DNA of 64,000 nt, taken from Acidimicrobiia bacterium. Lineage in GTDB: Bacteria; Actinomycetota; Acidimicrobiia; Acidimicrobiales; VFJN01. The notes beneath the pieces are model-generated. The model saw only the letters and a list, made by a program, of their open reading frames with translations, did no database searches and was not told the DNA's origin. Location: contig SHVB01000011.1 of the NCBI GenBank assembly GCA_009694375.1, positions 1 through 64,000 of the forward strand, given 5' to 3'. Shown here piece after piece: positions 1 to 64,000 of the stretch; position 1 is the first letter of the stretch; the number at the start of each line of letters is the position of its first letter. The position numbers and the translations under genes were made by a program.

Positions 1-231
1 CCGGAGGGGATTCGGGTGAATGCGGTGGCACCGGGGCTGATCCTCACCCGCATGACTGAGGTGATGACCCAGTTCGACGGACTGGCCGATCCCTACCTGG
101 CCCGCACCCCGATGGCCCGCTGGGGAAGCCCGGAGGATGTTCAGCCGGTCGTGGCCTTTCTGGCGTCGTCAGCGGCGGCGTTTGTCACCGGCCAGACCTG
201 GAACGTCGACGGCGGTTACTCGGCCACCTGA
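1..231 (+). CDS. Short-chain dehydrogenase/reductase, 3' part
   Basis: The window opens inside this gene; 76 codons remain before the TGA. They carry the classical SDR segment 'IRVNAVAPGLI' after the catalytic Tyr/Lys strand and the C-terminal 'FVTGQTWNVDGGY' that normally closes the fold and tetramer interface. The Rossmann glycine motif and the Ser-Tyr-Lys catalytic residues lie upstream, outside the window. It is therefore an NAD(P)-dependent oxidoreductase of the FabG-like classical type, substrate unknown. It converges on the oxidoreductase on the opposite strand with a 24-bp gap. Confidence 0.9.
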   Translation, partial: PEGIRVNAVAPGLILTRMTEVMTQFDGLADPYLARTPMARWGSPEDVQPVVAFLASSAAAFVTGQTWNVDGGYSAT

Positions 232-255
232 GAGCGACGCGTCCCGGGGCGTTGG

Positions 256-1080
256 TTACGTGATGGTGGGCAGCACCTGGCGCACGAACGCCTCAACTTG
301 ATTTCGGCCGCCCGCGGGCCAGCCGCACACCAGGTAGCCGTAGCCGGCGTCGCGCCACTTGGCGGCGTGGCGACCAGCGGTGTCGAGGTCGTCGAGCGAT
401 AGTGAGCCGGCCCGCAGAATGGTGGCGGGGTCGCGTCCCGCCGCCGTGGCCAGTTCGTCGATCCGGCGGGAGGCGTCCTGCATGCTGTTCGGCGTGCCGA
501 AGCCGTGCCACACGTCCGCGTAGCGAGCCACCAGGGGCAGGGTGCGCCTCGGTCCGTTGCCGCCGATCCAGATCGGCGGGTGGGGCGCCTGCACCGGGCG
601 GGGGAGCACCTGGGCGTCGCGCAGCGACACGAGCTTGCCGTCGTAGGACACGACCTCGCCGGTCATCAACCGCGTGGTGATCTCCAGCGTGTCCTCGAGC
701 AGGTCGAAGCGCTCGCTCGTGCTCGGGAACGGGATGCCGAGCTCGATGTGCTCCTTGTCGTGCCAGGCCGCGCCCAGCGACAACTCGAGCCGCCCGTGCG
801 ACGCGTGGTCGATGGTGACCATCTGCGTGGCAAAGATCGACGGGTGTCGGTAGGTGACGCCGGTGACGAGCAGCCCCAGCCGGATGCGTGAGGTGAGCCC
901 GCTGAGGGCAGCCAGGGTGGTCACACCATCGAAGGCTTCCCCCGGGCCCTCGCCGTACATGGGCTGGAAGTGGTCGAACCCCCAGGCTCCGTCGAAGCCG
1001 AGATCCTCGGCGAAGCGCACCCGAGACACCACCTCATCCCAGGGCATCCGCTGTTGGGCCACATCGATCCCGAAGCGCAT
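256..1080 (-). CDS. LLM-class F420-type oxidoreductase
   Basis: This 274-residue protein is a luciferase-like monooxygenase (TIM barrel) of the class that in actinobacteria usually uses coenzyme F420. The N-terminus shows the barrel start and 'AEDLGFDGAWGFDHF', where the Asp-His pair sits near the flavin/F420 pocket. The middle has 'LGLLVTGVTYRHPSIFA', and the C-terminal third has 'PIWIGGNGPRRTLPLVARY', the phosphate-binding loop of the family. Length is normal for the short subfamily. A second LLM protein lies at 17040-17837. Cofactor and substrate are inferred from the family only. Confidence 0.85.
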   Translation of the reverse strand: MRFGIDVAQQRMPWDEVVSRVRFAEDLGFDGAWGFDHFQPMYGEGPGEAFDGVTTLAALSGLTSRIRLGLLVTGVTYRHPSIFATQMVTIDHASHGRLELSLGAAWHDKEHIELGIPFPSTSERFDLLEDTLEITTRLMTGEVVSYDGKLVSLRDAQVLPRPVQAPHPPIWIGGNGPRRTLPLVARYADVWHGFGTPNSMQDASRRIDELATAAGRDPATILRAGSLSLDDLDTAGRHAAKWRDAGYGYLVCGWPAGGRNQVEAFVRQVLPTIT

Positions 1081-1221
1081 GGCTCTCAGTGGGTTCCGGT
1101 GACGAGGTACATGAGCCCGACCGTACCCGGTGCCCGCCCCGCCCCCACTCCTGGCCCCGTCGGCCTCCCGGTCATGCGCCTTTGGGAGCCATCCCGGGTG
1201 CGGTTCGGCGAGACTGATCGG

Positions 1222-2280
1222 GTGAACGGAACCGATCTGCTGACCGAGCGACTGCTACGCGTGATTGACGAGGGCCGCCGAAGCGCTACCTACAAGTTGG
1301 CGTTGCTGCTGGCCCTCATCGACGCGGCGGCCCTCTTCCCCGGGGCCAGCACGATTCCCACCCGCGAACTCGCCGCGCTGGTGCTGGCCAGTTATTACCC
1401 GCAAACCCGCATCTATGTCGCCAACGACGGGGTGGAACGAGAACTGCGCCAGATCAACACGAAGGGGTCGCCTCCGTTACGGGCCGCACTCCGGTTGCGC
1501 CTGAAGGGAGACGCTGCCGGTTGTCGCAACATCACCGAAGCCAAGGCGCGGATACCCGAGGAGTACGCGCGCGCGCTGGACGCGGTTGAAGACACTTTTG
1601 TGCGCTATCCGATCCCGCTGCTTCAGAAGGTCGGGACCACGACGATCCCGTTTCTCTACGCCATGGACTGGCCCGAAGGAACCTCGGTGGCCCGCTTGCG
1701 GCGCGAGGGCCGCGATGGCGTGTCCTTCTTGGCGGGAGTGGCCGATCGCCTGGTGGTGCTGGGGCCACTGCTTCGACCGCTGGTGGAGTTGCACTGGACT
1801 CGTGATGTGTCGCGCTGGACCGGCGTTGCCACCGAGGACGACCGCCTACGGGCGCATCTGTTTGGCACGGATCGAGTGGCGATGTCGAGGGTTCTCCGTT
1901 CGGGCCTGGCCGACCTCCAGGACGGGGCGTGCTTCTACTGCGGCGATCGTCTTTCGTCGGTAACACAGGTGGACCACTTCCTGGCCTGGTCACGTTGGCC
2001 GAACGATGCCGTGGAGAACCTGGTGCTGGCCGACACCTGCAATGGGTCCAAGAGCAATCACCTCGCCGCGAGTGAACATCTGGCCCGATGGTCGCAGCGC
2101 CTGGTGGGCCGATCCGAGGGGCTGGCGGATCTGGCCGCGTCGGCCCGCTGGGTGACGGACCCAACCCGCAGCCGGGCACTGATCCGCAGCACTTATGAGC
2201 ACGTACCGGCTGGCACGCCGTTGTGGGTGAGCCGGGGCATCTTCGTAGCGGCAGAGGGCCCTATCGCCATCCCGCTCTAG
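1222..2280 (+). CDS. Stand-alone HNH endonuclease-domain protein
   Basis: 352 residues from the GTG at 1222; an in-frame ATG at 1174 is the alternative start. The frame stays open further upstream, but that part overlaps the preceding oxidoreductase antisense and looks non-coding. The C-terminal half holds an HNH zinc-finger nuclease core around residues 237-275: 'CFYCGDRL', then 'VDHFLAW', then 'ENLVLADTCNGSKSNH', which gives the zinc cysteine pair, the catalytic Asp-His and the HNH Asn/Lys. The N-terminal ~230 residues are helical and match nothing I recognise. No methyltransferase, McrB-like or other restriction partner adjoins it, so a role in defence or repair cannot be assigned. Confidence 0.75.
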   Translation: MNGTDLLTERLLRVIDEGRRSATYKLALLLALIDAAALFPGASTIPTRELAALVLASYYPQTRIYVANDGVERELRQINTKGSPPLRAALRLRLKGDAAGCRNITEAKARIPEEYARALDAVEDTFVRYPIPLLQKVGTTTIPFLYAMDWPEGTSVARLRREGRDGVSFLAGVADRLVVLGPLLRPLVELHWTRDVSRWTGVATEDDRLRAHLFGTDRVAMSRVLRSGLADLQDGACFYCGDRLSSVTQVDHFLAWSRWPNDAVENLVLADTCNGSKSNHLAASEHLARWSQRLVGRSEGLADLAASARWVTDPTRSRALIRSTYEHVPAGTPLWVSRGIFVAAEGPIAIPL

Positions 2281-2339
2281 CGGCGCGACACGCCCCACCG
2301 CTCTCGACGGGTCACCGCTGGTCCACACCTCCGAGCACG

Positions 2340-2724
2340 ATGTGCCGCTTCAACAGCGGTGGTCTAGATCAGACGACCGCCAATGTCTGGACCCACTTCC
2401 AGGGAGTCCTGACCGCCGCACTGGAGCCAATGGAAGAAGACGAACTCCTGTTGATCACGTTGGAGTCCAGGGCGGATGACGATGACGGCGGTCGGGCCTC
2501 TAGCTGCAGGTCGCCGCAAAAAGCGGCCTTTTGTTCCTCAAGGTCTCCAGTAATGACTACCTCAGTGAGAAATACCAGCGCAGTAAGCACCACCAGGAAT
2601 GCCGGTTGGCCCTGGGTCTTTCCTCTCTCGCCCTGATCGCTTCGAGCACGAACGCAGAGCGTCACGCACCGAGGTGGTGAAGGTGGCCAACGATGTTAGT
2701 GGGAAATCATCCGGCACGAGTTGA
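2340..2724 (+). pseudogene. Frameshifted YbjN/TY-chaperone-like gene
   Basis: No single frame is open here, but three plus-strand frames read as one protein. Frame A, from the ATG at 2340, gives 'DQTTANVWTHFQGVLTAAL' and 'DELLLITLESRADDDDGGRA'. Near 2490-2510 the reading moves to a second frame with 'LQVAAKSGLLFLKVSSNDYL'. Near 2625 it moves to a third with 'PDRFEHERRASRTEVVKVAN', ending at the TGA 2722-2724. The pattern (acidic 'LLITLES', then 'LQVAA..GLLFLKVSSNDYL', then 'LALGLSSPD') resembles actinobacterial YbjN-like putative peptide-binding chaperones. Two frameshifts mean a decayed gene or two sequencing errors. A weak hairpin (GCCGC-AAAAA-GCGGC, 2513-2527) lies at the first break. Confidence 0.45.
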
Positions 2725-2843
2725 CCCATGTCCTGCATCCCGCCGCAATTGCTCCGGCGGCACGTTTTCGCTGGTTCCGAGGAGCAAACCGGCTCCGGGG
2801 GGGCCATTGGCGCGCGGCCGCCGGTGTGCGACGGCAGCGGTGG

Positions 2844-3398
2844 TTAGCCCGCCGGTTGGGCCCACTCTTCGATGGCATCGAGGTATCCGGTGGTGGCCCG
2901 GCGTTGGAGCCAACGCGTCACGGGGCCACCCAGCCGCACGAGGAGCATGCCGGGCTTCGACACCGCGTCGATGTGGAACCGCACCACGCCGTCTTCCTGG
3001 GCGACGATGAAGGACTCGTACCCGCACTCGGGGTGGCCCGGCAGCGTGGCGTACACGAATCCGAATGTGGCCGGTTCGTTGATCACCCGCTCGATTCGAC
3101 ATGCCGCCGTCACCCACACGCCCCCTTGACGCGTCACCACGACCACCGTCTCTCCTACGGTGATCCCCACCTCTGCCGGAAACACTTCGACGCCCGAATT
3201 GCGGTGGGCCACCCACTGTTCCAGCCCGGCCCGGCCGCGCTCGAACGCGTCGGGTCCTGCTCCCACCACGCGAGTGCTGCGCTCCTGCCGGAACCCTGGG
3301 GCTGGTTGGTCCGCCACCACGCCGGTGACCGCCATCCCCAGCCGGTTCCGGCGATAGGCATCGATGGCGGCATCATCAGGGCGGCGGAGCGAGAGCAT
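2844..3398 (-). CDS. DUF1990 (UPF0548) family protein
   Basis: A 184-residue soluble protein matching the DUF1990/UPF0548 family. The diagnostic run is 'FGFVYATLPGHPECGYESF', followed by 'VVRFHIDAVSKPG' and 'LVRLGGPVTRWLQRRATTGY' near the C-terminus. The family fold is thought to be START/SRPBCC-like, possibly binding a small hydrophobic ligand; no enzymatic role is established. It is divergent from the cupin gene at 3478, with 79 bp between start codons, so the two may share a promoter region. Confidence 0.85.
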   Translation of the reverse strand: MLSLRRPDDAAIDAYRRNRLGMAVTGVVADQPAPGFRQERSTRVVGAGPDAFERGRAGLEQWVAHRNSGVEVFPAEVGITVGETVVVVTRQGGVWVTAACRIERVINEPATFGFVYATLPGHPECGYESFIVAQEDGVVRFHIDAVSKPGMLLVRLGGPVTRWLQRRATTGYLDAIEEWAQPAG

Positions 3399-3477
3399 GG
3401 CTCCCCAGGCTAGGGCTCCACCCCCGGTACCGGCGATGTCTCTTGCCGAACTTCCGGGTGCCTGAGATAGTTGAGCG

Positions 3478-3828
3478 ATGCGCTATCTCCGTGTGTTCAA
3501 CGACGGTGATACCACCCGATTCTCCGACGAAGACATCACCTTCCACGATGCCGTGTTCGCCCCGCCCGCCCCTCCGCTGGGGGTCTCGGCGGCCTTCCCG
3601 GCCCGGGAGATGTTGTTCATCCAGTTTCCGGCCGGTTGGAGCGATCCGTCGCACCCCTCACCGGCCCGGCAATGGATGGTCGTGCTCTCCGGGCGCGGTG
3701 AGACCACCGCCGGTGATGAGACCCGCTCGTGGCACGCCGGCGACGCCATCCTCCTCGAAGACACCGCCTTCCCGGGCCACGGCACCACCATTCTGGACGA
3801 CACGGTGATCGCGGTCGTCCGCCTCTGA
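3478..3828 (+). CDS. Small cupin-domain protein
   Basis: 116 residues forming one cupin barrel. 'ARQWMVVLSGRGETTAGDE' is the first cupin strand pair, 'WHAGDAILLEDTAFPGHGT' the second, with His residues suited to binding a divalent metal. The usual G(X)5HXH(X)4E motif is degenerate: the first half reads 'PSHPSPARQW'. Catalytic ability is therefore unclear; it may be a small-molecule binding or isomerase-like cupin. No operon partner is evident, as the next gene downstream is the damaged phosphoesterase. Confidence 0.75.
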   Translation: MRYLRVFNDGDTTRFSDEDITFHDAVFAPPAPPLGVSAAFPAREMLFIQFPAGWSDPSHPSPARQWMVVLSGRGETTAGDETRSWHAGDAILLEDTAFPGHGTTILDDTVIAVVRL

Positions 3829-3915
3829 CCCGGCTCGTCGACCGGCCCTACCCACTCCATGCTGGGATTGGGAAGATTTCCCGCCCCTGTCACAGGCCGC
3901 CTCTACGATCCGGGG

Positions 3916-4649
3916 GTGACGCGCTTTGTGCACTCCGCCGATTGGCAACTGGAGATGACCCGCCACCTCCTCTCAGTGGATGCCCAGGCGCGCTTTACGG
4001 CTGCTCGCATCGATGCCATCACCGCCATCGGGCTGCTCGCCGAGGCCGCAGGCTGTTCCTTCGTGGTGATCAGTGGCGACGTGTTCGGGTCCAACCAACT
4101 TGCGCGTCAGGTACTGGTCCGCTCCCTCGATGCGATGAAGGCCACCCCAATGTCGTCTTCTACCTCCTCCCTGGCAGTCACGGCCCGCTCGACGCCGCGT
4201 CGATTTTCCGGTCGGAAACCTTCCTGGCGCACTGTCCCCCCAATGTCGTCACCCTCGATGGCGGCACCGAAATCCCCGTCGCTGAGGGCGTCACCATCGT
4301 GAGTGCACCGTGGCCGAACAAGCGGCCCCTCAGCGATCTCGTCACCGCGGCGGTCGCTCCGCTACGGGCTGATGGCACCCTCCGGGTGGCGGTGGGCCAC
4401 GGGGCCATCGACACGCTTGCGCCCAATCCAAACGACCCGGCCCTCATTGTGCTCGCCGATGTGGAGGCCAGCATCGCCGATGGCCGAATCCACTATGTCG
4501 CCCTCGGTGATCGGCATTCCACTACCGAAGCGGGGGGCACCAAGCGCGTGTGGTACGCCGGCGCTCCCGAGCGGTACAGCGATCTGGGCAACGCCACGGT
4601 CATCCAACTCCCCTCCGGCTCCGTCGCTCTTGCAGAGACCCGCCGGTGA
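3916..4649 (+). pseudogene. SbcD-like metallophosphoesterase, frameshifted
   Basis: The first ~75 codons, from the GTG at 3916, read 'VTRFVHSADWQLEMTR' and 'FVVISGDVFGSNQLARQVL', which are phosphoesterase motifs I and II of the SbcD/Mre11-type DNA-repair nucleases. After 'SLDAMK' (about 4140) the reading moves to another frame and continues with 'PNVVFYLLPGSHGPLDAASI', then 'LRVAVGHGAID' and 'IHYVALGDRHST', and ends at the TGA 4647-4649. The expected motif III is GNHDPLD, so here both the Asn and the metal-binding Asp are replaced (Ser, Gly), each explicable by one A-to-G change. A frameshift plus loss of the catalytic motif argues for real decay. It lies 25 bp before the nuclease-helicase gene, its likely former operon partner. 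Confidence 0.7.
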
Positions 4650-4674
4650 CGACCCCACACCAACCGGAGTCCTG

Positions 4675-7600
4675 ATGGATAACCCCAACGGGATACTGGT
4701 GGTGAACGCCTCTGACCTGGTGGGCCACCTCGCCTGCGGCCACCTCACCGAATTGAACCTCAAGGTCCTCGCCGACTCCCGCCGCGCCCCCCTTCGCGCC
4801 GACCCCGACCTCGACTTGCTGCAACAACGCGGCCTCGCCCACGAAGCCGCCTACCTCGCCCACCTACACGCCGAGGGATTGGGGGTGGTGGAGATCGCCG
4901 AACCCACCCAGAACCCCGACCACCTCGCCGCACTGCGCGAACGCGAGGCCGCCACCGTGGCGGCGATGAGGGACGGCGCCGACGTGGTCTTCCAGGGAAC
5001 CTTCCTCGACGACACCGCAACGGTGGCATGGCGCGGGCACGTCGACTTCCTCCGCCGAGTGGAGCGACCGAGTGATCTCGGCGCGTTCGGCTACGAACCG
5101 GAAGACACCAAACTCGCCCGTCACGTGAAACCTTCCGCGGTCCTGCAGTTGTGCCACTACGCCGAACAGGTGGAACGCATCCAGGGCGTGGCCGCCCAAC
5201 ACATCCATGTGGTGCTCGGTGGCCAGAACCGCGAGACGATTCGCCTCGCCGACGTGGCCGCCTACTACCGAGCCGCCCGGGAGCGGTTTCTGCGGGCACT
5301 GGCGGAAGCCCGGGTCACCTATCCGCTTCCGGTCAGCCATTGCGACGTGTGCCGTTGGATCGAGGTGTGTGAGACGCGTTGGCACACCGACGATCACCTC
5401 TCGGGCGTGGCCGGGCTCCGCAACGAGCAAGCCCGCCGCCTCGAGGCCGCCGGCATCACCACCGGGGCGGCGTTAGCGGCGAGCCCCGTGGGCCTGCGCA
5501 TCGCCGGCATCGGCGTGGGCACCCTGGCCCGATTGCAGCAGCAGGCCCGCCTACAGGCCGCCCGCGTCGAGGGCCAGCCGCCTCCGGTGGAACTGGCGCG
5601 GCCGCTCGAGCCAGCGCGCGGCCTCGCTCTGTTGCCCACTCCCAACCCCGGCGATTTGTACTACGACATCGAAGGCGACCCCTTCGTGGGGCACGGCGGA
5701 ATCGAATACCTCCACGGGATCGCCACGATCCAGAACGATGCCCTCGCGTTCCAACCGTTCTGGGGCCACGACCCCGCCGGAGAACGCCATGCCTTCGAAC
5801 AACTCGTGGACTTCATTGTTGAGCGCCGTCGTCTTTCTCCGAACCTGCACGTGTACCACTACGCCCCCTACGAGATCACCGCTTTGCGCAAGCTGATGGG
5901 CCGGTACGGCACCCGGGAAGCGGAAGTAGACGACCTTTTGCGCGGCAACGTGTTCGTGGACCTCTACCGGGTTGTGCGCCAGGGACTGGTGATCGGCTCG
6001 CCGTCGTATTCGCTGAAGAAACTCGAGCCGCTCTACATGCCCGCCCGCACCGGGGCGATCACGAACGCGGGCTCGAGCATCGTCGAGTACGAACGCTGGC
6101 TCCAGACCGGCGATCAGCAGATCCTCGACAACATCGAGGCCTACAACCGCGACGATGTGGAATCCACGTGGCTTCTGCACCGTTGGCTGGAAGCCCGCCG
6201 CGCCGAGGCCGTGGCGGGCGGCGACACGCTCGAACACCTCGAGATTCAGGAACAACACCAACCCGACGACGCCGGTGACCCCCGTGCTCGCGATGCGGAA
6301 GCCACCACCGCCCAACTCATCGACCAACTGCTCGACGGCATTGCCGATCCGCCCCGCAGCGGCACGGCGGCCACCGCCGTCACCAGTGATGTCACCGTGG
6401 CTGATCGGGCGGCCCGCGGGCTGATGGCGCACCTGTTGCGGTGGCACCAGCGCGAGGCCAAGCCCGCTTGGTGGAACTATTTCGATCGCGTGCAGTACAG
6501 CGACGACGCCGACCTGCGGGCCGACACCGAAGCCATCGCCGGGCTCACGGTGGTGGGCTCACCGCAACACGATGGGCAGTCGTTCATCTGGACCTACAAG
6601 TTCGACGCCGATCAGGAGCACAAACTCGACGTCGGCTCGGCGGTCCTGGATCCCGAGGTGGAGCGCCAAAACATGAGCTCGGTCGTACGGGTGCCGGGCC
6701 CGGGGAGGCTCGTGTCGCTGGATTCAGTCGACGGGCTGCTGTGCCTCCGACGCGGCGTGAACTCCATCGCTCCCCATCCCCGGGCCCTGATCCCCGGCAA
6801 GCCGATCTCTACCAATGAGCAACGAGCCTCGTTGCAGCGAGTGGCCGTTGCGCTGCTCAACCACGGTGTCCACGGCCCCGGTCCCGTGGCCGCCGGTCGG
6901 CGGCTTCTCGGTCGCCTCGCGCCCCGCATCGAGCGCCAACCGCCCGCCCAGGCCCTTCGCGCCGTCGGTGAGTCCGCCGAGGATGCCGCCGTTCGGCTGG
7001 TGGCTGGCCTAGATCAATCCCACCTGCCGATCCAGGGGCCGCCCGGCGCCGGTAAAACCTTCACCGCCGCCCAGGCTGTCGTGGCGCTCGTGGCAGCAGG
7101 CCGGACGGTGGGGATCACCGCCCACAGCCACAGCGTGATCAGTCACCTCCTCGACCGTGTGATGGATGAGGCCGCCGAACAGGGCATCAAGGTGCGGGCG
7201 ATGCAGCGCACGACAAACGGTGCCATTCGCTCCACCAGAGACGGCGTCATCGCCGCCTTCCACATCGCCGATGTGGAGCAGGCACTGGCGGCCGAAACCG
7301 TGGATGTGGTGGCCGGTACCGGCTGGCTGTTCGCTCGCCAGGCAATGGCCAACTCGGTCCACACGCTGGTGGTCGACGAAGCCGGCCAACTATCACTGGC
7401 GAATGTGATCGCCGTGGCGCCTGCCGCCGAAAACCTCGTGCTGGTGGGCGACCCCTGCCAACTGGCCCAGCCCTCCCAGGGCGTGCACCCGCTCGGCGCC
7501 GAGGCTTCGGGCCTGGATCACCTCCTGGCGGGCGAGGCCACCGTTCCCGAGCATCTCGGACTCTTCCTCGACCGCACCTGGCGTCTCCATCCCGGCATTT

Positions 7601-8196
7601 GCACCTTCATCTCCGAACAGTTCTACGACCAGCGCCTGGCGCCCAAGGATCACTGTGCCACCCGTTCAGTCGACGACGGCCCCGTAGTGGGCGGCACCGG
7701 TCTCCGCTGGGCACCAGTAGGGCACGAAGGCAACCGTGTCTCCGCCCCGGATGAAGCCGTTGCCGTGGCCCGCATCGTGGGGGAACTCCTGGGGCGCCCC
7801 TGGACCGACGAGCACGGCACCCGCCAACCCCTCACGCTGACCGACATCCTGGTGGTGGCCCCCTACAACGCTCAGGTCCGACTTCTTAGTCACACGCTCC
7901 CCCCCGGGGCGCGAGTGGGCACGGTCGACCGCTTCCAAGGCCAGGAAGCCGCCGTGGTGGTGGTGTCTCTCACGGCGTCGAGCGCCCAGGCCGTGCCCCG
8001 CGGCATGGAATTCCTCTATTCGCGGCACCGGATCAACGTGGCCGTGTCTCGGGCCCAAGCGCTCTGCATCATGGTGGGCAGCCCGGCCCTGCTCGCCGCG
8101 CCGTGCCGTAGCCTGGAACAGATGCGCCTGGTGAATGCCCTGTGCCGCTACGTCGAACTGGCCGAGGAGATTTCTCTCCCCCCGGCACCGATCTGA
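4675..8196 (+). CDS. TM0106-type RecB/Cas4-like nuclease fused to SF1 helicase
   Basis: 1173 residues; the ATG at 4675 has a GGAG about 7 bp upstream. Residues 1-240 are Cas4/RecB-like: Cys21 in 'HLACGHL', 'RGHVDFL', 'EPEDTKLA' (Asp and Lys of the PD-(D/E)XK core), and a cysteine set Cys223-X2-Cys226-X5-Cys232 suited to a 4Fe-4S cluster. From ~325 comes an RNase H-like exonuclease: 'YYDIEGDPF', 'HVYHYAPYE' and 'AYNRDDVES' (DEDD motifs). The C-terminal third is a Dna2/Nam7-type SF1 helicase with Walker A 'GPPGAGKT' (~788-795), 'VVDEAGQLS', 'GDPCQLAQPSQG', 'TVDRFQGQEA' and 'INVAVSRAQ'. It probably processes DNA ends during repair; the exact substrate is not known for the family. Confidence 0.88.
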   Translation: MDNPNGILVVNASDLVGHLACGHLTELNLKVLADSRRAPLRADPDLDLLQQRGLAHEAAYLAHLHAEGLGVVEIAEPTQNPDHLAALREREAATVAAMRDGADVVFQGTFLDDTATVAWRGHVDFLRRVERPSDLGAFGYEPEDTKLARHVKPSAVLQLCHYAEQVERIQGVAAQHIHVVLGGQNRETIRLADVAAYYRAARERFLRALAEARVTYPLPVSHCDVCRWIEVCETRWHTDDHLSGVAGLRNEQARRLEAAGITTGAALAASPVGLRIAGIGVGTLARLQQQARLQAARVEGQPPPVELARPLEPARGLALLPTPNPGDLYYDIEGDPFVGHGGIEYLHGIATIQNDALAFQPFWGHDPAGERHAFEQLVDFIVERRRLSPNLHVYHYAPYEITALRKLMGRYGTREAEVDDLLRGNVFVDLYRVVRQGLVIGSPSYSLKKLEPLYMPARTGAITNAGSSIVEYERWLQTGDQQILDNIEAYNRDDVESTWLLHRWLEARRAEAVAGGDTLEHLEIQEQHQPDDAGDPRARDAEATTAQLIDQLLDGIADPPRSGTAATAVTSDVTVADRAARGLMAHLLRWHQREAKPAWWNYFDRVQYSDDADLRADTEAIAGLTVVGSPQHDGQSFIWTYKFDADQEHKLDVGSAVLDPEVERQNMSSVVRVPGPGRLVSLDSVDGLLCLRRGVNSIAPHPRALIPGKPISTNEQRASLQRVAVALLNHGVHGPGPVAAGRRLLGRLAPRIERQPPAQALRAVGESAEDAAVRLVAGLDQSHLPIQGPPGAGKTFTAAQAVVALVAAGRTVGITAHSHSVISHLLDRVMDEAAEQGIKVRAMQRTTNGAIRSTRDGVIAAFHIADVEQALAAETVDVVAGTGWLFARQAMANSVHTLVVDEAGQLSLANVIAVAPAAENLVLVGDPCQLAQPSQGVHPLGAEASGLDHLLAGEATVPEHLGLFLDRTWRLHPGICTFISEQFYDQRLAPKDHCATRSVDDGPVVGGTGLRWAPVGHEGNRVSAPDEAVAVARIVGELLGRPWTDEHGTRQPLTLTDILVVAPYNAQVRLLSHTLPPGARVGTVDRFQGQEAAVVVVSLTASSAQAVPRGMEFLYSRHRINVAVSRAQALCIMVGSPALLAAPCRSLEQMRLVNALCRYVELAEEISLPPAPI

Positions 8197-8291
8197 ACCG
8201 CCGGCGAACCTTGGCCGCTCACCCACGCGCTCAAACGGAACCCGGCGTAGGGTGGCCGAGTCAGGTTTCTCTGCAAAAGGTGGGCTGGGCA

Positions 8292-8726
8292 ATGTCGAAG
8301 CGCGTGATCCTGGGGCCCGAGGAACGTCCTGAGTCGCTAAAGATCGGTGGGTTCACCGTTGCCGTGCTCGCCAGCGGCCACGATACGCAAGGCTACGAAA
8401 TGTTCCATACCGAGGGCCCGGCTGGCACCGGTCCCAGCCCGCACTCGCATCCCTGGGACGAGACGTTCTATGTCCTCAACGGCCCGGTTACCTTCGGGGT
8501 AGGCCAGGAGGAGATCGTGGCGGAGTCGGGAACGTTCCTCAACGTGCCCGGCGATGCCATTCATTGGTATCGGTTTGGTCCGGAGACAGGGTCGTTCGTA
8601 TCGGTCACTTCCGGAACATCTGCCGCGCCGATGTATCGGGATCTGGCCGCCATCGAATCGCCGGATAAAAGTCTCTACATTGAAACGGCGGCTCGTCACG
8701 GACAAACCCGGCGCGAAGACGGCTGA
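8292..8726 (+). CDS. Cupin-domain protein
   Basis: 144 residues from the ATG at 8292, with AAAGG about 11 bp upstream. It has a canonical single cupin: 'GPSPHSHPWDETFYVLNG' supplies the HxH(X)4E metal site and 'FLNVPGDAIHWYRFG' the second motif with its His. This is the layout of small quercetinase-like or regulator-like cupins. Substrate unknown. It starts 95 bp after the helicase gene and converges on the HNH/excalibur gene with a 9-bp gap. Confidence 0.85.
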   Translation: MSKRVILGPEERPESLKIGGFTVAVLASGHDTQGYEMFHTEGPAGTGPSPHSHPWDETFYVLNGPVTFGVGQEEIVAESGTFLNVPGDAIHWYRFGPETGSFVSVTSGTSAAPMYRDLAAIESPDKSLYIETAARHGQTRREDG

Positions 8727-8735
8727 TCGGCGGGG

Positions 8736-9803
8736 CTAGGACTCACAGCCGATGCCGTCCTTGTCGCGTCCATCGAAGCGGTGAGGGTCCGGTGGGCGCA
8801 CCACGAAACGCCGGAAGGTGATGTCGCCGCAATCCAAGTCCGGGGGCGCCGGGGGGATGCACACCGTGGGGTAGGACGGATCGCACCCGCCTCCGGCGGC
8901 AGGGGGAGCGGCCATGGGCGCAGGAGCCGGAATGGGAACGGGCACCGGCAGGCTCGTCGGTGCTGCGGTGCCGGTGCCGCAGCCCCGCAGCATGTTGCGC
9001 AGCGCGCTGATTTCGGCCGCGTCGGCGGTGAGTTGCCACCGCGCCTTCACCGTGATCCAGTCGGCGGCGTACATGCACCACGCATTGCGGTTGGGCGGTT
9101 GCCACCGGGCCGGGTCGTCGGCCCCCTTGGACCGGTTGGTGGCCTGGGTCACCGCCACGAGGGCCCCGGGGTGGTCCAGGTCGTTGGCAAAGGCCTGACG
9201 ACGCTCCGACGACCACGTTGCTGCCCCTGATTGCCACGCCTCAAACAGCGGCACCATGTGGTCCACGTCCAATTCAGAGGCATCGTCGGTGGTATAGCGG
9301 TCGTAGATGGACAGCCAGTCGCCAGCGAGCACGAAGCAACCCACCGGATCGATCTGGGCCGGGGTGATCGATTCGGCCCGCAGTACCTCGCCACGGGTGT
9401 CGCAGCCGTTGCCGTCGGCGTCGATCCAGTGGTCGAACAGGCTCCGCTCGTAGCCGGTCTCCGGGCCCGCCGGAGCCACCGACAAGGTGGCCAGCAGGGT
9501 GTCGATGCTGAAGACCCCCAAGCCGAAGGTGGTGAGCCCGCCGGTGACGGCGGGGCGCACGGCGAACGCGCCAGGAATGGCCGGGCGCTCCGGTTCCACC
9601 GCCCTCGCTTCGGTGCTGGTGGTGCTCCTGATCCGCTCGTGGGTGGTGGTCGGGTTGGCCGGGCTAACGCTGGTGTTGCTGGGGTTGGCCTGCACGGTGC
9701 TGTCATTGCCGTTTGTGCTCAGCACCACTGCCGCCGCCACGAGCGCCACCACCGCCGCCACCGAACCCCAGATCGCTCGGGTGCGCGCTTGGGGGTCTGT
9801 CAT
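8736..9803 (-). CDS. Secreted or membrane-anchored HNH nuclease with excalibur domain
   Basis: 355 residues from the ATG at 9803 ('MTDPQ'); in-frame ATGs at 9809 and 9833 are alternatives. A hydrophobic segment near residues 10-30 ('IWGSVAAVVALVAAAVVLST') is a signal anchor, followed by a Ser/Thr/Pro-rich linker. The core is a DUF1524/HNH-like nuclease: 'DVDHMVPLFEAWQSGA', 'VTQATNRSKGADDPA', 'WQPPNRNAWCMYAADWI'. A Pro/Ala-rich spacer leads to a C-terminal excalibur calcium-binding motif, 'DGRDKDGIGCES'. This combination is typical of extracellular actinobacterial nucleases that act on environmental DNA or at the cell surface. Confidence 0.85.
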   Translation of the reverse strand: MTDPQARTRAIWGSVAAVVALVAAAVVLSTNGNDSTVQANPSNTSVSPANPTTTHERIRSTTSTEARAVEPERPAIPGAFAVRPAVTGGLTTFGLGVFSIDTLLATLSVAPAGPETGYERSLFDHWIDADGNGCDTRGEVLRAESITPAQIDPVGCFVLAGDWLSIYDRYTTDDASELDVDHMVPLFEAWQSGAATWSSERRQAFANDLDHPGALVAVTQATNRSKGADDPARWQPPNRNAWCMYAADWITVKARWQLTADAAEISALRNMLRGCGTGTAAPTSLPVPVPIPAPAPMAAPPAAGGGCDPSYPTVCIPPAPPDLDCGDITFRRFVVRPPDPHRFDGRDKDGIGCES

Positions 9804-9833
9804 TGCCATGCGTCCCGGCCCGGCCGGGAGCAT

Positions 9834-10287
9834 CTCGGCTCCGAGTAGCCATGAGTTGCGGCTGATCCTCGAACCGATGGCGCTCGAACGAGCCGTGGCG
9901 ACCGGCGACGCCGGTTACCGCAGGCACGGCGAGGAGGCGTGGAGCTCACGCAGGTGACCGTAACGGCTTCCGCCCCGGATCGCCGAGCAGGCGAGCGGTC
10001 ACCCGGTCGACTCGGTCCATCGCGCCCTGCCCGCGCCGCCACCCGGCGAGGAGAATGGAGCCGAGGATCGAGACCGACACCAACGCCCCGGGGCCGGGAT
10101 CGGGAGGCCCAGGGGGCCGGAGTTATGGAGCGCCTCGCCGCTGGTGAAGGCGGCGCCGGGTGGGACCTACAGGCCCTAGCCGAAGCGGCGCGCACCAGGA
10201 AAACAGCGGGTTCGCCTCAGAACTGGTGGACCGATTTATGGGGTCCGGACAGAGGGTGAGTGTGAAGCCGCAGGTCAACGTGGCGGA
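9834..10287. other. 454-bp stretch without a secure gene
   Basis: Between the secreted nuclease and the surface-protein gene I find no convincing long coding frame. The best candidate is the minus-strand small frame at 9946-10080, listed separately. A plus-strand frame of 44 codons (10125-10259) has a GGAG close before its ATG but no recognisable features. No tRNA-like fold, array or strong terminator was seen. Confidence 0.5.
9946..10080 (-). CDS. Possible 44-residue membrane peptide
   Basis: A short minus-strand frame starting at the GTG at 10080 and ending at the TGA 9946-9948. It encodes a hydrophobic stretch, 'VSVSILGSILLAGWRRG', then a charged tail, 'MDRVDRVTARLLGD'. The frame is open upstream for about ten more codons rich in Pro and Gly ('PPDPGPGAL'), giving a Pro-Gly, hydrophobic, Trp-Arg-Arg layout. 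It could be a small single-span protein or the relic of a larger surface protein. Without homologues it remains a weak call; chance open frames are common at this GC content. Confidence 0.2.
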   Translation of the reverse strand: MSVSILGSILLAGWRRGQGAMDRVDRVTARLLGDPGRKPLRSPA

Positions 10288-11073
10288 TCAACCGGCCGGC
10301 GTTCGTCGTCGGCGGAACCACACGACGGCGATCGCAACGGCCACGGCACCAACCATGACGGCTACTGCTCCGGGAATGAACGGTGAAACGCCTTCGTCGG
10401 CTTTATCGGCGGAACTGCTACGCGGCGGGCCTGGCTCGGAACGGGCGGCCGCGCTCACCGGCGTCGTGGGGGGTGGAGTTGAGTACCACGCCGCCAGTCC
10501 TCCGACCGGAACCGGCTCGGCGTCAGCGACGGTGCCGGCCACCTCGTCGGTTCCGATTGCGAGCGTGAACCGTGCGGGCGCGCCGCCGGTCACGAGATAG
10601 CGATAGATACCTGTGGTCGGTGCGATCTCGCGTACTGACGCGATGCGGAAGTAGCTGGTCTTCGAGAACGGTTCGTCGAAGCGCTCCCGGAGCGAGGATG
10701 GGATCCGCCGTTTGGTGCCGTCCGGCAGGATCAGGGTCAACGTAGGTAGCTCGGTGGCCTTGAGCGATGTCTCGGGTTCGAGCGCGGGGATCAACAATTC
10801 CGCAACGAGCGGGTCGCCACTAGTGAGGTTGGCTCGTAGCCCGCGGGTCGCCTGGGGCCGGTCGAGCGTGGAGTAGACAGCGAATGAGACCTTGCCGTTC
10901 TCGAGGATTGGCCCATGGGCGGGATCGGCATCCTGGTCAGTGAGAAAGACTGGTTGGTGGGCAAATGCTGGTGTGGCCAGAAGGAGCAGGCCAACGAGGG
11001 TCATGAATAGCCATGCTGCGGGCGCGCCCCGACGTCGCTGCCCGCCCCGTGCCGGGGCTGATCGCCTAGCCAT
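10288..11073 (-). CDS. Signal-peptide, C-terminally anchored surface protein
   Basis: 261 residues from the ATG at 11073, chosen because it places a standard signal peptide at the N-terminus: basic 'MARRSAPARGGQRRRG', hydrophobic 'WLFMTLVGLLLLA', cleavage near 'TPAFA-HQPVF'. The exported domain (~residues 45-205) is beta-rich with 'LPTLTLILPDGTKRRIPSSL'. A Pro/Ser linker leads to a C-terminal membrane helix, 'PGAVAVMVGAVAVAIAVVWF', and the arginine stop-transfer 'RRRR'. The topology is type I: outside domain, single anchor, short cytoplasmic tail. The His directly after the cleavage site recalls copper-binding CopC-like or YcnI-like proteins, but the rest does not confirm this. Function unknown. 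Confidence 0.7.
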   Translation of the reverse strand: MARRSAPARGGQRRRGAPAAWLFMTLVGLLLLATPAFAHQPVFLTDQDADPAHGPILENGKVSFAVYSTLDRPQATRGLRANLTSGDPLVAELLIPALEPETSLKATELPTLTLILPDGTKRRIPSSLRERFDEPFSKTSYFRIASVREIAPTTGIYRYLVTGGAPARFTLAIGTDEVAGTVADAEPVPVGGLAAWYSTPPPTTPVSAAARSEPGPPRSSSADKADEGVSPFIPGAVAVMVGAVAVAIAVVWFRRRRTPAG

Positions 11074-11174
11074 GAGGGGCAAGACCGATGAGGCGCGAGG
11101 GGCCAATCCATGTTTCCACGTTTGTTTTCTACACTGCTGAGAGCTTTCCGCCTGGGCCCGGGCGGTCGGAACCT

Positions 11175-12968
11175 CTAACGGAACTCGAGGCCCTCGAAGG
11201 TACCGGTGGTGCGCCATTGCTCGAGATACTCGAAGTAGGCGCTGGCCCCCAGGGGGTAGCCCACTAACAGTTGGGCGTCTTGCGCCCGCGGCTGCCCCTC
11301 GTTGTTGTAATAGCCCGGGGTGCAGTCGGGGGAACCAAGGATGCCGAAGCCCCCCGGGCCCGAAAGGAGGAGTTCAATCCAGCTGTCCTCGGCCGCCTGG
11401 GTTACCTCCACCTCGTCATGGCCCCCCGCCAGAGCCTGAGCCACGATCAGGGCGATGGTCTGGCCCGCCTCGGTGAGGTTGTGGGGCACGTTCGAGATCA
11501 GGTTGGCTCCCTGCGTGGGCTGCACGAAAAAGGCGTTGGGAAAGCCATGCACATGGGTTCCGTGCATCGTGCGCATGCCATCGGCCCAATAGTCCGAGAG
11601 CCGGAGGCCATCGCGACCGATGATGTCGTAGCCGGCCCGACGGGTGTGGTCGCGACCCACCTCGAAACCCGAGGCGTAAATGATGCAGTCCACCGGATAT
11701 TCCACCCCGCTCACCACCACGCCGCCGGCGGTGATGCGCTCCACACCCTGGCCGTCGGTGTCGAGCAGGTGGGTGCCGGGCTCGTTGAAGGCGGCGAGAT
11801 AGTCGTCGTGAAAGCACGGCCGCTTGCACAATTGTCCGTACCAGGCCTTCAGCTGCTGGGCGGTTTCCGGATCCTGCACGATCTCGTCCACCCGGTTGCG
11901 AATTTCGCTCATCTTCTCGAAGTCGGAGTCTTCGTAGGCCGCCAGCATTCCCTCGGGGGTGAACTCCTCGGCGGGAAGGCTCATCATCTTGCTGCGCACG
12001 CGGCGGGCGAGGTCGGTCCATCCGTCCATCACGAGGTCCTCCTCCACCATGCCGCCGGTCTGGTTGGCGGTGAAGTTGTGGAGCCAACGGTCTTGCCATC
12101 CAGGGGTGTTGATGGTGGCGAACCATGCCGGATCGATCGGGTGGTTGGCCCTTACATCCACCGACGATGGCGTGCGCTGGACCACCCGCAGCTCCCGGCA
12201 CGCCTTGGCCAGGTGGGGGACACACTGCACGGAGGTGGCGCCGGTGCCGATGATCGCCACTCGCTGGTCGGCCAAGTTGGTCATCAGGGAACCGGAAGGA
12301 TCGCCGCCGGTGTAGTCGTAGTCCCACCGGCTGGTATGGAACGAGTGGCCCTCGAAGTCTTCGATGCCGGGGATGCCGGGCAGTTTGGGAACGTGCAGCG
12401 GGCCAGTGCCCATACCGAGGAACTGGGCGGTGAAGTCGTCGTCGCGATTGGTGCGGATGATCCACACGGAACGCTCGCCATCCCACTCCACGTGGGTGAC
12501 CTCGGTATGGAAGAGCGAGTTGCCGTAGAGGTTGAACTGGGTGCCGATCCGCTGGCAGTGCTCGAGGATCTCCGGGCCGTGGGCGTACTTCTCGGTGGGC
12601 ATGTGCCCGGTGGCCTCAAGAAGGGGCAGGTAGACGAAACTGGCCGTGTCGCACTGCGCTCCGGGGTAACGATTCCAGTACCACGTGCCGCCGAAGTCGC
12701 CGCCTTTCTCGATGATGCGCACGTCCCCGACGCCCGCTTCGGTGAGCCGCGCCCCCGTCACCAAGCCGGCGAAGCCTCCACCGATGAAGGCCACGGTTAC
12801 GTGGTCCGTGCGGGGGGCTCGCGGCACCAATGGCATGTACGGGTCCTGGGCGTAGTGGGCCAGTTGGCCCTTCAGTTCCAGATACTGATCGTTACCATCG
12901 GGGCGACGGCGCTTGTCTCGCTCCAGGGCGTACTTCTGCCTGAGGGCTTCCTTCTCCAGCGCAGCCAT
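11175..12968 (-). CDS. Baeyer-Villiger-type flavin monooxygenase
   Basis: 597 residues from the ATG at 12968; the open frame extends further upstream but crosses the divergent helicase gene. An N-terminal extension of ~55 residues precedes the FAD Rossmann motif 'VAFIGGGFAGLVTG' and 'GGDFGGTWYWNRYPG'. The BVMO fingerprint FxGxxxHxxxW appears as 'FEGHSFHTSRWD' (residues ~205-216), followed by the NADPH-binding 'VAIIGTGATSVQ'. These enzymes insert oxygen into ketones using FAD and NADPH; the ketone here is unknown. It is divergent from the RecQ-like gene (100 bp between starts). A second BVMO lies at 17834-19438, from a clearly different subfamily. Confidence 0.88.
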   Translation of the reverse strand: MAALEKEALRQKYALERDKRRRPDGNDQYLELKGQLAHYAQDPYMPLVPRAPRTDHVTVAFIGGGFAGLVTGARLTEAGVGDVRIIEKGGDFGGTWYWNRYPGAQCDTASFVYLPLLEATGHMPTEKYAHGPEILEHCQRIGTQFNLYGNSLFHTEVTHVEWDGERSVWIIRTNRDDDFTAQFLGMGTGPLHVPKLPGIPGIEDFEGHSFHTSRWDYDYTGGDPSGSLMTNLADQRVAIIGTGATSVQCVPHLAKACRELRVVQRTPSSVDVRANHPIDPAWFATINTPGWQDRWLHNFTANQTGGMVEEDLVMDGWTDLARRVRSKMMSLPAEEFTPEGMLAAYEDSDFEKMSEIRNRVDEIVQDPETAQQLKAWYGQLCKRPCFHDDYLAAFNEPGTHLLDTDGQGVERITAGGVVVSGVEYPVDCIIYASGFEVGRDHTRRAGYDIIGRDGLRLSDYWADGMRTMHGTHVHGFPNAFFVQPTQGANLISNVPHNLTEAGQTIALIVAQALAGGHDEVEVTQAAEDSWIELLLSGPGGFGILGSPDCTPGYYNNEGQPRAQDAQLLVGYPLGASAYFEYLEQWRTTGTFEGLEFR

Positions 12969-13068
12969 AGGGGGAGTCAAGACGGTTTTTAGCCGGACAG
13001 TCAAGAAGCCAGTGGCCGTGGTGCGACGGCCCAGGGAGACGGTAAAGCCGTTATCTAGGCTAGGGGCC

Positions 13069-15126
13069 GTGACCGTGGCCGCTCCCGCCCTGGCTTTGCT
13101 GCAGCAACTCACGGGCAACCCCGATGCCACCTTCCGCGATGGGCAACTGGAGGCGATCACGCGCCTGGTGGAGGCGCATGGCCGCACCCTGGTGGTGCAG
13201 CGCACCGGATGGGGTAAGAGCGCGGTGTACTTCATCGCCACGCGGTTGTTGCGTGATGCCGGGGCCGGGCCCACGGTGCTCGTATCCCCGTTGCTGGCCC
13301 TCATGCGCAACCAGTTAGCGGCGGCTGAACGCGCCGGGGTGACCGCCGTCACGATCAACAGTTCTAACCAGGACGATTGGCCGGCCATCGAAGACCAGAT
13401 CCGCACCGGGGTGATTGACCTCGTTCTCATCTCTCCGGAGCGGTTACAGAACGAGCGTTTCCGTGACGACGTCCTCCCACAACTCATCGCCGAACTTGGC
13501 CTGTTGGTGGTCGACGAGGCCCACTGCATCAGCGATTGGGGTCACGACTTCCGGCCCGACTACCGCCGCATTGCGCAGGTGCTCGCCGCTCTGCCGGCCG
13601 AGGTTCCTGTGCTGTGCACCACCGCCACCGCCAATGACCGGGTGATCGCCGACGTCGTGGCTCAACTCGGTGATTCTCTCGACGTACAGCGTGGCCCCCT
13701 CGATCGCGAGTCGCTCCGGCTGGCGGTGGTGGATCTTCCCGCCCCCGCTGATCGTCTGGCGTGGCTGGCCACCGTGGTCCCCGATCTCCCCGGCTCGGGG
13801 ATCATCTATTGCCTCACCATCAACGACACCCGGCGGGTGGCTGAGTGGCTCCGGGCCCAGGGAATAGATGGGCGGGCCTACAGCGGAAGCGACGATCCCG
13901 CCGTGCGCGTTGGCCTCGAAGATGCTCTCCTGCGCAACGAAGTGAAGGCGTTGGTGGCCACTTCGGCATTGGGTATGGGGTTCGACAAGCCGGACTTGGG
14001 CTTCGTGATCCATTACCAGTCGCCCGGTTCGCCGATCGCCTATTACCAGCAGGTGGGCCGGGCCGGTCGCGCCCTCGACGAGGCCTTTGGCGTGCTGTTA
14101 CGCGGGCGCGAAGACCGAGACATCCACGATCACTTCATCGTTACTGCCTTCCCGGATCAGGCGCAGACGGAGGCAGTGATGGAGCAGTTGTCTTCGGCCT
14201 CTGGCTCGCGCTCGATCGCTGAAATTGAAGCGGCCGTGAACCTGCCGCGCGGCCGGCTCACCCTGTTGCTCAAAGTGCTGGAGGTAGACGGCGCGGTGGC
14301 CCGCGCCGGTGGTCGCTGGCGGCGCACCGCTGAGCCCTGGGCCTACGACGGCGACCGAGTGAGGCGCGTCACAGCCCACCGCCGCCAGGAGCAGGCCGCC
14401 ATGGCGTCCTACGCGGCGTCCTGGTCATGTCGGATGGTGCAGTTGCGTCAACAACTCGACGACCCGGCTGCGACGCCCTGTGGCCGGTGCGATGTGTGCG
14501 CAGGGACGGGGTGGGATGTGGAGTTACCGGTGGCCCTGGTGGCCGCTGCCATTACGCACCTTCGTCGCGGTGATCAGGTGCTCGAGCCCCGAGCCCGCTG
14601 GGCCGGTGGCGCGCCCGGCCTGCCGTCGGGAAACATTGCTGCTGCCGAACGCCTCTTACCGGGGCGAATACTCGCTTCAGAAGGCGACGGGGGATGGGGA
14701 ACGGTGGTGCGCGAGGCGCGCGCCAGCGGCGTGGCCCCGATCGAACTGCTGCAGGCGGCCGAGGAACTCATCCGGCGCTGGCGGCCCGATCCGTGGCCGG
14801 AATGGATCGCCTTCGTACCGTCTTTCTCCCGCACCATGTCGGCTGATCTTGCTACCGCGCTGGCGGTAGTGCTCGACCTGCGGGTGCACCCGGTCCTGCG
14901 GCGGGTGGGGCCCCGGCCCCCCCAGAGCAGCATGGCCAACAGCAGCCAGCAACTCGCCAACGTGCACGATGCCTTGGTGGTCATCGGCGATGTGCCCTCG
15001 GGCCCGGTGTTGCTCGTCGACGACCTAGTGGACTCCCGCTGGACGATGACCATGGGGGGTGCGCTGCTTCGGCGGGCCGGCGCCGGCGTGGTGCATCCCT
15101 TCGCCCTCGCCCAGTGGAGAACCTGA
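13069..15126 (+). CDS. recQ: RecQ-like DNA helicase with C-terminal PRTase-like domain
   Basis: 685 residues from the GTG at 13069; the GTG at 13075 is equally possible and better spaced from AGGGG. Walker A is 'VQRTGWGKSAVYF' (~residue 46). The DEAH box is 'VVDEAHCISDWGHDFRPDY' with the RecQ aromatic-loop region. Helicase domain 2 shows 'TSALGMGFDKPDLGFVIHY' and 'YYQQVGRAGRALDEAFGV'. A cysteine cluster, 'CGRCDVCAGTGW', marks the RecQ zinc subdomain. The last ~110 residues are not HRDC: 'GPVLLVDDLVDSRWTMTMGG' is the PRPP-binding signature of type I phosphoribosyltransferases (ComF-like). It is a 3'-5' DNA helicase with an extra module whose activity is unknown. Confidence 0.88.
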   Translation: MTVAAPALALLQQLTGNPDATFRDGQLEAITRLVEAHGRTLVVQRTGWGKSAVYFIATRLLRDAGAGPTVLVSPLLALMRNQLAAAERAGVTAVTINSSNQDDWPAIEDQIRTGVIDLVLISPERLQNERFRDDVLPQLIAELGLLVVDEAHCISDWGHDFRPDYRRIAQVLAALPAEVPVLCTTATANDRVIADVVAQLGDSLDVQRGPLDRESLRLAVVDLPAPADRLAWLATVVPDLPGSGIIYCLTINDTRRVAEWLRAQGIDGRAYSGSDDPAVRVGLEDALLRNEVKALVATSALGMGFDKPDLGFVIHYQSPGSPIAYYQQVGRAGRALDEAFGVLLRGREDRDIHDHFIVTAFPDQAQTEAVMEQLSSASGSRSIAEIEAAVNLPRGRLTLLLKVLEVDGAVARAGGRWRRTAEPWAYDGDRVRRVTAHRRQEQAAMASYAASWSCRMVQLRQQLDDPAATPCGRCDVCAGTGWDVELPVALVAAAITHLRRGDQVLEPRARWAGGAPGLPSGNIAAAERLLPGRILASEGDGGWGTVVREARASGVAPIELLQAAEELIRRWRPDPWPEWIAFVPSFSRTMSADLATALAVVLDLRVHPVLRRVGPRPPQSSMANSSQQLANVHDALVVIGDVPSGPVLLVDDLVDSRWTMTMGGALLRRAGAGVVHPFALAQWRT

Positions 15127-15166
15127 CCAAACCCCCCGGCATGGTCGCAGCGGCCATACTGCGTCC

Positions 15167-15559
15167 ATGGCCGAGCGCAACGTACTGGGAGGGGAACTGG
15201 AGCCTTGCGGTACCGATCCTCTCACCGGCTTCTACCGGGATGGCTGTTGCAGTACCGGCCCCGACGACCACGGCAGCCACACGATCTGTGCGGTGGTGAG
15301 CGCAGAGTTCCTCGAACACCAGCGCCGTATCGGCAACGACTTGGCCACGCCGATGCCCCAGTACCGGTTTCCGGGCCTGGTACCCGGTGACCGGTGGTGT
15401 GTGACCGCCGCCAACTGGTTGCAGGCCCACCATGACGGTTGCGCGGCGGCGGTGGTGTTGGCGTGCACCCATGAACGGGCCTTGGAGGTGGTGCCGCTGG
15501 AGGCGCTTCGAGTCCACGCCGTGGATGTGCCGTTGGATCCCCGCGATCTCCAGGGCTGA
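15167..15559 (+). CDS. DUF2237 family protein
   Basis: 130 residues from the ATG at 15167. It begins 'ERNVLGGELEPCGTDPLTGF' and continues 'GSHTICAVVSAEFLEHQR' and 'PGDRWCVTAANWLQAH', the conserved blocks of DUF2237, a small family of unknown function with several invariant Cys, His and Trp residues. It follows the RecQ-like gene after 40 bp on the same strand and may be co-transcribed. No catalytic assignment can be made. Confidence 0.88.
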   Translation: MAERNVLGGELEPCGTDPLTGFYRDGCCSTGPDDHGSHTICAVVSAEFLEHQRRIGNDLATPMPQYRFPGLVPGDRWCVTAANWLQAHHDGCAAAVVLACTHERALEVVPLEALRVHAVDVPLDPRDLQG

Positions 15560-15575
15560 TCACCGAGACCGAGGG

Positions 15576-15869
15576 TTACGGTTCGGTCACCGACCAGCCC
15601 CGACGGCGGAGTTCGTCGGCGAGAAGATCGGTGGGCATGCCCCGCAGTGACTGCACCCGTTCTGCTTCGCGGCGATCGCGGGCGGAACGCTGCTCCAGCG
15701 ACGGATCCGCCCCGATCGGGGTTTCGCGGAGGGGGTCGGCCTGCAGGAGTTGGTCGATCAACAAGGACGCCTCGTCACGGGTGAACTGGCCGCCCGCTTG
15801 GCGCCGGGTGAGGCCGAGCGGCCCGCGGGATCGCGTAGATGTGACGAAGGGGTCAGACCCCTTCGTCAC
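15576..15869 (-). CDS. Small hypothetical protein, start inside a palindrome
   Basis: Up to 97 residues: hydrophilic and helical, with many Arg and Asp/Glu. The conserved-looking core is 'LTRRQAGGQFTRDEASLLID' followed by 'LRGMPTDLLADELRRRGW'. The only canonical start that I find upstream of this core is a GTG at 15869, inside the inverted repeat at 15838-15872, so the first ~12 residues would be repeat-encoded. Either the repeat inserted into the 5' end of an older gene and now supplies its start, or the true start is a non-canonical codon. No function recognised. It is followed by the DUF2237 gene on the opposite strand. Confidence 0.5.
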   Translation of the reverse strand: MTKGSDPFVTSTRSRGPLGLTRRQAGGQFTRDEASLLIDQLLQADPLRETPIGADPSLEQRSARDRREAERVQSLRGMPTDLLADELRRRGWSVTEP

Positions 15870-15872
15870 ATC
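15838..15872. repeat. REP-like perfect 17-bp inverted repeat
   Basis: Left arm GATGTGACGAAGGGGTC, a single A, then its exact reverse complement. The core GGGGTC-A-GACCCC flanked by GTGACGAA/TTCGTCAC resembles the REP-type palindromes that in other bacteria accompany RAYT (IS200-like) transposases; that comparison is from memory. Transcribed in either direction it would form a very stable hairpin, so it could also act as a bidirectional transcription stop between the cupin-lipoprotein gene and the small gene at 15576. Only one copy was noticed in this window. Confidence 0.75.
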
Positions 15873-15887
15873 TGGTGCTCCGGCGCC

Positions 15888-16382
15888 CTACTGGTCGAAG
15901 CCGGGTTCGTCGATTGTCCAGACCGGATCGCCGGTCGGAAGGGTGAAGATGTCATGCATCACAGCCGTCTGCGTGCCTGAGTTGACCCCGGACATCAGGC
16001 GGTCGGGCGGCATGAAGTAGCAGGTGCCAGCGGTTGCCATGGCGGGCTCGGCGCCTTCGAGGTAGAGCGTCATCTCACCCGACACGAGGCAGGTGGCACC
16101 TCCGAAAACGTGCGTGTGGATCGGGGAGCGCGTGCCGGCCTTGCGGATCGTCTCGACGATCACCGTCTCCATGCCCGGCGCGGAAGGCTCGCGTGACAGC
16201 TCTCTCGACTTGAACGCCATGGTCGCCTGATTCGGCAGTGCCTCGCCGTTGATGGTCGTGGCCATTTGCATCGACCGGCGCTCGATCGTGGTCCGGGGTC
16301 TCTCCGCGCTGCCGCAGGCCACGATCAGAGTCGCAGCACCAGCGAGGACAATGGCGAGCAGGGGGGTGAGGGCGCGCATCAT
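15888..16382 (-). CDS. Cupin-domain lipoprotein
   Basis: 164 residues. The N-terminus is a lipoprotein signal: hydrophobic 'LTPLLAIVLAGAATLIVAC' with the lipobox Cys at residue 23, so the mature protein should be anchored to the outer face of the membrane. The body is a cupin: 'GTRSPIHTHVFGGATCLVSG' carries an HTH metal site and 'GTCYFMPPDRLMSGVNSG' the second cupin motif. Two adjacent ATGs (16382, 16379) can serve as start. Extracytoplasmic cupins of this sort are poorly characterised; the ligand is unknown. Confidence 0.8.
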   Translation of the reverse strand: MMRALTPLLAIVLAGAATLIVACGSAERPRTTIERRSMQMATTINGEALPNQATMAFKSRELSREPSAPGMETVIVETIRKAGTRSPIHTHVFGGATCLVSGEMTLYLEGAEPAMATAGTCYFMPPDRLMSGVNSGTQTAVMHDIFTLPTGDPVWTIDEPGFDQ

Positions 16383-16439
16383 GCGGGTCGCCTGGCCACG
16401 AGCAGGAGGTCCTCTCCCGCCGATGCTCCGGCGTGAGGA

Positions 16440-16877
16440 CTAGGGGGCGTCGACGTCCACGTCGACGGGCGGTTGGACGTCGCGGGTTTTACGGGTCGTG
16501 GTTTGCCAGCGGTAGCCATCCCACCATTTGGTCCCGTCACTCGAGGGTCGCTGGCGGGTGGCGGCGGCCACGGTGGCGGTGTGTTCACGCTCTTCGCGCT
16601 GGCGGCTGCGGTCGCTGGCGCCGGCGCTCACCGCGATGAGCAAGCCGACGGTGATCAGCGGTGCACTCAGGCCCAACCCCTTGGCTAAGCCCACCAGGGC
16701 CAATCGTCGGCACTCGAGCTGGTCGCTGCCGTCAGGTAAACCGTCGAGACTCTGCCAGGCCACCACGACATTGGGATCATTTCCGCAAGTGGATGCCGGC
16801 TGAGGGCTCGACAGCACCGCAAACCACACGAGCACGGCGATGCCGACCAAGGTGATAGCGATTCCGATCTTGCGCAC
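16440..16877 (-). CDS. Two-span membrane protein with WWDGYRW tail motif
   Basis: 145 residues. The first hydrophobic segment is at residues 4-22 ('IGIAITLVGIAVLVWFAVL') and the second near 66-86 ('GLGLSAPLITVGLLIAVSAG'), with a short loop containing Cys pairs. The cytoplasmic C-terminus is charged and contains 'DGTKWWDGYRWQ', reminiscent of the Trp-rich DUF2510 motif found next to actinobacterial membrane segments, usually written as WYPDPSG...RYWDG. It ends in a Val-Asp run. Function unknown. Confidence 0.65.
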   Translation of the reverse strand: MRKIGIAITLVGIAVLVWFAVLSSPQPASTCGNDPNVVVAWQSLDGLPDGSDQLECRRLALVGLAKGLGLSAPLITVGLLIAVSAGASDRSRQREEREHTATVAAATRQRPSSDGTKWWDGYRWQTTTRKTRDVQPPVDVDVDAP

Positions 16878-17039
16878 CCGGCGAGGCTAATGGCCGATCG
16901 TCGGCCGCGCCTGCTCAATGGCCTCGCCGGCGGAAGAGTTGGTGGGGCCCGGGGCCGCCCGGCGGCGAGGGACCCGCCGAACCCCAGTTTTTTAGGGATT
17001 TTCCGTGGGATTGCCCTCATTCATCCCTATCGTTCAGAG

Positions 17040-17837
17040 ATGCCTCCTCCCAAGATCGGGGTGCAATTGCACCCACAGGCCACCACCACTGATCAATTGC
17101 GAGCGGCCTGGCGGTCCGCCGATGCTCTCGGCGCCGACTCGATCTGGGTCTGGGACCACTTCTATCCGCTCTACGGCGACCCTGAAGCCGCCCATTTTGA
17201 GGCCTATGGTCTGCTGGCGGCGATGGCGGTGGAGACCACTACCGCCCGCATCGGGGCGATGGTCACGTGTAACTCGTACCGAAACCCGGACCTGCTGGCC
17301 TACATGGCCGGCACCATTGATCACCTCTCCGGCGGTCGCTTCACCCTCGGGATCGGATCGGGATGGTTTGAGCGCGACTATGAGGAATACGGCTACGAGT
17401 TCGGTACGGCCCCGGGTCGGTTGAAGGTGCTCGATGCGGCCCTGCCCCGGATCAAAGAACGTCTGGGGAAACTGGTGCCGCCGCCGGTCGGGCCAATGCC
17501 GATCCTGATCGGCGGTTCGGGCGAGAAGGTCACGCTGCGATTGGTGGCGGAATACGCCGACGGGTGGAACGCCTTCGGCCCGCCCGAGAATTTCGCAGCG
17601 AAGAACGCGATACTCAATGAGTGGTGCGACAAGGTTGGTCGCGATCCCGCCGAGGTGGAGCGCACGGTGGCCATCCGGCCCGACGAGGTCGAGGCCTGGG
17701 AGGACTACGTGGCGGCGGGGGCCGACCACCTCATCATCATGTCCGGTCCCCCCTTCGACCTCGACCCCCTCGCCCGCCTCATCGATCTGGTGCGCGCCCC
17801 CTCGGCCGAGACGATCCCCGGCGTAACGCGGGGTTAG
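17040..17837 (+). CDS. LLM-class F420-type oxidoreductase
   Basis: 265 residues from the ATG at 17040. Luciferase-like TIM barrel: 'ADALGADSIWVWDHFYPLYG' near the start, 'IGAMVTCNSYRNPDLLAYM', 'GRFTLGIGSGWFERDYEEYG' (the GxGxGW core) and 'PILIGGSGEKVTLRLVAEYA' for phosphate binding. In actinobacteria this family usually uses F420; substrate unknown. Its stop codon overlaps the stop of the convergent BVMO by 4 bp. It belongs to the same general family as the protein at 256-1080 but differs clearly in sequence. Confidence 0.87.
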   Translation: MPPPKIGVQLHPQATTTDQLRAAWRSADALGADSIWVWDHFYPLYGDPEAAHFEAYGLLAAMAVETTTARIGAMVTCNSYRNPDLLAYMAGTIDHLSGGRFTLGIGSGWFERDYEEYGYEFGTAPGRLKVLDAALPRIKERLGKLVPPPVGPMPILIGGSGEKVTLRLVAEYADGWNAFGPPENFAAKNAILNEWCDKVGRDPAEVERTVAIRPDEVEAWEDYVAAGADHLIIMSGPPFDLDPLARLIDLVRAPSAETIPGVTRG

Positions 17838-19438
17838 GGCGTGGTGAGGGCAAAACCTTCGTACCCCGATCGCGCCACATGAGCGCAGTGCTCGGCATAG
17901 GGCGGGAACCCCGGTAGTGGCATGAACACTCGGGTCTTCCCGGGCACGTTGGCGCCGAGATACCAGGAATTACAGGTAGGGAAAAGGGTGAAGCTCGCCA
18001 CCGTGTTCACGTAGTCGACCCAGGCCTCCTGGGCCGGTTCGGTGGCCTCGATGGCGGCGAAATGGTTCTGGCGGAGATGGCCGATGCACTCGGCGATCCA
18101 CTCCACGTGGTGCTGGATGCTCACGAGCATGTTGGTGAGCACCGACGGACTGCCCGGTCCGGTAATCGTGAACAGATTCGGGAAGCCCGCCACGCCGAGG
18201 CCCAGGTACGTGCGCGGGCCCGCCGCCCACGCCTCCCGCAGGCTGACGCCGCCCCGGCCGGTGATCTCGATCCGCAACAGGGCACCGGTCATGGCATCGA
18301 ACCCGGTGGCGTACACGATGGCCTCGAGGGGGTGCTCACCGGTGGTGGTGCGAATGCCGGCCGGCGTGATGGCCTCGATCGGATCGTCCTGCAGGTCCAC
18401 CAGATGCACATTGGGACGGTTGAAGGTGGCCCAGTAGCCGGTGTCGACGCAGAGACGTTTGCATCCAATCACCTGGGTGGGGGCGAGCTTGTCGGCTACG
18501 GCGGGGTCGTCGACGATCTCGCGAAGTTTGGCGCGCACGAAGTGGGCGGCGAGATCGTTGGCCTGGTTGTCGATGAGGAGGTCGTTGTAGGCGCCCAGGA
18601 AACTGAGCCCGCCGTACTCCCAGCGCCGCTGTAGTTCGCGGCTGAGTTCATCCGGGGTGGCGTCGAGCGCCGAACCGTCGCCGCGATCAATGCGTGATCC
18701 GAAGCCGGTAGCCATCTGGCGTTGCTCCGCCCGAAGCGTCTGGTACTCCGCCTTCAGTTCCTTCACCGCACCGGGATCAAGGGCCTGGTTCCAGGCCGGT
18801 ACTGCAAACGACGCGGTGCGCTGAAACACGGTGAGTTCACGGGCCTGCTCGGCGATGATGGGAATCGATTGGACGGCCGAGGACCCCGTGCCGATCACGC
18901 CCACTCGTTGTCCGGTGAAGTCCACCCCCTCATGCGGCCACGTACCGGTGTGGAAACTGGAACCAGCAAAGGTGGCGGCGCCGCTGATCTCGGGAATGTT
19001 GGCCGAGGACAGACAGCCGGTGGCCATCACCAGGAACTGGCCCACCACGTCGTGGCCCCGGTCGGTACGGACACGCCACGTGCTGCTCGCTTCCACGAAG
19101 GTGGCGGCGGCGACGCGGGTCTGGAACTGGATGTCACGGCGCAGATCGAACCGATCGGCCACATGGTTGGCATAGCGGAGGATCTCGGGCTGGGAGGCGT
19201 ACCGCTCGGTCCACTCCCAGGCCTGTTCAAGCTCTTCGTCGAAGCCGTAGGAATACTCCATACTCTCCACGTCGCAGCGGGCGCCGGGATAGCGGTTCCA
19301 GTACCACGTGCCGCCCACGTCGTCGCCGGCTTCGAACACCACCGCGCTGAACCCCTCGGAGCGAAGTTTGTGGAGCATGTACAGCCCTGCGAATCCCGCC
19401 CCTACCACCACTGCGTCGACGCGTCGGGTTGAAGACAT
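17834..19438 (-). CDS. Baeyer-Villiger monooxygenase (cyclohexanone-type)
   Basis: 534 residues, the normal length for type I BVMOs. The FAD motif 'VVVGAGFAGLYMLHKL' starts near residue 10, then 'GGTWYWNRYPGARCDVESM', a hallmark of cyclohexanone-type enzymes. The fingerprint 'FAGSSFHTGTWPHEG' falls near residue 157, followed by NADPH motif 'VGVIGTGSSAVQSIP'. It converts ketones to esters or lactones with O2, NADPH and FAD. The convergent LLM oxidoreductase could act on related substrates, but the opposite orientation means they are not one operon. Confidence 0.9.
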   Translation of the reverse strand: MSSTRRVDAVVVGAGFAGLYMLHKLRSEGFSAVVFEAGDDVGGTWYWNRYPGARCDVESMEYSYGFDEELEQAWEWTERYASQPEILRYANHVADRFDLRRDIQFQTRVAAATFVEASSTWRVRTDRGHDVVGQFLVMATGCLSSANIPEISGAATFAGSSFHTGTWPHEGVDFTGQRVGVIGTGSSAVQSIPIIAEQARELTVFQRTASFAVPAWNQALDPGAVKELKAEYQTLRAEQRQMATGFGSRIDRGDGSALDATPDELSRELQRRWEYGGLSFLGAYNDLLIDNQANDLAAHFVRAKLREIVDDPAVADKLAPTQVIGCKRLCVDTGYWATFNRPNVHLVDLQDDPIEAITPAGIRTTTGEHPLEAIVYATGFDAMTGALLRIEITGRGGVSLREAWAAGPRTYLGLGVAGFPNLFTITGPGSPSVLTNMLVSIQHHVEWIAECIGHLRQNHFAAIEATEPAQEAWVDYVNTVASFTLFPTCNSWYLGANVPGKTRVFMPLPGFPPYAEHCAHVARSGYEGFALTTP

Positions 19439-19530
19439 CTCGTCCTAATGAAGCGACCAGAGCCGAGCGCGTCCGGCGGGCCAAGTGGGCATCGCGGAAG
19501 AGTCGGCATCGGGGGGTGGGGCGGTGACCG

Positions 19531-19755
19531 TCATGACTTCTCGCGCTGTTTGGCCCGCCGGGCCCGCTGGCTCTGGTTGCGTTGGCGACGTCGCTCGTCG
19601 AGGTAGCGCTCCACCGACACTCCGGCCTCTTTCGCCTTGCGGGCCAGGTTGGCGGCATCAGCATCGAGGCGCTGCTGGCGGAGTTGGTCTTCGGTGATCC
19701 CCAACTTGTCTGCCTCGGCTGTGCGTCGTTTGATTCGCTCCGGGTCCTTCGCCAT
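19531..19755 (-). CDS. Small basic helical protein
   Basis: 74 residues, almost entirely charged and helical: 'PERIKRRTAEADKLGITEDQ', then 'AGVSVERYLDERRRQRN' and a basic C-terminus 'RARRAKQREKS'. Alternating charges suggest a coiled coil or nucleic-acid-binding tail. It is divergent from the TSUP transporter (28 bp between starts). No family recognised. Confidence 0.6.
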   Translation of the reverse strand: MAKDPERIKRRTAEADKLGITEDQLRQQRLDADAANLARKAKEAGVSVERYLDERRRQRNQSQRARRAKQREKS

Positions 19756-19783
19756 GCCGGCACCCTAGGAGCAGAATCATCTG

Positions 19784-20542
19784 ATGACGATCTTGGATCA
19801 TGGCGTGATGCTGGTTGTCGCGGTTCTGGCGGGGGCTGTGAACGCCATGGCGGGCGGAGGTTCCTTGCTCACCTTCCCCGTGCTGTTGGCGATCGGGATC
19901 GATCCAATCTCGGCCAGCATCACCAATACGGCTGGTTTGTTGCCCGGATATTTCGGAAGCGCCTACGCCTACCGGTCCGAGGTCCATCTCCAGCGTCATC
20001 GGGCACGTGTGTTGATTGGCCCCGCCATGGTCGGGGCCGTGGTGGGGGCATGGCTCCTACTGGTGAGCCCGGAGGGGTCGTTCGATGCGGTGGTGCCCTT
20101 CCTCATCCTGGGTTCGGCTGCGCTCCTGGCAGCGCAGCCGCGTGTGGCGGCGCGCATCGCGGCTCACCGGGACGCTGAGAAGGTGGGGGTGCCGGGCATG
20201 CTGGTGGTGATCACGTTCCTGGGCGGGATCTACGGCGCCTATTTCGGGGGCGCGCTCGGGGTGATTCTGTTGGCGGCGTTGGGTATCACGCTCGGCGATG
20301 ACCTGGCTCGCGTGAACGTGCTCAAGGTCGTGTTGTCGTTGGTGATCAACGCCACCGCCGTGTGTGTCTTCGTCTTCGTTGTTGACATTGCCTGGTCCAT
20401 CGTGGCGGTGATGGGGATCGGAAGTTTTGTGGGTGGTCAGATCGGGGTGCACCTGGCCCGAGGGATCGGCAGCGGCTACCTCCGGCTGGTAGTGGTGTCT
20501 TTTGCCACTGTGATCGGCATTGTCCTGCTGGTGACGAACTGA
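19784..20542 (+). CDS. TauE/SafE (TSUP) membrane transporter
   Basis: 252 residues with about eight hydrophobic helices. The N-terminal repeat shows 'LAGAVNAMAGGGSLLTFPVL', the conserved family motif, followed by 'SITNTAGLLPGYFG'. The second repeat has 'GIYGAYFGGALGVILLAALG', also typical. Family members export or import sulfite, sulfoacetate, taurine or related organosulfonates, mostly by inference from neighbours. No sulfur or sulfonate gene adjoins it, so the substrate is open. Confidence 0.88.
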   Translation: MTILDHGVMLVVAVLAGAVNAMAGGGSLLTFPVLLAIGIDPISASITNTAGLLPGYFGSAYAYRSEVHLQRHRARVLIGPAMVGAVVGAWLLLVSPEGSFDAVVPFLILGSAALLAAQPRVAARIAAHRDAEKVGVPGMLVVITFLGGIYGAYFGGALGVILLAALGITLGDDLARVNVLKVVLSLVINATAVCVFVFVVDIAWSIVAVMGIGSFVGGQIGVHLARGIGSGYLRLVVVSFATVIGIVLLVTN

Positions 20543-20551
20543 CCCGGCCGG

Positions 20552-21271
20552 TCAGAGGGGTGCTCGCGCCGCGACGTACACGGTGTTGCCCGCTTCCCCG
20601 CCCGTGAAGGGATTCGGAAAGCGAATATCGTGGGCCGTGCAGGGACCGATGGCTTCGTTAACCACGGCGACGTACCCGGCATCGGGGGGGTCGTCGGACC
20701 ACAGGGCAAAGACACCACCGGGGTGCAGTCGGGTGGCGAGCCGCCGCAGCCCGGCTACCTCATAGAAGGCGGCGTGGCTCGGGTGCAGAAGGTGATGGGG
20801 CGTGTGATCGATGTCTACCAAGATGGCGTGACAGCGATCAGGGGCGCCCGAACCAAAGGGGTCTTCGGCCGCCACCATGGCGAAGAAGTCGCCGGGGACC
20901 AGGAGGCACCGGGGGTCGGCGGTGATCTCTGCCGAGAGTGGGAGGAGCCCCCGTTCATGCCAGTCGATTACCTCACCCAGAGCCTCGACCACCCGCAGCG
21001 ACGCCACTCGTTCCTGGCCCAGGACGGCCCGGGCGGTGTAGCCGAGGCCGAGGCCGCCCACCACCACGTCGAGATCGTGCCCGGCCACGGCCGCCAGTCC
21101 CACTTCGGCCAGTGCAACCTCGGCGGCGGTGAACAGGCTGGACATAAGGAACTCTTCTTGGAGTTTCACCTCGTATACGTCTACCAACAGCGTGGGTTCC
21201 CAGCGGCGACGCAGGCTGATCTCGCCCATGGCGGTAGGGCGGCGATCGATCTCCTCGAAGGAGGCGCTCAT
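20552..21271 (-). CDS. Spermidine-synthase-like methyltransferase-fold protein
   Basis: 239 residues with a Rossmann-like fold of the polyamine aminopropyltransferase group. 'DLDVVVGGLGLGYTARAVL' is the nucleotide-cofactor glycine motif, 'SLRVVEALGEVIDWHERGL' the acidic motif II, and 'HAILVDIDHTPHHLLH' corresponds to the catalytic Asp region, although the usual 'D.SDP.GPA' is altered. It may be a relative rather than a true spermidine synthase. It overlaps the NUDIX gene by 4 bp and so is translated with it. Confidence 0.7.
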   Translation of the reverse strand: MSASFEEIDRRPTAMGEISLRRRWEPTLLVDVYEVKLQEEFLMSSLFTAAEVALAEVGLAAVAGHDLDVVVGGLGLGYTARAVLGQERVASLRVVEALGEVIDWHERGLLPLSAEITADPRCLLVPGDFFAMVAAEDPFGSGAPDRCHAILVDIDHTPHHLLHPSHAAFYEVAGLRRLATRLHPGGVFALWSDDPPDAGYVAVVNEAIGPCTAHDIRFPNPFTGGEAGNTVYVAARAPL

Positions 21272-21657
21272 GGTGACTCCAGGGCCAACACCACGGCCTC
21301 GTCATGTTGGTAGGTGAGGAGGCTGATGGCGGCGTCGAGCGACAGCCAGCGCACCTCGTCCACCTCGTCGTTGATGGCGAAGGTGCCGCTGCGCACCTCC
21401 ATGGCCCAGTAGCGCACCCGCTTTGGTCGGTCCTTGCGATCCCGATACGACACCTCCGGCAGTTCGGCACCGGTGCTACAGATCAGTCCGGTCTCCTCGG
21501 CCACCTCGCGCACGGCGGCGGCGGGGTGCGTCTCGCCCGGCTCCAGCTTGCCCTTGGGTAAGGACCAGTCGTGGTAGCGGGGCCGGTGGACGAGCAGCAC
21601 TTCCAAGCCGCCCTCGTCGGTCCTTCTCCATACGACTCCGCCGGCGGCTTCGATCAT
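21268..21657 (-). CDS. NUDIX hydrolase (MutT-like)
   Basis: 129 residues. A complete Nudix box, 'GKLEPGETHPAAAVREVAEE' plus TGL, begins near residue 36, preceded by 'HDWSLPKGK'. It therefore hydrolyses a nucleoside diphosphate linked to another moiety, or a polyphosphate or diphosphoinositol-like chain; the 'WSLPKGKLEPGE' form is shared with MutT1- and DIPP-type enzymes. It lies between the CYTH gene (9 bp upstream) and the aminopropyltransferase-like gene (4-bp overlap), one minus-strand operon. The CYTH neighbour makes a phosphate-chain substrate attractive, but this is inference. Confidence 0.88.
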   Translation of the reverse strand: MIEAAGGVVWRRTDEGGLEVLLVHRPRYHDWSLPKGKLEPGETHPAAAVREVAEETGLICSTGAELPEVSYRDRKDRPKRVRYWAMEVRSGTFAINDEVDEVRWLSLDAAISLLTYQHDEAVVLALESP

Positions 21658-21666
21658 CCCCCCAGC

Positions 21667-22137
21667 CTAGGAAGGGGGGCGCCCGTTGAGCGACAGGGCC
21701 GCATTTGACCAGCCCGGATCACCCGTGAGTTCCTGGCCGAACCACCCCGGGGGTGAGAACGCGACGGCGGCCGACTCGGTGGGGAACTCCACCTCGACAG
21801 TACACAGACCTACTAGCGACCCGTCGTAGAGGTCGACCTCGGCGACCCGTTCGCCGCCGAGGGCCACCGGGTGTCGGGTCTTCTCCACGCGGCGCCCATC
21901 GGTATGGGGCCAAAGTTCTCGGGCGTCGGCTGCGGCGAGGGATACCTCCACTTCGCAACGCCGCAAGCCCGTCCCTGCTTTCACCGTCAAGGTGGCGGCA
22001 CCCTCGGTGAGTCGGAGGCGCACTTCCACCCCCCTGTCGACGGCCAAGTAGCCTTGGCGGATTACGGTGCCGGAGCCGAGTACGCCAGGCTCGGGGGTTT
22101 CTGGCACCAGGAATTTTCTCTCGATCTCACTGGCCAT
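21667..22137 (-). CDS. CYTH-domain phosphatase
   Basis: 156 residues of one CYTH domain. It opens with 'MASEIERKFLV', the ExExK metal/phosphate signature, followed by the barrel strands 'VIRQGYLAV', 'GVEVRLRL', 'ATLTVKAG', 'RCEVEVSL', 'RVAEVDLYDG' and 'TVEVEFPTE', with the Arg, Lys and Glu residues lining the tunnel that binds triphosphate. Stand-alone bacterial CYTH proteins typically hydrolyse inorganic tripolyphosphate or short chains. It is divergent from the CHAD gene, 47 bp between starts, implying shared regulation. Confidence 0.9.
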   Translation of the reverse strand: MASEIERKFLVPETPEPGVLGSGTVIRQGYLAVDRGVEVRLRLTEGAATLTVKAGTGLRRCEVEVSLAAADARELWPHTDGRRVEKTRHPVALGGERVAEVDLYDGSLVGLCTVEVEFPTESAAVAFSPPGWFGQELTGDPGWSNAALSLNGRPPS

Positions 22138-22184
22138 GACACCATCATGGAGGCAACCAGGAATTTTTGCCGGACAGGGTAGGT

Positions 22185-23717
22185 ATGCAATCTTCTTTTA
22201 CGCATCCAGACCGCGCCGCTTCATCGGTGCTCAGGTCGTTGACCGCCATTGGCTTCCAGGTGGAGCTGCCGGTGGCGGCTACCTGCGTCTTGCTCGATAC
22301 CTTCGATGCTCGTCTGCATCGCGCGGGGTTGCGGCTGGAACATCGAGGCGGGGAAGTAGGCAAACTGGTGCTCGCGGGCCCTGCTGGTACCCCTACGGCG
22401 TACCTGGCCTGGGCGAAGGAACTGCCGCGCTTTGGCAGCGATTTCCCCACCGGGCCTTTCGGTCAGCGGGTGGCCTCGCTGTCCGAGGAGCGGGCGCTGA
22501 TCCCGGGAGTGGCCTTCACCACCCACACGAGGGTGGCATCCCAGCGGGATCGTCGCGGCAAGGTCGTTGTTTCGGTGCTGCTCCACGAACGGCCCAGCGT
22601 GGATGGTGCGGAGGTGGAACTGCCATCGTGGGTGGCTGAGGTGGTTGGCGTGGTTGGTCACGACGCCGAGCGGGCCGAGGCTTTTGATCGGCTGGCCCGG
22701 CTCGGCCTGGTGCCCACCAACGGGACGGTGGCCGACGTGGTCGCCCGGGCCCTGGAAATTTCGCTGGAGGGTCATACGAGCGTGCCCACCGTCGCCCTCG
22801 ATGCGAAACAGGACGCGCTCTCCGCGTATCGGGCGGTTCTCCTGAACCTGGTGTCCACCATGCGCGTCAACCTGCCGGGGACTCTGGCCAACACGGACCC
22901 AGAGTTTCTCCACGAACTACGGGTGGCCGTGCGCCGCACCCGGTCGGTGCTTAGTCAGGGCCGCGGCGTACTCCCCGAGGACGTCCGGCTCCAGTTCGCC
23001 ACTGCCTTCGGGCAACTGGGCACCCTCACCGGCCCGGCTCGCGATCTCGACGTGTACGTGATGGGGTGGGACCTCATGGTGGCGCCCCTGCGCCTGCCCG
23101 ATCCTCGGGTGCTGGTGAGGGTGCGAGGCGAGATCGAACGCCGTCGCAGGGCCGCTCATGCCATCTTGAGTGTGGAACTTGGCGGTGAGGCTTGCCGCCA
23201 GACCTTGGAAGACTGGAGCGGTTGGTTGGCCGGGACAGAGGGGGCGCAGCCCAAACCCAAGCCGATTGGTCCGTGGATGGCGCGCCGTATCGCCAAGGCG
23301 CACGCCAGGGTCGTGGCCCACGGTCGGGCCATCACCCCCGCTTCGCCGCCGGAGGCATTGCACGACCTTCGCAAGGACGCCAAGAAGTTGCGATACCTGC
23401 TGGAGTGCTTTGGAGGGTTGTTGCCGCGGAAAGGGCGTAAGGCCTTCGTGGGCCAGCTCAAGGTGTTGCAGGATAACCTCGGCGACCACCAAGACGCCGA
23501 GGTGCAACTGGCCGAGTTGCGCATGTTGGCTCACGACCTTCACGCTCGGGCGCGGGTGGATACCGATGCTCTGTTGGCCATGGGTCGGTTGAGTGATCTC
23601 CTCGATCGTCGCCGTCGTGAGCAGCGCGAACTGTTCGTGGAGCGCTTCGCGAGCTATGACACGGAGGCCAATGCCCTCATGTTGACCGCCATGCTCGATG
23701 CAGTGGAGCACGGATGA
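22185..23717 (+). CDS. CHAD-domain protein with degenerate CYTH-like N-terminus
   Basis: 510 residues from the ATG at 22185; a TTG at 22167 would add six. The N-terminal ~200 residues look like a CYTH barrel without the ExExK motif ('VLLDTFDARLHRAGLRLEHR' matches the 'DTFD..L...G..LR' strand pair), so they may bind but not cleave polyphosphate. The C-terminal ~280 residues are a CHAD domain: 'FLHELRVAVRRTRSVLSQ' and 'EALHDLRKDAKKLRYLLECF' are the two repeats with conserved His and basic residues. CHAD proteins bind polyphosphate and localise to polyP granules. The gene overlaps the ParA-type gene by 4 bp (ATGA), so the two are translationally coupled. Confidence 0.9.
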   Translation: MQSSFTHPDRAASSVLRSLTAIGFQVELPVAATCVLLDTFDARLHRAGLRLEHRGGEVGKLVLAGPAGTPTAYLAWAKELPRFGSDFPTGPFGQRVASLSEERALIPGVAFTTHTRVASQRDRRGKVVVSVLLHERPSVDGAEVELPSWVAEVVGVVGHDAERAEAFDRLARLGLVPTNGTVADVVARALEISLEGHTSVPTVALDAKQDALSAYRAVLLNLVSTMRVNLPGTLANTDPEFLHELRVAVRRTRSVLSQGRGVLPEDVRLQFATAFGQLGTLTGPARDLDVYVMGWDLMVAPLRLPDPRVLVRVRGEIERRRRAAHAILSVELGGEACRQTLEDWSGWLAGTEGAQPKPKPIGPWMARRIAKAHARVVAHGRAITPASPPEALHDLRKDAKKLRYLLECFGGLLPRKGRKAFVGQLKVLQDNLGDHQDAEVQLAELRMLAHDLHARARVDTDALLAMGRLSDLLDRRRREQRELFVERFASYDTEANALMLTAMLDAVEHG

Positions 23718-24457
23718 AGATCGCCGCCACCTACAGCATCAAGGGGGGAGTGGGGAAGACCAGCACCGCCGTCAATCTTGCCTTCGAGGCGGCGCGCGAG
23801 GGGGCCCGTGTTCTCGTGTGGGACCTCGACCCCCAAGGGGCGGCCACGTTTCTCTTTCGGGTGCGCCCCAAGGTGCGGGGCGGCAGTCGTCGGATGGTGG
23901 GTGCCCGAGGCGAGTTGGCCCCAAACATCCGGGGCTCGAACCTCTCCCCGGTGCACGTCGTACCAGCCGATTTTTCCCTGCGCCACCTCGACCTGCATCT
24001 GAAGAAGAGTGCTCGGCCCAGCCGGCGCCTCGCCGACCTGCTCGCCCCGGTGCAGGATCTCTACGACATCGCTCTGCTCGACTGTCCCCCGAGCATCTCC
24101 CTAGCCAGCGAGAGCGTATTCGGAGCCGCCGAGGCCCTCCTGGTGCCGGTGGTGCCCGCCACCCTGGCGACGCGCACGCTCACCCAACTAGTCGACTTCC
24201 TCGACGACCAAGAGGATGCTCCGTTGGTGCTGCCGATTCTTTCGATGGTGGACCGGCGCCGACGACTCCACAAGGAACTGGCGGAATCGTTGGCCGCCGA
24301 CTGGCCCGAACTGCTGACCACGGCCATCCCGGCTGCCGCCGTCATCGAACGCATGGGCCTCGAGCGAGCCCCGGTAGGCGTGTCCGCCCCATCGTCGCCG
24401 GCCACCCGTGCCTACCGGTCGCTGTGGGCTGAAGTATCGGCGCGACTGTGGGCCTAA
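23714..24457 (+). CDS. ParA/McdA-type ATPase coupled to CHAD
   Basis: 247 residues. The deviant Walker A 'IKGGVGKTSTAVNLAF' holds both the signature Lys10 and P-loop Lys15 of ParA/MinD ATPases. Walker A' is 'VLVWDLDPQGAATFLF' and Walker B 'IALLDCPPSISLASE'. No N-terminal HTH and no C-terminal amphipathic MinD helix are seen, so it belongs to the short ParA type that coats the nucleoid and moves plasmids, chromosomes or protein cargo. No ParB gene or parS-like site is nearby. Coupling to CHAD suggests the cargo may be a polyphosphate granule (inference). The PhyH gene follows after 11 bp. Confidence 0.88.
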   Translation: MKIAATYSIKGGVGKTSTAVNLAFEAAREGARVLVWDLDPQGAATFLFRVRPKVRGGSRRMVGARGELAPNIRGSNLSPVHVVPADFSLRHLDLHLKKSARPSRRLADLLAPVQDLYDIALLDCPPSISLASESVFGAAEALLVPVVPATLATRTLTQLVDFLDDQEDAPLVLPILSMVDRRRRLHKELAESLAADWPELLTTAIPAAAVIERMGLERAPVGVSAPSSPATRAYRSLWAEVSARLWA

Positions 24458-24468
24458 GGTGCACTTCC

Positions 24469-25212
24469 GTGCCCGTTCCTGTGCTGGCTGCCGATGTTGC
24501 GCACTTCTGTGAACAGGGGTGGGTGCTCACCCGCAGCCATGACGATGTCGGTGCCGTACAGAGATGGGTAGGCGAGGTGGCGGCGTGGCCCCAAGACGGT
24601 GGTGAGTGGCTTCACCATCGTGAACTCACCGACACCGGCCCACAGTTGTGTCGCACCGAAAACTTCGTGCCGTTCCATGCGGATCTGAGAGCAATGCTCA
24701 CCACCGGAACCATGTTGGCCACCGCCTCGGCGCTGTTGGGGGAGCCCGCCGTGCTCTACAAGGAGAAGATCAACTACAAACTCCCCGGAGGGGCGGGTTA
24801 CGCGCCGCACCAAGATGCCCCCGCGTACCGCTTCGTGGCCACCCACGTATCTTGCATGGTGGCAGTGGACGATGCCCTGCCGGACAACGGCTGCCTGGAG
24901 GTGGTCTCGGGCTATCACCAGGACCTGTTGCCGGTCGACGAGGTGGGCTGTATCCGCCCCGACGTGGTGGCCGCTCTGACCTGGGTTCCCGTGGAGGTGA
25001 AGGCGGGCGAAACGCTGTGGTTTCATTCGCGTACGCCCCACCGCAGTGGTCCAAATCTGGGGCCGACACCGCGCCGGGCGCTCTACCCCACCTACAACGC
25101 ACTCGCCGAGGGCGACCTGCGCGCCGCCTACTACGACCAGAAACGCGTCGAACTGGGCGATGGCGCGGCGGTATCGCTCATCGGCGACTTCCAAGGCCGG
25201 CCGGTGGCGTGA
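24469..25212 (+). CDS. PhyH-type Fe(II)/2-oxoglutarate dioxygenase (PhnY/TmpA-like)
   Basis: 247 residues from the GTG at 24469 (AAGG about 10 bp upstream); a GTG at 24448 would overlap the ATPase gene. The iron site is complete: 'YAPHQDAPAYRF' gives His114 and Asp116 and 'TPHRSGPN' gives His191, with a downstream Arg for 2-oxoglutarate. It overlaps the next gene, an HD-domain oxygenase, by 4 bp. In phosphonate catabolism PhnY or TmpA (this family) hydroxylates the carbon next to phosphorus and PhnZ or TmpB (HD family) then cleaves the C-P bond, releasing phosphate. The pair suggests the same two-step chemistry on 2-aminoethylphosphonate or a relative; substrate not proven. Confidence 0.8.
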   Translation: MPVPVLAADVAHFCEQGWVLTRSHDDVGAVQRWVGEVAAWPQDGGEWLHHRELTDTGPQLCRTENFVPFHADLRAMLTTGTMLATASALLGEPAVLYKEKINYKLPGGAGYAPHQDAPAYRFVATHVSCMVAVDDALPDNGCLEVVSGYHQDLLPVDEVGCIRPDVVAALTWVPVEVKAGETLWFHSRTPHRSGPNLGPTPRRALYPTYNALAEGDLRAAYYDQKRVELGDGAAVSLIGDFQGRPVA

Positions 25213-25757
25213 AGGCACTCACGCTCGACGATGTGTTCGCGCTGTACGAGCAATACGGAACGCAGCACTACGACGAGGAGCTGATGCAGTTGTCCCATGC
25301 CGAGCAGACCGGCGCGCTGGCCCGTTCGGCGGGGGCCTCGGACGCGCTGGTGGCCGCCGCTGTGTTGCATGACATCGGGCACTTGCTCGAGCTGGCCGAG
25401 CGCGACGGCTTGAGCGATCGCACCACGGACCCGCGCCATGAGGCGCGCGGGTCGGCCTGGCTGGCCACCCTGTTCCCGCCCACCGTTACGGCACCGATAG
25501 CGCTGCACGTGCGTGCGAAGCGCTATCGAGTCGCCGTCGACCCCGCCTATCGAGCGGTGCTGTCGCCGGGCTCGGTGGCCAGCCTCGAACGACAGGGCGG
25601 CGCGCTCGCCCCCGAGGAGGTCGCCGCCTTCGAGGCCAACCCCGGCTGGGAGGACGCGGTCACCCTGCGCGGCTGGGACGACCATGCCAAAGACCTCACG
25701 CTTACGGTCATGCCCCTCGCCAGCTACCGGCCCCTGTTGCATTCTCTCCTCCTCTAG
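25209..25757 (+). CDS. HD-domain mixed-valent diiron oxygenase (PhnZ/TmpB-like)
   Basis: 182 residues from the GTG at 25209, overlapping the dioxygenase gene by 4 bp. HD-fold metal ligands can be placed in the PhnZ order: His30 ('QLSHAEQ'), His54-Asp55 ('VLHDIGH'), His75 ('PRHEARG'), His98 ('IALHVRAK') and Asp155/156 ('LRGWDDHAK'). The residues before His30 read 'HYDEELMQ'; a Glu sits where PhnZ has Glu27, but the position of PhnZ Tyr24 is His with a Tyr beside it. PhnZ uses two irons and O2 to split a 1-hydroxyphosphonate into a carboxylate and phosphate. Pairing with the PhyH gene strongly supports this role; the exact substrate is open. The 3' end overlaps the convergent GNAT gene by 50 bp. 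Confidence 0.83.
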   Translation: MKALTLDDVFALYEQYGTQHYDEELMQLSHAEQTGALARSAGASDALVAAAVLHDIGHLLELAERDGLSDRTTDPRHEARGSAWLATLFPPTVTAPIALHVRAKRYRVAVDPAYRAVLSPGSVASLERQGGALAPEEVAAFEANPGWEDAVTLRGWDDHAKDLTLTVMPLASYRPLLHSLLL

Positions 25758-26355
25758 CGAAGGTCCAGCCGAAGTGGTGGGTCATCGAGTCGTGGCCGAG
25801 TTCGGTGGCACCGAGGTGACGGTAGAAGCCGAGGGCGTCGTGGTTGTCGTGGTTGACGCCCCAGTGCACGCCGGGAGAGCCATCGTCGGCCAGGAGGGTG
25901 AGGAGCGCCTCCATCATGCGGCGCCCCCACCCCTGGCCCTGCGCCTCAGGCAGCAGATCGATGTGAAGGTGGGACGGGTAGCGCTCCAGCACGGCATCGT
26001 CCGCGGCATGCGGCTGGTGGATCATCGCGACGAGGAGGTCGTCCAGGGGTTGACCATCGGCGGCGAGTGGGTGGCGGGCCCGGGCGGCGGGCCACCAGTG
26101 GAGCGCGCACTGGGCCTCGAAGGCGCCGGTGTCCAGCGCGCCCAAGACGTACCCCACCGCCCGGCCGTTGCCGGCAGCGAGGATCAACGCGTGTGTGGGC
26201 TCGAGTACGCCGTAGGGCGCCGCGAAGATCTCGCCGAAGAGCGTCGGGTCGTCGAGCATTCCCGTAGCGTCCTTCCCGGCCGCGCCCGTGCGGAGACAGA
26301 TGTCGTAGAGCGCGTCGAGGTCGGTGGGCTCGTAGGGTCGGATGGCCCACACCAC
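25708..26355 (-). CDS. GNAT-family acetyltransferase
   Basis: 215 residues. It opens with 'AIRPYEPTDLDALYDICLRT', typical of GNAT proteins. The acetyl-CoA pyrophosphate loop is 'HLHIDLLPEAQGQGWGRRMM' (Q-x-x-G-x-G/A), followed by 'GVHWGVNHDNHDALGFYRHL', the C-terminal half of the fold. The layout resembles the GNAT domain found with bacterial O-GlcNAcase-like proteins, but no glycosidase is present. Substrate unknown. It shares one base with the enoyl-CoA hydratase gene upstream and is probably co-transcribed. Confidence 0.85.
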   Translation of the reverse strand: MVWAIRPYEPTDLDALYDICLRTGAAGKDATGMLDDPTLFGEIFAAPYGVLEPTHALILAAGNGRAVGYVLGALDTGAFEAQCALHWWPAARARHPLAADGQPLDDLLVAMIHQPHAADDAVLERYPSHLHIDLLPEAQGQGWGRRMMEALLTLLADDGSPGVHWGVNHDNHDALGFYRHLGATELGHDSMTHHFGWTFARGGENATGAGSWRGA

Positions 26356-27122
26356 TACCGACCGGTCCAGGTGGGGGAGCGCTTCTCGAGGAACGCACTG
26401 ATGCCCTCGTGAGCATCAGCCGTACCGGCGTTGACGGTCATCGTGGCGCGAGCCAGCTCGTAGGCCTCGGCCTGGGGGAGGCCGGCCTGGGCATAGAAGG
26501 CCTGCTTGCCGAGGGCCAGCACGAGCGGGCTGGCCTCGGCGATGCGCGTGGCTAGTGCGGTGACGGCAACGTCGAGGTCATCGAGCGGTACCACCTCGTT
26601 CACCAGACCCCAGTCGGCCGCGGTGGGCGCGTCGATCAGGTCGCCGGTCAGCAGCATCTGCATCGCTCGCTTCGGACCGATGGCGCGGCTCAACGGCACC
26701 ATCGGGGTGGAACAGAAGAGACCGATGCGCACCCCGGGGGTGGCGAAGCGCGCCCCTTCCTCAGCAACGGCCAGGTCGCATGACGCGACGAGCTGACAAC
26801 CGGCGGCGGTGGCGACGCCGTGCACGCGGGCGATCACGGGCTGGGGGATCGACTGCACGGTGGTCATCAGCTCAGTGCAGGTGGCGAACAGCTCGGCGGC
26901 GGCTGGCGTATCGCACTGAACCATCTCGGCCAGATCGTGACCAGCCGAGAACACGGGACCGTTGCCGGCGATCACCACGACCCGTCCTTGCACGGCCAGC
27001 AGCGCGGCCTGCAGCTCCCTCATCACCTCGAGCGACAGCGCGTTGCGCCGCTCGGGTCGGTTGAGGGTGATGCGCGTGATCGGCGGGGAGTCGTCGACGA
27101 GGAGGTGCGGCCAGGTGCTCAC
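26355..27122 (-). CDS. Enoyl-CoA hydratase/isomerase family protein
   Basis: 255 residues with a crotonase fold. 'ITLNRPERRNALSLEVMREL' starts the domain, 'GNGPVFSAGHDLAEM' gives the first oxyanion-hole element, and 'RVHGVATAAGCQLVASCDLA' the second. The C-terminal 'AHEGISAFLEKRSPTW' is the usual family end. The position usually held by a catalytic Glu reads 'ATAAGCQL', so hydration by the standard mechanism is doubtful; it resembles the ECHDC3-like group. Acts on an acyl-CoA of unknown identity. Confidence 0.85.
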   Translation of the reverse strand: MSTWPHLLVDDSPPITRITLNRPERRNALSLEVMRELQAALLAVQGRVVVIAGNGPVFSAGHDLAEMVQCDTPAAAELFATCTELMTTVQSIPQPVIARVHGVATAAGCQLVASCDLAVAEEGARFATPGVRIGLFCSTPMVPLSRAIGPKRAMQMLLTGDLIDAPTAADWGLVNEVVPLDDLDVAVTALATRIAEASPLVLALGKQAFYAQAGLPQAEAYELARATMTVNAGTADAHEGISAFLEKRSPTWTGR

Positions 27123-27146
27123 CCGATCGACCGTACTGTGGGTGGG

Positions 27147-27953
27147 TCAGGGAGTGGCGAGGATCTCGCCGTGGAGGACGCCGAACCAGGCATTGTCCGC
27201 CTCGGCCCAGGCCCGCCACGCCCCGGCCAGCTCCCGCAACTCGCCGGGCTCGGCCAGGCCGAGCTCGACGGCGCGGGTACCGAGGGTGGTGCTGGAGATG
27301 CGGTCGGCCCAGAGCCCGCCCCACCAGGATCGCTCGGCGGGCGTGGCATAGCACCATGCGCTGGCCGAGGTCGTCACGGCGGAGAACCCGGCCGCCCGCG
27401 CCCAGGCGAGAAGGTGGCTGCCCGCGTCGGGCTCCCCGCGGTTGGCCTCGGTCACCTGGCAGTACAGCTCCAGCCAGCGATCCAGCCCGTCATTGAGCGG
27501 ATACCAGGTCATGGCGCGGTAGACGGCGTCCCGCGCCGCCACCACGCCGCCGGGGCGACACACTCTCTGCATCTCGCGCAGCGCGGCCACCGGGTCGGCC
27601 AGGTGCTGTAGCACCTGGTGCGCGTGCACGACGTCGGCGGCGTCATCCGTGAGGTCGAGGGCGTAGACGTCGCCGGTGGCGAACGCGACGTTGGTGGCTC
27701 CGACGTCGGCGGCGGACTCGGTGGCGGCTGCAATGACGTCGGCTGATGCATCGATGCCCCGCACGAGACCGGGCCCCACGCGGCGAGCGATGTCGATCGT
27801 GATGGTGCCGGGCCCGCATCCGACATCCAGCACGATGGCTCCCGGGATGAGGTGGGGGAGCAGGTACGCGGCCGAGTTTTCGACCGTGCGCCAGCGGTGC
27901 GACTGCAGCACGCTCTCGTCGTGGCCATGGGTGTAGGTCTCGGTCGGGTCCAT
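27147..27953 (-). CDS. Class I SAM-dependent methyltransferase
   Basis: 268 residues from the ATG at 27953, preferred to in-frame codons up to 28019 that overlap the divergent cupin gene. The SAM-binding motif I is 'IVLDVGCGPGTITIDIARRV', motif II 'VRGIDASADVIAAATE', and later 'ADVVHAHQVLQHLADPVAAL' and 'MQRVCRPGGVVAARDAVYRA' complete the UbiE/COQ5-like core. The C-terminal ~110 residues are helical and probably select the substrate, which is unknown. Divergent from the cupin gene with 58 bp between starts. Confidence 0.87.
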   Translation of the reverse strand: MDPTETYTHGHDESVLQSHRWRTVENSAAYLLPHLIPGAIVLDVGCGPGTITIDIARRVGPGLVRGIDASADVIAAATESAADVGATNVAFATGDVYALDLTDDAADVVHAHQVLQHLADPVAALREMQRVCRPGGVVAARDAVYRAMTWYPLNDGLDRWLELYCQVTEANRGEPDAGSHLLAWARAAGFSAVTTSASAWCYATPAERSWWGGLWADRISSTTLGTRAVELGLAEPGELRELAGAWRAWAEADNAWFGVLHGEILATP

Positions 27954-28011
27954 GTTGCATTCTCTCACTACGCTCCGGTCGATCGGGCCGACGATTCCAG
28001 GGGGAGCAAGC

Positions 28012-28554
28012 ATGGACATGCGCAGGGTGGTTACGGGTCACGACGCTGCTGGCAAAGCGGTGTTCGTGAGCGATGAGGCGGTGGCCCCCGTGGCACCGAC
28101 CATGCTCCCGGGCAGCGAGTTCCACCGGCTGTGGGGTGGCGACACCCCGCCCCACTTTCCCGACGACGGCGCCCGCCCCGATGATCACGCCTACTTCCCG
28201 CCGGTGGGCGGGTTCCGGTTCGGTCTCTTCACCATCCCACCGGACGGCGGCGTCGGCGCGCCACCCGATCTCGACTTCGAGGCCGCCATGGCCGAGATCG
28301 AGGAGAAGCTCCCGGGTCTGGCCAGCCACATGGAACCGGCCGACCCTGGCATGCACACCACGGCCACCGTCGACTTCGAGGTGGTGCTGCAGGGATCGGT
28401 GACCCTCGAGCTCGACGACGGCGCCAAGGTCAGCCTGGGCGTCGGCGACACCGTCGTCCAGAACGGCACCCGTCACCGTTGGAGCAACCCCGGCGCGGAG
28501 CCGGCCGTGCTGGCCGTGTTCATCTGCGGCGCCCATCACGACCGCGTGGGCTGA
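28012..28554 (+). CDS. Cupin-domain protein
   Basis: 180 residues from the ATG at 28012, preceded by a clear GGGGAG six bases upstream. The C-terminal half is a cupin barrel: 'MHTTATVDFEVVLQGSVTLE' and 'VSLGVGDTVVQNGTRHRWSN' provide the metal-binding His and Glu. The N-terminal half ('EFHRLWGGDTPPHFPDDG') is shared with fungal and bacterial cupins found beside aromatic or polyketide catabolic genes. It abuts the acyl-CoA dehydrogenase gene with no gap, so the two form an operon. Confidence 0.83.
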   Translation: MDMRRVVTGHDAAGKAVFVSDEAVAPVAPTMLPGSEFHRLWGGDTPPHFPDDGARPDDHAYFPPVGGFRFGLFTIPPDGGVGAPPDLDFEAAMAEIEEKLPGLASHMEPADPGMHTTATVDFEVVLQGSVTLELDDGAKVSLGVGDTVVQNGTRHRWSNPGAEPAVLAVFICGAHHDRVG

Positions 28555-29721
28555 GTGCACGTCGACGAGGACGACCCACATCGCGACCTCCGCGAGGGGG
28601 TGCGGCGGGTCTGTTCGGACTTCCCCGACGCTTACTGGCGCGACCTCGACAGTCGGCACGAGTTCCCGTGGGCGTTCTATGACGCCATGGCGCACGGTGG
28701 GTGGATCGGCATCGCCCTCCCGGAGGCCTACGGCGGTGGCGGCCTCGGGATCACCGAGGCGTCCATCGTGCTAGAGGAGGTGGCGGCCAGTGGCGCCGCC
28801 ATGAACGGGTGCAGCGCCCTGCACACGTCGATCTTCGGCATGAACCCCGTTGTGAAGCACGGGAGCGATGCGCTGCGCGATCGCTACCTGCCAGAGGTGG
28901 TTTCCGGGCAGTTGCACGTGGCCTTTGGGGTGACGGAGCCCGACGCCGGCACCGATACCACTGCCATCACCACCAGGGCGCGGCTCGATGGCGATCGGTA
29001 TGTGGTGCGCGGGCGCAAGGTGTGGATGACGAAGGCGCCGTACTGCCAGAAGGTGCTCCTCCTGGTGCGCACCACGCCGCTCGAAGAGGTCGAGCGCAAG
29101 ACGCACGGGCTCACGCTCCTCCTCGCCGACCTCCAGGATCCGAGGGTTACGATCACGCCGATCCCCAAGGTGGGTCGCAACGCGGTGGTGTCCTGTGAGG
29201 TGAGCTTCGACGACCTCGAGGTGCCGGTCGACCATCGGGTCGGCGAGGAGGGCCAGGGCTTCACCTACCTGCTCGACGGGCTCAACCCAGAGCGCATCCT
29301 CATCGCGGCCGAAGCCCTCGGCATCGGCCGGGTGGCCATCGAGCGGGCCGTGGCCTACGCCAACGAGCGGGTCGTCTACGGCCGCCCCATCGGCCAGAAT
29401 CAGGGCATCGCCTTCCCCCTAGCCGAGGCGTATGCGCACCTGCACGCGGCCGGCCTGGTCGTGCGGGAGGCCGGCTGGCGCTACGACCACGGTCTCCCGT
29501 GTGGTGAGCAGGCCAACCTGGCCAAGCTGCTGGCGGCCGACGCGGCCTTCACGGCGGCCGACCGCGCCATGCAGACCCACGGCGGCTTCGGCTACGCCAC
29601 GGAGTACGACATCGAGCGCTACTGGAAGGAGGCCCGCCTCATGCGGCTGGCGCCGATCCCCCAGGAGATGGTCCTGAACTACGTCGCCGAGCACGTCCTG
29701 GGCCTCCCCCGCTCGTACTGA
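28555..29721 (+). CDS. Acyl-CoA dehydrogenase
   Basis: 388 residues starting at the GTG immediately after the cupin stop codon. FAD-dependent ACAD fold: 'IALPEAYGGGGLGITEASIV' in the N-terminal helical domain, 'FGVTEPDAGTDTTAITTRAR' binding flavin in the beta domain, 'VYGRPIGQNQGIAFPLAEAY' and 'MQTHGGFGYATEYDIERYWK' in the C-terminal helical domain with its adenine-contacting residues. Length and motif order are normal. It oxidises an acyl-CoA to a 2-enoyl-CoA, passing electrons to ETF. The chain type cannot be told from sequence. Confidence 0.92.
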   Translation: MHVDEDDPHRDLREGVRRVCSDFPDAYWRDLDSRHEFPWAFYDAMAHGGWIGIALPEAYGGGGLGITEASIVLEEVAASGAAMNGCSALHTSIFGMNPVVKHGSDALRDRYLPEVVSGQLHVAFGVTEPDAGTDTTAITTRARLDGDRYVVRGRKVWMTKAPYCQKVLLLVRTTPLEEVERKTHGLTLLLADLQDPRVTITPIPKVGRNAVVSCEVSFDDLEVPVDHRVGEEGQGFTYLLDGLNPERILIAAEALGIGRVAIERAVAYANERVVYGRPIGQNQGIAFPLAEAYAHLHAAGLVVREAGWRYDHGLPCGEQANLAKLLAADAAFTAADRAMQTHGGFGYATEYDIERYWKEARLMRLAPIPQEMVLNYVAEHVLGLPRSY

Positions 29722-29813
29722 GGGCTCCGGTCGACTCCCCGGCTGGTGCTTCAGGGACCTCCCAGGATCGACGGCGATGATGGGCTCCACAACGAGAGAT
29801 CGGAGTCCCCCGC

Positions 29814-29962
29814 ATGTCCACCACCGCAGCACCTCCCCGCGTCGGAAGCGTCCGCACCCCGCTCTTCGGGCTCGCAAGGTGATGGGCGCCGCGAGCGGGG
29901 CCGCCGCACCGACTCCCGCTCGTCCCGCCTGGGTCGCCACCACGGCGAGCCATGGGAGCTGA
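29814..29962 (+). pseudogene. Remnant of an internally deleted gene before the ApbE piece
   Basis: An ATG at 29814 with GGAG upstream begins 'MSTTAAPPRVGSVRTPLFGL' and stops after 22 codons at the TGA 29880-29882. A different frame then reads 'GAASGAAAPTPARPAWVATT' and stops at 29960-29962, overlapping the ATG of the ApbE remnant in the manner of an operon junction. The picture is the first and last codons of one gene with its middle lost. An FMN-binding or ferric-reductase-like partner of ApbE would make sense, but nothing left identifies it. Confidence 0.3.
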
Positions 29963-30086
29963 CCTCCGCTTTGCCGCCATGGGCTCAGACGCCCACGTCA
30001 TCGTCGAAGGTCCGGGCCACCTCGCTGAGGTGGCCCGGACGCGCATCGACCAGCTCGAGCACCTCTGGAGCCGCTTCCATCCGGAC
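29952..30086 (+). pseudogene. ApbE (FAD:protein FMN transferase) N-terminal fragment
   Basis: From the ATG at 29952 come 45 codons: 'LRFAAMGSDAHVIVEGPGHL' then 'ARTRIDQLEHLWSRFHPD'. This matches the start of ApbE proteins ('AMGS..H..V', helix, 'LE..WSRF.P'). The expected 'SE...LN' and the rest of the ~300-residue enzyme are missing; the frame continues but no longer resembles any protein. ApbE attaches FMN covalently to partner proteins, so loss of both this gene and its leader neighbour suggests removal of one functional unit. Confidence 0.6.
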
Positions 30087-30158
30087 CGGTGGTTTCGTGG
30101 ACTGCATGCTGCTCGAACAGGTGGTGGCGGCAGGTACGGCCGGACCTTTGCCTCGCTC

Positions 30159-30314
30159 CGGCGCATGATCTCCATCGAGATCTTCGCCAGTCCCTCGGTG
30201 TTCGACACCGCCGGCGAGCGCTTCAGGGTGCAGCTGAGGAAGAAGGTCAAGGCTGGTGAAGTGGGTGGTGTTCGACTCGCACCGCGCGGCCTGCTTGTCG
30301 GTGAGTTCGATCAT
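30159..30314 (-). pseudogene. Flavodoxin-family NAD(P)H-dependent oxidoreductase fragment
   Basis: On the minus strand an ATG at 30314 reads 'MIELTDKQAARCESNTTHFT'; near 30255-30262 the frame changes to 'TFFLSCTLKRSPAVSNTEGL', then 'AKISMEIMRR'. The latter matches the N-terminus of NADPH-dependent FMN reductases (flavodoxin fold, '..NCTLK.SP..SNT..L', the FMN phosphate loop). Everything after the first helix is gone. A frameshift plus truncation marks it as a relic that meets the ApbE fragment tail to tail, suggesting a deletion fused the ends of two former genes. Confidence 0.5.
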
Positions 30315-30400
30315 GCCCACCGCGCTGGCCCTTTTCGGTCTCCGATGGCCGGTAGACGCCGGTCTCTTTCCCGGCTCGTAAGGGCCGCAGGCCCAATGGG

Positions 30401-30706
30401 CTACATCAGCTTGGAGGGGGTGGCGCCGTCCCACTTGGTGAGGCTGGCGCCGGTGACGCCGAAGGCGCCCATCTGGCCCATGAACGCGGCCATGTGCGGC
30501 GTGGCCATGTGGGCGTCCATCTGCTCCTGGGAGGTCCACTGCTCGGACACGTGGACGCGGCCCGGATCGCCGAAGTCGCCGGAGAAGACGTAGGCCTCGC
30601 AGCCGTCGTCCTTCCGCGACGCCACCATGCAGTCGTTGATGGCTGCGATGGCGTCGTCGCGCTTGGCGGGGTCGAAGTCGATGGTGCCGGTCACGAGAAT
30701 GGTCAT
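30401..30706 (-). CDS. ABM-domain protein (putative quinol monooxygenase)
   Basis: 101 residues, one antibiotic-biosynthesis-monooxygenase ferredoxin-like domain: 'ILVTGTIDFDPAKRDDAIAA', 'DGCEAYVFSGDFGDPGRVHV' and 'EQWTSQEQMDAHMATPHMAA' are its consecutive strands and helices. YgiN-type members oxidise quinols or detoxify reactive quinones without a cofactor. It is divergent from the flavin split-barrel gene that starts near 30778. Confidence 0.87.
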   Translation of the reverse strand: MTILVTGTIDFDPAKRDDAIAAINDCMVASRKDDGCEAYVFSGDFGDPGRVHVSEQWTSQEQMDAHMATPHMAAFMGQMGAFGVTGASLTKWDGATPSKLM

Positions 30707-30777
30707 GGCGAGTTTCTAGCCGAAATCGCCGGCTGGCGGCCTGTCGGGCACGCTACGATGACGTCATCAAGGACCCG

Positions 30778-31410
30778 CTGACCCCGATCGGCAGGACCAC
30801 CGTTCGGCGCCACGCCGATCGTGGCCGCTACGAGCGCTCGACGATCAATGACATCCTCGACGAGGCGTACATCGCCCACGTCGGTTTCGTGGTCGATGGT
30901 CAGCCCAGGGTGCTGCCGATGACCTACGGCCGCGATGGTGAGGTGCTCTACCTCCACGGCGCGGTGGGCAACGCCATGCTGCGGGCGGTGGTCGATGCCG
31001 AGGTGTGCGTCACCGTCACGCTGCTCGATGGGCTGGTGCTCGCTCGTTCTGCCTTTCACCACTCGATGAACTACCGCTCGGCGGTGCTCCTGGGGGTGGC
31101 CACGACGGTTGCCGACGAGGCGGAGAAGCGCCGGGCCTTCGGCGTGATCGTCGACCACGTGCTCCCGAGTCGCAGCGTGGTCGCCCGCCCCAGCAACGAC
31201 GAGGAACTGCGCACGACGCTCGTCCTGCGCCTGCCCATCGAGGAGGCCTCGGCCAAGGTGCGCACCGGCGGACCCATCGACGACGACGAGGACATGGACC
31301 TGGCGGTGTGGGCCGGGGTCGTGCCGTTGCGGCTCACCGCCGGCGAGCCGGTCCAGGACCCCGCGCAGACGATCTCGGGCCTGCCCGTTCCCGTCCCGGC
31401 CCGCCCGTAG
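30778..31410 (+). CDS. PNPOx-family flavin split-barrel protein, unusual start
   Basis: About 210 residues. Family-like coding begins before any ATG or GTG: 'DPLTPIGRTTVRRHADRG', 'AYIAHVGFVVDGQPRVLP', 'GEVLYLHGAVGNAMLR'. The nearest possible start is the CTG at 30778, and family resemblance already seems present at 30769-30777. The ATG at 30758 is out of frame and stops after seven codons; starting at the GTG at 30889 would remove the conserved first third. Either a rare start codon is used or one base is missing. The fold binds FMN, F420 or haem; this 'HVGFVVDGQP' subgroup is common in actinobacteria, function unproven. Confidence 0.75.
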   Translation: MTPIGRTTVRRHADRGRYERSTINDILDEAYIAHVGFVVDGQPRVLPMTYGRDGEVLYLHGAVGNAMLRAVVDAEVCVTVTLLDGLVLARSAFHHSMNYRSAVLLGVATTVADEAEKRRAFGVIVDHVLPSRSVVARPSNDEELRTTLVLRLPIEEASAKVRTGGPIDDDEDMDLAVWAGVVPLRLTAGEPVQDPAQTISGLPVPVPARP

Positions 31411-31421
31411 GACCGGTTCGA

Positions 31422-32246
31422 TCAGACGACGGGGTGGCCGCCTCGCAGCACCTCGTACTGGCGGCCCGCCGCGGTGCAGGGAACGCGGGCGGTGGGCTCG
31501 CCACCGCTGGGGTCGCCCTGGAGGACGGCCGCGTCCGATGGGCAGTACTGGAGGATGTAGGCCTTGCGCACCGAGTCGGTGTGGTTCGGGCCGGTTCGGT
31601 GGGGCGTGAGCGACGAGAACATCACCGCCCCGCCGGCGGCGACGGGGGCGGCGATGGCGTTGGTGCCCTCCGGCAGGCACTCCCAGCCGAGGGGGTCGAC
31701 GTAGCGGTGGGCCAGCGTGCCGAGACGGTGGTGTCCCGGCGCCACCTCTGGGCATCCGTTGTCGAGGGTGGCATCGGTGAGGGCCAGCCACACGGTCAGG
31801 TAGGCCTGGGGTTCGACGTAGGTGTAGCCGTTGTCCTGGTGCCAGGGAACCCGGCGGGGCTTCTCTGTCTTCTTGTACACGGCCTGGTCCCAGTAGAGGC
31901 GCACGTCGGGCCCGATGAGATCGGCGCACAGGCCGAGGACCCCGGGATGGGTGCTCACGGCCCGAGCGGTGGCTGACCGCGTGACGGCGTGGAGCGCCAC
32001 GGTGAGGGCACCCGACTCGGCGATGGAGAAGCGATCGTTCTCCTGCGTGCGCAGGAACGCGTCCACCTCGGCTTCCAGCGCGTCGAGGTCTGTCCGCAGC
32101 GTGGTGAGGGTGGCGGGATCGATCAGATCCGGGACCACGACGTAGCCCTGTTGGTCGAACTGGTGCACCTGGTCAGCGGTGAGCGCGCCGTGGGGAGGCG
32201 AATGATCGGTCCACGTGAAGCCCGTGTTCCATGGGTGCGGCTCCAT
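31422..32246 (-). CDS. PhyH-type Fe(II)/2-oxoglutarate dioxygenase
   Basis: 274 residues from the ATG at 32246; upstream open codons overlap the divergent gene and are not credible. 'LTADQVHQFDQQGYVVVPDL' is the usual PhyH opening. The metal site is His136 and Asp138 in 'VPWHQDNGYTYV' and His216 in 'TPHRTGPNHTDS', with 'VRKAYILQY' supplying the 2-oxoglutarate-binding Arg. It hydroxylates an unknown small molecule or acyl-CoA. Unlike the protein at 24469 it has no HD-oxygenase partner, so phosphonate chemistry is not implied. Divergent from the DapB-like gene (41 bp between starts). Confidence 0.87.
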   Translation of the reverse strand: MEPHPWNTGFTWTDHSPPHGALTADQVHQFDQQGYVVVPDLIDPATLTTLRTDLDALEAEVDAFLRTQENDRFSIAESGALTVALHAVTRSATARAVSTHPGVLGLCADLIGPDVRLYWDQAVYKKTEKPRRVPWHQDNGYTYVEPQAYLTVWLALTDATLDNGCPEVAPGHHRLGTLAHRYVDPLGWECLPEGTNAIAAPVAAGGAVMFSSLTPHRTGPNHTDSVRKAYILQYCPSDAAVLQGDPSGGEPTARVPCTAAGRQYEVLRGGHPVV

Positions 32247-32287
32247 GAAGCGCAACGTAACCGAGGAACCGGCTATCTTGCGACGCC

Positions 32288-33334
32288 ATGACCTACCGAG
32301 TGATCCAGTGGGCGACGGGCACCGTGGGCATCCACGCTGCCCCCGCCATCGCCGCCCACCCCGACCTCGAGCTGGCGGGCCTCTGGGTGCACTCCGACAG
32401 CAAGGCCGGCCACGACGCCGGCGAACTGTGCGGTGGACCACCGCTCGGCGTGCTCGCCACCCAAGATGCGGCGGCGCTGCTCGCCTCCGGTGCTGACTGT
32501 ATTTGCTACACCGCCAACTCTGACCTGCGGCCCGATGGGGTGATCGACGACATCGTGGGGATGCTCGCCGCGGGCCTGAACGTGGTGAATACCTCCTACG
32601 TGCCCTTGCTGTACCCGAAGGCGGCGGGCGAGGGCGTGTACGACCGCCTTCAGGCGGCTTGCCTTGAAGGCGGCACGAGCTTCTACACCTCCGGTATCGA
32701 TCCGGGCTTCGGCAACGCGGGCATCACCATGCATGCTCTCGCCCTGTGCAAGGAGGTGCGCAAGGTTCGAATGCTGGAGATCGTGAACTACGCCACCTGG
32801 GATAACCCCTTCACCATGTTCGAGATCATGGGGTTCGGGAAGCAGGAACCGTCGCAGTCGCTCCTGCTTTCGCCCGGCTCGATCGGGCTCGCCTGGGGGC
32901 CGGTGTTGCACCTCGTGGCCGAGGCCATTGGTCTTTCGCTGGACTCGGTGGAGGAGACCCATGAGATTCTCCGCGCCGATGAAGACATCACGATCGCCTC
33001 GGGCACCGTGGCCAAGGGCACGATCTCCGGCATGCGATTCGAAATCATCGGCATGGTCGACGGCGAGGAACGAATCGTGGTGGAGCATGTGACGCGCCTC
33101 CGTGATGATGATGCCCCCGATTGGCCCCAGGGCAGCGGGTACCGGATCCACGTGGAAGGTGAGCCGCATTTGAAGATCGAGTTGGAACTGTCGTCTGACC
33201 TTGGCGATCACAATCACGCCGGTTGTCTGGCCACCGCCATGTATGTAGTGAACGCCATCCCCCACGTGGTGCGTGCCGACCCGGGTGTACTCACCATGCT
33301 GGATCTTCCCGTCTACAGCGCGACGGTGGGCTGA
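32288..33334 (+). CDS. DapB-like NAD(P)-dependent dehydrogenase
   Basis: 348 residues. The N-terminus has 'YRVIQWATGTVGIHAAPAIA', a variant Rossmann motif (G-T-V-G) as in dihydrodipicolinate-reductase-like and 2,4-diaminopentanoate-dehydrogenase-like proteins. The central 'TSFYTSGIDPGFGNAGITMH' is a conserved family block. The C-terminal half lacks the DapB catalytic 'HH..K' pattern, so it is not the lysine-pathway enzyme. Such proteins are abundant in mycobacteria and Acidimicrobiia, mostly uncharacterised. It ends 28 bp before the convergent MerR-DICT gene. Confidence 0.8.
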   Translation: MTYRVIQWATGTVGIHAAPAIAAHPDLELAGLWVHSDSKAGHDAGELCGGPPLGVLATQDAAALLASGADCICYTANSDLRPDGVIDDIVGMLAAGLNVVNTSYVPLLYPKAAGEGVYDRLQAACLEGGTSFYTSGIDPGFGNAGITMHALALCKEVRKVRMLEIVNYATWDNPFTMFEIMGFGKQEPSQSLLLSPGSIGLAWGPVLHLVAEAIGLSLDSVEETHEILRADEDITIASGTVAKGTISGMRFEIIGMVDGEERIVVEHVTRLRDDDAPDWPQGSGYRIHVEGEPHLKIELELSSDLGDHNHAGCLATAMYVVNAIPHVVRADPGVLTMLDLPVYSATVG

Positions 33335-33362
33335 GGACTCGACGTTGATCGACGTCGGACTC

Positions 33363-34190
33363 TTACCGGTCGAGGTAGGAGATGATTCGGCTGGTGAGTG
33401 CCGCGTTGCGACCAATCTCAGCGTCCTGGCTCCCGTTGGTGTCAAGCGGGGGTAACGGTCGATGAGTGCGCAGGCCAGGGGCATGGATAGCCAAGAGGCG
33501 CTGGCCGATCTCCGTGGCGAGGCGAACCACTTCGGCATTGACGCTCCAAATTGCATCCCACCGATGGTCGGGCCGCTCGCAGCCCACCAGGAGGCCGGCC
33601 GCGGTGGCATCGCATACAACCGACCACTCGCAGTTGAGGGGGCCGCCACGGGGGATTGGCACCTCGAGACAGCCTCCTACGCGACGTATCGCAGCGAAGT
33701 TGGCGAAAACCGTGGCTTCGTCGCTAGTGCCAAGGAACGTCTCCCAGCGGTGGAAGGCGGTGGCGAAGGCGCGTGTCGTCTGAAAGGAGGCGGTGAGCAC
33801 CGGACGATCGGCTCCCGTTATGCACTCGTCTTCGATGGCATGGCTGATGGCGAGCATCGTGCGGCGGGTGAAGACGTGGACCGGCAGGTCGGGCCGGGTC
33901 CGGCGGATGCCGCTGAACAGCGAGCGCTCGTCTTTGTCTTGGTTTCGGTAGAGACGTTCCTGTTGGGCGACGGCGATGGCGGTCTCTAGCGAGAGCCCGA
34001 AGCCTCGTTGCTGGAGCATCTCCCTGATGGTGGTCACGTCATCTGCGCTGTAGCGCTGGGGTTCTCGGGAGAGTGGCGTGGGGTGCGGGAAGTCGAATCG
34101 CCGTTCCCAATCCTGAAGGACAGAAATCGTCACTCCGGTTCGGGTGGCCACCGCCGAGATGGTCAGATCGGCGGGGTGAATGTTCGGCAC
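33363..34190 (-). CDS. MerR-type regulator with DICT sensory domain
   Basis: 275 residues from the GTG at 34190. Residues ~8-65 form a MerR-type winged helix: 'LTISAVATRTGVTISVLQDW', 'PLSREPQRYSADDVTTIREM'. Residues ~100-215 match the DICT domain: 'LAISHAIEDECITGADRPVL', 'FQTTRAFATAFHRWETF', 'DEATVFANFAAIRRVGG'. DICT domains accompany regulators and signalling enzymes and have been linked to light responses in cyanobacteria. The gene faces the carotenoid operon with only 38 bp between start codons, so it most likely controls that operon and itself. The missing N-terminal Trp/Arg-rich extension rules out a photolyase or B12-type (LitR) sensor. Confidence 0.83.
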   Translation of the reverse strand: MPNIHPADLTISAVATRTGVTISVLQDWERRFDFPHPTPLSREPQRYSADDVTTIREMLQQRGFGLSLETAIAVAQQERLYRNQDKDERSLFSGIRRTRPDLPVHVFTRRTMLAISHAIEDECITGADRPVLTASFQTTRAFATAFHRWETFLGTSDEATVFANFAAIRRVGGCLEVPIPRGGPLNCEWSVVCDATAAGLLVGCERPDHRWDAIWSVNAEVVRLATEIGQRLLAIHAPGLRTHRPLPPLDTNGSQDAEIGRNAALTSRIISYLDR

Positions 34191-34228
34191 TGTGCTGAGA
34201 ATAACTCCACTACCGGTATCCTTTCCAA
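34191..34228. promoter_or_regulatory. Divergent regulator / carotenoid operon control region
   Basis: Only 38 bp separate the GTG of the MerR-DICT gene from the GTG of the fusion gene, so both promoters must overlap and probably extend into the coding ends. It contains a perfect 8-bp palindrome, TACCGGTA, at 34211-34218, the best candidate for a dimeric regulator half-site pair. No clear -10/-35 pair was recognised. Confidence 0.4.
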
Positions 34229-35971
34229 GTGTCCCTTGACATCCAACCTCTTCCGGTCGCCGCCGATCGGATCGCCGAACATGTGGTGTTGCTTGACGAG
34301 CGAGGAATTCCACGGGGGACGGCGGCCAAAGCAACCGTCCATTCCGCCGCCACACCCTTTCACCTCGCCTTCTCCTGTTATCTGGTGCGGGCCGACGGGG
34401 CGGTGCTGCTCACCCGCCGGTCCCTCATCAAGCCAACCTGGCCGGGTGAGTGGACCAACAGCTGCTGCGGTCACCCCCAGATGGGCGAGACACTGCGGGA
34501 GGCCGTCAGGCGTCGTGTGGCTGAGGAACTGGGTCTAGAGATCGGTCGCCTCGCCATCGCGGTGCCCGATTTCGTTTACCGGGCCGTGATGTCCGATGGC
34601 ACGATCGAGCACGAACTCTGTCCCATCGTGGTGGCTGAGGTGGCGGGCGAGCCCCACCCAGACTCGGCGGAGGTCGACAATCTGGCGTGGCTCTCCTGGG
34701 AGGAGTTGCAGGAGCGGGTTGCCTCGGCCCCTGAGTCGCTGAGCCCGTGGTCGGTCGAACAGGTACGGGAGTTATCGGCACGAGCGCGCCAACCACTCGA
34801 GTGGCTTAGCGCGTCGGCCTCGGTGGCCGACCGGGGCCTGCTGGATACTCCGGTGAGCGTTGATTCGGCTTGGGGACAGGCCTCCGATCGGTCCTCCACC
34901 CACCCCCCCGAGGGGGGTGCCCTAACGGCAGTGCAAGGTCCGTTGCGGGAGTTGCTTGAGCATTTCCTCGATCGCCAGGCCGGCGAGATGGCCGCCATCG
35001 ACCTCCGCTTGGCCGAGATTGTGGCCGAGGTGCGAGCGCTGGTGGACGCCGGCGGCAAGCGGCTGAGGCCGGCCTTTGTATGGTGGGGCCATCGGGCCAC
35101 TGGCGCGCCGGAGGACCATGCCGTGGTGCAATCCGCCGCCGCGGTGGAACTGCTTCATACCTTCGCCCTTCTGCACGACGATGTGATGGATCGCTCCGCC
35201 ACCCGTCGCGGTCGGCCGAGCGCCTATGCGTCGTTTGCGGCCAGCCATAGCGAGGCGGCCCGCCTGGGCGATCCGGATTGGTTTGGCTGCAGCGCCGCCA
35301 TCCTGGCCGGCGACCTCACCTATGTATGGGCCGACGAGTTGTTCGATGGCACCGCGATGGCGCCCGACGCGTTGGCCCGGGCCCGGGTCGTGTTCACCAC
35401 GTTGCGGAGCGAGGTCATCGCCGGGCAGTACCTCGATCTTGTCTTAGCCGCCGACAATCAGGCCGACGAAGAAGGCGCCCGTCGCGTCGCCCTGCTCAAG
35501 TCGGCCCGATACACCGTGACCCGCCCGCTGCTACTGGGGGCCGCCCTCGGCCCCGCCCGCGATGCCGAACGGGTGGCGCCGGCTCTTACCCGCTACGGCG
35601 ATGCGGTGGGCATGGCTTTCCAGATGCGTGACGACATCCTCGGCCTCTATGGCGATCCGTCGGTGACGGGAAAGAGCACCCTCGATGACCTCCGTGAGGG
35701 CAAGCGCACCTTGCTGATGTTGCGTGCCCTGCGCATGGCGAACCCCCGTGAGCGGTCCTATCTGCTCACCCACCTCGGTGACCCCGCACTCATCCCCGAA
35801 GATGCCGAGAAGGTGCGGTCCATCGTGGCGAGCACCGGGGCTCTTGCCAGCGTGGAGATGCTCCTGCGAGCCGAGTACGGAGCCGCCGTGGAGGCGGTCG
35901 CCGACCTCCCCAACCCAGCCCGCGCCGCCCTCATCGAAATGGCTGACCTCGCCATCCAACGCTGCACATGA
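34229..35971 (+). CDS. Fused IPP isomerase (type 1) - geranylgeranyl diphosphate synthase
   Basis: 580 residues, two complete enzymes in one chain. Residues ~15-195 are IDI-1: 'TPFHLAFSCYLV', 'GEWTNSCCGHPQMGE' with catalytic Cys80 and His82, and 'GTIEHELCPIV' with the metal Glu pair. A Ser/Pro/Gly-rich linker (~200-235) follows. Residues ~235-575 are a trans-isoprenyl diphosphate synthase: 'DAGGKRLRPAFVWWG', first Asp motif 'LLHDDVMDRSATRRGRPS' (~315), second motif 'FQMRDDILGLYGDP' (~467). The second motif is DDxxG rather than DDxxD. The fusion would make DMAPP and extend it to GGPP. It is the first gene of the carotenoid operon and overlaps crtI by 4 bp. Confidence 0.92.
   Translation: MSLDIQPLPVAADRIAEHVVLLDERGIPRGTAAKATVHSAATPFHLAFSCYLVRADGAVLLTRRSLIKPTWPGEWTNSCCGHPQMGETLREAVRRRVAEELGLEIGRLAIAVPDFVYRAVMSDGTIEHELCPIVVAEVAGEPHPDSAEVDNLAWLSWEELQERVASAPESLSPWSVEQVRELSARARQPLEWLSASASVADRGLLDTPVSVDSAWGQASDRSSTHPPEGGALTAVQGPLRELLEHFLDRQAGEMAAIDLRLAEIVAEVRALVDAGGKRLRPAFVWWGHRATGAPEDHAVVQSAAAVELLHTFALLHDDVMDRSATRRGRPSAYASFAASHSEAARLGDPDWFGCSAAILAGDLTYVWADELFDGTAMAPDALARARVVFTTLRSEVIAGQYLDLVLAADNQADEEGARRVALLKSARYTVTRPLLLGAALGPARDAERVAPALTRYGDAVGMAFQMRDDILGLYGDPSVTGKSTLDDLREGKRTLLMLRALRMANPRERSYLLTHLGDPALIPEDAEKVRSIVASTGALASVEMLLRAEYGAAVEAVADLPNPARAALIEMADLAIQRCT
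34899..34919 (+). other. GC-rich hairpin at the domain linker
   Basis: Inside the linker of the fusion gene a run of seven C and a run of six G form a potential hairpin (CACCCCCCC / GGGGGGTG, short GA-containing loop). It sits between the isomerase and prenyltransferase halves. It might be a trace of a former intergenic region or simply a low-complexity linker. Confidence 0.3.
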
Positions 35972-37449
35972 CGAAGCGCGTGGTGATTATCGGGGCTGGT
36001 CTGGGCGGGCTTTCCGCCGCCTGCCATCTGGCGGGCTCTGGGCACGAGGTGACGGTGATCGAGGCGGCTTCTATTCCCGGCGGTCGGGCCGGGTCGTTGG
36101 CGAGTGAGGGCTTCCGCTTCGACACCGGCCCATCAGTGCTCACCATGCCCCACCTCATTGACCGCTGTTTCGAGGCCGCCGGGGTAGACGGCTCGGCGCT
36201 GCTGAAGTTGCGGCCTGTCGACCCGATGTATCGGGCCTGTTACGCCGACGGATCCGAATTGCGGGTTCGTCACGGGCGCGAGGCGATGACCCAGGAGATC
36301 GCCTCGGTATGCGGTGCGCGCGAGGCGGCGGCATTCGGCCGTTTCTGCGATTGGCTTTCCACGCTCTACCGGATCGAGATGCCCACCTTCATCGAGCGCA
36401 ATTTCGATTCGCCGCTCGATCTTGCCCACCCGATCGCGCCGGCTCTCGAACTGGTGCGTCTCGGAGGGTTCCGTCGGCTTGCCAAGGTGGTGTCTAGTTA
36501 CTTCGACGACGAGCGCCTTCGGAGGATCTTCACCTTCCAGGCCATGTACGCCGGTCTGGCGCCCTATGAGGCCCTGGCTATCTACGCCGTCATCACCTAC
36601 ATGGACAGCGTGAATGGCGTATTCATCCCGGAAGGCGGTATGCATGCCCTCCCGGTGGCGTTGGCGGAGGCGGCCGAGCAGGCGGGGGCCACCTTCCGTT
36701 ACGACACCCGAGCCGATCGCATTTTGTTGGCGGAAGGCACCTCGGGTCGTGTCACGGGGGTGCGCCTGGCCGACGGCGAGGTGGTGGAAGCCGAGGTGGT
36801 CGTGGCTAACCCGGATCTTCCGGTGGCCTATCGCAGTTTGCTGCCGGGTACTCCGATGCCGCTCATGGCCCGCCGGGGCGACTACTCGCCGTCGGCGATC
36901 GTGTGGCACGTGGGGGTGCGCGGCGATCTTCCCCCGGGTACTGAGCATCACAACATTCACTTCGGTCAGGACTGGGACGGCGCCTTCCGGGCGATTCTGA
37001 AGGATGGCATCCGGATGCCGGATCCGTCGCTGCTGGTGAGCGTGCCTTCGCTCCACGAACCCACGATGGCCCCGGCCGGATCCCACGCCATCTACGTGCT
37101 CGAGCCCACCCCCAACCTCGATGGCAAGGTCGACTGGATCGCCGAGCGCCCCCGATTGCGTGAGGGCCTCCTCGGGCACTTGGACCGCCTTGGCTACCCG
37201 ACCGACATCGTCACCGAGCAACTGCTGGACCCGCTGGATTGGGAGGCGCAGGGCATGGAGCGAGGTACGCCCTTTGCGTTGTCGCACAAATTCCGCCAGA
37301 CCGGCCCGTTCCGACCCGGCAACCTCGAGAAGCGGGCCCCGGGGTTGGTATTCACCGGATCGAGCACACTTCCGGGTGTCGGCGTGCCGATGGTGCTGGT
37401 GTCGGGCATGCTGGCAGCCCAACGAGTGGAGGCCATGGGGACAGCATGA
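35968..37449 (+). CDS. crtI: Phytoene desaturase (CrtI family)
   Basis: 493 residues. FAD Rossmann motif at the N-terminus: 'VVIIGAGLGGLSAACHLAGS' then 'EAASIPGGRAGSLASEGFRF'. The C-terminal CrtI signature is 'LVFTGSSTLPGVGVPMVLVS'. In between, 'VFIPEGGMHALPVALAEAAE' matches the bacterial-type carotene desaturase signature. It removes electrons from phytoene, making lycopene or a shorter desaturation product. It overlaps both the prenyltransferase fusion (4 bp) and crtB (4 bp), so all three are translated together. Confidence 0.92.
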   Translation: MTKRVVIIGAGLGGLSAACHLAGSGHEVTVIEAASIPGGRAGSLASEGFRFDTGPSVLTMPHLIDRCFEAAGVDGSALLKLRPVDPMYRACYADGSELRVRHGREAMTQEIASVCGAREAAAFGRFCDWLSTLYRIEMPTFIERNFDSPLDLAHPIAPALELVRLGGFRRLAKVVSSYFDDERLRRIFTFQAMYAGLAPYEALAIYAVITYMDSVNGVFIPEGGMHALPVALAEAAEQAGATFRYDTRADRILLAEGTSGRVTGVRLADGEVVEAEVVVANPDLPVAYRSLLPGTPMPLMARRGDYSPSAIVWHVGVRGDLPPGTEHHNIHFGQDWDGAFRAILKDGIRMPDPSLLVSVPSLHEPTMAPAGSHAIYVLEPTPNLDGKVDWIAERPRLREGLLGHLDRLGYPTDIVTEQLLDPLDWEAQGMERGTPFALSHKFRQTGPFRPGNLEKRAPGLVFTGSSTLPGVGVPMVLVSGMLAAQRVEAMGTA

Positions 37450-38288
37450 CGGTAACGCTCGACGAGAGCTACGCCCGCTGCCGTGAACTGAACAAGCGGT
37501 ACGGCACCACCTACTACTGGTCGACCTTTGCGCTACCGCGAGTGAAGCGACACCATGTGTGGGCTCTCTACGCCTTCTGTCGCCACGCCGACGACATCGT
37601 GGACGACCTCGGTCCGGCCTCGGTGGAGGCACGGGAGCGGGCGCTCACCGATTTCGGTGACCGTTTCTTCGCCGATCTGGCCGCTGGCGCGTCGGTGGAT
37701 CCAGTGCTGAAAGCGGTGGTCCATACCGTGCGGGCCTTCGATATCGACACCAACTGCTTCCGGCGCTTCCTGCGGTCGATGGCCATGGACCTCACGGTGG
37801 CTGGCTACGCCACCTGGGATGATCTCCTCGTGTACATGGATGGCTCCGCCGCCGTGATCGGCGAGATGATGCTTCCCATTCTCGAGCCCTTGCAGCCGGA
37901 AGCACTTCAGCACGCCCGGGATCTGGGGAATGCCTTCCAACTGACGAACTTCTTGCGTGATGTGAGCGAAGACCTCGACCGGGCCCGCATCTACCTACCT
38001 CAGGAAGACCTCGATCGCTTCGGAGCCGATCCCCGACGTCGGGTGGTAGACCGCGCCTGGCGCCAGGTGATGGCCTTCGAAATCGAGCGGGCCCGCGATC
38101 TGTATCGGTCAGCCGATATGGGGGTGGATCTTCTGCCGATCTCGTCGTCGCGTTGTATCCAGGCCGCTCGCACCCTTTACTCGGAGATCCTCGACCGGAT
38201 CGAGTCGAACGACTACGACGTGTTCACCCAGCGAGCCACCGTACCCACCTGGCGTAAAGCCAGCCTCGCGGTCCGCCTGATGCGGTGA
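37446..38288 (+). CDS. crtB: Phytoene synthase
   Basis: 280 residues from the ATG at 37446, overlapping crtI by 4 bp. Squalene/phytoene synthase fold with both Asp-rich motifs: 'YAFCRHADDIVDDLG' and 'NFLRDVSEDLDRARIYLPQE'. 'YGTTYYWSTFALPRVKRHHV' is the usual opening. It condenses two GGPP into phytoene. The presence of a linked GGPP synthase favours the C40 route over the C30 (farnesyl-based) route. Confidence 0.93.
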   Translation: MTVTLDESYARCRELNKRYGTTYYWSTFALPRVKRHHVWALYAFCRHADDIVDDLGPASVEARERALTDFGDRFFADLAAGASVDPVLKAVVHTVRAFDIDTNCFRRFLRSMAMDLTVAGYATWDDLLVYMDGSAAVIGEMMLPILEPLQPEALQHARDLGNAFQLTNFLRDVSEDLDRARIYLPQEDLDRFGADPRRRVVDRAWRQVMAFEIERARDLYRSADMGVDLLPISSSRCIQAARTLYSEILDRIESNDYDVFTQRATVPTWRKASLAVRLMR

Positions 38289-39346
38289 CCATCCTCACGA
38301 CGGGCTTCGTGGTGATGGGTCTGTTGGCCGGTACAGTATTGCTCTGGCGTCTGCCGTTGGTAGGGGTGGAGCGGGGCAAGGGTCGGGTGTCGGTGATCGT
38401 GCCCGCCCGCAACGAAGCCGCCAATCTAACGAAGCTACTGGCCAGCCTCGCCGCCCAGAGCCACCGCGCCTTGGAGGTGTTGGTCGTGGACGACGGCTCC
38501 ACTGATGCCACGGCCGCAGTGGCCTCCGCCGCCGGGGCCACGGTGATCTCGGCCCCGGCGCTTCCGGCGGGATGGGCGGGCAAACCGTGGGCCTGCCAGA
38601 CGGGGGTGGACGCGGCGAGGGGCGACGTTCTCTTGTTCCTCGATGCCGACGTGCACCTCGCGTCTGATGCCGTGGACCGACTGCTCGGAACGGCCAACAA
38701 TGGCCTCCTCTCGGTCCAACCCTTCCACGAGGTGGAGCGGCCCTATGAGCAGTTCTCCGCCTTCCCGAACGTGGTGGCGTTGCTGGCGTCGGGGATCGCC
38801 ACCCTGCGGCCCTCGTCGCACCCAGGCCTCGCGTTCGGTCCTTGTTTGCTCACCACTCCAGACGAGCTGCGGGCGGCGGGGGGCTTCGCCTCGGTGGCCG
38901 GAGAGTCCATCGAGGACATCGCACTGGCCCGCTCGTTTGAACGAGCGGGGTTGCCGGTCACCTGTTTGGGTGGCGGCGACATGGTGCGCTTCCGCATGTA
39001 CCCGAAGGGGCCGGCCGCGTTGATTGAGGGATGGGGTAAGAACCTCAGCGGGGGGGCCCGACGCGCCCGACTATTTCCGCTCCTGGGGGCGGTTACCTGG
39101 GTGTGCGGGGCCGTATCAGCCTCCATCGAGGCGGTTTCGACTCGCAGCGTGTGGTCGACGGTCGTGTACGCCACATGGGCGGCACAACTGTGGTGGATGT
39201 TGCGGCGGGTGGGGTCGTTCCGTTGGTGGGTGGCGGCGTTGTTTCCGATTCCGCTCACCGGCTTCATCGGGCTCTTCGCCTGGTCGTTACTGCAGCGCGT
39301 CGGGCGCCGCAGCGTGACCTGGCGGGGACGGCAGATCCCCGTCTGA
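38285..39346 (+). CDS. Family 2 glycosyltransferase (CrtQ-like)
   Basis: 353 residues from the GTG at 38285, overlapping crtB by 4 bp. One N-terminal membrane helix, then a GT-A domain: 'RVSVIVPARNEAANLTKLLA', 'LEVLVVDDGSTDATAAVASA', 'VLLFLDADVHLASDAVDRLL' (DAD metal motif) and 'ESIEDIALARSFERAGLPVT'. Three further helices at the C-terminus. The arrangement matches CrtQ-type enzymes that glucosylate carotenoids (staphyloxanthin pathway). With the acyltransferase next door it probably caps a hydroxylated carotenoid with a sugar at the inner membrane face. Confidence 0.88.
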   Translation: MTILTTGFVVMGLLAGTVLLWRLPLVGVERGKGRVSVIVPARNEAANLTKLLASLAAQSHRALEVLVVDDGSTDATAAVASAAGATVISAPALPAGWAGKPWACQTGVDAARGDVLLFLDADVHLASDAVDRLLGTANNGLLSVQPFHEVERPYEQFSAFPNVVALLASGIATLRPSSHPGLAFGPCLLTTPDELRAAGGFASVAGESIEDIALARSFERAGLPVTCLGGGDMVRFRMYPKGPAALIEGWGKNLSGGARRARLFPLLGAVTWVCGAVSASIEAVSTRSVWSTVVYATWAAQLWWMLRRVGSFRWWVAALFPIPLTGFIGLFAWSLLQRVGRRSVTWRGRQIPV

Positions 39347-39834
39347 TGCCGATCTTGTTCAGTCTCAGCGTGGCGGGCCTGTTGGTCGCCAACATCCTGG
39401 GGTCGGTCGTGGTTCACTCCCTGACCGGGCTCTATGTGCATCGGTTGCCGCTGGCTCGGCTCCAGCGCGACGGATGGCTGCTGCGGTCGCGACGGTGGGA
39501 GCAGGGCGGGGCGATCTACCAGCGTTGGTTTTCTATCCGCCGCTGGAAGGACCATCTTCCCGAGGCGGGCGCCTTGTTCGCGGGAGGGATCAGTAAGCGT
39601 CACGTCTCTGGAGATCTGGGTCGTTTCGTGGTGGAGACCCGTCGCGCCGAGCGCGGTCATTGGATGGCGATGGCGGCCAGCCCCGTCTTTGCCCTGTGGA
39701 ACCCTCCGCTGGGGGTGGCCCTGATGGTTGGTTACGGCGTGGTGGCCAACGCGCCGTTCATTGTGGTGCAGCGGTACAACCGTCAACGCGCCCAGGGCGT
39801 GCTCACGAGCAGGGCCCGTCGTTCTCGCCGCTGA
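39346..39834 (+). CDS. CrtO-like glycosyl-carotenoid acyltransferase
   Basis: 162 residues from the ATG at 39346 (TGATG junction with the glycosyltransferase). Two N-terminal and one or two C-terminal hydrophobic segments flank the conserved core 'RWKDHLPEAGALFAGGISKR', 'RFVVETRRAERGHWMAM', 'SPVFALWNPP' and 'NAPFIVVQRYNRQR', as in the staphylococcal enzyme that acylates glycosyl-diaponeurosporenoate. It should add a fatty acyl chain to the sugar, producing a membrane-anchored glycolipid-like pigment. Not related to the beta-carotene ketolase also called CrtO. Confidence 0.85.
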   Translation: MPILFSLSVAGLLVANILGSVVVHSLTGLYVHRLPLARLQRDGWLLRSRRWEQGGAIYQRWFSIRRWKDHLPEAGALFAGGISKRHVSGDLGRFVVETRRAERGHWMAMAASPVFALWNPPLGVALMVGYGVVANAPFIVVQRYNRQRAQGVLTSRARRSRR

Positions 39835-39870
39835 TCTTGACCCAGCCCGCTCGAGGGGACGCAGGTAGGT

Positions 39871-40332
39871 TCAGGGCACCGAGCGTTCGAGGGGATCGCG
39901 GGCGGGGGTGTGGTCTCGGCGGCGGGACCGCAGCAGGGGAAGCAACATGCCGTAGGGCTCGGCGCTCGTCTGGTGGTGGATCCGGTGGGAGTCTCGGAGC
40001 CACTCGAGGTAGGCCAGGTTCCGAACCCGCAGCGGCAGCCGATGATGGATGTACACCTCGTGCACGAACAGGTAGGCGGCGCCGTAGGCCGTCACTCCCA
40101 ACCCCACCCACCACATGGCCGTCCAACCCCCACTGGCCAGCGCAAAGAGCAGCACGCCCACGCCCGAAAAGCCGAGAGGGAAGAGGTCGTTTCGCTCGAA
40201 TCGGCTCACCGGAGGGAGGTGGTGGCCGCGATGCCAACTCATGGCGAATCCGTGCATCACCCATCGGTGGCCGGCGTAACTCACGCCCTCCATGAGCACG
40301 AAGGAACCCAGCACCAGCCAGACCGGATTCAT
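39871..40332 (-). CDS. crtZ: Beta-carotene hydroxylase (CrtZ type)
   Basis: 153 residues from the ATG at 40332; upstream open codons belong to an overlapping shadow of the cyclase gene. All histidine boxes of the fatty-acid-hydroxylase-like non-haem di-iron family are present: 'GHRWVMHGFAMSWHRGHHLP', 'FVHEVYIHHRLP' and 'DSHRIHHQTS', with about four membrane helices. It hydroxylates beta rings at C3 (and C3'), giving cryptoxanthin and zeaxanthin. It overlaps crtYd by 4 bp and is the last gene of the minus-strand carotenoid set. Confidence 0.92.
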   Translation of the reverse strand: MNPVWLVLGSFVLMEGVSYAGHRWVMHGFAMSWHRGHHLPPVSRFERNDLFPLGFSGVGVLLFALASGGWTAMWWVGLGVTAYGAAYLFVHEVYIHHRLPLRVRNLAYLEWLRDSHRIHHQTSAEPYGMLLPLLRSRRRDHTPARDPLERSVP

Positions 40333-40670
40333 GCGTGGGCCTCCTCGTCGATGGGGGTGTTGGTGGCCCGGGAACGACCCAGCCAGTCCCAGGTGAGCAT
40401 GACGGCGGTGAGTAACGCAAAGGCGTAGGCGTACTCCTCGAGGGGAATGTCCCAGATCGGATAGAGGCCACTGGTGTCCGATGGCCGGTAGATCACGATC
40501 GCCGCCGACTGTTTGGTGAGCCATCCATCCACCGGGATCATGAAGCCGTAACAGATGGCCATGGCGATCCAATAGGCCGGCTCCTTGAACAGTCCGGAGC
40601 GGAGTACGACAATCTCGATGAAGATCACCACGAGCGCTGCGCTGACCGCCAGAGTGGGGTAGATGGGCAT
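40329..40670 (-). CDS. crtYd: Lycopene cyclase domain protein, second subunit
   Basis: 113 residues from the ATG at 40670 with three hydrophobic helices. The family motif is 'YPIWDIPLEEYAYAFALLTA'. It is the C-terminal-type half of the heterodimeric lycopene cyclase (CrtYc/CrtYd) found in actinobacteria and related to archaeal and fungal single-chain forms. It begins on the last base of the crtYc stop codon and overlaps crtZ by 4 bp. Confidence 0.88.
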   Translation of the reverse strand: MPIYPTLAVSAALVVIFIEIVVLRSGLFKEPAYWIAMAICYGFMIPVDGWLTKQSAAIVIYRPSDTSGLYPIWDIPLEEYAYAFALLTAVMLTWDWLGRSRATNTPIDEEAHA

Positions 40671-40993
40671 CAGGGCCGGCTTCGCCTCTGCAGGATGCTG
40701 CGCACGGTTTCGAGGGTGAGGAGGCCGCACACCGGGATGATGGTGAAGAAGACCAGTTCCTCAATCGCCATTCCTCCCGGGAGGGTGATCCCCACGGTGT
40801 AGCGAGGGCTAAAGGACCAGGTGCCCGTGTTGGAGGCCCACAGATCCCAGACTACGAACAGGGCGAAGGCGGGGAGTAGCGAGAGGAACAGTCGACGGGG
40901 ACGGCGCCACACCCGCACCCCGAAGTAGAACTCGAGCGGCAGAGTGATCAGCACACAGGACCCCATAAGAAACAGGTACTGGAGCCGATCCAT
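40670..40993 (-). CDS. crtYc: Lycopene cyclase domain protein, first subunit
   Basis: 107 residues from the ATG at 40993 with three hydrophobic helices. Motifs: 'CVLITLPLEFYFGVRVWRRP' and 'GGMAIEELVFFTIIPVCGLL', whose acidic residues (PLE, IEE) are conserved in cyclase subunits. Together with the next gene it should close both ends of lycopene to beta (or epsilon) rings in the membrane. It is on the strand opposite to crtIB, converging on the acyltransferase gene. Confidence 0.88.
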   Translation of the reverse strand: MDRLQYLFLMGSCVLITLPLEFYFGVRVWRRPRRLFLSLLPAFALFVVWDLWASNTGTWSFSPRYTVGITLPGGMAIEELVFFTIIPVCGLLTLETVRSILQRRSRP

Positions 40994-41089
40994 GGGGATG
41001 AGCCTACGGCCCGGAGGGCGCCACCAAACCTTTGGTGCACGCAAGGATCGCGTCGACCGAAGGCGAGCGCGTCGAGTGACACGGCCCGG

Positions 41090-41878
41090 TTACAGGTCGG
41101 GGAGTCCCATATCGAGATTGGGCTGTTCGATGCCGCCGTCTACCTCCACGATTTTGCCCGTCATGTAGCCCCCCGCCGGGGAGGCGAGGAAGAGCACCGT
41201 GGCGGCGATTTCCTCCGGCTCACCGATGCGCTGGAGGGGGGTGCTCTGCTCCATGGCGGTGCGCAGGGCGTCGTCTTCGAGCACGATTTCGAGGGCGGAA
41301 GTGGCGATGGATCCCACCGCGATGCCGTTGACCCGAATGCGGGGGGATAGGTCTTGAGCGGCGAGGCGGGTCCAGTGGGATAGGCCCGCCTTGGCGGTGC
41401 CGTAGGCCACGAAGCCCCGGCCGGAGGTGCGCCCCATCATCGACGAGATGCCCACCACGGCCCCGCCGCCGACGGCCAGCATGTGCGGCACCGCGGCACG
41501 GGTGAGGGCATGAGCGGTGGCGACGTTCCAGGAGAATTCCCGAACCAGTCGCTCGGGCGAGGTGTCCATGAAGGCGCGCGGCATCGACCCACCCACGTTG
41601 TTCACCACAATGTCCACCCGGCCGAGTTCCGCTTGGGCCGTGTCGGCCAGACCGGCGACGGCGTGGAGGTCACTTAGATCCGCCGGCACGACCACCGCCC
41701 GGCGGCCGAGGGCCTCGATGCGTCCAGCTACTTCGTTGAGTTGCGCTTCGGTGCGCGAGGACAGCAGCACGTCGGCCCCCGCTTCGGCCAACGCGATGGC
41801 ACACGCCGCCCCGATGCCTCGACCGGCGCCGGTGACGATGGCAACCTGATGGTCGAGCCGGAAACGATCTTGGATCAT
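41090..41878 (-). CDS. Short-chain dehydrogenase/reductase
   Basis: 262 residues, a complete classical SDR. Cofactor motif 'AIVTGAGRGIGAACAIALAE', 'VDIVVNNVGGSMP' (NNxG), catalytic Ser in 'VVGISSMMGRTSG', and 'FVAYGTAKAGLSHW' with Tyr-x-x-x-Lys. C-terminal 'YMTGKIVEVDGGIEQPN' is the usual end. 'SSRTEAQL' after beta-2 suggests NADP(H) preference. Substrate unknown. It lies 96 bp upstream of crtYc on the same strand, so co-expression with the pigment genes is possible. Confidence 0.92.
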   Translation of the reverse strand: MIQDRFRLDHQVAIVTGAGRGIGAACAIALAEAGADVLLSSRTEAQLNEVAGRIEALGRRAVVVPADLSDLHAVAGLADTAQAELGRVDIVVNNVGGSMPRAFMDTSPERLVREFSWNVATAHALTRAAVPHMLAVGGGAVVGISSMMGRTSGRGFVAYGTAKAGLSHWTRLAAQDLSPRIRVNGIAVGSIATSALEIVLEDDALRTAMEQSTPLQRIGEPEEIAATVLFLASPAGGYMTGKIVEVDGGIEQPNLDMGLPDL

Positions 41879-42063
41879 GGAGTGGACCCTAGTGATTTAG
41901 GCGAGCCGGGTTCGACCGGTCCGCCGGGTAGCGATGGCACCTCGGTGTGATGGTGGTCACCGGCCGAACCGGGCGGGGGGTTTGGGCCACCTACCTCTTA
42001 GCCTGGTGCGGTTCGGTAGGCGAGCCACCCACTCGCTCTGTTTCCCTGCCTCTGGAGAATGCG

Positions 42064-44439
42064 ATGTTTGCTCGTCTCGGCTCGTGGTGCTTCCGGCATC
42101 GCCGCACCGTGGCCCTGCTGTGGGTGGGGGGGATCGTCGTGGCGGGGGCCCTGTCGGGAGCCGTAGGAAGTCGCTTCGGGCAAGGGTTCACGCCGCCCGG
42201 GTTCGAGAGCACTCGGGGCATCAAAACGCTGACGGAGGCGTTCGGCGGGCAGGGGGCAGGGGATGGGGGCACCATCGTGTTCCGATCCGACCGGGGCATC
42301 GACGACCCCGAGGTGCGGGCCGTCATGGAAACGTTGTTCGGAGCCATCACCGCGATCGGCGCGAACCCGACCATTGTGATCGACACCGATCCGGCCACCG
42401 CGACCCTTTCTGCTGATGTGCGGCAACGCTTAGCTAAGGCCGATCTCGCCCCCCTGAAGGGCATCAGAGTGGTGAGTCCCTACGCACCGGGGGCGGCGCA
42501 GCAGGTGTCATCGAAGGGGGCGGCGGCGGGTCAGGTGGCCTTCGCCACCATCGAGGTTCCGAATCGGCCCGGCGACGGGGCCAGTGCGGTGGGTCGCGTG
42601 ATTGAGCAGATGTTGCCGTCGATCGACGGGCTGCGGGTGGAACTCGGTGGGGCCGAGTTGGCGGCTTTTACCGAGCCGTCCACCGAGGCTCTCGGAGTGG
42701 CGTTCGCCATTGTGATCCTCGTGTTGGCCTTCGGCTCCGTGCTGGCGATGGGCTTGCCGATTGGCGTGGCCGTAGCGGGGATCGCGGCGGGGTTGATCAT
42801 CGTCACCGTTCTGTCGAACCTGCTGGTGATGCCGGAGTTTGCTCCGTTTCTGGGCATCATGATCGGCCTCGGTGTGGGCATTGATTACGCCTTGTTCATT
42901 GTCACCCGTTACCGGGAGAACCTCCACCACGGACACACGCCACACGAGGCCGCCACGATCGCCACCGACACCGCCGGCCGGGCCGTGGGCTTCGCGGGGG
43001 TGGCCGTGGTGGTGTCGTTTCTCGGGATGGTGCTGATAGGCATCGGTTTCATCCAGGGCCTGGCCGTGAGCGCGGCGGTGGTGGTGGCCCTCACGGTGGT
43101 GGCATCGCTTACGTTGCTGCCGGCCCTCCTCGGCTTCGTCGGTGAACGCATCGAGGTGACGCGTCGTCGGGGATTGATCGCCACCGGGTTCGTGGCGCTC
43201 GCTCTGGGGGGAGTGGGCCTGCAGGTGCGGCCGCTGGTCGTCGCCGGCCTGGCCCTCGCCGGGCTCACCCTCTTGGTCAGTCTTGGGCTGGCCCCCCTGC
43301 GACAAGAGGTGCGGGTTCGTTCGCCCAAACCCTTATCGGAAACCCTTGCCTACCGCTGGAGCCGCGTCATTCAGCGTCGTCCCTGGCCCGTCGCGTTGGC
43401 AGGAACGGTGGTCTTGTTGCTGCTGGCGACCCCCGTCCTGGCCCTGCGGCTGGGTTTTTCCGATGAGAGCAGCTTCTCTGCCGACACCACGACCCGCCAG
43501 GCCTATGACCTCCTGGTGGAGGGCTTCGGTCCCGGATTCAACGGGCCGTTCTTCTTGGCGGCGAGTGTGGAGAATGCCGCCGATGCGGCCACGCTGGCCG
43601 GGATCACCGAGGCCGTGGCCGCCGATCCCGGGGTCGTGTTCGTATCGCCGGCCATACCCGACGATCCGACGTCGCCCCGGGCCTATCTGTGGTTGGTTAC
43701 CCCCGCCACCACCCCGCAGGACGCCGAGACCACCGCCCTGGTGCACCGACTGCGCGAGGAGGTGCTGGTGTCGGGGGAAGCGGCTCTGGGAGCCGAGGTG
43801 GCGGTCACCGGTTCGGTGCCGGCCACGGTGGACTTCTCTGACCTGATCAGTGCCCGCATGCCCTACTTCTTTGGCGTCGTGCTGCTGGTGTCGTTTCTCC
43901 TGCTGATGGTCGTGTTCCGTTCGCTGCTCGTGCCGCTCAAGGCGGTGATCATGAACCTGCTCTCCATCGGAGCGGCCTACGGCATCACGGTGATGGTGGT
44001 GCAGTGGGGTTGGTTCGGTGATCAGACGGGCTTTTCGCCCGGCCCCATCGAGACCTTCGCCCCGGTCATGTTTTTTGCCATCGTGTTTGGGCTCTCCATG
44101 GACTACGAGGTGTTCCTCCTCTCCCGGATCAAGGAGGAGTGGCATCGCACCGGGGACAGCCATACGTCGGTGGCCAACGGTCTCGCCGCCACCGCCCGGG
44201 TGATCACGGCGGCGGCGGCGATCATGGTGTTTGTCTTCGGGAGTTTCGTGCTGGAAAATGACCGGACGATAAAACTCTTCGGGATCGGCCTGGCCTCGGC
44301 GATCTTCCTCGACGCCACCATCGTGCGCTTGCTGTTGGTTCCGGCCACCATGGAACTTCTTGGCGACAAGAACTGGTGGCTCCCGAAGTGGCTGGAGAGG
44401 CTTCTGCCGAAGATCAACATCGAGGGCACGCCCGACTGA
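42064..44439 (+). CDS. MMPL/RND-family membrane exporter
   Basis: 791 residues from the ATG at 42064, chosen for its GGAG six bases upstream; the frame is open further up but lacks a signal. A first helix follows 'WCFRHRRTVALLWVGGIVV', then a periplasmic-type domain, a helix bundle with 'LGVGIDYALFIVTRYRENLH' (Asp-Tyr proton-relay motif), a second soluble domain from ~residue 450, and a second bundle with 'VFGLSMDYEVFLLSRIKEEW'. Internal duplication and both GxxxDY motifs are intact, so it should be a proton-driven exporter of lipids or hydrophobic compounds. Cargo unknown. Confidence 0.9.
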   Translation: MFARLGSWCFRHRRTVALLWVGGIVVAGALSGAVGSRFGQGFTPPGFESTRGIKTLTEAFGGQGAGDGGTIVFRSDRGIDDPEVRAVMETLFGAITAIGANPTIVIDTDPATATLSADVRQRLAKADLAPLKGIRVVSPYAPGAAQQVSSKGAAAGQVAFATIEVPNRPGDGASAVGRVIEQMLPSIDGLRVELGGAELAAFTEPSTEALGVAFAIVILVLAFGSVLAMGLPIGVAVAGIAAGLIIVTVLSNLLVMPEFAPFLGIMIGLGVGIDYALFIVTRYRENLHHGHTPHEAATIATDTAGRAVGFAGVAVVVSFLGMVLIGIGFIQGLAVSAAVVVALTVVASLTLLPALLGFVGERIEVTRRRGLIATGFVALALGGVGLQVRPLVVAGLALAGLTLLVSLGLAPLRQEVRVRSPKPLSETLAYRWSRVIQRRPWPVALAGTVVLLLLATPVLALRLGFSDESSFSADTTTRQAYDLLVEGFGPGFNGPFFLAASVENAADAATLAGITEAVAADPGVVFVSPAIPDDPTSPRAYLWLVTPATTPQDAETTALVHRLREEVLVSGEAALGAEVAVTGSVPATVDFSDLISARMPYFFGVVLLVSFLLLMVVFRSLLVPLKAVIMNLLSIGAAYGITVMVVQWGWFGDQTGFSPGPIETFAPVMFFAIVFGLSMDYEVFLLSRIKEEWHRTGDSHTSVANGLAATARVITAAAAIMVFVFGSFVLENDRTIKLFGIGLASAIFLDATIVRLLLVPATMELLGDKNWWLPKWLERLLPKINIEGTPD

Positions 44440-44478
44440 CCCCCCATAAATCGGGGCGGGGTATGGGAGGGTGGGGCG

Positions 44479-45711
44479 ATGGGGATGGCTGAGGCGTCGG
44501 CGAGCGGCGATACCCGGCGGCTATTGCGGACACGAGGCCTGCGGGCCTCGATGGACGGACTAGTGGCCGTGGTGCTCCCGGTGTTTCTGCTGGCGCGGGG
44601 CTTCAGCCCCACCCAGGTGGGTGCGGTGGTTACCGCTACCCTCCTGGGCTCGGCGGCGATCACGATGACCATCGGTCTGCGCGGTGGTCATCTCGACCGG
44701 GTGCACCTGTTGCAACTCATGTGCCTCCTGATGGTGGCTACGGGTCTGGCCTTTGGGATGGTGGCGGCCTTCGGCGCCCTGCTGGTGGTGGCGGCCGTCG
44801 GCACCATCAATCCTTCGGCCGGTGATGTGAGTGCCTTCCTCCCGATTGAGCAGGCCCTCCTCCCCGATACCGTCGCCCCCGAGCGACGTACCCATGTCTT
44901 TGCCCACTACGCCCTGGTGGCCTCGCTGGCCGGGGCCGTGGGGTCCTTGGCGGCGGGGGTGCCCGGGTGGATCGCGGGCCACACCCGCCTCTCGCCGTTG
45001 GATGCTCAGCGGGGGGTGTTCTTTCTCTACGCGCTGGTGGGATTGGTGCTGTTGGCCCAGTACCGCCGCCTTGCCCCGCGTCCGCCGCTCGACGTCCCCG
45101 GGCTTGGTCGCAGCGGGCTGGGTCGTTCCAGGGCAATCGTGGTGCGGCTCGCCCTGCTCTTCAGCGTCGACGCCTTCGGCGGCGGATTCGTGGTGCAGTC
45201 GATCCTCGTGCTCTGGCTGTCGCTGCGGTTCGACCTGTCCACCGCCACCGCCGGGGCCGTCTTCTTCTGGGTGGGAATGGGCTCGGCCAGTTCCGCTCTC
45301 CTGGCCCCCAAGTTGGCGGCCCGGATCGGATTGGTGCGCACGATGGTGTTCACCCATGTGCCCGCCAACCTTCTGCTGATTGCGGCGGCCTTCATGCCCT
45401 CGGCTGGGCCGGCTATCGCCTGCCTGCTCCTGCGCTCTCTGCTGTCACAGATGGATGTGCCCGCCCGCACGAGTTACGTGATGGCAGTGGTAGATCCCGC
45501 CGAACGCACGGCGGCGGCCACTATCACCAACGTTCCTCGCAGTCTGGCCGCAGCCCTGCCGCCGCTGGTGGCCGGGGTGATGCTGCAACACTCCACGTTC
45601 GGCTGGCCGCTGATCATCGCCGGTTGCGTGAAGATCGTCTACGACCTCACCCTTCTCGCCCTCTTTCACGATGTTCGTCCTCCCGAGGAGATCGTGGGGG
45701 AAGCGACGTAA
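44479..45711 (+). CDS. MFS transporter
   Basis: 410 residues with about twelve hydrophobic helices. 'GLRASMDGLVAVVLPVFLLA' and 'VGAVVTATLLGSAAITMTIG' form the first helices and 'RGGHLDRVHLL' the loop 2-3 motif A variant. 'PARTSYVMAVVDPAERTAAA' and 'NVPRSLAAALPPLVAGVML' lie in the C-terminal half, as in drug/proton antiporters. Start ATG at 44479 follows GGAGGG; a second ATG lies two codons on. It follows the MMPL gene by 39 bp and may be co-transcribed. Confidence 0.87.
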   Translation: MGMAEASASGDTRRLLRTRGLRASMDGLVAVVLPVFLLARGFSPTQVGAVVTATLLGSAAITMTIGLRGGHLDRVHLLQLMCLLMVATGLAFGMVAAFGALLVVAAVGTINPSAGDVSAFLPIEQALLPDTVAPERRTHVFAHYALVASLAGAVGSLAAGVPGWIAGHTRLSPLDAQRGVFFLYALVGLVLLAQYRRLAPRPPLDVPGLGRSGLGRSRAIVVRLALLFSVDAFGGGFVVQSILVLWLSLRFDLSTATAGAVFFWVGMGSASSALLAPKLAARIGLVRTMVFTHVPANLLLIAAAFMPSAGPAIACLLLRSLLSQMDVPARTSYVMAVVDPAERTAAATITNVPRSLAAALPPLVAGVMLQHSTFGWPLIIAGCVKIVYDLTLLALFHDVRPPEEIVGEAT

Positions 45712-45720
45712 GGTCTGGCC

Positions 45721-46209
45721 ATGGCCCGCATCTCCCTTCCCGATCCGTCCGGCCTCGGTGAGCACATCGACTGGTCGCTGCACCGTCCCGAAATGGCGAC
45801 GGGGATGGGTCAGCTCTCCGCCGCCGTCTACGGCAATAGCCGCCTTCCCCTGCGGGAGCGGGAGGCGGCTCGCTGGACCATCGCACTGATCAACCAGTGT
45901 GAGGTCTGCCAAGAGACACGCGCCGCCGCCGCCGATGCTCATCAGGTAGACGACGACTTCTACGGCGCGGTGGCCTCTTGGGCCACCAGCGATGGGCTCT
46001 CTGTTCGAGAAAAACTAGCGGCCGAGTTCGCCCAACGTTTCGCGTTGGATCATCAGGCCATGGACGACGCCTTTTGGGAGCGACTGCGAGGCGCCTACGC
46101 CGATGACGAAGTGGCCGATCTCATCATCTGTTGCGGGATGTTCCTGGGGCTCGGCCGGGCGATGGCGGTGGTGGGCGTCCCGGCGCCGGCGAACCGCATT
46201 CTTCTCTGA
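45721..46209 (+). CDS. Carboxymuconolactone decarboxylase / AhpD-like protein
   Basis: 162 residues, all helical. 'EREAARWTIALINQCEVCQE' contains the CxxC pair expected in AhpD-type peroxidase partners, followed by 'AAAADAHQVDDDFYGAVASW'. The C-terminal 'VADLIICCGMFLGLGRAM' packs the helical core. Proteins with this CxxC act in thiol peroxide reduction; those without it are decarboxylases. It begins 9 bp after the MFS gene stop. Confidence 0.85.
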   Translation: MARISLPDPSGLGEHIDWSLHRPEMATGMGQLSAAVYGNSRLPLREREAARWTIALINQCEVCQETRAAAADAHQVDDDFYGAVASWATSDGLSVREKLAAEFAQRFALDHQAMDDAFWERLRGAYADDEVADLIICCGMFLGLGRAMAVVGVPAPANRILL

Positions 46210-46332
46210 GGTCATCGCGGGGCGCACCACGATCGGCGCCTCCGAGCATCCCCATCGGCGGGTGGAGTGGCCGGGGACCACAGGGTTGGCGATGGGGTGA
46301 TGGCTAGCGGCTGGGTGGCATGCTGACTACCT

Positions 46333-47544
46333 ATGATCCAGTATCGCGTCGCGCTTCTTCTCCTGGTTCCACTGTCCCTTACGGCCTGCTCCGGCGGAGA
46401 CAGCGCCGAGCCGGCGGCCGCCACGTCCACCACCGTGAGGTCTGCGGTCGTGGAAGTCGCCCCTGACGGAGACCTCTACGCCCTCGCCGAGGGGCCCCTC
46501 ACGCCGGGCGCGCCCGGCGATGTGATCGCCGTGCAGGAAGTGCCCGGGCTGGCGGTGGACGGCACCGTGTGGCGAGTGCTCTACCACTCGCAGTCGATCC
46601 AGGGCGAGGACATTGCCGTGAGCGGTATCATCATCGTGCCCTCCGGACCGGTACCCGAGGGCGGTCGTCCGGTGCTCACCTGGGCGCACGGCACCACCGG
46701 CATCGCCGATGAATGTGCGCCCAGCAAGGACCCTGCTGGCGCCGGAGTGGGTCTCGTCGCCCCCTTCCTCGACCGGGGCATGGTGTTCGCGGCCACGGAT
46801 TACGAAGGCCTCGGTACGCCCGGTCGTCACCCCTACATTGCCGGCGTGAGCGAGGGCCGTGGCACGCTCGACATTGTTCGGGCGGCCCGGCAACTCGAGT
46901 CCCTCACGGGCGCCTCGAACACGACGGTCATCTGGGGTCACTCCCAGGGCGGTCACGCCGCGCTCTTCGCCAATCAGATCGCCGCCGAGTGGGCCCCCGA
47001 ACTCGACGTGGTGGGCACGATAGCGGGGGCTCCTCCCTCGCAGTTGTCCCTGATTGCCCAGGCGCTTCGCGACAGTCCGTATCGGTACTACCTGGCCATG
47101 ACGGCCGCCGGCTGGGAAGCCGCCTACCCCGAAGCGGACCCGTCGCTGGTGTTGTCGCCCAAGGGAGTGGAGCTCCTCGACACCGTGGACGAAGGATGCA
47201 CGAGCGCCTCGGCCGAGGCCTTCAATACCCTCCCCTACGAAGAGTTGGTGATCGCCGATCCCGCCACCACGCCGCCGTGGTCGGATCTGTTGGTAGCCAA
47301 CGACCCCGGGTTCGTTCAGGGTTCGTCACCGATCCTCATCATTCATGGCGAGAAGGATGAGCAGATCCCGGTAGTGAGTTCGCAACTGTTGCTGAACCGT
47401 ATGTGCGGCATCGGCCAAGCGGTGGAGCGCCGTACCTATCCCGGCGAGAGTCACGCGGGAGTCATCGCTCCCTCGCTGCCCGACATGCTCACGTGGATCG
47501 ATGCCCGACTGGCGGGTGAGGAAGCCATTACGTCTTGCCCGTGA
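46333..47544 (+). CDS. Lipoprotein alpha/beta hydrolase (secretory lipase family)
   Basis: 403 residues. The lipoprotein signal 'VALLLLVPLSLTACSGGDS' has its Cys at residue 19, so the enzyme is exported and lipid-anchored. The catalytic core resembles LIP-type secretory lipases: 'LTWAHGTTGIADECAPSKD', nucleophile elbow 'VIWGHSQGGHAALFA' (Gly-His-Ser-Gln-Gly), acid region 'ILIIHGEKDEQIPV' and His in 'YPGESHAGVI'. It hydrolyses esters or triacylglycerols outside the membrane. The 123-bp stretch before it shows no other feature. Confidence 0.88.
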   Translation: MIQYRVALLLLVPLSLTACSGGDSAEPAAATSTTVRSAVVEVAPDGDLYALAEGPLTPGAPGDVIAVQEVPGLAVDGTVWRVLYHSQSIQGEDIAVSGIIIVPSGPVPEGGRPVLTWAHGTTGIADECAPSKDPAGAGVGLVAPFLDRGMVFAATDYEGLGTPGRHPYIAGVSEGRGTLDIVRAARQLESLTGASNTTVIWGHSQGGHAALFANQIAAEWAPELDVVGTIAGAPPSQLSLIAQALRDSPYRYYLAMTAAGWEAAYPEADPSLVLSPKGVELLDTVDEGCTSASAEAFNTLPYEELVIADPATTPPWSDLLVANDPGFVQGSSPILIIHGEKDEQIPVVSSQLLLNRMCGIGQAVERRTYPGESHAGVIAPSLPDMLTWIDARLAGEEAITSCP

Positions 47545-47551
47545 TGCTCGC

Positions 47552-49048
47552 CTAGTTCCCTGTCGTTTCCGCCTGCCGCAGACTGGTATCGACGGCGATG
47601 CGTTCCTCATCCCGCGGGGCAAGTTCCAGGCGCGAGGTGCGATCGAACACCATGGTCGGTCGCGTGGCGGGATCATGGGCGGGCCAAGCCAGGGCGGCGG
47701 TGGAGGGGTTGCCGGTGTGGATGAAGGCGATCCAGGCATCCATCATCTCCTCGGCGAGGGCATCAGCAGCCGGGCCTGCCCCGGTGAACACGGCGATGTC
47801 GCCCCGTCCCTGGTTGCCAAACATGAAGGCGATCTCCAGGCCGTGGCAGGAGCCCAGCCATCCATTCATGATCGGTGAGCCCCACCCGAACAGGTAGACG
47901 AAGGTGGGGGCGTGGGCGCCCTGGTGATCGGCGATGTGCAGTGCCGGTACCCGGAAGAGGCGCTCGGACTCAATGGCGTAGTACACCTCGTTGGCACCGC
48001 TGGGCTCACCCCGGCGGTTCCGGGCCGAACGTACGGTGTGAATCAACCCATCGATCTCGGCCGCCGGGAAGTTGGGTTCGAGACGGGTGCGCAGTCGGGC
48101 ATCGTCAAGGTCGCGGCTGTGGGGGTCTTCCCCCGCCCAGAGTTTGAACTCGTCCACGTTCGAGCCGATCATCGTGGGGATACCGGCGGCCACCCCGTCG
48201 GCCAGCGCGAGGGTGGGCAGGTTGGGGATCACGAGATCGTCCACGGCCGGGATGAACCCGAGGTCGTGCACGGGGCTCTCGAGCTCGTACTGGGCGGCGA
48301 GCAGACGCTCGACCGGCAGTGCTCGCAGGGCCAAGACATCGGCTACGCCGGTGGCGGTCACCAGGCGCTCGGCGAGTGCGATGGCCCGAGAGAGCGAGGA
48401 GGTGAGGGGGGAACCGCTCTGGGCGATGGCCTTGTGGAAGAGTCCGGCGGCGGCGGGCATGGTGCACAGCAGCGATACCGCCGAGGCACCAGCCGACTCC
48501 CCGGCAACGGTGACGTCGCCGGGGTCGCCGCCAAAGGCGGTGGCATTGCGCTGCACCCAGCGGAGCGCCTCCACCAGATCGAGCATTCCCCAGTTGGCTG
48601 GCGGGCCGCCGTTGGTGGACAACGAGGGGTGGGCGAGGAAACCGAGTACACCGAGGCGGTAGTTGACGGTGATGACCACGACGTCGCCGCGAGCGGCCAG
48701 GGCGGCACCGTCGTACAGCGGGCTCGCCCCCGAACCGTTGCGGAAGGAACCTCCATGGATCCAGACCATCACCGGGCGCGCCCCGGTGGTTCCCGGGGTC
48801 CACACGTTGGCCGACAGGCATTGCTCGTCGACCGCCAGGGTGGGGGATTGGAAGTGGGCACCGGGCTTCTGCGGAGCGATCGGACCGAAGGCGGTGGCGT
48901 CGCGCACATCGTCCCAACCATCGGCCGCCACGGGGGGAGCGAAACGATCGGCGGTGGCGTAGGGGATGCCCAGGTACACCTCAACACCGTCGCGGGCCAT
49001 GCCGGCGAGGGGACCGAGGGCACTGTGGGCGATACAGGATTCAGACAT
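47552..49048 (-). CDS. Type B carboxylesterase
   Basis: 498 residues of the carboxylesterase/acetylcholinesterase family. Near the N-terminus 'VEVYLGIPYATADRFAPP', oxyanion motif 'VMVWIHGGSFRNGSG', 'NYRLGVLGFLAHPSLS', then the Ser elbow 'VTVAGESAGASAVSLL' and 'IPTMIGSNVDEFKLWAGED'. No signal peptide is seen, so it is cytoplasmic, unlike the neighbouring lipase. It converges on the lipase gene with a 7-bp gap. Confidence 0.9.
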   Translation of the reverse strand: MSESCIAHSALGPLAGMARDGVEVYLGIPYATADRFAPPVAADGWDDVRDATAFGPIAPQKPGAHFQSPTLAVDEQCLSANVWTPGTTGARPVMVWIHGGSFRNGSGASPLYDGAALAARGDVVVITVNYRLGVLGFLAHPSLSTNGGPPANWGMLDLVEALRWVQRNATAFGGDPGDVTVAGESAGASAVSLLCTMPAAAGLFHKAIAQSGSPLTSSLSRAIALAERLVTATGVADVLALRALPVERLLAAQYELESPVHDLGFIPAVDDLVIPNLPTLALADGVAAGIPTMIGSNVDEFKLWAGEDPHSRDLDDARLRTRLEPNFPAAEIDGLIHTVRSARNRRGEPSGANEVYYAIESERLFRVPALHIADHQGAHAPTFVYLFGWGSPIMNGWLGSCHGLEIAFMFGNQGRGDIAVFTGAGPAADALAEEMMDAWIAFIHTGNPSTAALAWPAHDPATRPTMVFDRTSRLELAPRDEERIAVDTSLRQAETTGN

Positions 49049-49092
49049 AGGCGCAACCTATCGGTTGATTCCTGGTGCCGACGGGCCGCCGC

Positions 49093-49851
49093 TCAATCCG
49101 ATGCCCCGCCGAAGCGGAGGTATCGAAGTCGTCGGGTGGCCATCACTAGGGCCACGACGGTGATGAGGATCAAGCGAACGACCGCCCCCCATCCCTGGGG
49201 GATCCCCGACCGGGCGTGGCCGGCGACGTCGTTGGTGAGGCCCACAAACACCGCATCGGCGACCCACGATGGTGACCACTGGGCCACGGCGCTCAGCGCC
49301 CCACCCACCAGGCGTTCGGTGAGGAAGACGAAGCCGAGCGACCACGCCGCCGCCCGACGGGTGAAGCAGCCGATGGCCATGAACACGGCGATATAAGCGG
49401 CCGCGCCGGTGACCCCCGCGAGGGCAATCGCCCCGGCCTGGTCGGGCACTCCGGCCACGATGGCCACCAGCGCGAAGGCCGGGCCGAGGGTGGCACCGGT
49501 GATCAGCGATCCGGAGAACCACCGGCCCATGGTGATCTGCCAGGGTGAAACGGGCGAGAGCCACGTGAAGGTGAAGGCACCGGTGCGGAGTTCGGAGCCG
49601 AGTACCGCATCACCGATGACCAGACAAGTGATGGGGAGTACCAGGGCGAACAGGCCCTGCCGGGCCACGTTGGCCAGGGCAGGGCCAGCGCCGCCGCTGA
49701 GGGCGGCGGCCAGCATCCCGAAGAGCACAGAGCCAATCGCCGCAACAGCCATCCCTCGCCAGCGGCGGGTTCCCGCGGCGGAGAGCAAGGTGTAGCGAAT
49801 GATGGCCAGCAGCGCCGGTTGCGGGCGGGTGCGCACAGGAGTGTCGGTCAT
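49093..49851 (-). CDS. ABC transporter permease
   Basis: 252 residues, about six hydrophobic helices: 'AIGSVLFGMLAAALSG', 'LFALVLPITCLVIGDAVLG', 'GAFTFTWLSPVSPWQITMGR', 'GPAFALVAIVAGVPD', 'GAAAYIAVFMAIGCF'. The 'LGSELRTGAFTF..LSPV' block is characteristic of ABC-2-type permeases. It overlaps the ATPase gene at 49848 by 4 bp, and the two should form one transporter half. The substrate is unknown; ABC-2 types move polymers, lipids or peptides. Confidence 0.85.
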   Translation of the reverse strand: MTDTPVRTRPQPALLAIIRYTLLSAAGTRRWRGMAVAAIGSVLFGMLAAALSGGAGPALANVARQGLFALVLPITCLVIGDAVLGSELRTGAFTFTWLSPVSPWQITMGRWFSGSLITGATLGPAFALVAIVAGVPDQAGAIALAGVTGAAAYIAVFMAIGCFTRRAAAWSLGFVFLTERLVGGALSAVAQWSPSWVADAVFVGLTNDVAGHARSGIPQGWGAVVRLILITVVALVMATRRLRYLRFGGASD

Positions 49852-50822
49852 CGCAGCAGCTCCTGGAAGAGGCTTTCCAGCGAGTCGTCTAGGGGACGCA
49901 CCTCGCGCAGGCCTACTCCCTGGTTCTTGGCCACCTGGGGGAGGAGGAACGCGAAGTCGCGCGCACTGGTGGTAGAGACAACCAGGTCATCACCCTCAAT
50001 GGTGATACCCGCCACGAGGTCGTCGGCCAGCAGGGCGACGGCGAGGCGCCGTACCGCGTCGGCCCGCACCAGGATCTGTCGGGGTACTCCGTCCATCGCA
50101 TCACGAATGGCCCGGTGGCCCCCGGCCGCCGCTAGTCGGCCGCGCACGAGCACGATGACCCGGTCGGCCATGGACTCCACCTCGTGGAGCACGTGGGAAC
50201 TCACGATGATGGTGCGGCCCTCATCGCCGAGGCGACGGAACAGGTTGATGAGGCGGTGGCGCTGCAGCGGATCGGCCCCGTTGAGGGGCTCATCAAGTAT
50301 CAGCACCAGGGGATTCTTGACGAGGGCGGCGGCCACCTTGGCGCGTTGGCGCATCCCTTTGCTGAACCCGTCCATGCGTCGATCCGCCACCGGGACCATG
50401 TCCACCATCTGGAGCGCCCAGTCCACCACGCTCCGCTCGCCGATGCCGTGGAGGTCGGCCACATAGGTGCACAGTTGGCGGGGGGTGAGGCCAGCGGGCA
50501 CCGCTTCGTCTTCGGGCACCAGGGCCACCCGACGGTGCACCTCGCGATCGGCGCGGGGAAGTCGACCCTCGATCGTTAGTTGGCCCTGATTGACGGGAAG
50601 AAGACCGGTCATCACCCGCATCAAGGTGGTCTTTCCGGCGCCATTGGGACCGAGGAGACCTGTGATCCCCGGGCCGAAGGAGCAACTGAGTTCGGATAAG
50701 GCCACCATCTGGCCAAACCACACCGACACGTTGGTGACGACCACCGAGGCATTGGCGGCGAAGGCAGGATCCAGGGTCGGCGGCGGCGGCGGGGGCGGCG
50801 GGAGGACGGTGGGGTCACTCAC
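49848..50822 (-). CDS. ABC transporter ATP-binding protein
   Basis: 324 residues. An unusual Pro-rich N-terminus ('LPPPPPPPPTLDPAFA') precedes the ATPase: Walker A 'GITGLLGPNGAGKTTLMRVM', Q-loop 'RRVALVPEDEAVP', signature 'GFSKGMRQRAKVAAALVKNP' (the actinobacterial SKGM variant of LSGGQ), Walker B 'LVLILDEPLNGADPLQRHRL', H-loop 'IIVSSHVLHEV'. All catalytic motifs are intact. It overlaps permease genes by 4 bp on both sides, so it is the second ATPase of a four-gene operon. Confidence 0.9.
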   Translation of the reverse strand: MSDPTVLPPPPPPPPTLDPAFAANASVVVTNVSVWFGQMVALSELSCSFGPGITGLLGPNGAGKTTLMRVMTGLLPVNQGQLTIEGRLPRADREVHRRVALVPEDEAVPAGLTPRQLCTYVADLHGIGERSVVDWALQMVDMVPVADRRMDGFSKGMRQRAKVAAALVKNPLVLILDEPLNGADPLQRHRLINLFRRLGDEGRTIIVSSHVLHEVESMADRVIVLVRGRLAAAGGHRAIRDAMDGVPRQILVRADAVRRLAVALLADDLVAGITIEGDDLVVSTTSARDFAFLLPQVAKNQGVGLREVRPLDDSLESLFQELLR

Positions 50823-51817
50823 TGGTCAACCTCGCGGTAGCGAAGAAACAAGATGGTGAAGGAACCGCTGACGATGGCGAGGTACACAACGATGGCGTAG
50901 AGCCCGCCATTGTCCACTCCCGACAGTGGGGTGCGCTCCTCAACCTGTCCTAAAAAGACCAGGTCACGCACCACGAGGGGGAGCGTGGCCAGATTGACAA
51001 GCGGAGCCGGGGTGGGGTCGTACGCGGCGAATCTCTCCACGAAAGGATTCTCGTTGCTGCCCGGCTCACCGGCGAGTGGCAAACGGTCAACATCATCGCG
51101 GAACATTTGCTCTGGGGGCACTTCTCTAGTGAGGATGGTGGAAGAGTTGGCGACGAGAATTCCCGACACTGCTGCGGTGATCAGGAACAGCCCGCCGATA
51201 CACGCTCCGGCGATGATCCGCCGACCCGTAAGGGAAGAGATGGCCACCCCGATCGCGGCGTAGAACAGCGAGAGCGCCGCGATGGCCACCGGCACCTGCC
51301 AGAGCACCTCCGCGTTCTCCCGGGCGTAGCGCAGGGCACCATCGGCACTCACCAGCATTTGTCCCAGGAAGAGGACCACCTGGGGTATGAGCGAAAACCC
51401 GAAGACGAGAGCGGTCATCGCCGCTACTTTGGCGATGACGTAGTCGGCCCCGGTGAGGGGACGGGCAAAGATCAACGGGAGCACCCGCTGCCGTCGGTCG
51501 GGGCACATGATGTCGGGGGCGGTGAGCGCCACGAACAGCAACAAGGCGCTGGAAACACCCACATACTCTCGGTAGGTAATGATGCTGATCTGGTTTTCGA
51601 AATCGCCGCCGGTTATGTAGACGATGCCCACGTTCACGATGGCGGGCACCGTGACCACGGCGAGCAAGCCAAGGGGCGCCACTTTTTGACGCCACGAGCG
51701 TCGCCACCCCATGGCCCGGCGGACCGAGGTACGAAACAGAGCCGAACGAGCGCTGGCGCGGCCCCCTACGGCGCCCTCGTACGGGCGGTAGCCCCGGTCG
51801 TAGATGGCTCCGGTCAT
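50819..51817 (-). CDS. ABC transporter permease
   Basis: 332 residues with about six hydrophobic helices and a large loop ('VPPEQMFRDDVDRLPLAGEP') between two of them. 'DRRQRVLPLIFARPLTGADY' and 'VFGFSLIPQVVLFLGQML' match ABC-2 permeases. It overlaps both ATPase genes by 4 bp. Together the operon encodes two ATPases and two permeases, suggesting either two related exporters or one heterodimeric exporter. Confidence 0.85.
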   Translation of the reverse strand: MTGAIYDRGYRPYEGAVGGRASARSALFRTSVRRAMGWRRSWRQKVAPLGLLAVVTVPAIVNVGIVYITGGDFENQISIITYREYVGVSSALLLFVALTAPDIMCPDRRQRVLPLIFARPLTGADYVIAKVAAMTALVFGFSLIPQVVLFLGQMLVSADGALRYARENAEVLWQVPVAIAALSLFYAAIGVAISSLTGRRIIAGACIGGLFLITAAVSGILVANSSTILTREVPPEQMFRDDVDRLPLAGEPGSNENPFVERFAAYDPTPAPLVNLATLPLVVRDLVFLGQVEERTPLSGVDNGGLYAIVVYLAIVSGSFTILFLRYREVDQ

Positions 51818-52734
51818 GTTGGGCGGGCCTCGGCTACGAACACATCGTCGAGGGAGGTGAGGCGGCTGATCATCCGGTGGAGCGGCAGGCCCAACTCCAC
51901 CACGGCATCACGCACCGCATCCGCATCGGCATCGGCATCGCTTCCGATCTGTACCTCAACCAGTCCGGCCGATTCCACCGCGACGAGGGAGCGCTGGGCC
52001 AGCAACGCCAGCAGCGGAGCCCGGTCAGTACCCACATCCACACTCAACACGCCGGTGCGCTCGAGGAGTGATTCGGTGGAACCGGAGATGACGAGTCGGC
52101 CCCCGTCGAGCATGATGACGTGGTCACACACCCGTTGCACGTCGTCGAGCAGGTGGGTGGCGAGCAATACCGAGATGCCGAACGTGCCGAGCCGGGCCAC
52201 CAACGTGAGCATTTCGTCGCGGCCAGAGGGGTCGAGTCCGGCGGTGGGTTCATCGAGCAGGACGAGTTCGGGGTCGGCCACGAGAGCCTGGGCCAACTTG
52301 GTTCGCTGGCGCATCCCGGTGGAGAAGCCCCCGACGGGTCGGAAACGGGCTTCGTCGAGTCCGACCAGATCGAGCATGTCCGAGGCGCGCTGGCGGGCGG
52401 CGCGGGGGCGCAGGCCGCTGAGTTCACCGAAACTGGCGACGATGTCGGTGGCGCTCTGGTCCAGCGGGAGGCAGTCATGTTCGGGCATGTAGCCGATGCG
52501 GCCGCGCGCCCCGACCGGGTCGGCGGCGACGTCGATGCCACAGATCTCGAGCGTCCCTTGGCTCGGTCGGCTGAGGCCCAGCATCATGCGGAAGAAGGTG
52601 GTTTTGCCGGCCCCGTTGGCCCCTACCAGGCCCACTAGGCCTTGAGGGACATCGAGCGTGAGGTCTTCTACCGCTACTACCCCGGGGTATCGCTTGGTGA
52701 GGCCCGTAGCCCGAAGAAGTGGAGGGTCGGCCAT
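51814..52734 (-). CDS. ABC transporter ATP-binding protein
   Basis: 306 residues, the first gene of the operon. '[20 protein letters not shown]', Walker A '[20 protein letters not shown]', signature '[20 protein letters not shown]', Walker B '[20 protein letters not shown]', H-loop '[14 protein letters not shown]'. The C-terminal extension ends with '[18 protein letters not shown]', common in DrrA/CcmA-like ATPases. It is divergent from the cold-shock gene (115 bp between starts). Confidence 0.9.
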
Positions 52735-52849
52735 GAACGCAGGCTACACAGGATGCAGATGGCGCAGACACGGTCTAATGGACGTATGCTTGGGATTCGA
52801 ACAGGGAAGTCAGTCGGACTTGCTTGCAATGCAGATAGGTAGAAACACA

Positions 52850-53050
52850 GTGGCAACTGGAACCGTGAAGTTCTTCAACAACGAGAAGGGCTTCGGCTTC
52901 ATCTCACGTGAGCAAGGCGACGATGTCTTCGTTCACTTCTCCAACATCCAAGGCGATGGCTATAAGTCCCTCGACGAGGGTCAGCGCGTTGAGTTTGACG
53001 TCGCTCCGGGCCGTAAGGGCGAAGAAGCCCAGAACGTTCGAGTCGTCTAA
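52850..53050 (+). CDS. cspA: Cold-shock (CspA-type) RNA chaperone
   Basis: 66 residues from the GTG at 52850; the frame is open upstream but family length fixes this start. One OB-fold with both RNA-binding motifs: '[15 protein letters not shown]' (RNP1, KGFGFI) and 'DVFVHFSNI' (RNP2), ending '[10 protein letters not shown]'. It binds single-stranded RNA and prevents misfolding; expression is often cold-induced or constitutive depending on paralog. The 115 bp before it have no other gene and may hold its promoter and leader. A strong hairpin follows the stop codon. Confidence 0.95.
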
Positions 53051-53067
53051 CCCCGCATTGGTTTGAT

Positions 53068-53099
53068 CGAAGCCGCCGGCACTCGTGCCGGCGGCTTCG
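53068..53099 (+). terminator. 15-bp perfect hairpin after cspA
   Basis: The left arm, CGAAGCCGCCGGCAC, pairs exactly with the right arm across a 2-nt TC loop (in practice a tetraloop C-TC-G once the end pair opens). It starts 17 bp after the cspA stop. There is no T-run after it, as is usual in high-GC actinobacteria, where such hairpins can still end transcription or protect 3' ends. It separates cspA from the small gene at 53136, which has its own ribosome-binding site. Confidence 0.7.
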
Positions 53100-53135
53100 T
53101 CATGCTTCGGGCCAGATCGAGGAAAGGGAATACCG

Positions 53136-53414
53136 ATGGCTGCACAGCGAACGAGCTTCGAGAAGCTCCAGCGTGATCGCGCCAAGAAAGCCAAGGCTGC
53201 CGCGAAGCGCGAGAAGCGTCTCGATAAGGGCACCGACGAAGAGAGCGACACGCTCGAACCGCTTGCTCCTGCCGAGCCCGGCACGGAGATGTCGGCCAGT
53301 GAACTGCTGGCCCGGGTGGAAGAGATTCACCGCCTGTTCGACGACAAGAAGTTGTCCTTCGAAGACTTCGAGGAGCAAAAAGCGGACCTCATGGCCCGCA
53401 TCTCGGTGGAGTGA
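53136..53414 (+). CDS. Small protein with charged helix and SHOCT-like tail
   Basis: 92 residues from the ATG at 53136, with a strong GAGGAAAGGG upstream. The N-terminal half is highly basic ('EKLQRDRAKKAKAAAKREKR'), followed by an acidic linker and a C-terminal helical pair, 'ELLARVEEIHRLFDDKKLSF' and 'DFEEQKADLMARI', which resembles the SHOCT short-helix motif. Basic tail plus SHOCT-like end suggests a nucleic-acid or protein-binding adaptor. No function is established. Confidence 0.75.
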   Translation: MAAQRTSFEKLQRDRAKKAKAAAKREKRLDKGTDEESDTLEPLAPAEPGTEMSASELLARVEEIHRLFDDKKLSFEDFEEQKADLMARISVE

Positions 53415-53421
53415 TCCCGGG

Positions 53422-56400
53422 CTAGACGTTGCGGCGGTAGCGACCGCCTACCTCAAAGAGGGCGTCGGTAATCTGTCCGAGGCTGCACACTCGCGCCGCC
53501 TCCATCAGCACGGCAAAGAGATTGTCGCCGGCGAGCGCCGCATCTTGCAGGCGAGCGAGCATGGGAGGCGCTTCGTGGGCATGGGCGGCGTGGAAGGCGT
53601 GCAGGCGAGCGAGTTGGCTCTGTTTCTCGGCGTCGGTGGAGCGGGCCAACTCCACCACGGGGGCCGTCGCCACCTCATCGCCGGGGGCTAGGAACGTGTT
53701 CACCCCCACGATGGGCAGTGAACCGTCGTGTTTGGCGTGTTCATAGCGCATCGACTCATCCTGAATCCGGCCGCGCTGGTACCCCGTCTCCATTGCGCCA
53801 AGCACTCCGCCGCGTTCGGAGATGCGTTCGAGTTCGTCGAGAACAGCGGTTTCCACGAGCTCGGTGAGGTGTTCGATGATGAAGCTGCCCTGGTTGGGGT
53901 TCTCGTTCATCGAAAGACCCCACTCGCGGTTGATGATCATCTGGATAGCCAGTGCCCGCCGCACCGATTCGGTGGTGGGGGTGGTGACCGCTTCGTCGTA
54001 GGCGTTGGTGTGGAGGCTGTTGGCGTTGTCGTAGAGCGCGATGAGGGCCTGGAGGGTGGTGCGGATGTCGTTGAAGTCCATCTCCTGGGCGTGCAGCGAT
54101 CGACCGGATGTTTGGACGTGGTACTTGAGTTTCTGGCTGCGTTCGTCGGCTCCGTAACGATCCCGCATCGCGATGGCCCAGATGCGACGGGCCACCCGAC
54201 CCAGCACCGTGAACTCCGGGTCCATGCCGTTGGAGAAGAAGAACGAGAGGTTGGGGGCGAAGTCGTCGATGTCGAGCCCACGGGCCAGGTAACTCTCCAC
54301 GTAGGTGAAGCCGTTGGCCAGGGTGAAGGCGAGTTGGCTCACCGGGTTCGCGCCCGCTTCGGCGATGTGGTAGCCGGAGATCGACACGCTGTAAAAACTG
54401 CGCACCTCATGCTCAACAAACCACTCCTGGATATCGGCCATCACCCCCAGGCTGAACTCAGTGGAGAAGATGCAAGTGTTCTGACCCTGGTCCTCCTTCA
54501 AGATGTCGGCCTGCACCGTGCCCCGCACCCGTCGCAGCACCTCGGCGGGGGTGAGTTCGGGGTGCTGGTCGATGGCGGCGTTGAGGAACATGGCCAAGAC
54601 GGTGGGGGCAGGACCGTTGATGGTCATGGAGACCGAGGTGCTGGGGTCGCACAGGTCGAAGCCCTCGTAGAGCGCTCGCATGTCGTCGAAGGTGGCGATG
54701 GAGACGCCAGCGTTGCCCACTTTGCCGTAGATATCGGGCCGTTCGTCGGGGTTGAAGCCGTAGAGGGTCACTGAGTCGAAAGCGGTGGACAGGCGAGTGG
54801 CCGGTTGGTTCTCGGCGAGGAGGTGGAAGCGCCGGTTGGTGCGGAAGGCGTCGCCTTCGCCGGCGAACATGCGGGCGGGGTCTTCGTCGTCGCGCTTGAG
54901 AGGAAAAACCCCCGCCGCGAACGGAAAGGAACCCGGGAGGTTTTCCGCCCGCAGGAAGCGCAGCACGTCGCCGGGGTCGGCATAGCGCGGGAGCGCCACC
55001 CGGGGTACCAGTGATCCCGACAAAGATTCGCGTACCAGGGGCACCCCGGCGGCGTTGGTGGTGCCGGTCATCTCGGTCACCCGGGCGGGCCAGGCCTCGA
55101 GTAAGGCTCGACAATCCGGATCGAGGGCGGCGGTGGAGTGCAGCCGGGCGGCGTCGACCTCCCCGGTGTCCCGGCCCTGTTCGGCCAGGGTGGCCGCCGC
55201 TCCTTCCAGATGGGCGATCGTGCGCGCCGCTCCCGCCTGGGTCTCGGTGTGGGCGTGGTAAGACCGCACGACCTCGGCGATCTCGGCGAGATAGCGAGTG
55301 CGCTCGGGGGGCACGATGGCGGCGATGCGGCTACTGGTCCGGCCCGGGGCCGGGGCCAGAGTGTCGGCTACCACCGGCAGACCATGCTGGCGAAGGCGGT
55401 CGCGCAGGTAGTGGTAAAGGGCGGTCACGCCGTCGTCGTTGAAGCGCGATGCGATGGTGCCGAAGACCGGGAGGTCGGCCGAGCGGGCGTCGAACCGTTC
55501 CTGGTTGCGAGCCACCTGGCGCCGCACATCCCGCAGGGCATCCTCGGCCCCCCGGCGCTCGAACTTGTTGATCACGACCGCGGCCGCGAAGTCGAGCATG
55601 TCGATCTTCTCTAGTTGGCTAGCGGCGCCGAACTCGGGGGTCATCACGTAGATAGGCACATCCACGTGGCTCACGATGCCGACGTCGCCCTGCCCGATAC
55701 CGGGGGTCTCCACGATGATCAGGTCGTAGCCGGCCGCCCGGCACGCCACGATGATGTCGTCAAGGGCTTCGGGTACTTCACCGGCCCCGCGCGTCGCCAG
55801 CGATCGGAAGAACACGGTGGGTGGATCGATGGCGTTCATGCGGATGCGGTCGCCCAAGAGGGCGCCGCCGCCGCGGCGGCGGGTGGGGTCGACGGCCAGC
55901 ACGGCGATGCGCAGTTTGTCCTGCTGGTCGAGCCGGAATCGTCGCACCAACTCGTCGGTGAGGGAGGACTTCCCCGATCCGCCGGTGCCGGTTATGCCCA
56001 GCCGAGGAGCGGGCCGAGCGGCGGCGGCGGCGCGGAGTTGGTCCCGGAGGGCCGGATCCATCCGGCCCAGTTCCAGCGCCGTGATCGCTTGCGCCAGCGC
56101 GCTCTGGTCTCCCGCCAGGACGGCATCCACCGAGGTAAGTGGTGGGGTGATGGGATCCCGGTCGCAGGCCCGCACGATCACGTTGATCATGCGGGCCAGA
56201 CCCAGTTCTTGTCCGTCTTCCGGCGAAAAAATACGGGCAACGCCATAGGCCTGGAGATCAGCGATCTCACTCGGGATGATCACGCCGCCACCGCCACCGA
56301 AGACCTGCACCTCGCTCCGGCCACTGCGGCGAAGTTCGTCGACGAGGTAGCGGAAGTATTCGCAGTGACCGCCCTGGTACGACGACACCGCCACGCCCTG

Positions 56401-56595
56401 TGCGTCTTCCTGCACCACCGCGGTGAGTACCTCTTGCACCGAGCGGTTATGCCCGAGGTGAATGACCTCGCACCCTTGCCCCTGCAGGATGCGGCGCATG
56501 ATGTTGATGGCGGCGTCGTGTCCGTCGAACAGGCTGGCGGCGGTGACAATCCGCACCGGGTGGGTGGGTACGTGCAACGCCGGACCAGCAATCAC
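53422..56595 (-). CDS. icmF: Fused isobutyryl-CoA mutase IcmF
   Basis: 1057 residues, B12-dependent acyl-CoA mutase with built-in chaperone. Residues ~15-145 form the cobalamin-binding domain ('FDGHDAAINIMRRILQ', His26 as lower ligand, 'VFGGGGGVIIPSEI'). Residues ~190-450 are a MeaI-type GTPase ('GITGTGGSGKSSLTDEL', 'VLAVDPTRRRGGGALLGDRI', 'ETPGIGQGDVGIVSHVD'). Residues ~500-1057 are the mutase barrel ('YGFNPDERPDIYGKVGN', 'VSISGYHIAEAGANPVSQLA'). It interconverts isobutyryl-CoA and n-butyryl-CoA (some members isovaleryl/pivalyl-CoA). The GTPase domain gates cofactor loading. A TetR-type regulator follows upstream at 56643. Confidence 0.95.
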   Translation of the reverse strand: MIAGPALHVPTHPVRIVTAASLFDGHDAAINIMRRILQGQGCEVIHLGHNRSVQEVLTAVVQEDAQGVAVSSYQGGHCEYFRYLVDELRRSGRSEVQVFGGGGGVIIPSEIADLQAYGVARIFSPEDGQELGLARMINVIVRACDRDPITPPLTSVDAVLAGDQSALAQAITALELGRMDPALRDQLRAAAAARPAPRLGITGTGGSGKSSLTDELVRRFRLDQQDKLRIAVLAVDPTRRRGGGALLGDRIRMNAIDPPTVFFRSLATRGAGEVPEALDDIIVACRAAGYDLIIVETPGIGQGDVGIVSHVDVPIYVMTPEFGAASQLEKIDMLDFAAAVVINKFERRGAEDALRDVRRQVARNQERFDARSADLPVFGTIASRFNDDGVTALYHYLRDRLRQHGLPVVADTLAPAPGRTSSRIAAIVPPERTRYLAEIAEVVRSYHAHTETQAGAARTIAHLEGAAATLAEQGRDTGEVDAARLHSTAALDPDCRALLEAWPARVTEMTGTTNAAGVPLVRESLSGSLVPRVALPRYADPGDVLRFLRAENLPGSFPFAAGVFPLKRDDEDPARMFAGEGDAFRTNRRFHLLAENQPATRLSTAFDSVTLYGFNPDERPDIYGKVGNAGVSIATFDDMRALYEGFDLCDPSTSVSMTINGPAPTVLAMFLNAAIDQHPELTPAEVLRRVRGTVQADILKEDQGQNTCIFSTEFSLGVMADIQEWFVEHEVRSFYSVSISGYHIAEAGANPVSQLAFTLANGFTYVESYLARGLDIDDFAPNLSFFFSNGMDPEFTVLGRVARRIWAIAMRDRYGADERSQKLKYHVQTSGRSLHAQEMDFNDIRTTLQALIALYDNANSLHTNAYDEAVTTPTTESVRRALAIQMIINREWGLSMNENPNQGSFIIEHLTELVETAVLDELERISERGGVLGAMETGYQRGRIQDESMRYEHAKHDGSLPIVGVNTFLAPGDEVATAPVVELARSTDAEKQSQLARLHAFHAAHAHEAPPMLARLQDAALAGDNLFAVLMEAARVCSLGQITDALFEVGGRYRRNV

Positions 56596-56642
56596 GGGCT
56601 CAGGTTATGCGAAATATTCACCGCAACGCCGCCGAAGGGGCT

Positions 56643-57275
56643 TCAGGCCACCGCCAGACCTCGAAGAATCACGTCAACCACCGCGTCGGCCGCGTCTTTG
56701 GGGGAGGACCGCAGGGTGGAGATGACTTCGGGGCGGGCCAGGTCGCGGCCGAGACCGGCCATCACCCGGGCCACCGCGCCGGTGTCCACGTTGGCCATTT
56801 CCCCTCGCGCCACGGCTAGGTCCAGAAGGCATCGGGCCACCGCTACGAGATAGTTGGAGTGGGTGTCGTTGAGGCGCTGGGCGGCGGGCACCGTCGCCAT
56901 ATCGCGCGCGAAGGCCGCCGTGGTGCCGGCCACCGCCACCGTGGCCGCGCGGAGGTAGGCCCGCAGCGCATCGAGGGGGGCCATGTCGTTATGGAGGGCA
57001 CCGGCGGCGGTGCGGCCGATGCGCCAGAGGTTGCGGTCCACCACCACCAGCACGAGCTCATCCCGACTGGGGGCCAGTTCGTAGAGCGTGCGCAGCGAAC
57101 AACTCAATGTCGCGGCCAGCCCGACCATGGTGAGATCGGCGAAGCCGTCATCCACCAACGCGCTGAGGGCATCGAGAATCTCGCGTTGGCGGCTCGTAAG
57201 GGAGCGTTCGCGTTGGCGGCTCAACACGGGCACGGGTCGGGGCACCGATCGGATCTGATCGTCGAGGTTGGTCAT
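56643..57275 (-). CDS. TetR-family regulator
   Basis: 210 residues. The N-terminal helix-turn-helix is 'DDGFADLTMVGLAATLSCSL' followed by 'RTLYELAPSRDEL', the TetR signature with the 'LY..F.sKdeL' position altered to 'LYELAPSRDEL'. The remaining ~130 residues are helical and bind an unknown ligand. It overlaps the AtuA-like gene by 4 bp on the same strand, so it is part of that operon and likely represses it, perhaps together with icmF, in response to an acyl-CoA. Confidence 0.87.
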   Translation of the reverse strand: MTNLDDQIRSVPRPVPVLSRQRERSLTSRQREILDALSALVDDGFADLTMVGLAATLSCSLRTLYELAPSRDELVLVVVDRNLWRIGRTAAGALHNDMAPLDALRAYLRAATVAVAGTTAAFARDMATVPAAQRLNDTHSNYLVAVARCLLDLAVARGEMANVDTGAVARVMAGLGRDLARPEVISTLRSSPKDAADAVVDVILRGLAVA

Positions 57276-59032
57276 TGCAGCAGTGATGCGGGCGCGTCAA
57301 CGACGCGAGCCCGCAGCCACTCGCCCAGGCTCTTGGCCTGGCCGTCCTGGCGGGTGGAGGCCGCCACGCCCTCTTGCAGCAGGCCCACGATCACGAAGTT
57401 GAGCGAGCGCAGCGACGGCAGGGGGTGGCGGGTTACCACGAGGTCTGCCGTTTCGGGCAAGAGCCTCTGGAGGCGATCGATGGTGAGGAAGGCGTCCAGC
57501 CAGGCCCACGCCTCGTCGCTACGGGCGAACACGCCGAGGTTGGCGTTGCCGCCCTTGTCGCCCGAGCGGGCGCCCACGATGCGTCCCAACGGTACCGCCA
57601 CGGTGGCGTCGGTGGGCCCAGGCACCCCTGGCCCGGGTTGGGGGGTGACCGTCACCGACCCCGGGGGCGCCACCGAGGTCACCACCATGGCGCCGCCGCC
57701 GAGCGCCACGACCTCCTGGGGGACGAGGGCGGCGGGAACAAGGGCGGGCCGGAACACGCCGTAGGGACGGGCGGTGGAGGGCCCGGCCCCCACCCCGAAG
57801 AACCCCGGGATGTTGGCTAGGGCCAGTTCGATGACGGCGTTGGAGACCGTTCGGCCCACCTTGTGCTCGTCGGGGTCCTTGACGCAAAGCCGCCACAGCG
57901 CAACGGCCTCTTCGTTGGTGGCGGGATCGGGCTTGTCCGTGCGCACGAGTTGAGTGGTCACGCTGGCGAAGTCGTTTGGCCCGTAGGGACAGGCCGCCCA
58001 GAACCCCTCCTCCACCAGGTGGGCCTTGGTTTCGATGTCGAGGCCGGTGATGGCCACGGCCAGGTCGTTGCGGTACCCGCCCCACTCGTTCATGGCCACC
58101 TTCAGTGTGGCCGGGGGCGGTTCACCCTTCGTACCGCTGATGCGAACTCGGTCCGGGGCCACCTCGGTGAGTTCGATGGTGTCGAAGCGGGCGGTGACGT
58201 CGGGACCGAGATAGGCGGGGCCACCGATTTCGTAGAGCAACTGTGAAGTGACGGTGCCGATCGACACCTGCCCCCCTGCGCCGTCATGTTTGCCAATGAT
58301 CGACGATCCGTCGGCCGCCACTTCGGCCCACGGAAAACCAGGGCGCACGAGGCCGGGCACCTCGGTAAAAAAGGAGTAGTTGCCGCCGGTGGCTTGGGTG
58401 CCGCACTCAATGACATGGCCGGCCACCACGGCCCCGGCGAGGGCATCCCAGTTGTCGCGCTCCCAGTGGTGATGCCAGGCCGCCGGTCCGCAGACGATGG
58501 CGGCATCGGTAACACGACCGGTGATCACGATGTCGGCTCCACCCCGCAGCGCCTCCACGATGCCCCAGCATCCGAAGTAGGCGTTGGCGCTGATGAACCG
58601 GGCGGTGTCGCCGATGGGCTCACCCGTATCGAGGTGGGCCATCTCCACACCGGCGGTCACCAACTCGGGCAGGCGGGGGAGGAGATCATCGCCGCGCACG
58701 TAGGCGATGCGCGGCGACAACCCGAGCCGGTCGGCCACCTCAGCCACCGCTTCGGCGCACGCATCGGGATCGAGGCCCCCGGCGTTGGACACAACCTTGA
58801 TGCCGCGGTCGAGGCAGGTGCCCATCACCTGCTCCATCTGGATGACGAAACTGCGGGCGTAGCCCCCGCGAGGGTGCTTGGCCCGGGTGCGGGCGAGGAT
58901 GAGCATCGTGAGTTCGGCCAGCCAGTCGCCGGTGAGCACATCGATCGGCCCGCCCTCCACCATCTCAGCTGCCGCGCTCATTCGGTCGCCGTAAAAGCCG
59001 GAGCAGTTGGCGATACGGAGGGGAGCGGTCAT
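57272..59032 (-). CDS. atuA: AtuA-like protein (DUF1446)
   Basis: 586 residues matching acyclic-terpene-utilisation protein AtuA. N-terminal 'IANCSGFYGDRMSAAAEMVE' and 'IDVLTGDWLAELTMLILART', then 'KVVSNAGGLDPDACAEAVAE', 'ITGRVTDAAIVCGPAAWHHH' and 'ECGTQATGGNYSFFTEV' are family blocks; the C-terminus has 'VGARSGDKGGNANLGVFARS'. The last ~100 residues form a separate domain usual in long members. Genetically required for citronellol/geraniol catabolism in Pseudomonas, but its reaction is not well defined. It overlaps the TetR and biotin-carboxylase genes by 4 bp. Confidence 0.88.
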   Translation of the reverse strand: MTAPLRIANCSGFYGDRMSAAAEMVEGGPIDVLTGDWLAELTMLILARTRAKHPRGGYARSFVIQMEQVMGTCLDRGIKVVSNAGGLDPDACAEAVAEVADRLGLSPRIAYVRGDDLLPRLPELVTAGVEMAHLDTGEPIGDTARFISANAYFGCWGIVEALRGGADIVITGRVTDAAIVCGPAAWHHHWERDNWDALAGAVVAGHVIECGTQATGGNYSFFTEVPGLVRPGFPWAEVAADGSSIIGKHDGAGGQVSIGTVTSQLLYEIGGPAYLGPDVTARFDTIELTEVAPDRVRISGTKGEPPPATLKVAMNEWGGYRNDLAVAITGLDIETKAHLVEEGFWAACPYGPNDFASVTTQLVRTDKPDPATNEEAVALWRLCVKDPDEHKVGRTVSNAVIELALANIPGFFGVGAGPSTARPYGVFRPALVPAALVPQEVVALGGGAMVVTSVAPPGSVTVTPQPGPGVPGPTDATVAVPLGRIVGARSGDKGGNANLGVFARSDEAWAWLDAFLTIDRLQRLLPETADLVVTRHPLPSLRSLNFVIVGLLQEGVAASTRQDGQAKSLGEWLRARVVDAPASLLQ

Positions 59033-60990
59033 GAGATTTCCTCTTCATCAGGGGAGTTGGGGGCTTCGATGATCAGGAGTACCTGGCTGTTGCGAACCTG
59101 TTCGCCGGCGCGCACGAGCACCTCGACCACGGTGCCATTGTTGGCGGCGGTGATGTGGTGTTCCATCTTCATGGCCTCGAGCACCACGAGGATTTGGCCA
59201 GCGGTCACCGTGTCGCCCACCGCCACCCGCACGTCGCTGGCCACCCCTGGCATGGGGGCCACCAGGCCACCAGCCGCGATGGCAACGGTGGGTGGGGGGA
59301 AGCGCGAGACGATGTCGATCTCTACCGTGCCGTTCCCGGTCTGGATGTGCAATCGCGAGCCAGACCGGGTGATTCGTGACACACTCCGGCGACCGTCGAT
59401 CTCCACATCGATGCGTTCCTCGCTCCACTGGTGCACCCGGGCGAGGGTGGTGTCGCCCACCCGAAACGAGCCGTCTCGCTGCGCCCGGTAGGTGACGGCC
59501 ACAGACTGCTCGCCTCGGGCGAAGGTCGCCTGCTGGGCCGGGAGACGGGCGTTGCGCCAGCCGCTCGGAAACCCCCGCAGCACCGGGGCATGGTGGCGGT
59601 GGTGGCCCTGTTGCCAGAGGGCGGCGGTAATGGCCAGACGCATCAGGGCGGTGTCGTCTAGTGCCGGGGTACCGCCGGGCCGCACCCGCTCGATGAAGTC
59701 GGTGGTGGTGTCGCCCGCCAGGAAGGCGGGGTGGCGCAAGGTGGCGGTCAGAAAGGCCTGGTTGGTGGTGATGCCGCCGACGTGGAGCCGATCGAGGGCC
59801 AGGGCCAGGCGACCGGCCGCCTCGGACCGAGTGGGGGCATGGGCGATGACCTTGGCGAGCATCGGGTCGAAATCGAGCCCCACCGTGGAGCCGGTGGCGA
59901 CCCCGGTGTCCCAGCGCACCTCGGGTTCGGCGGGAGGTACGAAGGCCGCGAGGGTGCCGATGGCGGGCAGGAAGCCCGCCGCTACATCCTCGGCGTAGAG
60001 GCGGGCCTCGATGGCGTGGCCTGTCCACGACACGTCGGCCTGTCCGTAGCCGAGCGGTTCGCCCGCCGCGATGCGGATCTGTTCGCGCACCAGATCGATC
60101 CCGGTTACCGCCTCGGTTACGGGGTGCTCCACCTGCAGGCGGGTGTTCACCTCGAGGAAGAAGAACTCCCCGGTGGTCTCCTCCAGGAGGAATTCGACCG
60201 TGCCGGTGGATTGGTAGCCGAGGGCGCCGGCGAGGGCGAGAGCGGCCGCTCCCATCTTGGTGCGCAGGGTGGTGTCTACCGCCGACGACGGCGACTCCTC
60301 GATGATCTTCTGGTGGCGTCGCTGGATCGAGCATTCCCGCTCGCCGAGGTGCAGCAGACCACCGTGGGCATCGCCAAGAATCTGTATCTCGATGTGTCGG
60401 GCCCGCTCGAGGTAGCGCTCCAGGAAAACCCGGTCATCACCGAATCCGCTGGCGGCTTCCCGGCGAGCGGCCGCCACGGCTTCGGAGAGTTGGGAGGGGT
60501 CGGCGGCGATCCGCATCCCTTTACCGCCGCCCCCGGCGGCCGCTTTCACGAGGATCGGGTACCCCAGTGCGCCGGCGTCGGCTACGTCCTGCGAGGAGGC
60601 CAGGGTGGGAACCCCTGCCGCCTCGGCGAGTACTTTGGCGGCGATCTTGTCGCCCATGGCCTCGATGATCTCCGGGGAGGGTCCGATCCATACGAGCCCG
60701 GCCTGGGTAACGGCGGTGGCGAAGACGGCGTTCTCCGACAGGAATCCGTAGCCAGGGTGGATGGCATCGGCTCCGGTGGCCACCGCCGCTGCGATGATGG
60801 CGTCGCCGTCGAGGTATCCGTTGGGGAGGAGCACGGCTTCGTCAGCGTCGGCCACGAATGGGCTGTTGGCATCGGCGGGGGCGTAGACGGCCACGCACTG
60901 GAGGCCCATGGCGCGCGCGGTGCGGAACACGCGGCCGGCGATCTCGCCGCGATTGGCGACGAGCAGGCGCCTGATCACAGTGGGGCTCAC
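59029..60990 (-). CDS. Acyl-CoA carboxylase biotin-carboxylase/BCCP subunit
   Basis: 653 residues from the GTG at 60990, which overlaps the carboxyltransferase stop codon in the form CTGTGA. Biotin-carboxylase core: 'RRLLVANRGEIAGRVFRTA', 'VKAAAGGGGKGMRIAADPSQ', 'GTVEFLLEETTGEFFFLEVN', 'RLQVEHPVTEAVTGIDLVRE'. The C-terminus is a biotinyl carrier domain with 'VLEAMKMEHHITA', whose Lys carries biotin. Composition matches methylcrotonyl-CoA or geranyl-CoA carboxylase alpha subunits; with atuA next to it, the geranyl-type role is attractive but leucine-derived methylcrotonyl-CoA cannot be excluded. Confidence 0.92.
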   Translation of the reverse strand: MSPTVIRRLLVANRGEIAGRVFRTARAMGLQCVAVYAPADANSPFVADADEAVLLPNGYLDGDAIIAAAVATGADAIHPGYGFLSENAVFATAVTQAGLVWIGPSPEIIEAMGDKIAAKVLAEAAGVPTLASSQDVADAGALGYPILVKAAAGGGGKGMRIAADPSQLSEAVAAARREAASGFGDDRVFLERYLERARHIEIQILGDAHGGLLHLGERECSIQRRHQKIIEESPSSAVDTTLRTKMGAAALALAGALGYQSTGTVEFLLEETTGEFFFLEVNTRLQVEHPVTEAVTGIDLVREQIRIAAGEPLGYGQADVSWTGHAIEARLYAEDVAAGFLPAIGTLAAFVPPAEPEVRWDTGVATGSTVGLDFDPMLAKVIAHAPTRSEAAGRLALALDRLHVGGITTNQAFLTATLRHPAFLAGDTTTDFIERVRPGGTPALDDTALMRLAITAALWQQGHHRHHAPVLRGFPSGWRNARLPAQQATFARGEQSVAVTYRAQRDGSFRVGDTTLARVHQWSEERIDVEIDGRRSVSRITRSGSRLHIQTGNGTVEIDIVSRFPPPTVAIAAGGLVAPMPGVASDVRVAVGDTVTAGQILVVLEAMKMEHHITAANNGTVVEVLVRAGEQVRNSQVLLIIEAPNSPDEEEIS

Positions 60991-62627
60991 AGTCGAAACA
61001 CGCCGTAGCCGTCGGCACCCTCGATGGGTTTGTTGCGTACCACCGAGAGGCACATTCCCAACACGGTGCGCGTATCGCGCGGGTCGATGATTCCGTCGTC
61101 GCTGATGGCGCCAGTGGCGCGCAGGGCGAGCGATCCGCTTTCCTGCACGGCCTCCACCATCTCCACGATCTTGGCGTCCTCGTCCTCATCGAACGGCTCA
61201 CCCTGGCGGGCGGCCTGGCCTCGCCGGACGATCGACATCACCCCGGCGATCTGCTTGGGTCCCATCACCGCCACCTTGGCCGTGGGCCAGAGGAAGGTGA
61301 AGCGGTTCCCGAACGCTCGGCCAGACATCCCGTAGGTGCCGGCGCCGTAGGACGAGCCGATGATCACGGTGAGGTGCGGCACGGTGGAGTTGGTGACGGC
61401 GTTGAGCATTTGCGAGCCCTTTTTGATGATCCCGGCCGCCTCGAAGTCGCGGCCCACCATGAAACCGGTGATGTTTTGCAGGAACACCAAGGGAACGTCG
61501 ATCTGGTTGCAGAGTTGGATGAAATGGGCCGCCTTCTCCGCCGAGTCGGGGTAGAGCACCCCGTTGTTGCCCACCATCCCCACCGGATACCCGTGGATCG
61601 AAGCCCATCCACACACGAGGGTGGGGCCGTAGCGGGCCTTGAACTCCTCGAAGCGGGAGCCGTCGACCACTCGGGCGATGACGTCTCGCATTTCTACGGG
61701 CTGTTTCAGGTCCCGGCTCACGATGCCCAGTAACTCCTCGGGATCATGGACGGGTTCGTCGGGGCGGAAGTGGGGTTCGGGGCCGGGTTTGCGCCAGTTC
61801 AGGTGCGACACCACCTCGCGGCACAAGCGCAGGGCGTCCATTTCATCCACGGCGTAGTAATCGCCTAGGCCGGAGACCTCCGCGTGGAGGTCGGCCCCCC
61901 CGAGGGTCTCGTCGTCGCTCTCCTCACCGGTGGCCATCTTCACCAGCGGAGGACCAGCCAGGAAGATTTTGGACTGCTCCTTCACCACGATCACATAGTC
62001 CGACAGGCCGGGTTGGTAGGCCCCGCCGGCGGTAGATGAGCCAAACACCACGCACACCGTGGGAATCTCCATCTGGGAGAGTTCGATCAACTCATAGAAG
62101 AAGCGGCCGCTCTCGGCGAAGTGTTCGGTCTGTGCGCGGCGACCCCCGCCCCCGGCCTCTACCCGAAGGTCAGCCCCGGCGGACTCCACGAAACTCACAT
62201 AGGGAAGATGGTTGTCGCGGGCGATCTCCAGGGCGCGATTCCATTTCTTGGCGGCGTAGGGCGTGAGGGCCCCGCCGAGTACCGAAGGGTCATTGGCCAA
62301 GATCACGCATTCGGTGCCCGCGATGATCCCGATGCCCACGAGCATCCCGCCGCCGATGGTGTAGTCGGAGTCGTAGCCCGCTAGGGGGCTGATCTCGAGA
62401 AACGGACTGTCGGGGTCGAGCACATGGGCGATGCGCTGGCGCACCGGGAGTTTGCCGCGGCTGCGGAGGCGGTCCATCCGAGTGGTGCCGCCGCCGGCCT
62501 CCGCCTCGTCGAGCAACTCGTCGATCACGGCCAACTGTTCGAGCATGTCGGAGCGGTTCTGGGCGAAGGTGGCGCCGGTGGGATCGAGAGTGGAGCGGAG
62601 GGGTTCCGCTAGTCCGGTGCGTTGCAT
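60987..62627 (-). CDS. Acyl-CoA carboxylase carboxyltransferase subunit
   Basis: 546 residues from the ATG at 62627. It contains both crotonase-like halves: 'GGMLVGIGIIAGTECVILA', 'YVSFVESAGADLRVEAGG', 'VVFGSSTAGGAYQPGLSDYV' and 'GFMVGRDFEAAGIIKKGSQM', 'VIIGSSYGAGTYGMSGRAFG' with the oxyanion glycines. 'SIVRRGQAARQG' and the C-terminal 'IDPRDTRTVLGMCLS' complete the beta subunit. It moves CO2 from biotin to an acyl-CoA (methylcrotonyl- or geranyl-CoA type). First gene of the operon; divergent from the enoyl-CoA hydratase gene. Confidence 0.92.
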   Translation of the reverse strand: MQRTGLAEPLRSTLDPTGATFAQNRSDMLEQLAVIDELLDEAEAGGGTTRMDRLRSRGKLPVRQRIAHVLDPDSPFLEISPLAGYDSDYTIGGGMLVGIGIIAGTECVILANDPSVLGGALTPYAAKKWNRALEIARDNHLPYVSFVESAGADLRVEAGGGGRRAQTEHFAESGRFFYELIELSQMEIPTVCVVFGSSTAGGAYQPGLSDYVIVVKEQSKIFLAGPPLVKMATGEESDDETLGGADLHAEVSGLGDYYAVDEMDALRLCREVVSHLNWRKPGPEPHFRPDEPVHDPEELLGIVSRDLKQPVEMRDVIARVVDGSRFEEFKARYGPTLVCGWASIHGYPVGMVGNNGVLYPDSAEKAAHFIQLCNQIDVPLVFLQNITGFMVGRDFEAAGIIKKGSQMLNAVTNSTVPHLTVIIGSSYGAGTYGMSGRAFGNRFTFLWPTAKVAVMGPKQIAGVMSIVRRGQAARQGEPFDEDEDAKIVEMVEAVQESGSLALRATGAISDDGIIDPRDTRTVLGMCLSVVRNKPIEGADGYGVFRL

Positions 62628-62678
62628 GACGCCCGACCGTATTGCGGTAATCTTCAGTGGTCAATGTTATCGTGCGGC
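62628..62678. promoter_or_regulatory. Divergent control region of the carboxylase operon and echA-type gene
   Basis: 51 bp separate the ATG of the carboxyltransferase gene from that of the enoyl-CoA hydratase. It holds an imperfect inverted pair, CGGTAA ... TTATCG (one mismatch), around 62646-62672 and a small ACCG-TATTG-CGGT repeat. Either could be the site for the TetR-type regulator at 56643; no promoter hexamers were clearly recognised. Confidence 0.3.
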
Positions 62679-63488
62679 ATGGCGAAGGGCGCGACAGATC
62701 CGGTGGTCACGGTGACCATTTCGGCGGGCGTCGCCACTCTCACCCTGGTTGATGAAGCCAATCGCAATGCCCTCACGCGGGCGGTGGTGGCGGAACTGAT
62801 CGACGGCCTGGCCGCCGCCAACGCCAGCGCCTCGGTGCGCGTCATCGTGATCACCAACACTGGACGGATATTTTGTGCCGGGGCTGATTTGAGCGAACAG
62901 TCTGGTGCGGGGGCGACCGCCGATTCCCCTCCGCCGCCGGGGCGGGGACCGGACGGGCTCGTGACCTTGCTTCGGTTGATCCAACAATCACCGACGCCGG
63001 TGGTGGCGCGGGTAGACGGCCATGCCGTGGCCGGTGGCGTAGGCCTGGTGGCGGCGTGCGACATCTCCATCGCCCGCGACGACGTGCTGTTGGGTTTCAC
63101 CGAGGTGCGGGTGGGGGTGATCCCGGCGATGATCTCGGTGGTCTGCCTGCCCAAGATGCGGCGCGGGGATGCGCTGGAGGCCTTCCTACGGGGTCGACGA
63201 TTCCTGGCCCCCGAAGCGGCGGGGCTTGGTCTTATTACCCGCGCCGTGCCCGCCGCCGAACTCGATGCTGAAGTGGCCGCGGTGGTGGACGATCTCACCC
63301 GCGGCGGTCCCGTGGCGCTGGCCGAGGCCAAGCGCCTCGTGTATGACGTTCCCATGTTGTCGGCCGAAGATGCCTGGCGGTTGACCACTGAGCGTTCCCA
63401 GGAGCGGTTCACCAGTGCCGAGGCCGCCGAGGGAATGGCCGCCTTCTTGGAAAAGCGGGCCCCAGCGTGGGCGCCGAGAGATCAATGA
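62679..63488 (+). CDS. Enoyl-CoA hydratase/isomerase family protein
   Basis: 269 residues from the ATG at 62679. Crotonase fold: 'VATLTLVDEANRNALTRAVV', oxyanion loop 'GRIFCAGADLSEQSG', 'RVDGHAVAGGVGLVAACDIS' and 'LGFTEVRVGVIPAMISVV', with the C-terminal 'EGMAAFLEKRAPAW'. The usual first catalytic Glu position reads 'AGGVGL', while the Glu in 'FTEVRVGV' is kept, as in isohexenylglutaconyl-CoA or methylglutaconyl-CoA hydratase relatives. It would fit the step after the carboxylase encoded divergently. It overlaps the next gene by 4 bp. Confidence 0.87.
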   Translation: MAKGATDPVVTVTISAGVATLTLVDEANRNALTRAVVAELIDGLAAANASASVRVIVITNTGRIFCAGADLSEQSGAGATADSPPPPGRGPDGLVTLLRLIQQSPTPVVARVDGHAVAGGVGLVAACDISIARDDVLLGFTEVRVGVIPAMISVVCLPKMRRGDALEAFLRGRRFLAPEAAGLGLITRAVPAAELDAEVAAVVDDLTRGGPVALAEAKRLVYDVPMLSAEDAWRLTTERSQERFTSAEAAEGMAAFLEKRAPAWAPRDQ

Positions 63489-64000
63489 TGCCGTCGCCCA
63501 CGGTGGCGATCCTGGCCGCCGACCTCGTGGCCGAGCAGGAGGCGCTTGATGTGGTGGTCGGGGGGCTCACCGAAGCCCAGTGGCACCTCGCCACCCCCAG
63601 TCCGGGGTGGACCGTGGCCGATCAGATCGGACACCTCCAGTACTTCGACGGCACCGCCACCAACGCCATCATGCACCCCGAGGTTTTCGCAACGCAGCGC
63701 GACGAACTGGTGGCGGCGTCCCTCGACCATCCCGAGGCCGCCGATGCGCTCACCCTCGGCCCCTGGCGAGCCATGACGGTAGCGGCGCGTTTGGAACAGT
63801 GGCGGGAACAGCGGAATCGCCTGGCCCACGCCACCATCACTCTTACCGAGGACCAACGCATCGATTGGTACGGACCGTCGATGGGAGCGAAGTCGTTTCT
63901 TACCGCCCGTCTCATGGAGACATGGGCCCACGGTCAAGACGTGGTCGATGCGATGGCGGCGGCCGGGCTGGAGGCATCCCGGCCCGCTACCGACCGTCTC
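63485..64000 (+). CDS. TIGR03084-type DinB-like protein, 5' part
   Basis: The gene runs off the window end; 172 codons are seen. Start is the ATG at 63485 (ATGA overlap with the hydratase gene) or the ATG three bases on. 'LAADLVAEQEALDVVVGGLT', 'LATPSPGWTVADQIGHLQYF', 'LTEDQRIDWYGPSMGAKSFL' and 'RLMETWAHGQDVVDAMAAAG' match the TIGR03084 family, a DinB/mycothiol-maleylpyruvate-isomerase-like four-helix bundle with a His-X3-Glu... metal site ('DQIGHL' and 'WAHGQDV' hold the metal His). Function unknown; often beside acyl-CoA genes in actinobacteria. Confidence 0.85.
   Translation, partial: MMPSPTVAILAADLVAEQEALDVVVGGLTEAQWHLATPSPGWTVADQIGHLQYFDGTATNAIMHPEVFATQRDELVAASLDHPEAADALTLGPWRAMTVAARLEQWREQRNRLAHATITLTEDQRIDWYGPSMGAKSFLTARLMETWAHGQDVVDAMAAAGLEASRPATDRL

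Follow-up and report, generated by a model that had tools for sequence, protein, structure and literature searches.

An RqlH/PsyrT helicase with a predicted phosphoribosyltransferase C-terminus and no adjoining rqlI in an Acidimicrobiia genome

Described RqlH-type systems and the gene in the window

In the description by Russell and Mulvey (PMC4670107), RqlH joins a RecQ-like helicase to a C-terminal phosphoribosyltransferase (PRTase) domain, and a parallel with comF is drawn. According to that report, full-length RqlH of E. coli triggers the SOS response and arrests growth when the DprA-like protein RqlI is missing. Its genotoxicity without RqlI requires both the PRTase domain and the Asp of the PRPP loop, the PRTase alone not being sufficient, and this requirement ties the domain to DNA damage responses. 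For M. smegmatis, the same source reports an RqlH that unwinds 3′-5′ and keeps both ATPase and helicase activity without its PRTase. The helicase–PRTase was also linked with DprA and ComFC in PMC5512222, so a connection of this fusion to ComF and competence is already in print.

We analyzed a window of 64,000 nucleotides from an Acidimicrobiia bacterium (contig SHVB01000011.1). A coding sequence at 13069..15126 (+) encodes 685 aa from a GTG start with AGGGG a few bases 5′ of it. The protein has a full-length match to the PADLOC PsyrT model PDLC03928 (E 1.6e-244), in which residues 6-682 align with profile positions 7-683 of 689. The protein is also 46% identical over 682 residues to a homologue on a conjugative plasmid of E. 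coli, where a DprA-type gene matching PsyrA comes next; this RqlI-type partner is matched by the PADLOC models of ShosA as well. The window gene is RqlH/PsyrT, a known bacterial family, and its helicase–PRTase fusion is not new; the odd-looking arrangement now has a place and need not be chased as a novelty.

The RqlH proteins of M. smegmatis (MSMEG_5935) and E. coli F11 likewise combine a RecQ-like helicase, a zinc domain and a C-terminal PRTase, a likeness taken from their published descriptions, with the 46% identical plasmid homologue standing in for alignment. M. smegmatis RqlH, like the window copy, is without rqlI (PMC4670107), whereas E. coli F11 has rqlI and the window locus does not. 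The PsyrTA toxin-antitoxin and defence system differs from the window in the same respect: the window protein matches PsyrT over its full length, but no PsyrA-like gene adjoins it.

The helicase domains occupy about residues 1-350 (13069..14118, +), as placed by Pfam (DEAD at residues 25-194, E 4.4e-22; Helicase_C at 242-335, E 1.5e-13) and by the PDB matches of a full-length AlphaFold2 model (56 homologues, pLDDT 91), the best of which are RecQ cores at about 30% identity. Walker A (GWGKS, residues 47-51; 13207..13221, +) includes K50, which is kept among homologues, and Walker B (DEAHC, residues 149-153; 13513..13527, +) follows. Beyond the helicase lie four zinc cysteines, C454, C471, C474 and C477 (14428..14499, +), seen in the sequence and in a RecQ_Zn_bind match marginally below the Pfam cut-off (23.5 vs 25 bits). 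The protein exceeds the NCBIfam cut-off of a RecQ-family subfamily (230 vs 219.8 bits) but misses that of the RecQ equivalog by far (271.9 vs 640.2 bits). It thus shares its helicase core with canonical RecQ and differs from it in having a PRTase in the place of HRDC, which had no Pfam match anywhere in the protein up to E = 1. A RecQ-like ATPase core, a four-cysteine zinc site and a ComF-like PRTase instead of HRDC, three features of RqlH/PsyrT, are all found here, and the RecQ-like helicase with a PRTase-like C-terminus of the preliminary description is confirmed. Promoter- or terminator-like sites were not found in 12600-15600 of the window.

The C-terminal phosphoribosyltransferase

The preliminary description had HRDC replaced by about 110 residues. 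The replacement holds, and the length is too small: about 200 residues (486-685) follow the zinc site, the figure of about 110 covering only the PRTase core (residues 577-685; 14797..15123, +; placed by model, PDB and profile matches), and residues 486-576 (14524..14796, +) are modelled as strands and helices of the hood and align with H. pylori ComF. An AlphaFold2 model of residues 486-685 (76 homologues) reached pLDDT 95.7. Foldseek returned H. pylori ComF (7p0h, E 3.6e-5) as its top PDB match, followed by adenine PRTases and their relatives, and the ComF alignment covers residues 6-199 of the 200-residue model. In VIA-align, a second look at matches that Foldseek itself had returned, the model gave Z 14.8 against 7p0h (3.5 Å, 166 residues, 15% identity). 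ShosT (8zvc, 8zvd and 8zvb) followed as a structural match, with Z 11.6 for its PRPP-Mg-bound entry 8zvc (3.4 Å, 161 residues), but with 11% identity over the aligned part, and human APRT ranked below it with Z near 11. Residues 486-685 are thus predicted with high confidence to form a complete type I PRTase fold with both hood and PRPP loop, in agreement with what structure prediction had been expected to find.

The type I PRTase signature noticed earlier after the zinc cysteines is present as VLLVDDLVDSRWTMTMGG, starting at residue 647, and the whole PRPP loop, VLLVDDLVDSRWTMT, spans residues 647-661 (15007..15051, +) in sequence and alignment; its W658 is found in 187 of 187 aligned homologues. 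Judged by sequence, the loop has the residues expected of a type I PRTase, namely the Asp-Asp pair D651 and D652 together with S656 and T659, the Thr/Ser positions for the 5′-phosphate. D655 is intact as well. On the other side, an Arg stands where type I PRPP loops usually show Gly, and a PROSITE-type pattern fits 26 of 114 loops, the window's included. D655 was considered as a mark of the 6-oxopurine PRTases HPRT and Gpt; this candidate was dropped, since in an alignment the PRPP synthases also have Asp at that place, and D655 does not settle the substrate.

By sequence, a profile of 77 C-termini matched PRPP synthases and PurF (best E 2.2e-7). Pribosyltran (Pfam) was matched at E <= 0.01 by 61 of these 77 C-termini, the window's not among them: its own match lies below the cut-off, at E 0.14 for the whole protein and 0.027 for the C-terminus alone (14.2 vs 26.3 bits). 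In PHROGs, the C-terminus had no match. The segment also aligns with a separate ComF-like protein of the same genome (36% over 91 aa, E 1.9e-6 in a whole-genome search), and this alignment, together with the 61 Pribosyltran matches, takes the PRTase likeness beyond chance. From the modelled fold and the loop, the C-terminus probably binds PRPP or a nucleotide.

ComF itself is the closest PDB fold and shares the hood and PRTase core, but the window PRTase is fused to a helicase, lacks a separate four-cysteine finger, the RecQ zinc site lying ahead of it, and has a loop of the form DDxxDSxWT instead of DDxxTTGxT. A role in natural DNA uptake, which the preliminary description had offered beside one in repair, would draw on this fold and on the presence of ComEC, DprA and a ComF-like protein elsewhere in the genome. 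DprA and ComEC are no sign of competence, however, because E. coli, one of the control genomes, has matches to both families too. The genome's ComF-like protein carries a loop of the ordinary type, VLLIDDVATTGATL, and has comF as its best NCBIfam match (E 5.9e-15, below the curated cut-off), while the authors of the E. coli work report no transformation in their isolates (PMC4670107). We consider service in DNA uptake very improbable, and this half of the suggestion is not supported; a link of the fusion to repair or uptake is, as such, an idea already published.

Partner gene, close relatives and distribution

In the window, no RqlI-like gene was matched at E <= 1e-4, and the DprA-like downstream partner of RqlHI and PsyrTA is absent. 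The best match to an rqlI remnant in the 4 kb downstream of rqlH was at the level of chance (E 0.75). A search of the whole assembly, made for the window's genome alone, gave a single match to the DprA family, and the ComEC family likewise has a single match in the genome. With the assembly 96% complete, an rqlI may still lie elsewhere in the genome. The window RqlH is the genome's only RecQ-family match above the cut-off, and we read the helicase as the maintained function for this reason.

Our preferred reading, to which we give a probability of roughly 0.8, takes the window protein for an RqlH (PsyrT) without its partner: a RecQ-like helicase powered by ATP and joined to a PRTase of the ComF type, with PRPP or a nucleotide as the probable ligand. 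Under this reading, rqlI would have been lost in the window's lineage, the helicase would have been maintained, and the PRTase pocket would persist under weaker constraint, whether serving in sensing or regulation or already beginning to decay.

A 97% identical congener retains the loop DDLVDSRWT and a 90% identical one has DDLVNSRWT, that is, D655N; neither has rqlI in about 1.5 kb downstream. Within the family, a 59% identical relative has rqlI directly downstream and keeps the Asp-Asp and D655 triad, whereas a 57% identical one has no rqlI and the loop DDEWRSGWT. In a further homologue, L040 (59% identical), DE replaces DD. Loss of loop residues in close relatives, which the preliminary description had counted as evidence against PRPP binding, is thus seen in part, in the 90% and 57% identical copies and in L040 and not in the 97% congener. 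Only one of the four other same-family homologues is paired with rqlI, so that it takes the wider tree to favour a loss in the window's genus over a gain in the relative. In comparison with the two congeners, dN/dS was 0.13 and 0.14 for the helicase, 0.14 and 0.10 for the hood, and 0.18 and 0.29 for the PRTase core. All three parts are under purifying selection; values well below 1 mean that selection still acts on the PRTase, and "decay" could be the wrong word for the window's genus.

We then examined distribution, a survey that the preliminary description had proposed, and found rqlH across several bacterial phyla and on plasmids. Counting the window's own genome each time, matches occurred in 131 of 296 genomes of the phylum sample (E <= 1e-30, canonical RecQ included), in 87 of 395 genomes of the class (E <= 1e-100) and in five of seven of the family (E <= 1e-30), one congener and one further relative of these seven having no match at that threshold. 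The 80 named loci kept among at least 594 stretches came from Actinomycetota, Cyanobacteriota, Chloroflexota, Pseudomonadota, Gemmatimonadota, Bacteroidota and others. Matches covered at least 80% of the query in 11 of 179 plasmid records with a match, two of the 11 from one haloarchaeon; among 25 phage records with a match at E <= 1e-10, none spanned 80%.

rqlI adjoins rqlH in two named Actinomycetota loci (L041 and L044) and in five loci of the window's phylum (L006, L008, L009, L012 and L015). These seven contrast with the 2015 survey, which reported rqlI as nearly absent from Gram-positives (PMC4670107). Two RqlH copies of a single genome, L015 and L158, share a contig (G045:C10) and are separated by about 21 kb. 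The Halanaeroarchaeum plasmid pHSR2-01 (L036) encodes a full-length RqlH with the loop VLLIDDTVGSRWSFT and no DprA-type gene listed beside it.

A different reading, which we hold to be unlikely, follows the proposals made for PsyrTA and ShosTA and sees the PRTase as an active effector of defence, with the solo copy still toxic and restrained by another DprA or by its own helicase. The PADLOC assignment to PsyrT, the structural match to PRPP-bound ShosT, the intact Asp-Asp and D655, and the presence of one DprA and one ComF-like protein elsewhere in the genome are in its favour. So is the setting of plasmid relatives: on an E. coli plasmid (NZ_OX030731.1) rqlH-rqlI is flanked by the S and R subunit genes of a type I restriction-modification operon, and on an Acinetobacter plasmid (NZ_CP090068.1) the pair lies inside a BREX locus, with pglX on one side and, on the other, a DUF262 gene and then pglZ. 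The surroundings of the window gene argue the other way, with ten neighbouring proteins scanned with Pfam being mostly metabolic or without assignment and, besides weak matches, only one of seven scanned with PADLOC (4.9 kb upstream) having partial defence-like (Mokosh) matches. D655N in one congener also speaks against an active effector, and PsyrTA, when overexpressed in the assay of PMC12409345, did not detectably protect against phage.

The neighbour with the Mokosh matches (4303-8193, +) is a protein of 1297 aa with RNase_H_2 (residues 452-629) and AAA helicase domains (895-1260), and a 365 aa protein with a GmrSD_C domain is encoded at 8739-9833 (-).

Partner state and PRPP-loop conservation among homologues

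We classed 187 homologues by the presence of an RqlI-like gene just downstream: 73 were paired, 103 solo, and 11, of unknown partner state, stand outside the paired and solo counts. "Solo" denotes the lack of an RqlI-like tblastn match in at least 1000 bases downstream (mostly 1.5-5 kb) and says nothing of the rest of the genome. The 187 rows comprise 113 and 74, five of 79 later loci having been dropped as exact duplicates. Of 88 match places in the class, 30 came as loci, 49 were added, three were already in the set and six, being partial, were left out. Two loci whose open frame ends early (L046 and L111) were dropped, and one without its N-terminus (L050) was kept out of the trees and later counts.

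The loop Asp-Asp was kept in all 73 paired copies vs 93 of 103 solo copies, and the full triad of Asp-Asp and D655 in 68 of 73 vs 57 of 103, D655 being gone in five paired rows. Among the 11 rows of unknown state, Asp-Asp was missing in three (L187, L194 and L195) and the full triad in six. K50 of Walker A was present in 102 of the 103 solo rows; of the 73 paired rows, 69 have it and the other four show a gap. Mean pairwise identity, from up to 600 random pairs per group, was 0.52 for paired vs 0.41 for solo copies in the PRTase core, and 0.605 vs 0.613 in the helicase.

With relatedness ignored, Fisher's test of triad against partner gave p = 0.0016, 4.5e-5 and 1.3e-8 in successive sets, and that of Asp-Asp p = 0.0056. 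Independent-pairs tests were not significant, either for the triad (median p 0.25, range 0.25-1, and 0.375, range 0.03-1, in two sets) or for Asp-Asp (median p 1). On the helicase tree, parsimony placed 14 changes from paired to solo and two from solo to paired, with ambiguity assigned to paired. All seven inferred Asp-Asp losses fell on solo branches, which make up 53% of the tree length (p = 0.012), as did 16 of 21 inferred triad losses (p = 0.026), both in a post hoc branch-length test that used a quick tree and parsimony and gave unknown rows the state of their neighbours. From these sequence comparisons, partner presence and PRPP-loop conservation appear associated, which we offer as a lead and a modest addition. 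Against it stand the independent-pairs tests, the five paired rows without D655, and the view of the 2015 authors, who saw nothing major in sequence to set solo RqlH apart from paired RqlH (PMC4670107). The link points to a PRTase activity that matters when RqlI is present, a role left open in the literature cited here.

In several solo lineages the loop residues are gone and K50, D149 and E150 are retained. This pattern weighs against the PRTase acting purely as a sensor, one that would respond to PRPP or a nucleotide and adjust the helicase during DNA repair without catalysing a reaction, as does the dispensability of the domain for the M. smegmatis activities. Such a sensor has precedents: H. 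pylori ComFC uses the same site to bind PRPP and AMP, and the authors of that work do not decide between enzyme and regulator, citing PurR and PyrR as precedents for regulation (PMC9005727). We rate this role as doubtful, on a level with the defence effector.

Extending our preferred reading of a partnerless RqlH to the family, we tentatively suggest, at somewhat less than even odds, that the PRTase pocket is a dangerous activity strictly conserved only with RqlI adjacent, and that after loss of rqlI the pocket relaxes or dies repeatedly and the helicase is kept. If so, the window's genus would have been caught after partner loss, with the pocket present and one congener already D655N. There would then be two functional states of RqlH, and the toxin hypothesis could be tested directly on pockets that are naturally intact or dead.

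The zinc cysteines C471 and C474 were kept in 103 of 103 solo copies and were missing in eight of the 73 paired ones (L038, L068, L073, L089, L101, L106, L114 and L177), seven of which fall in one clade.
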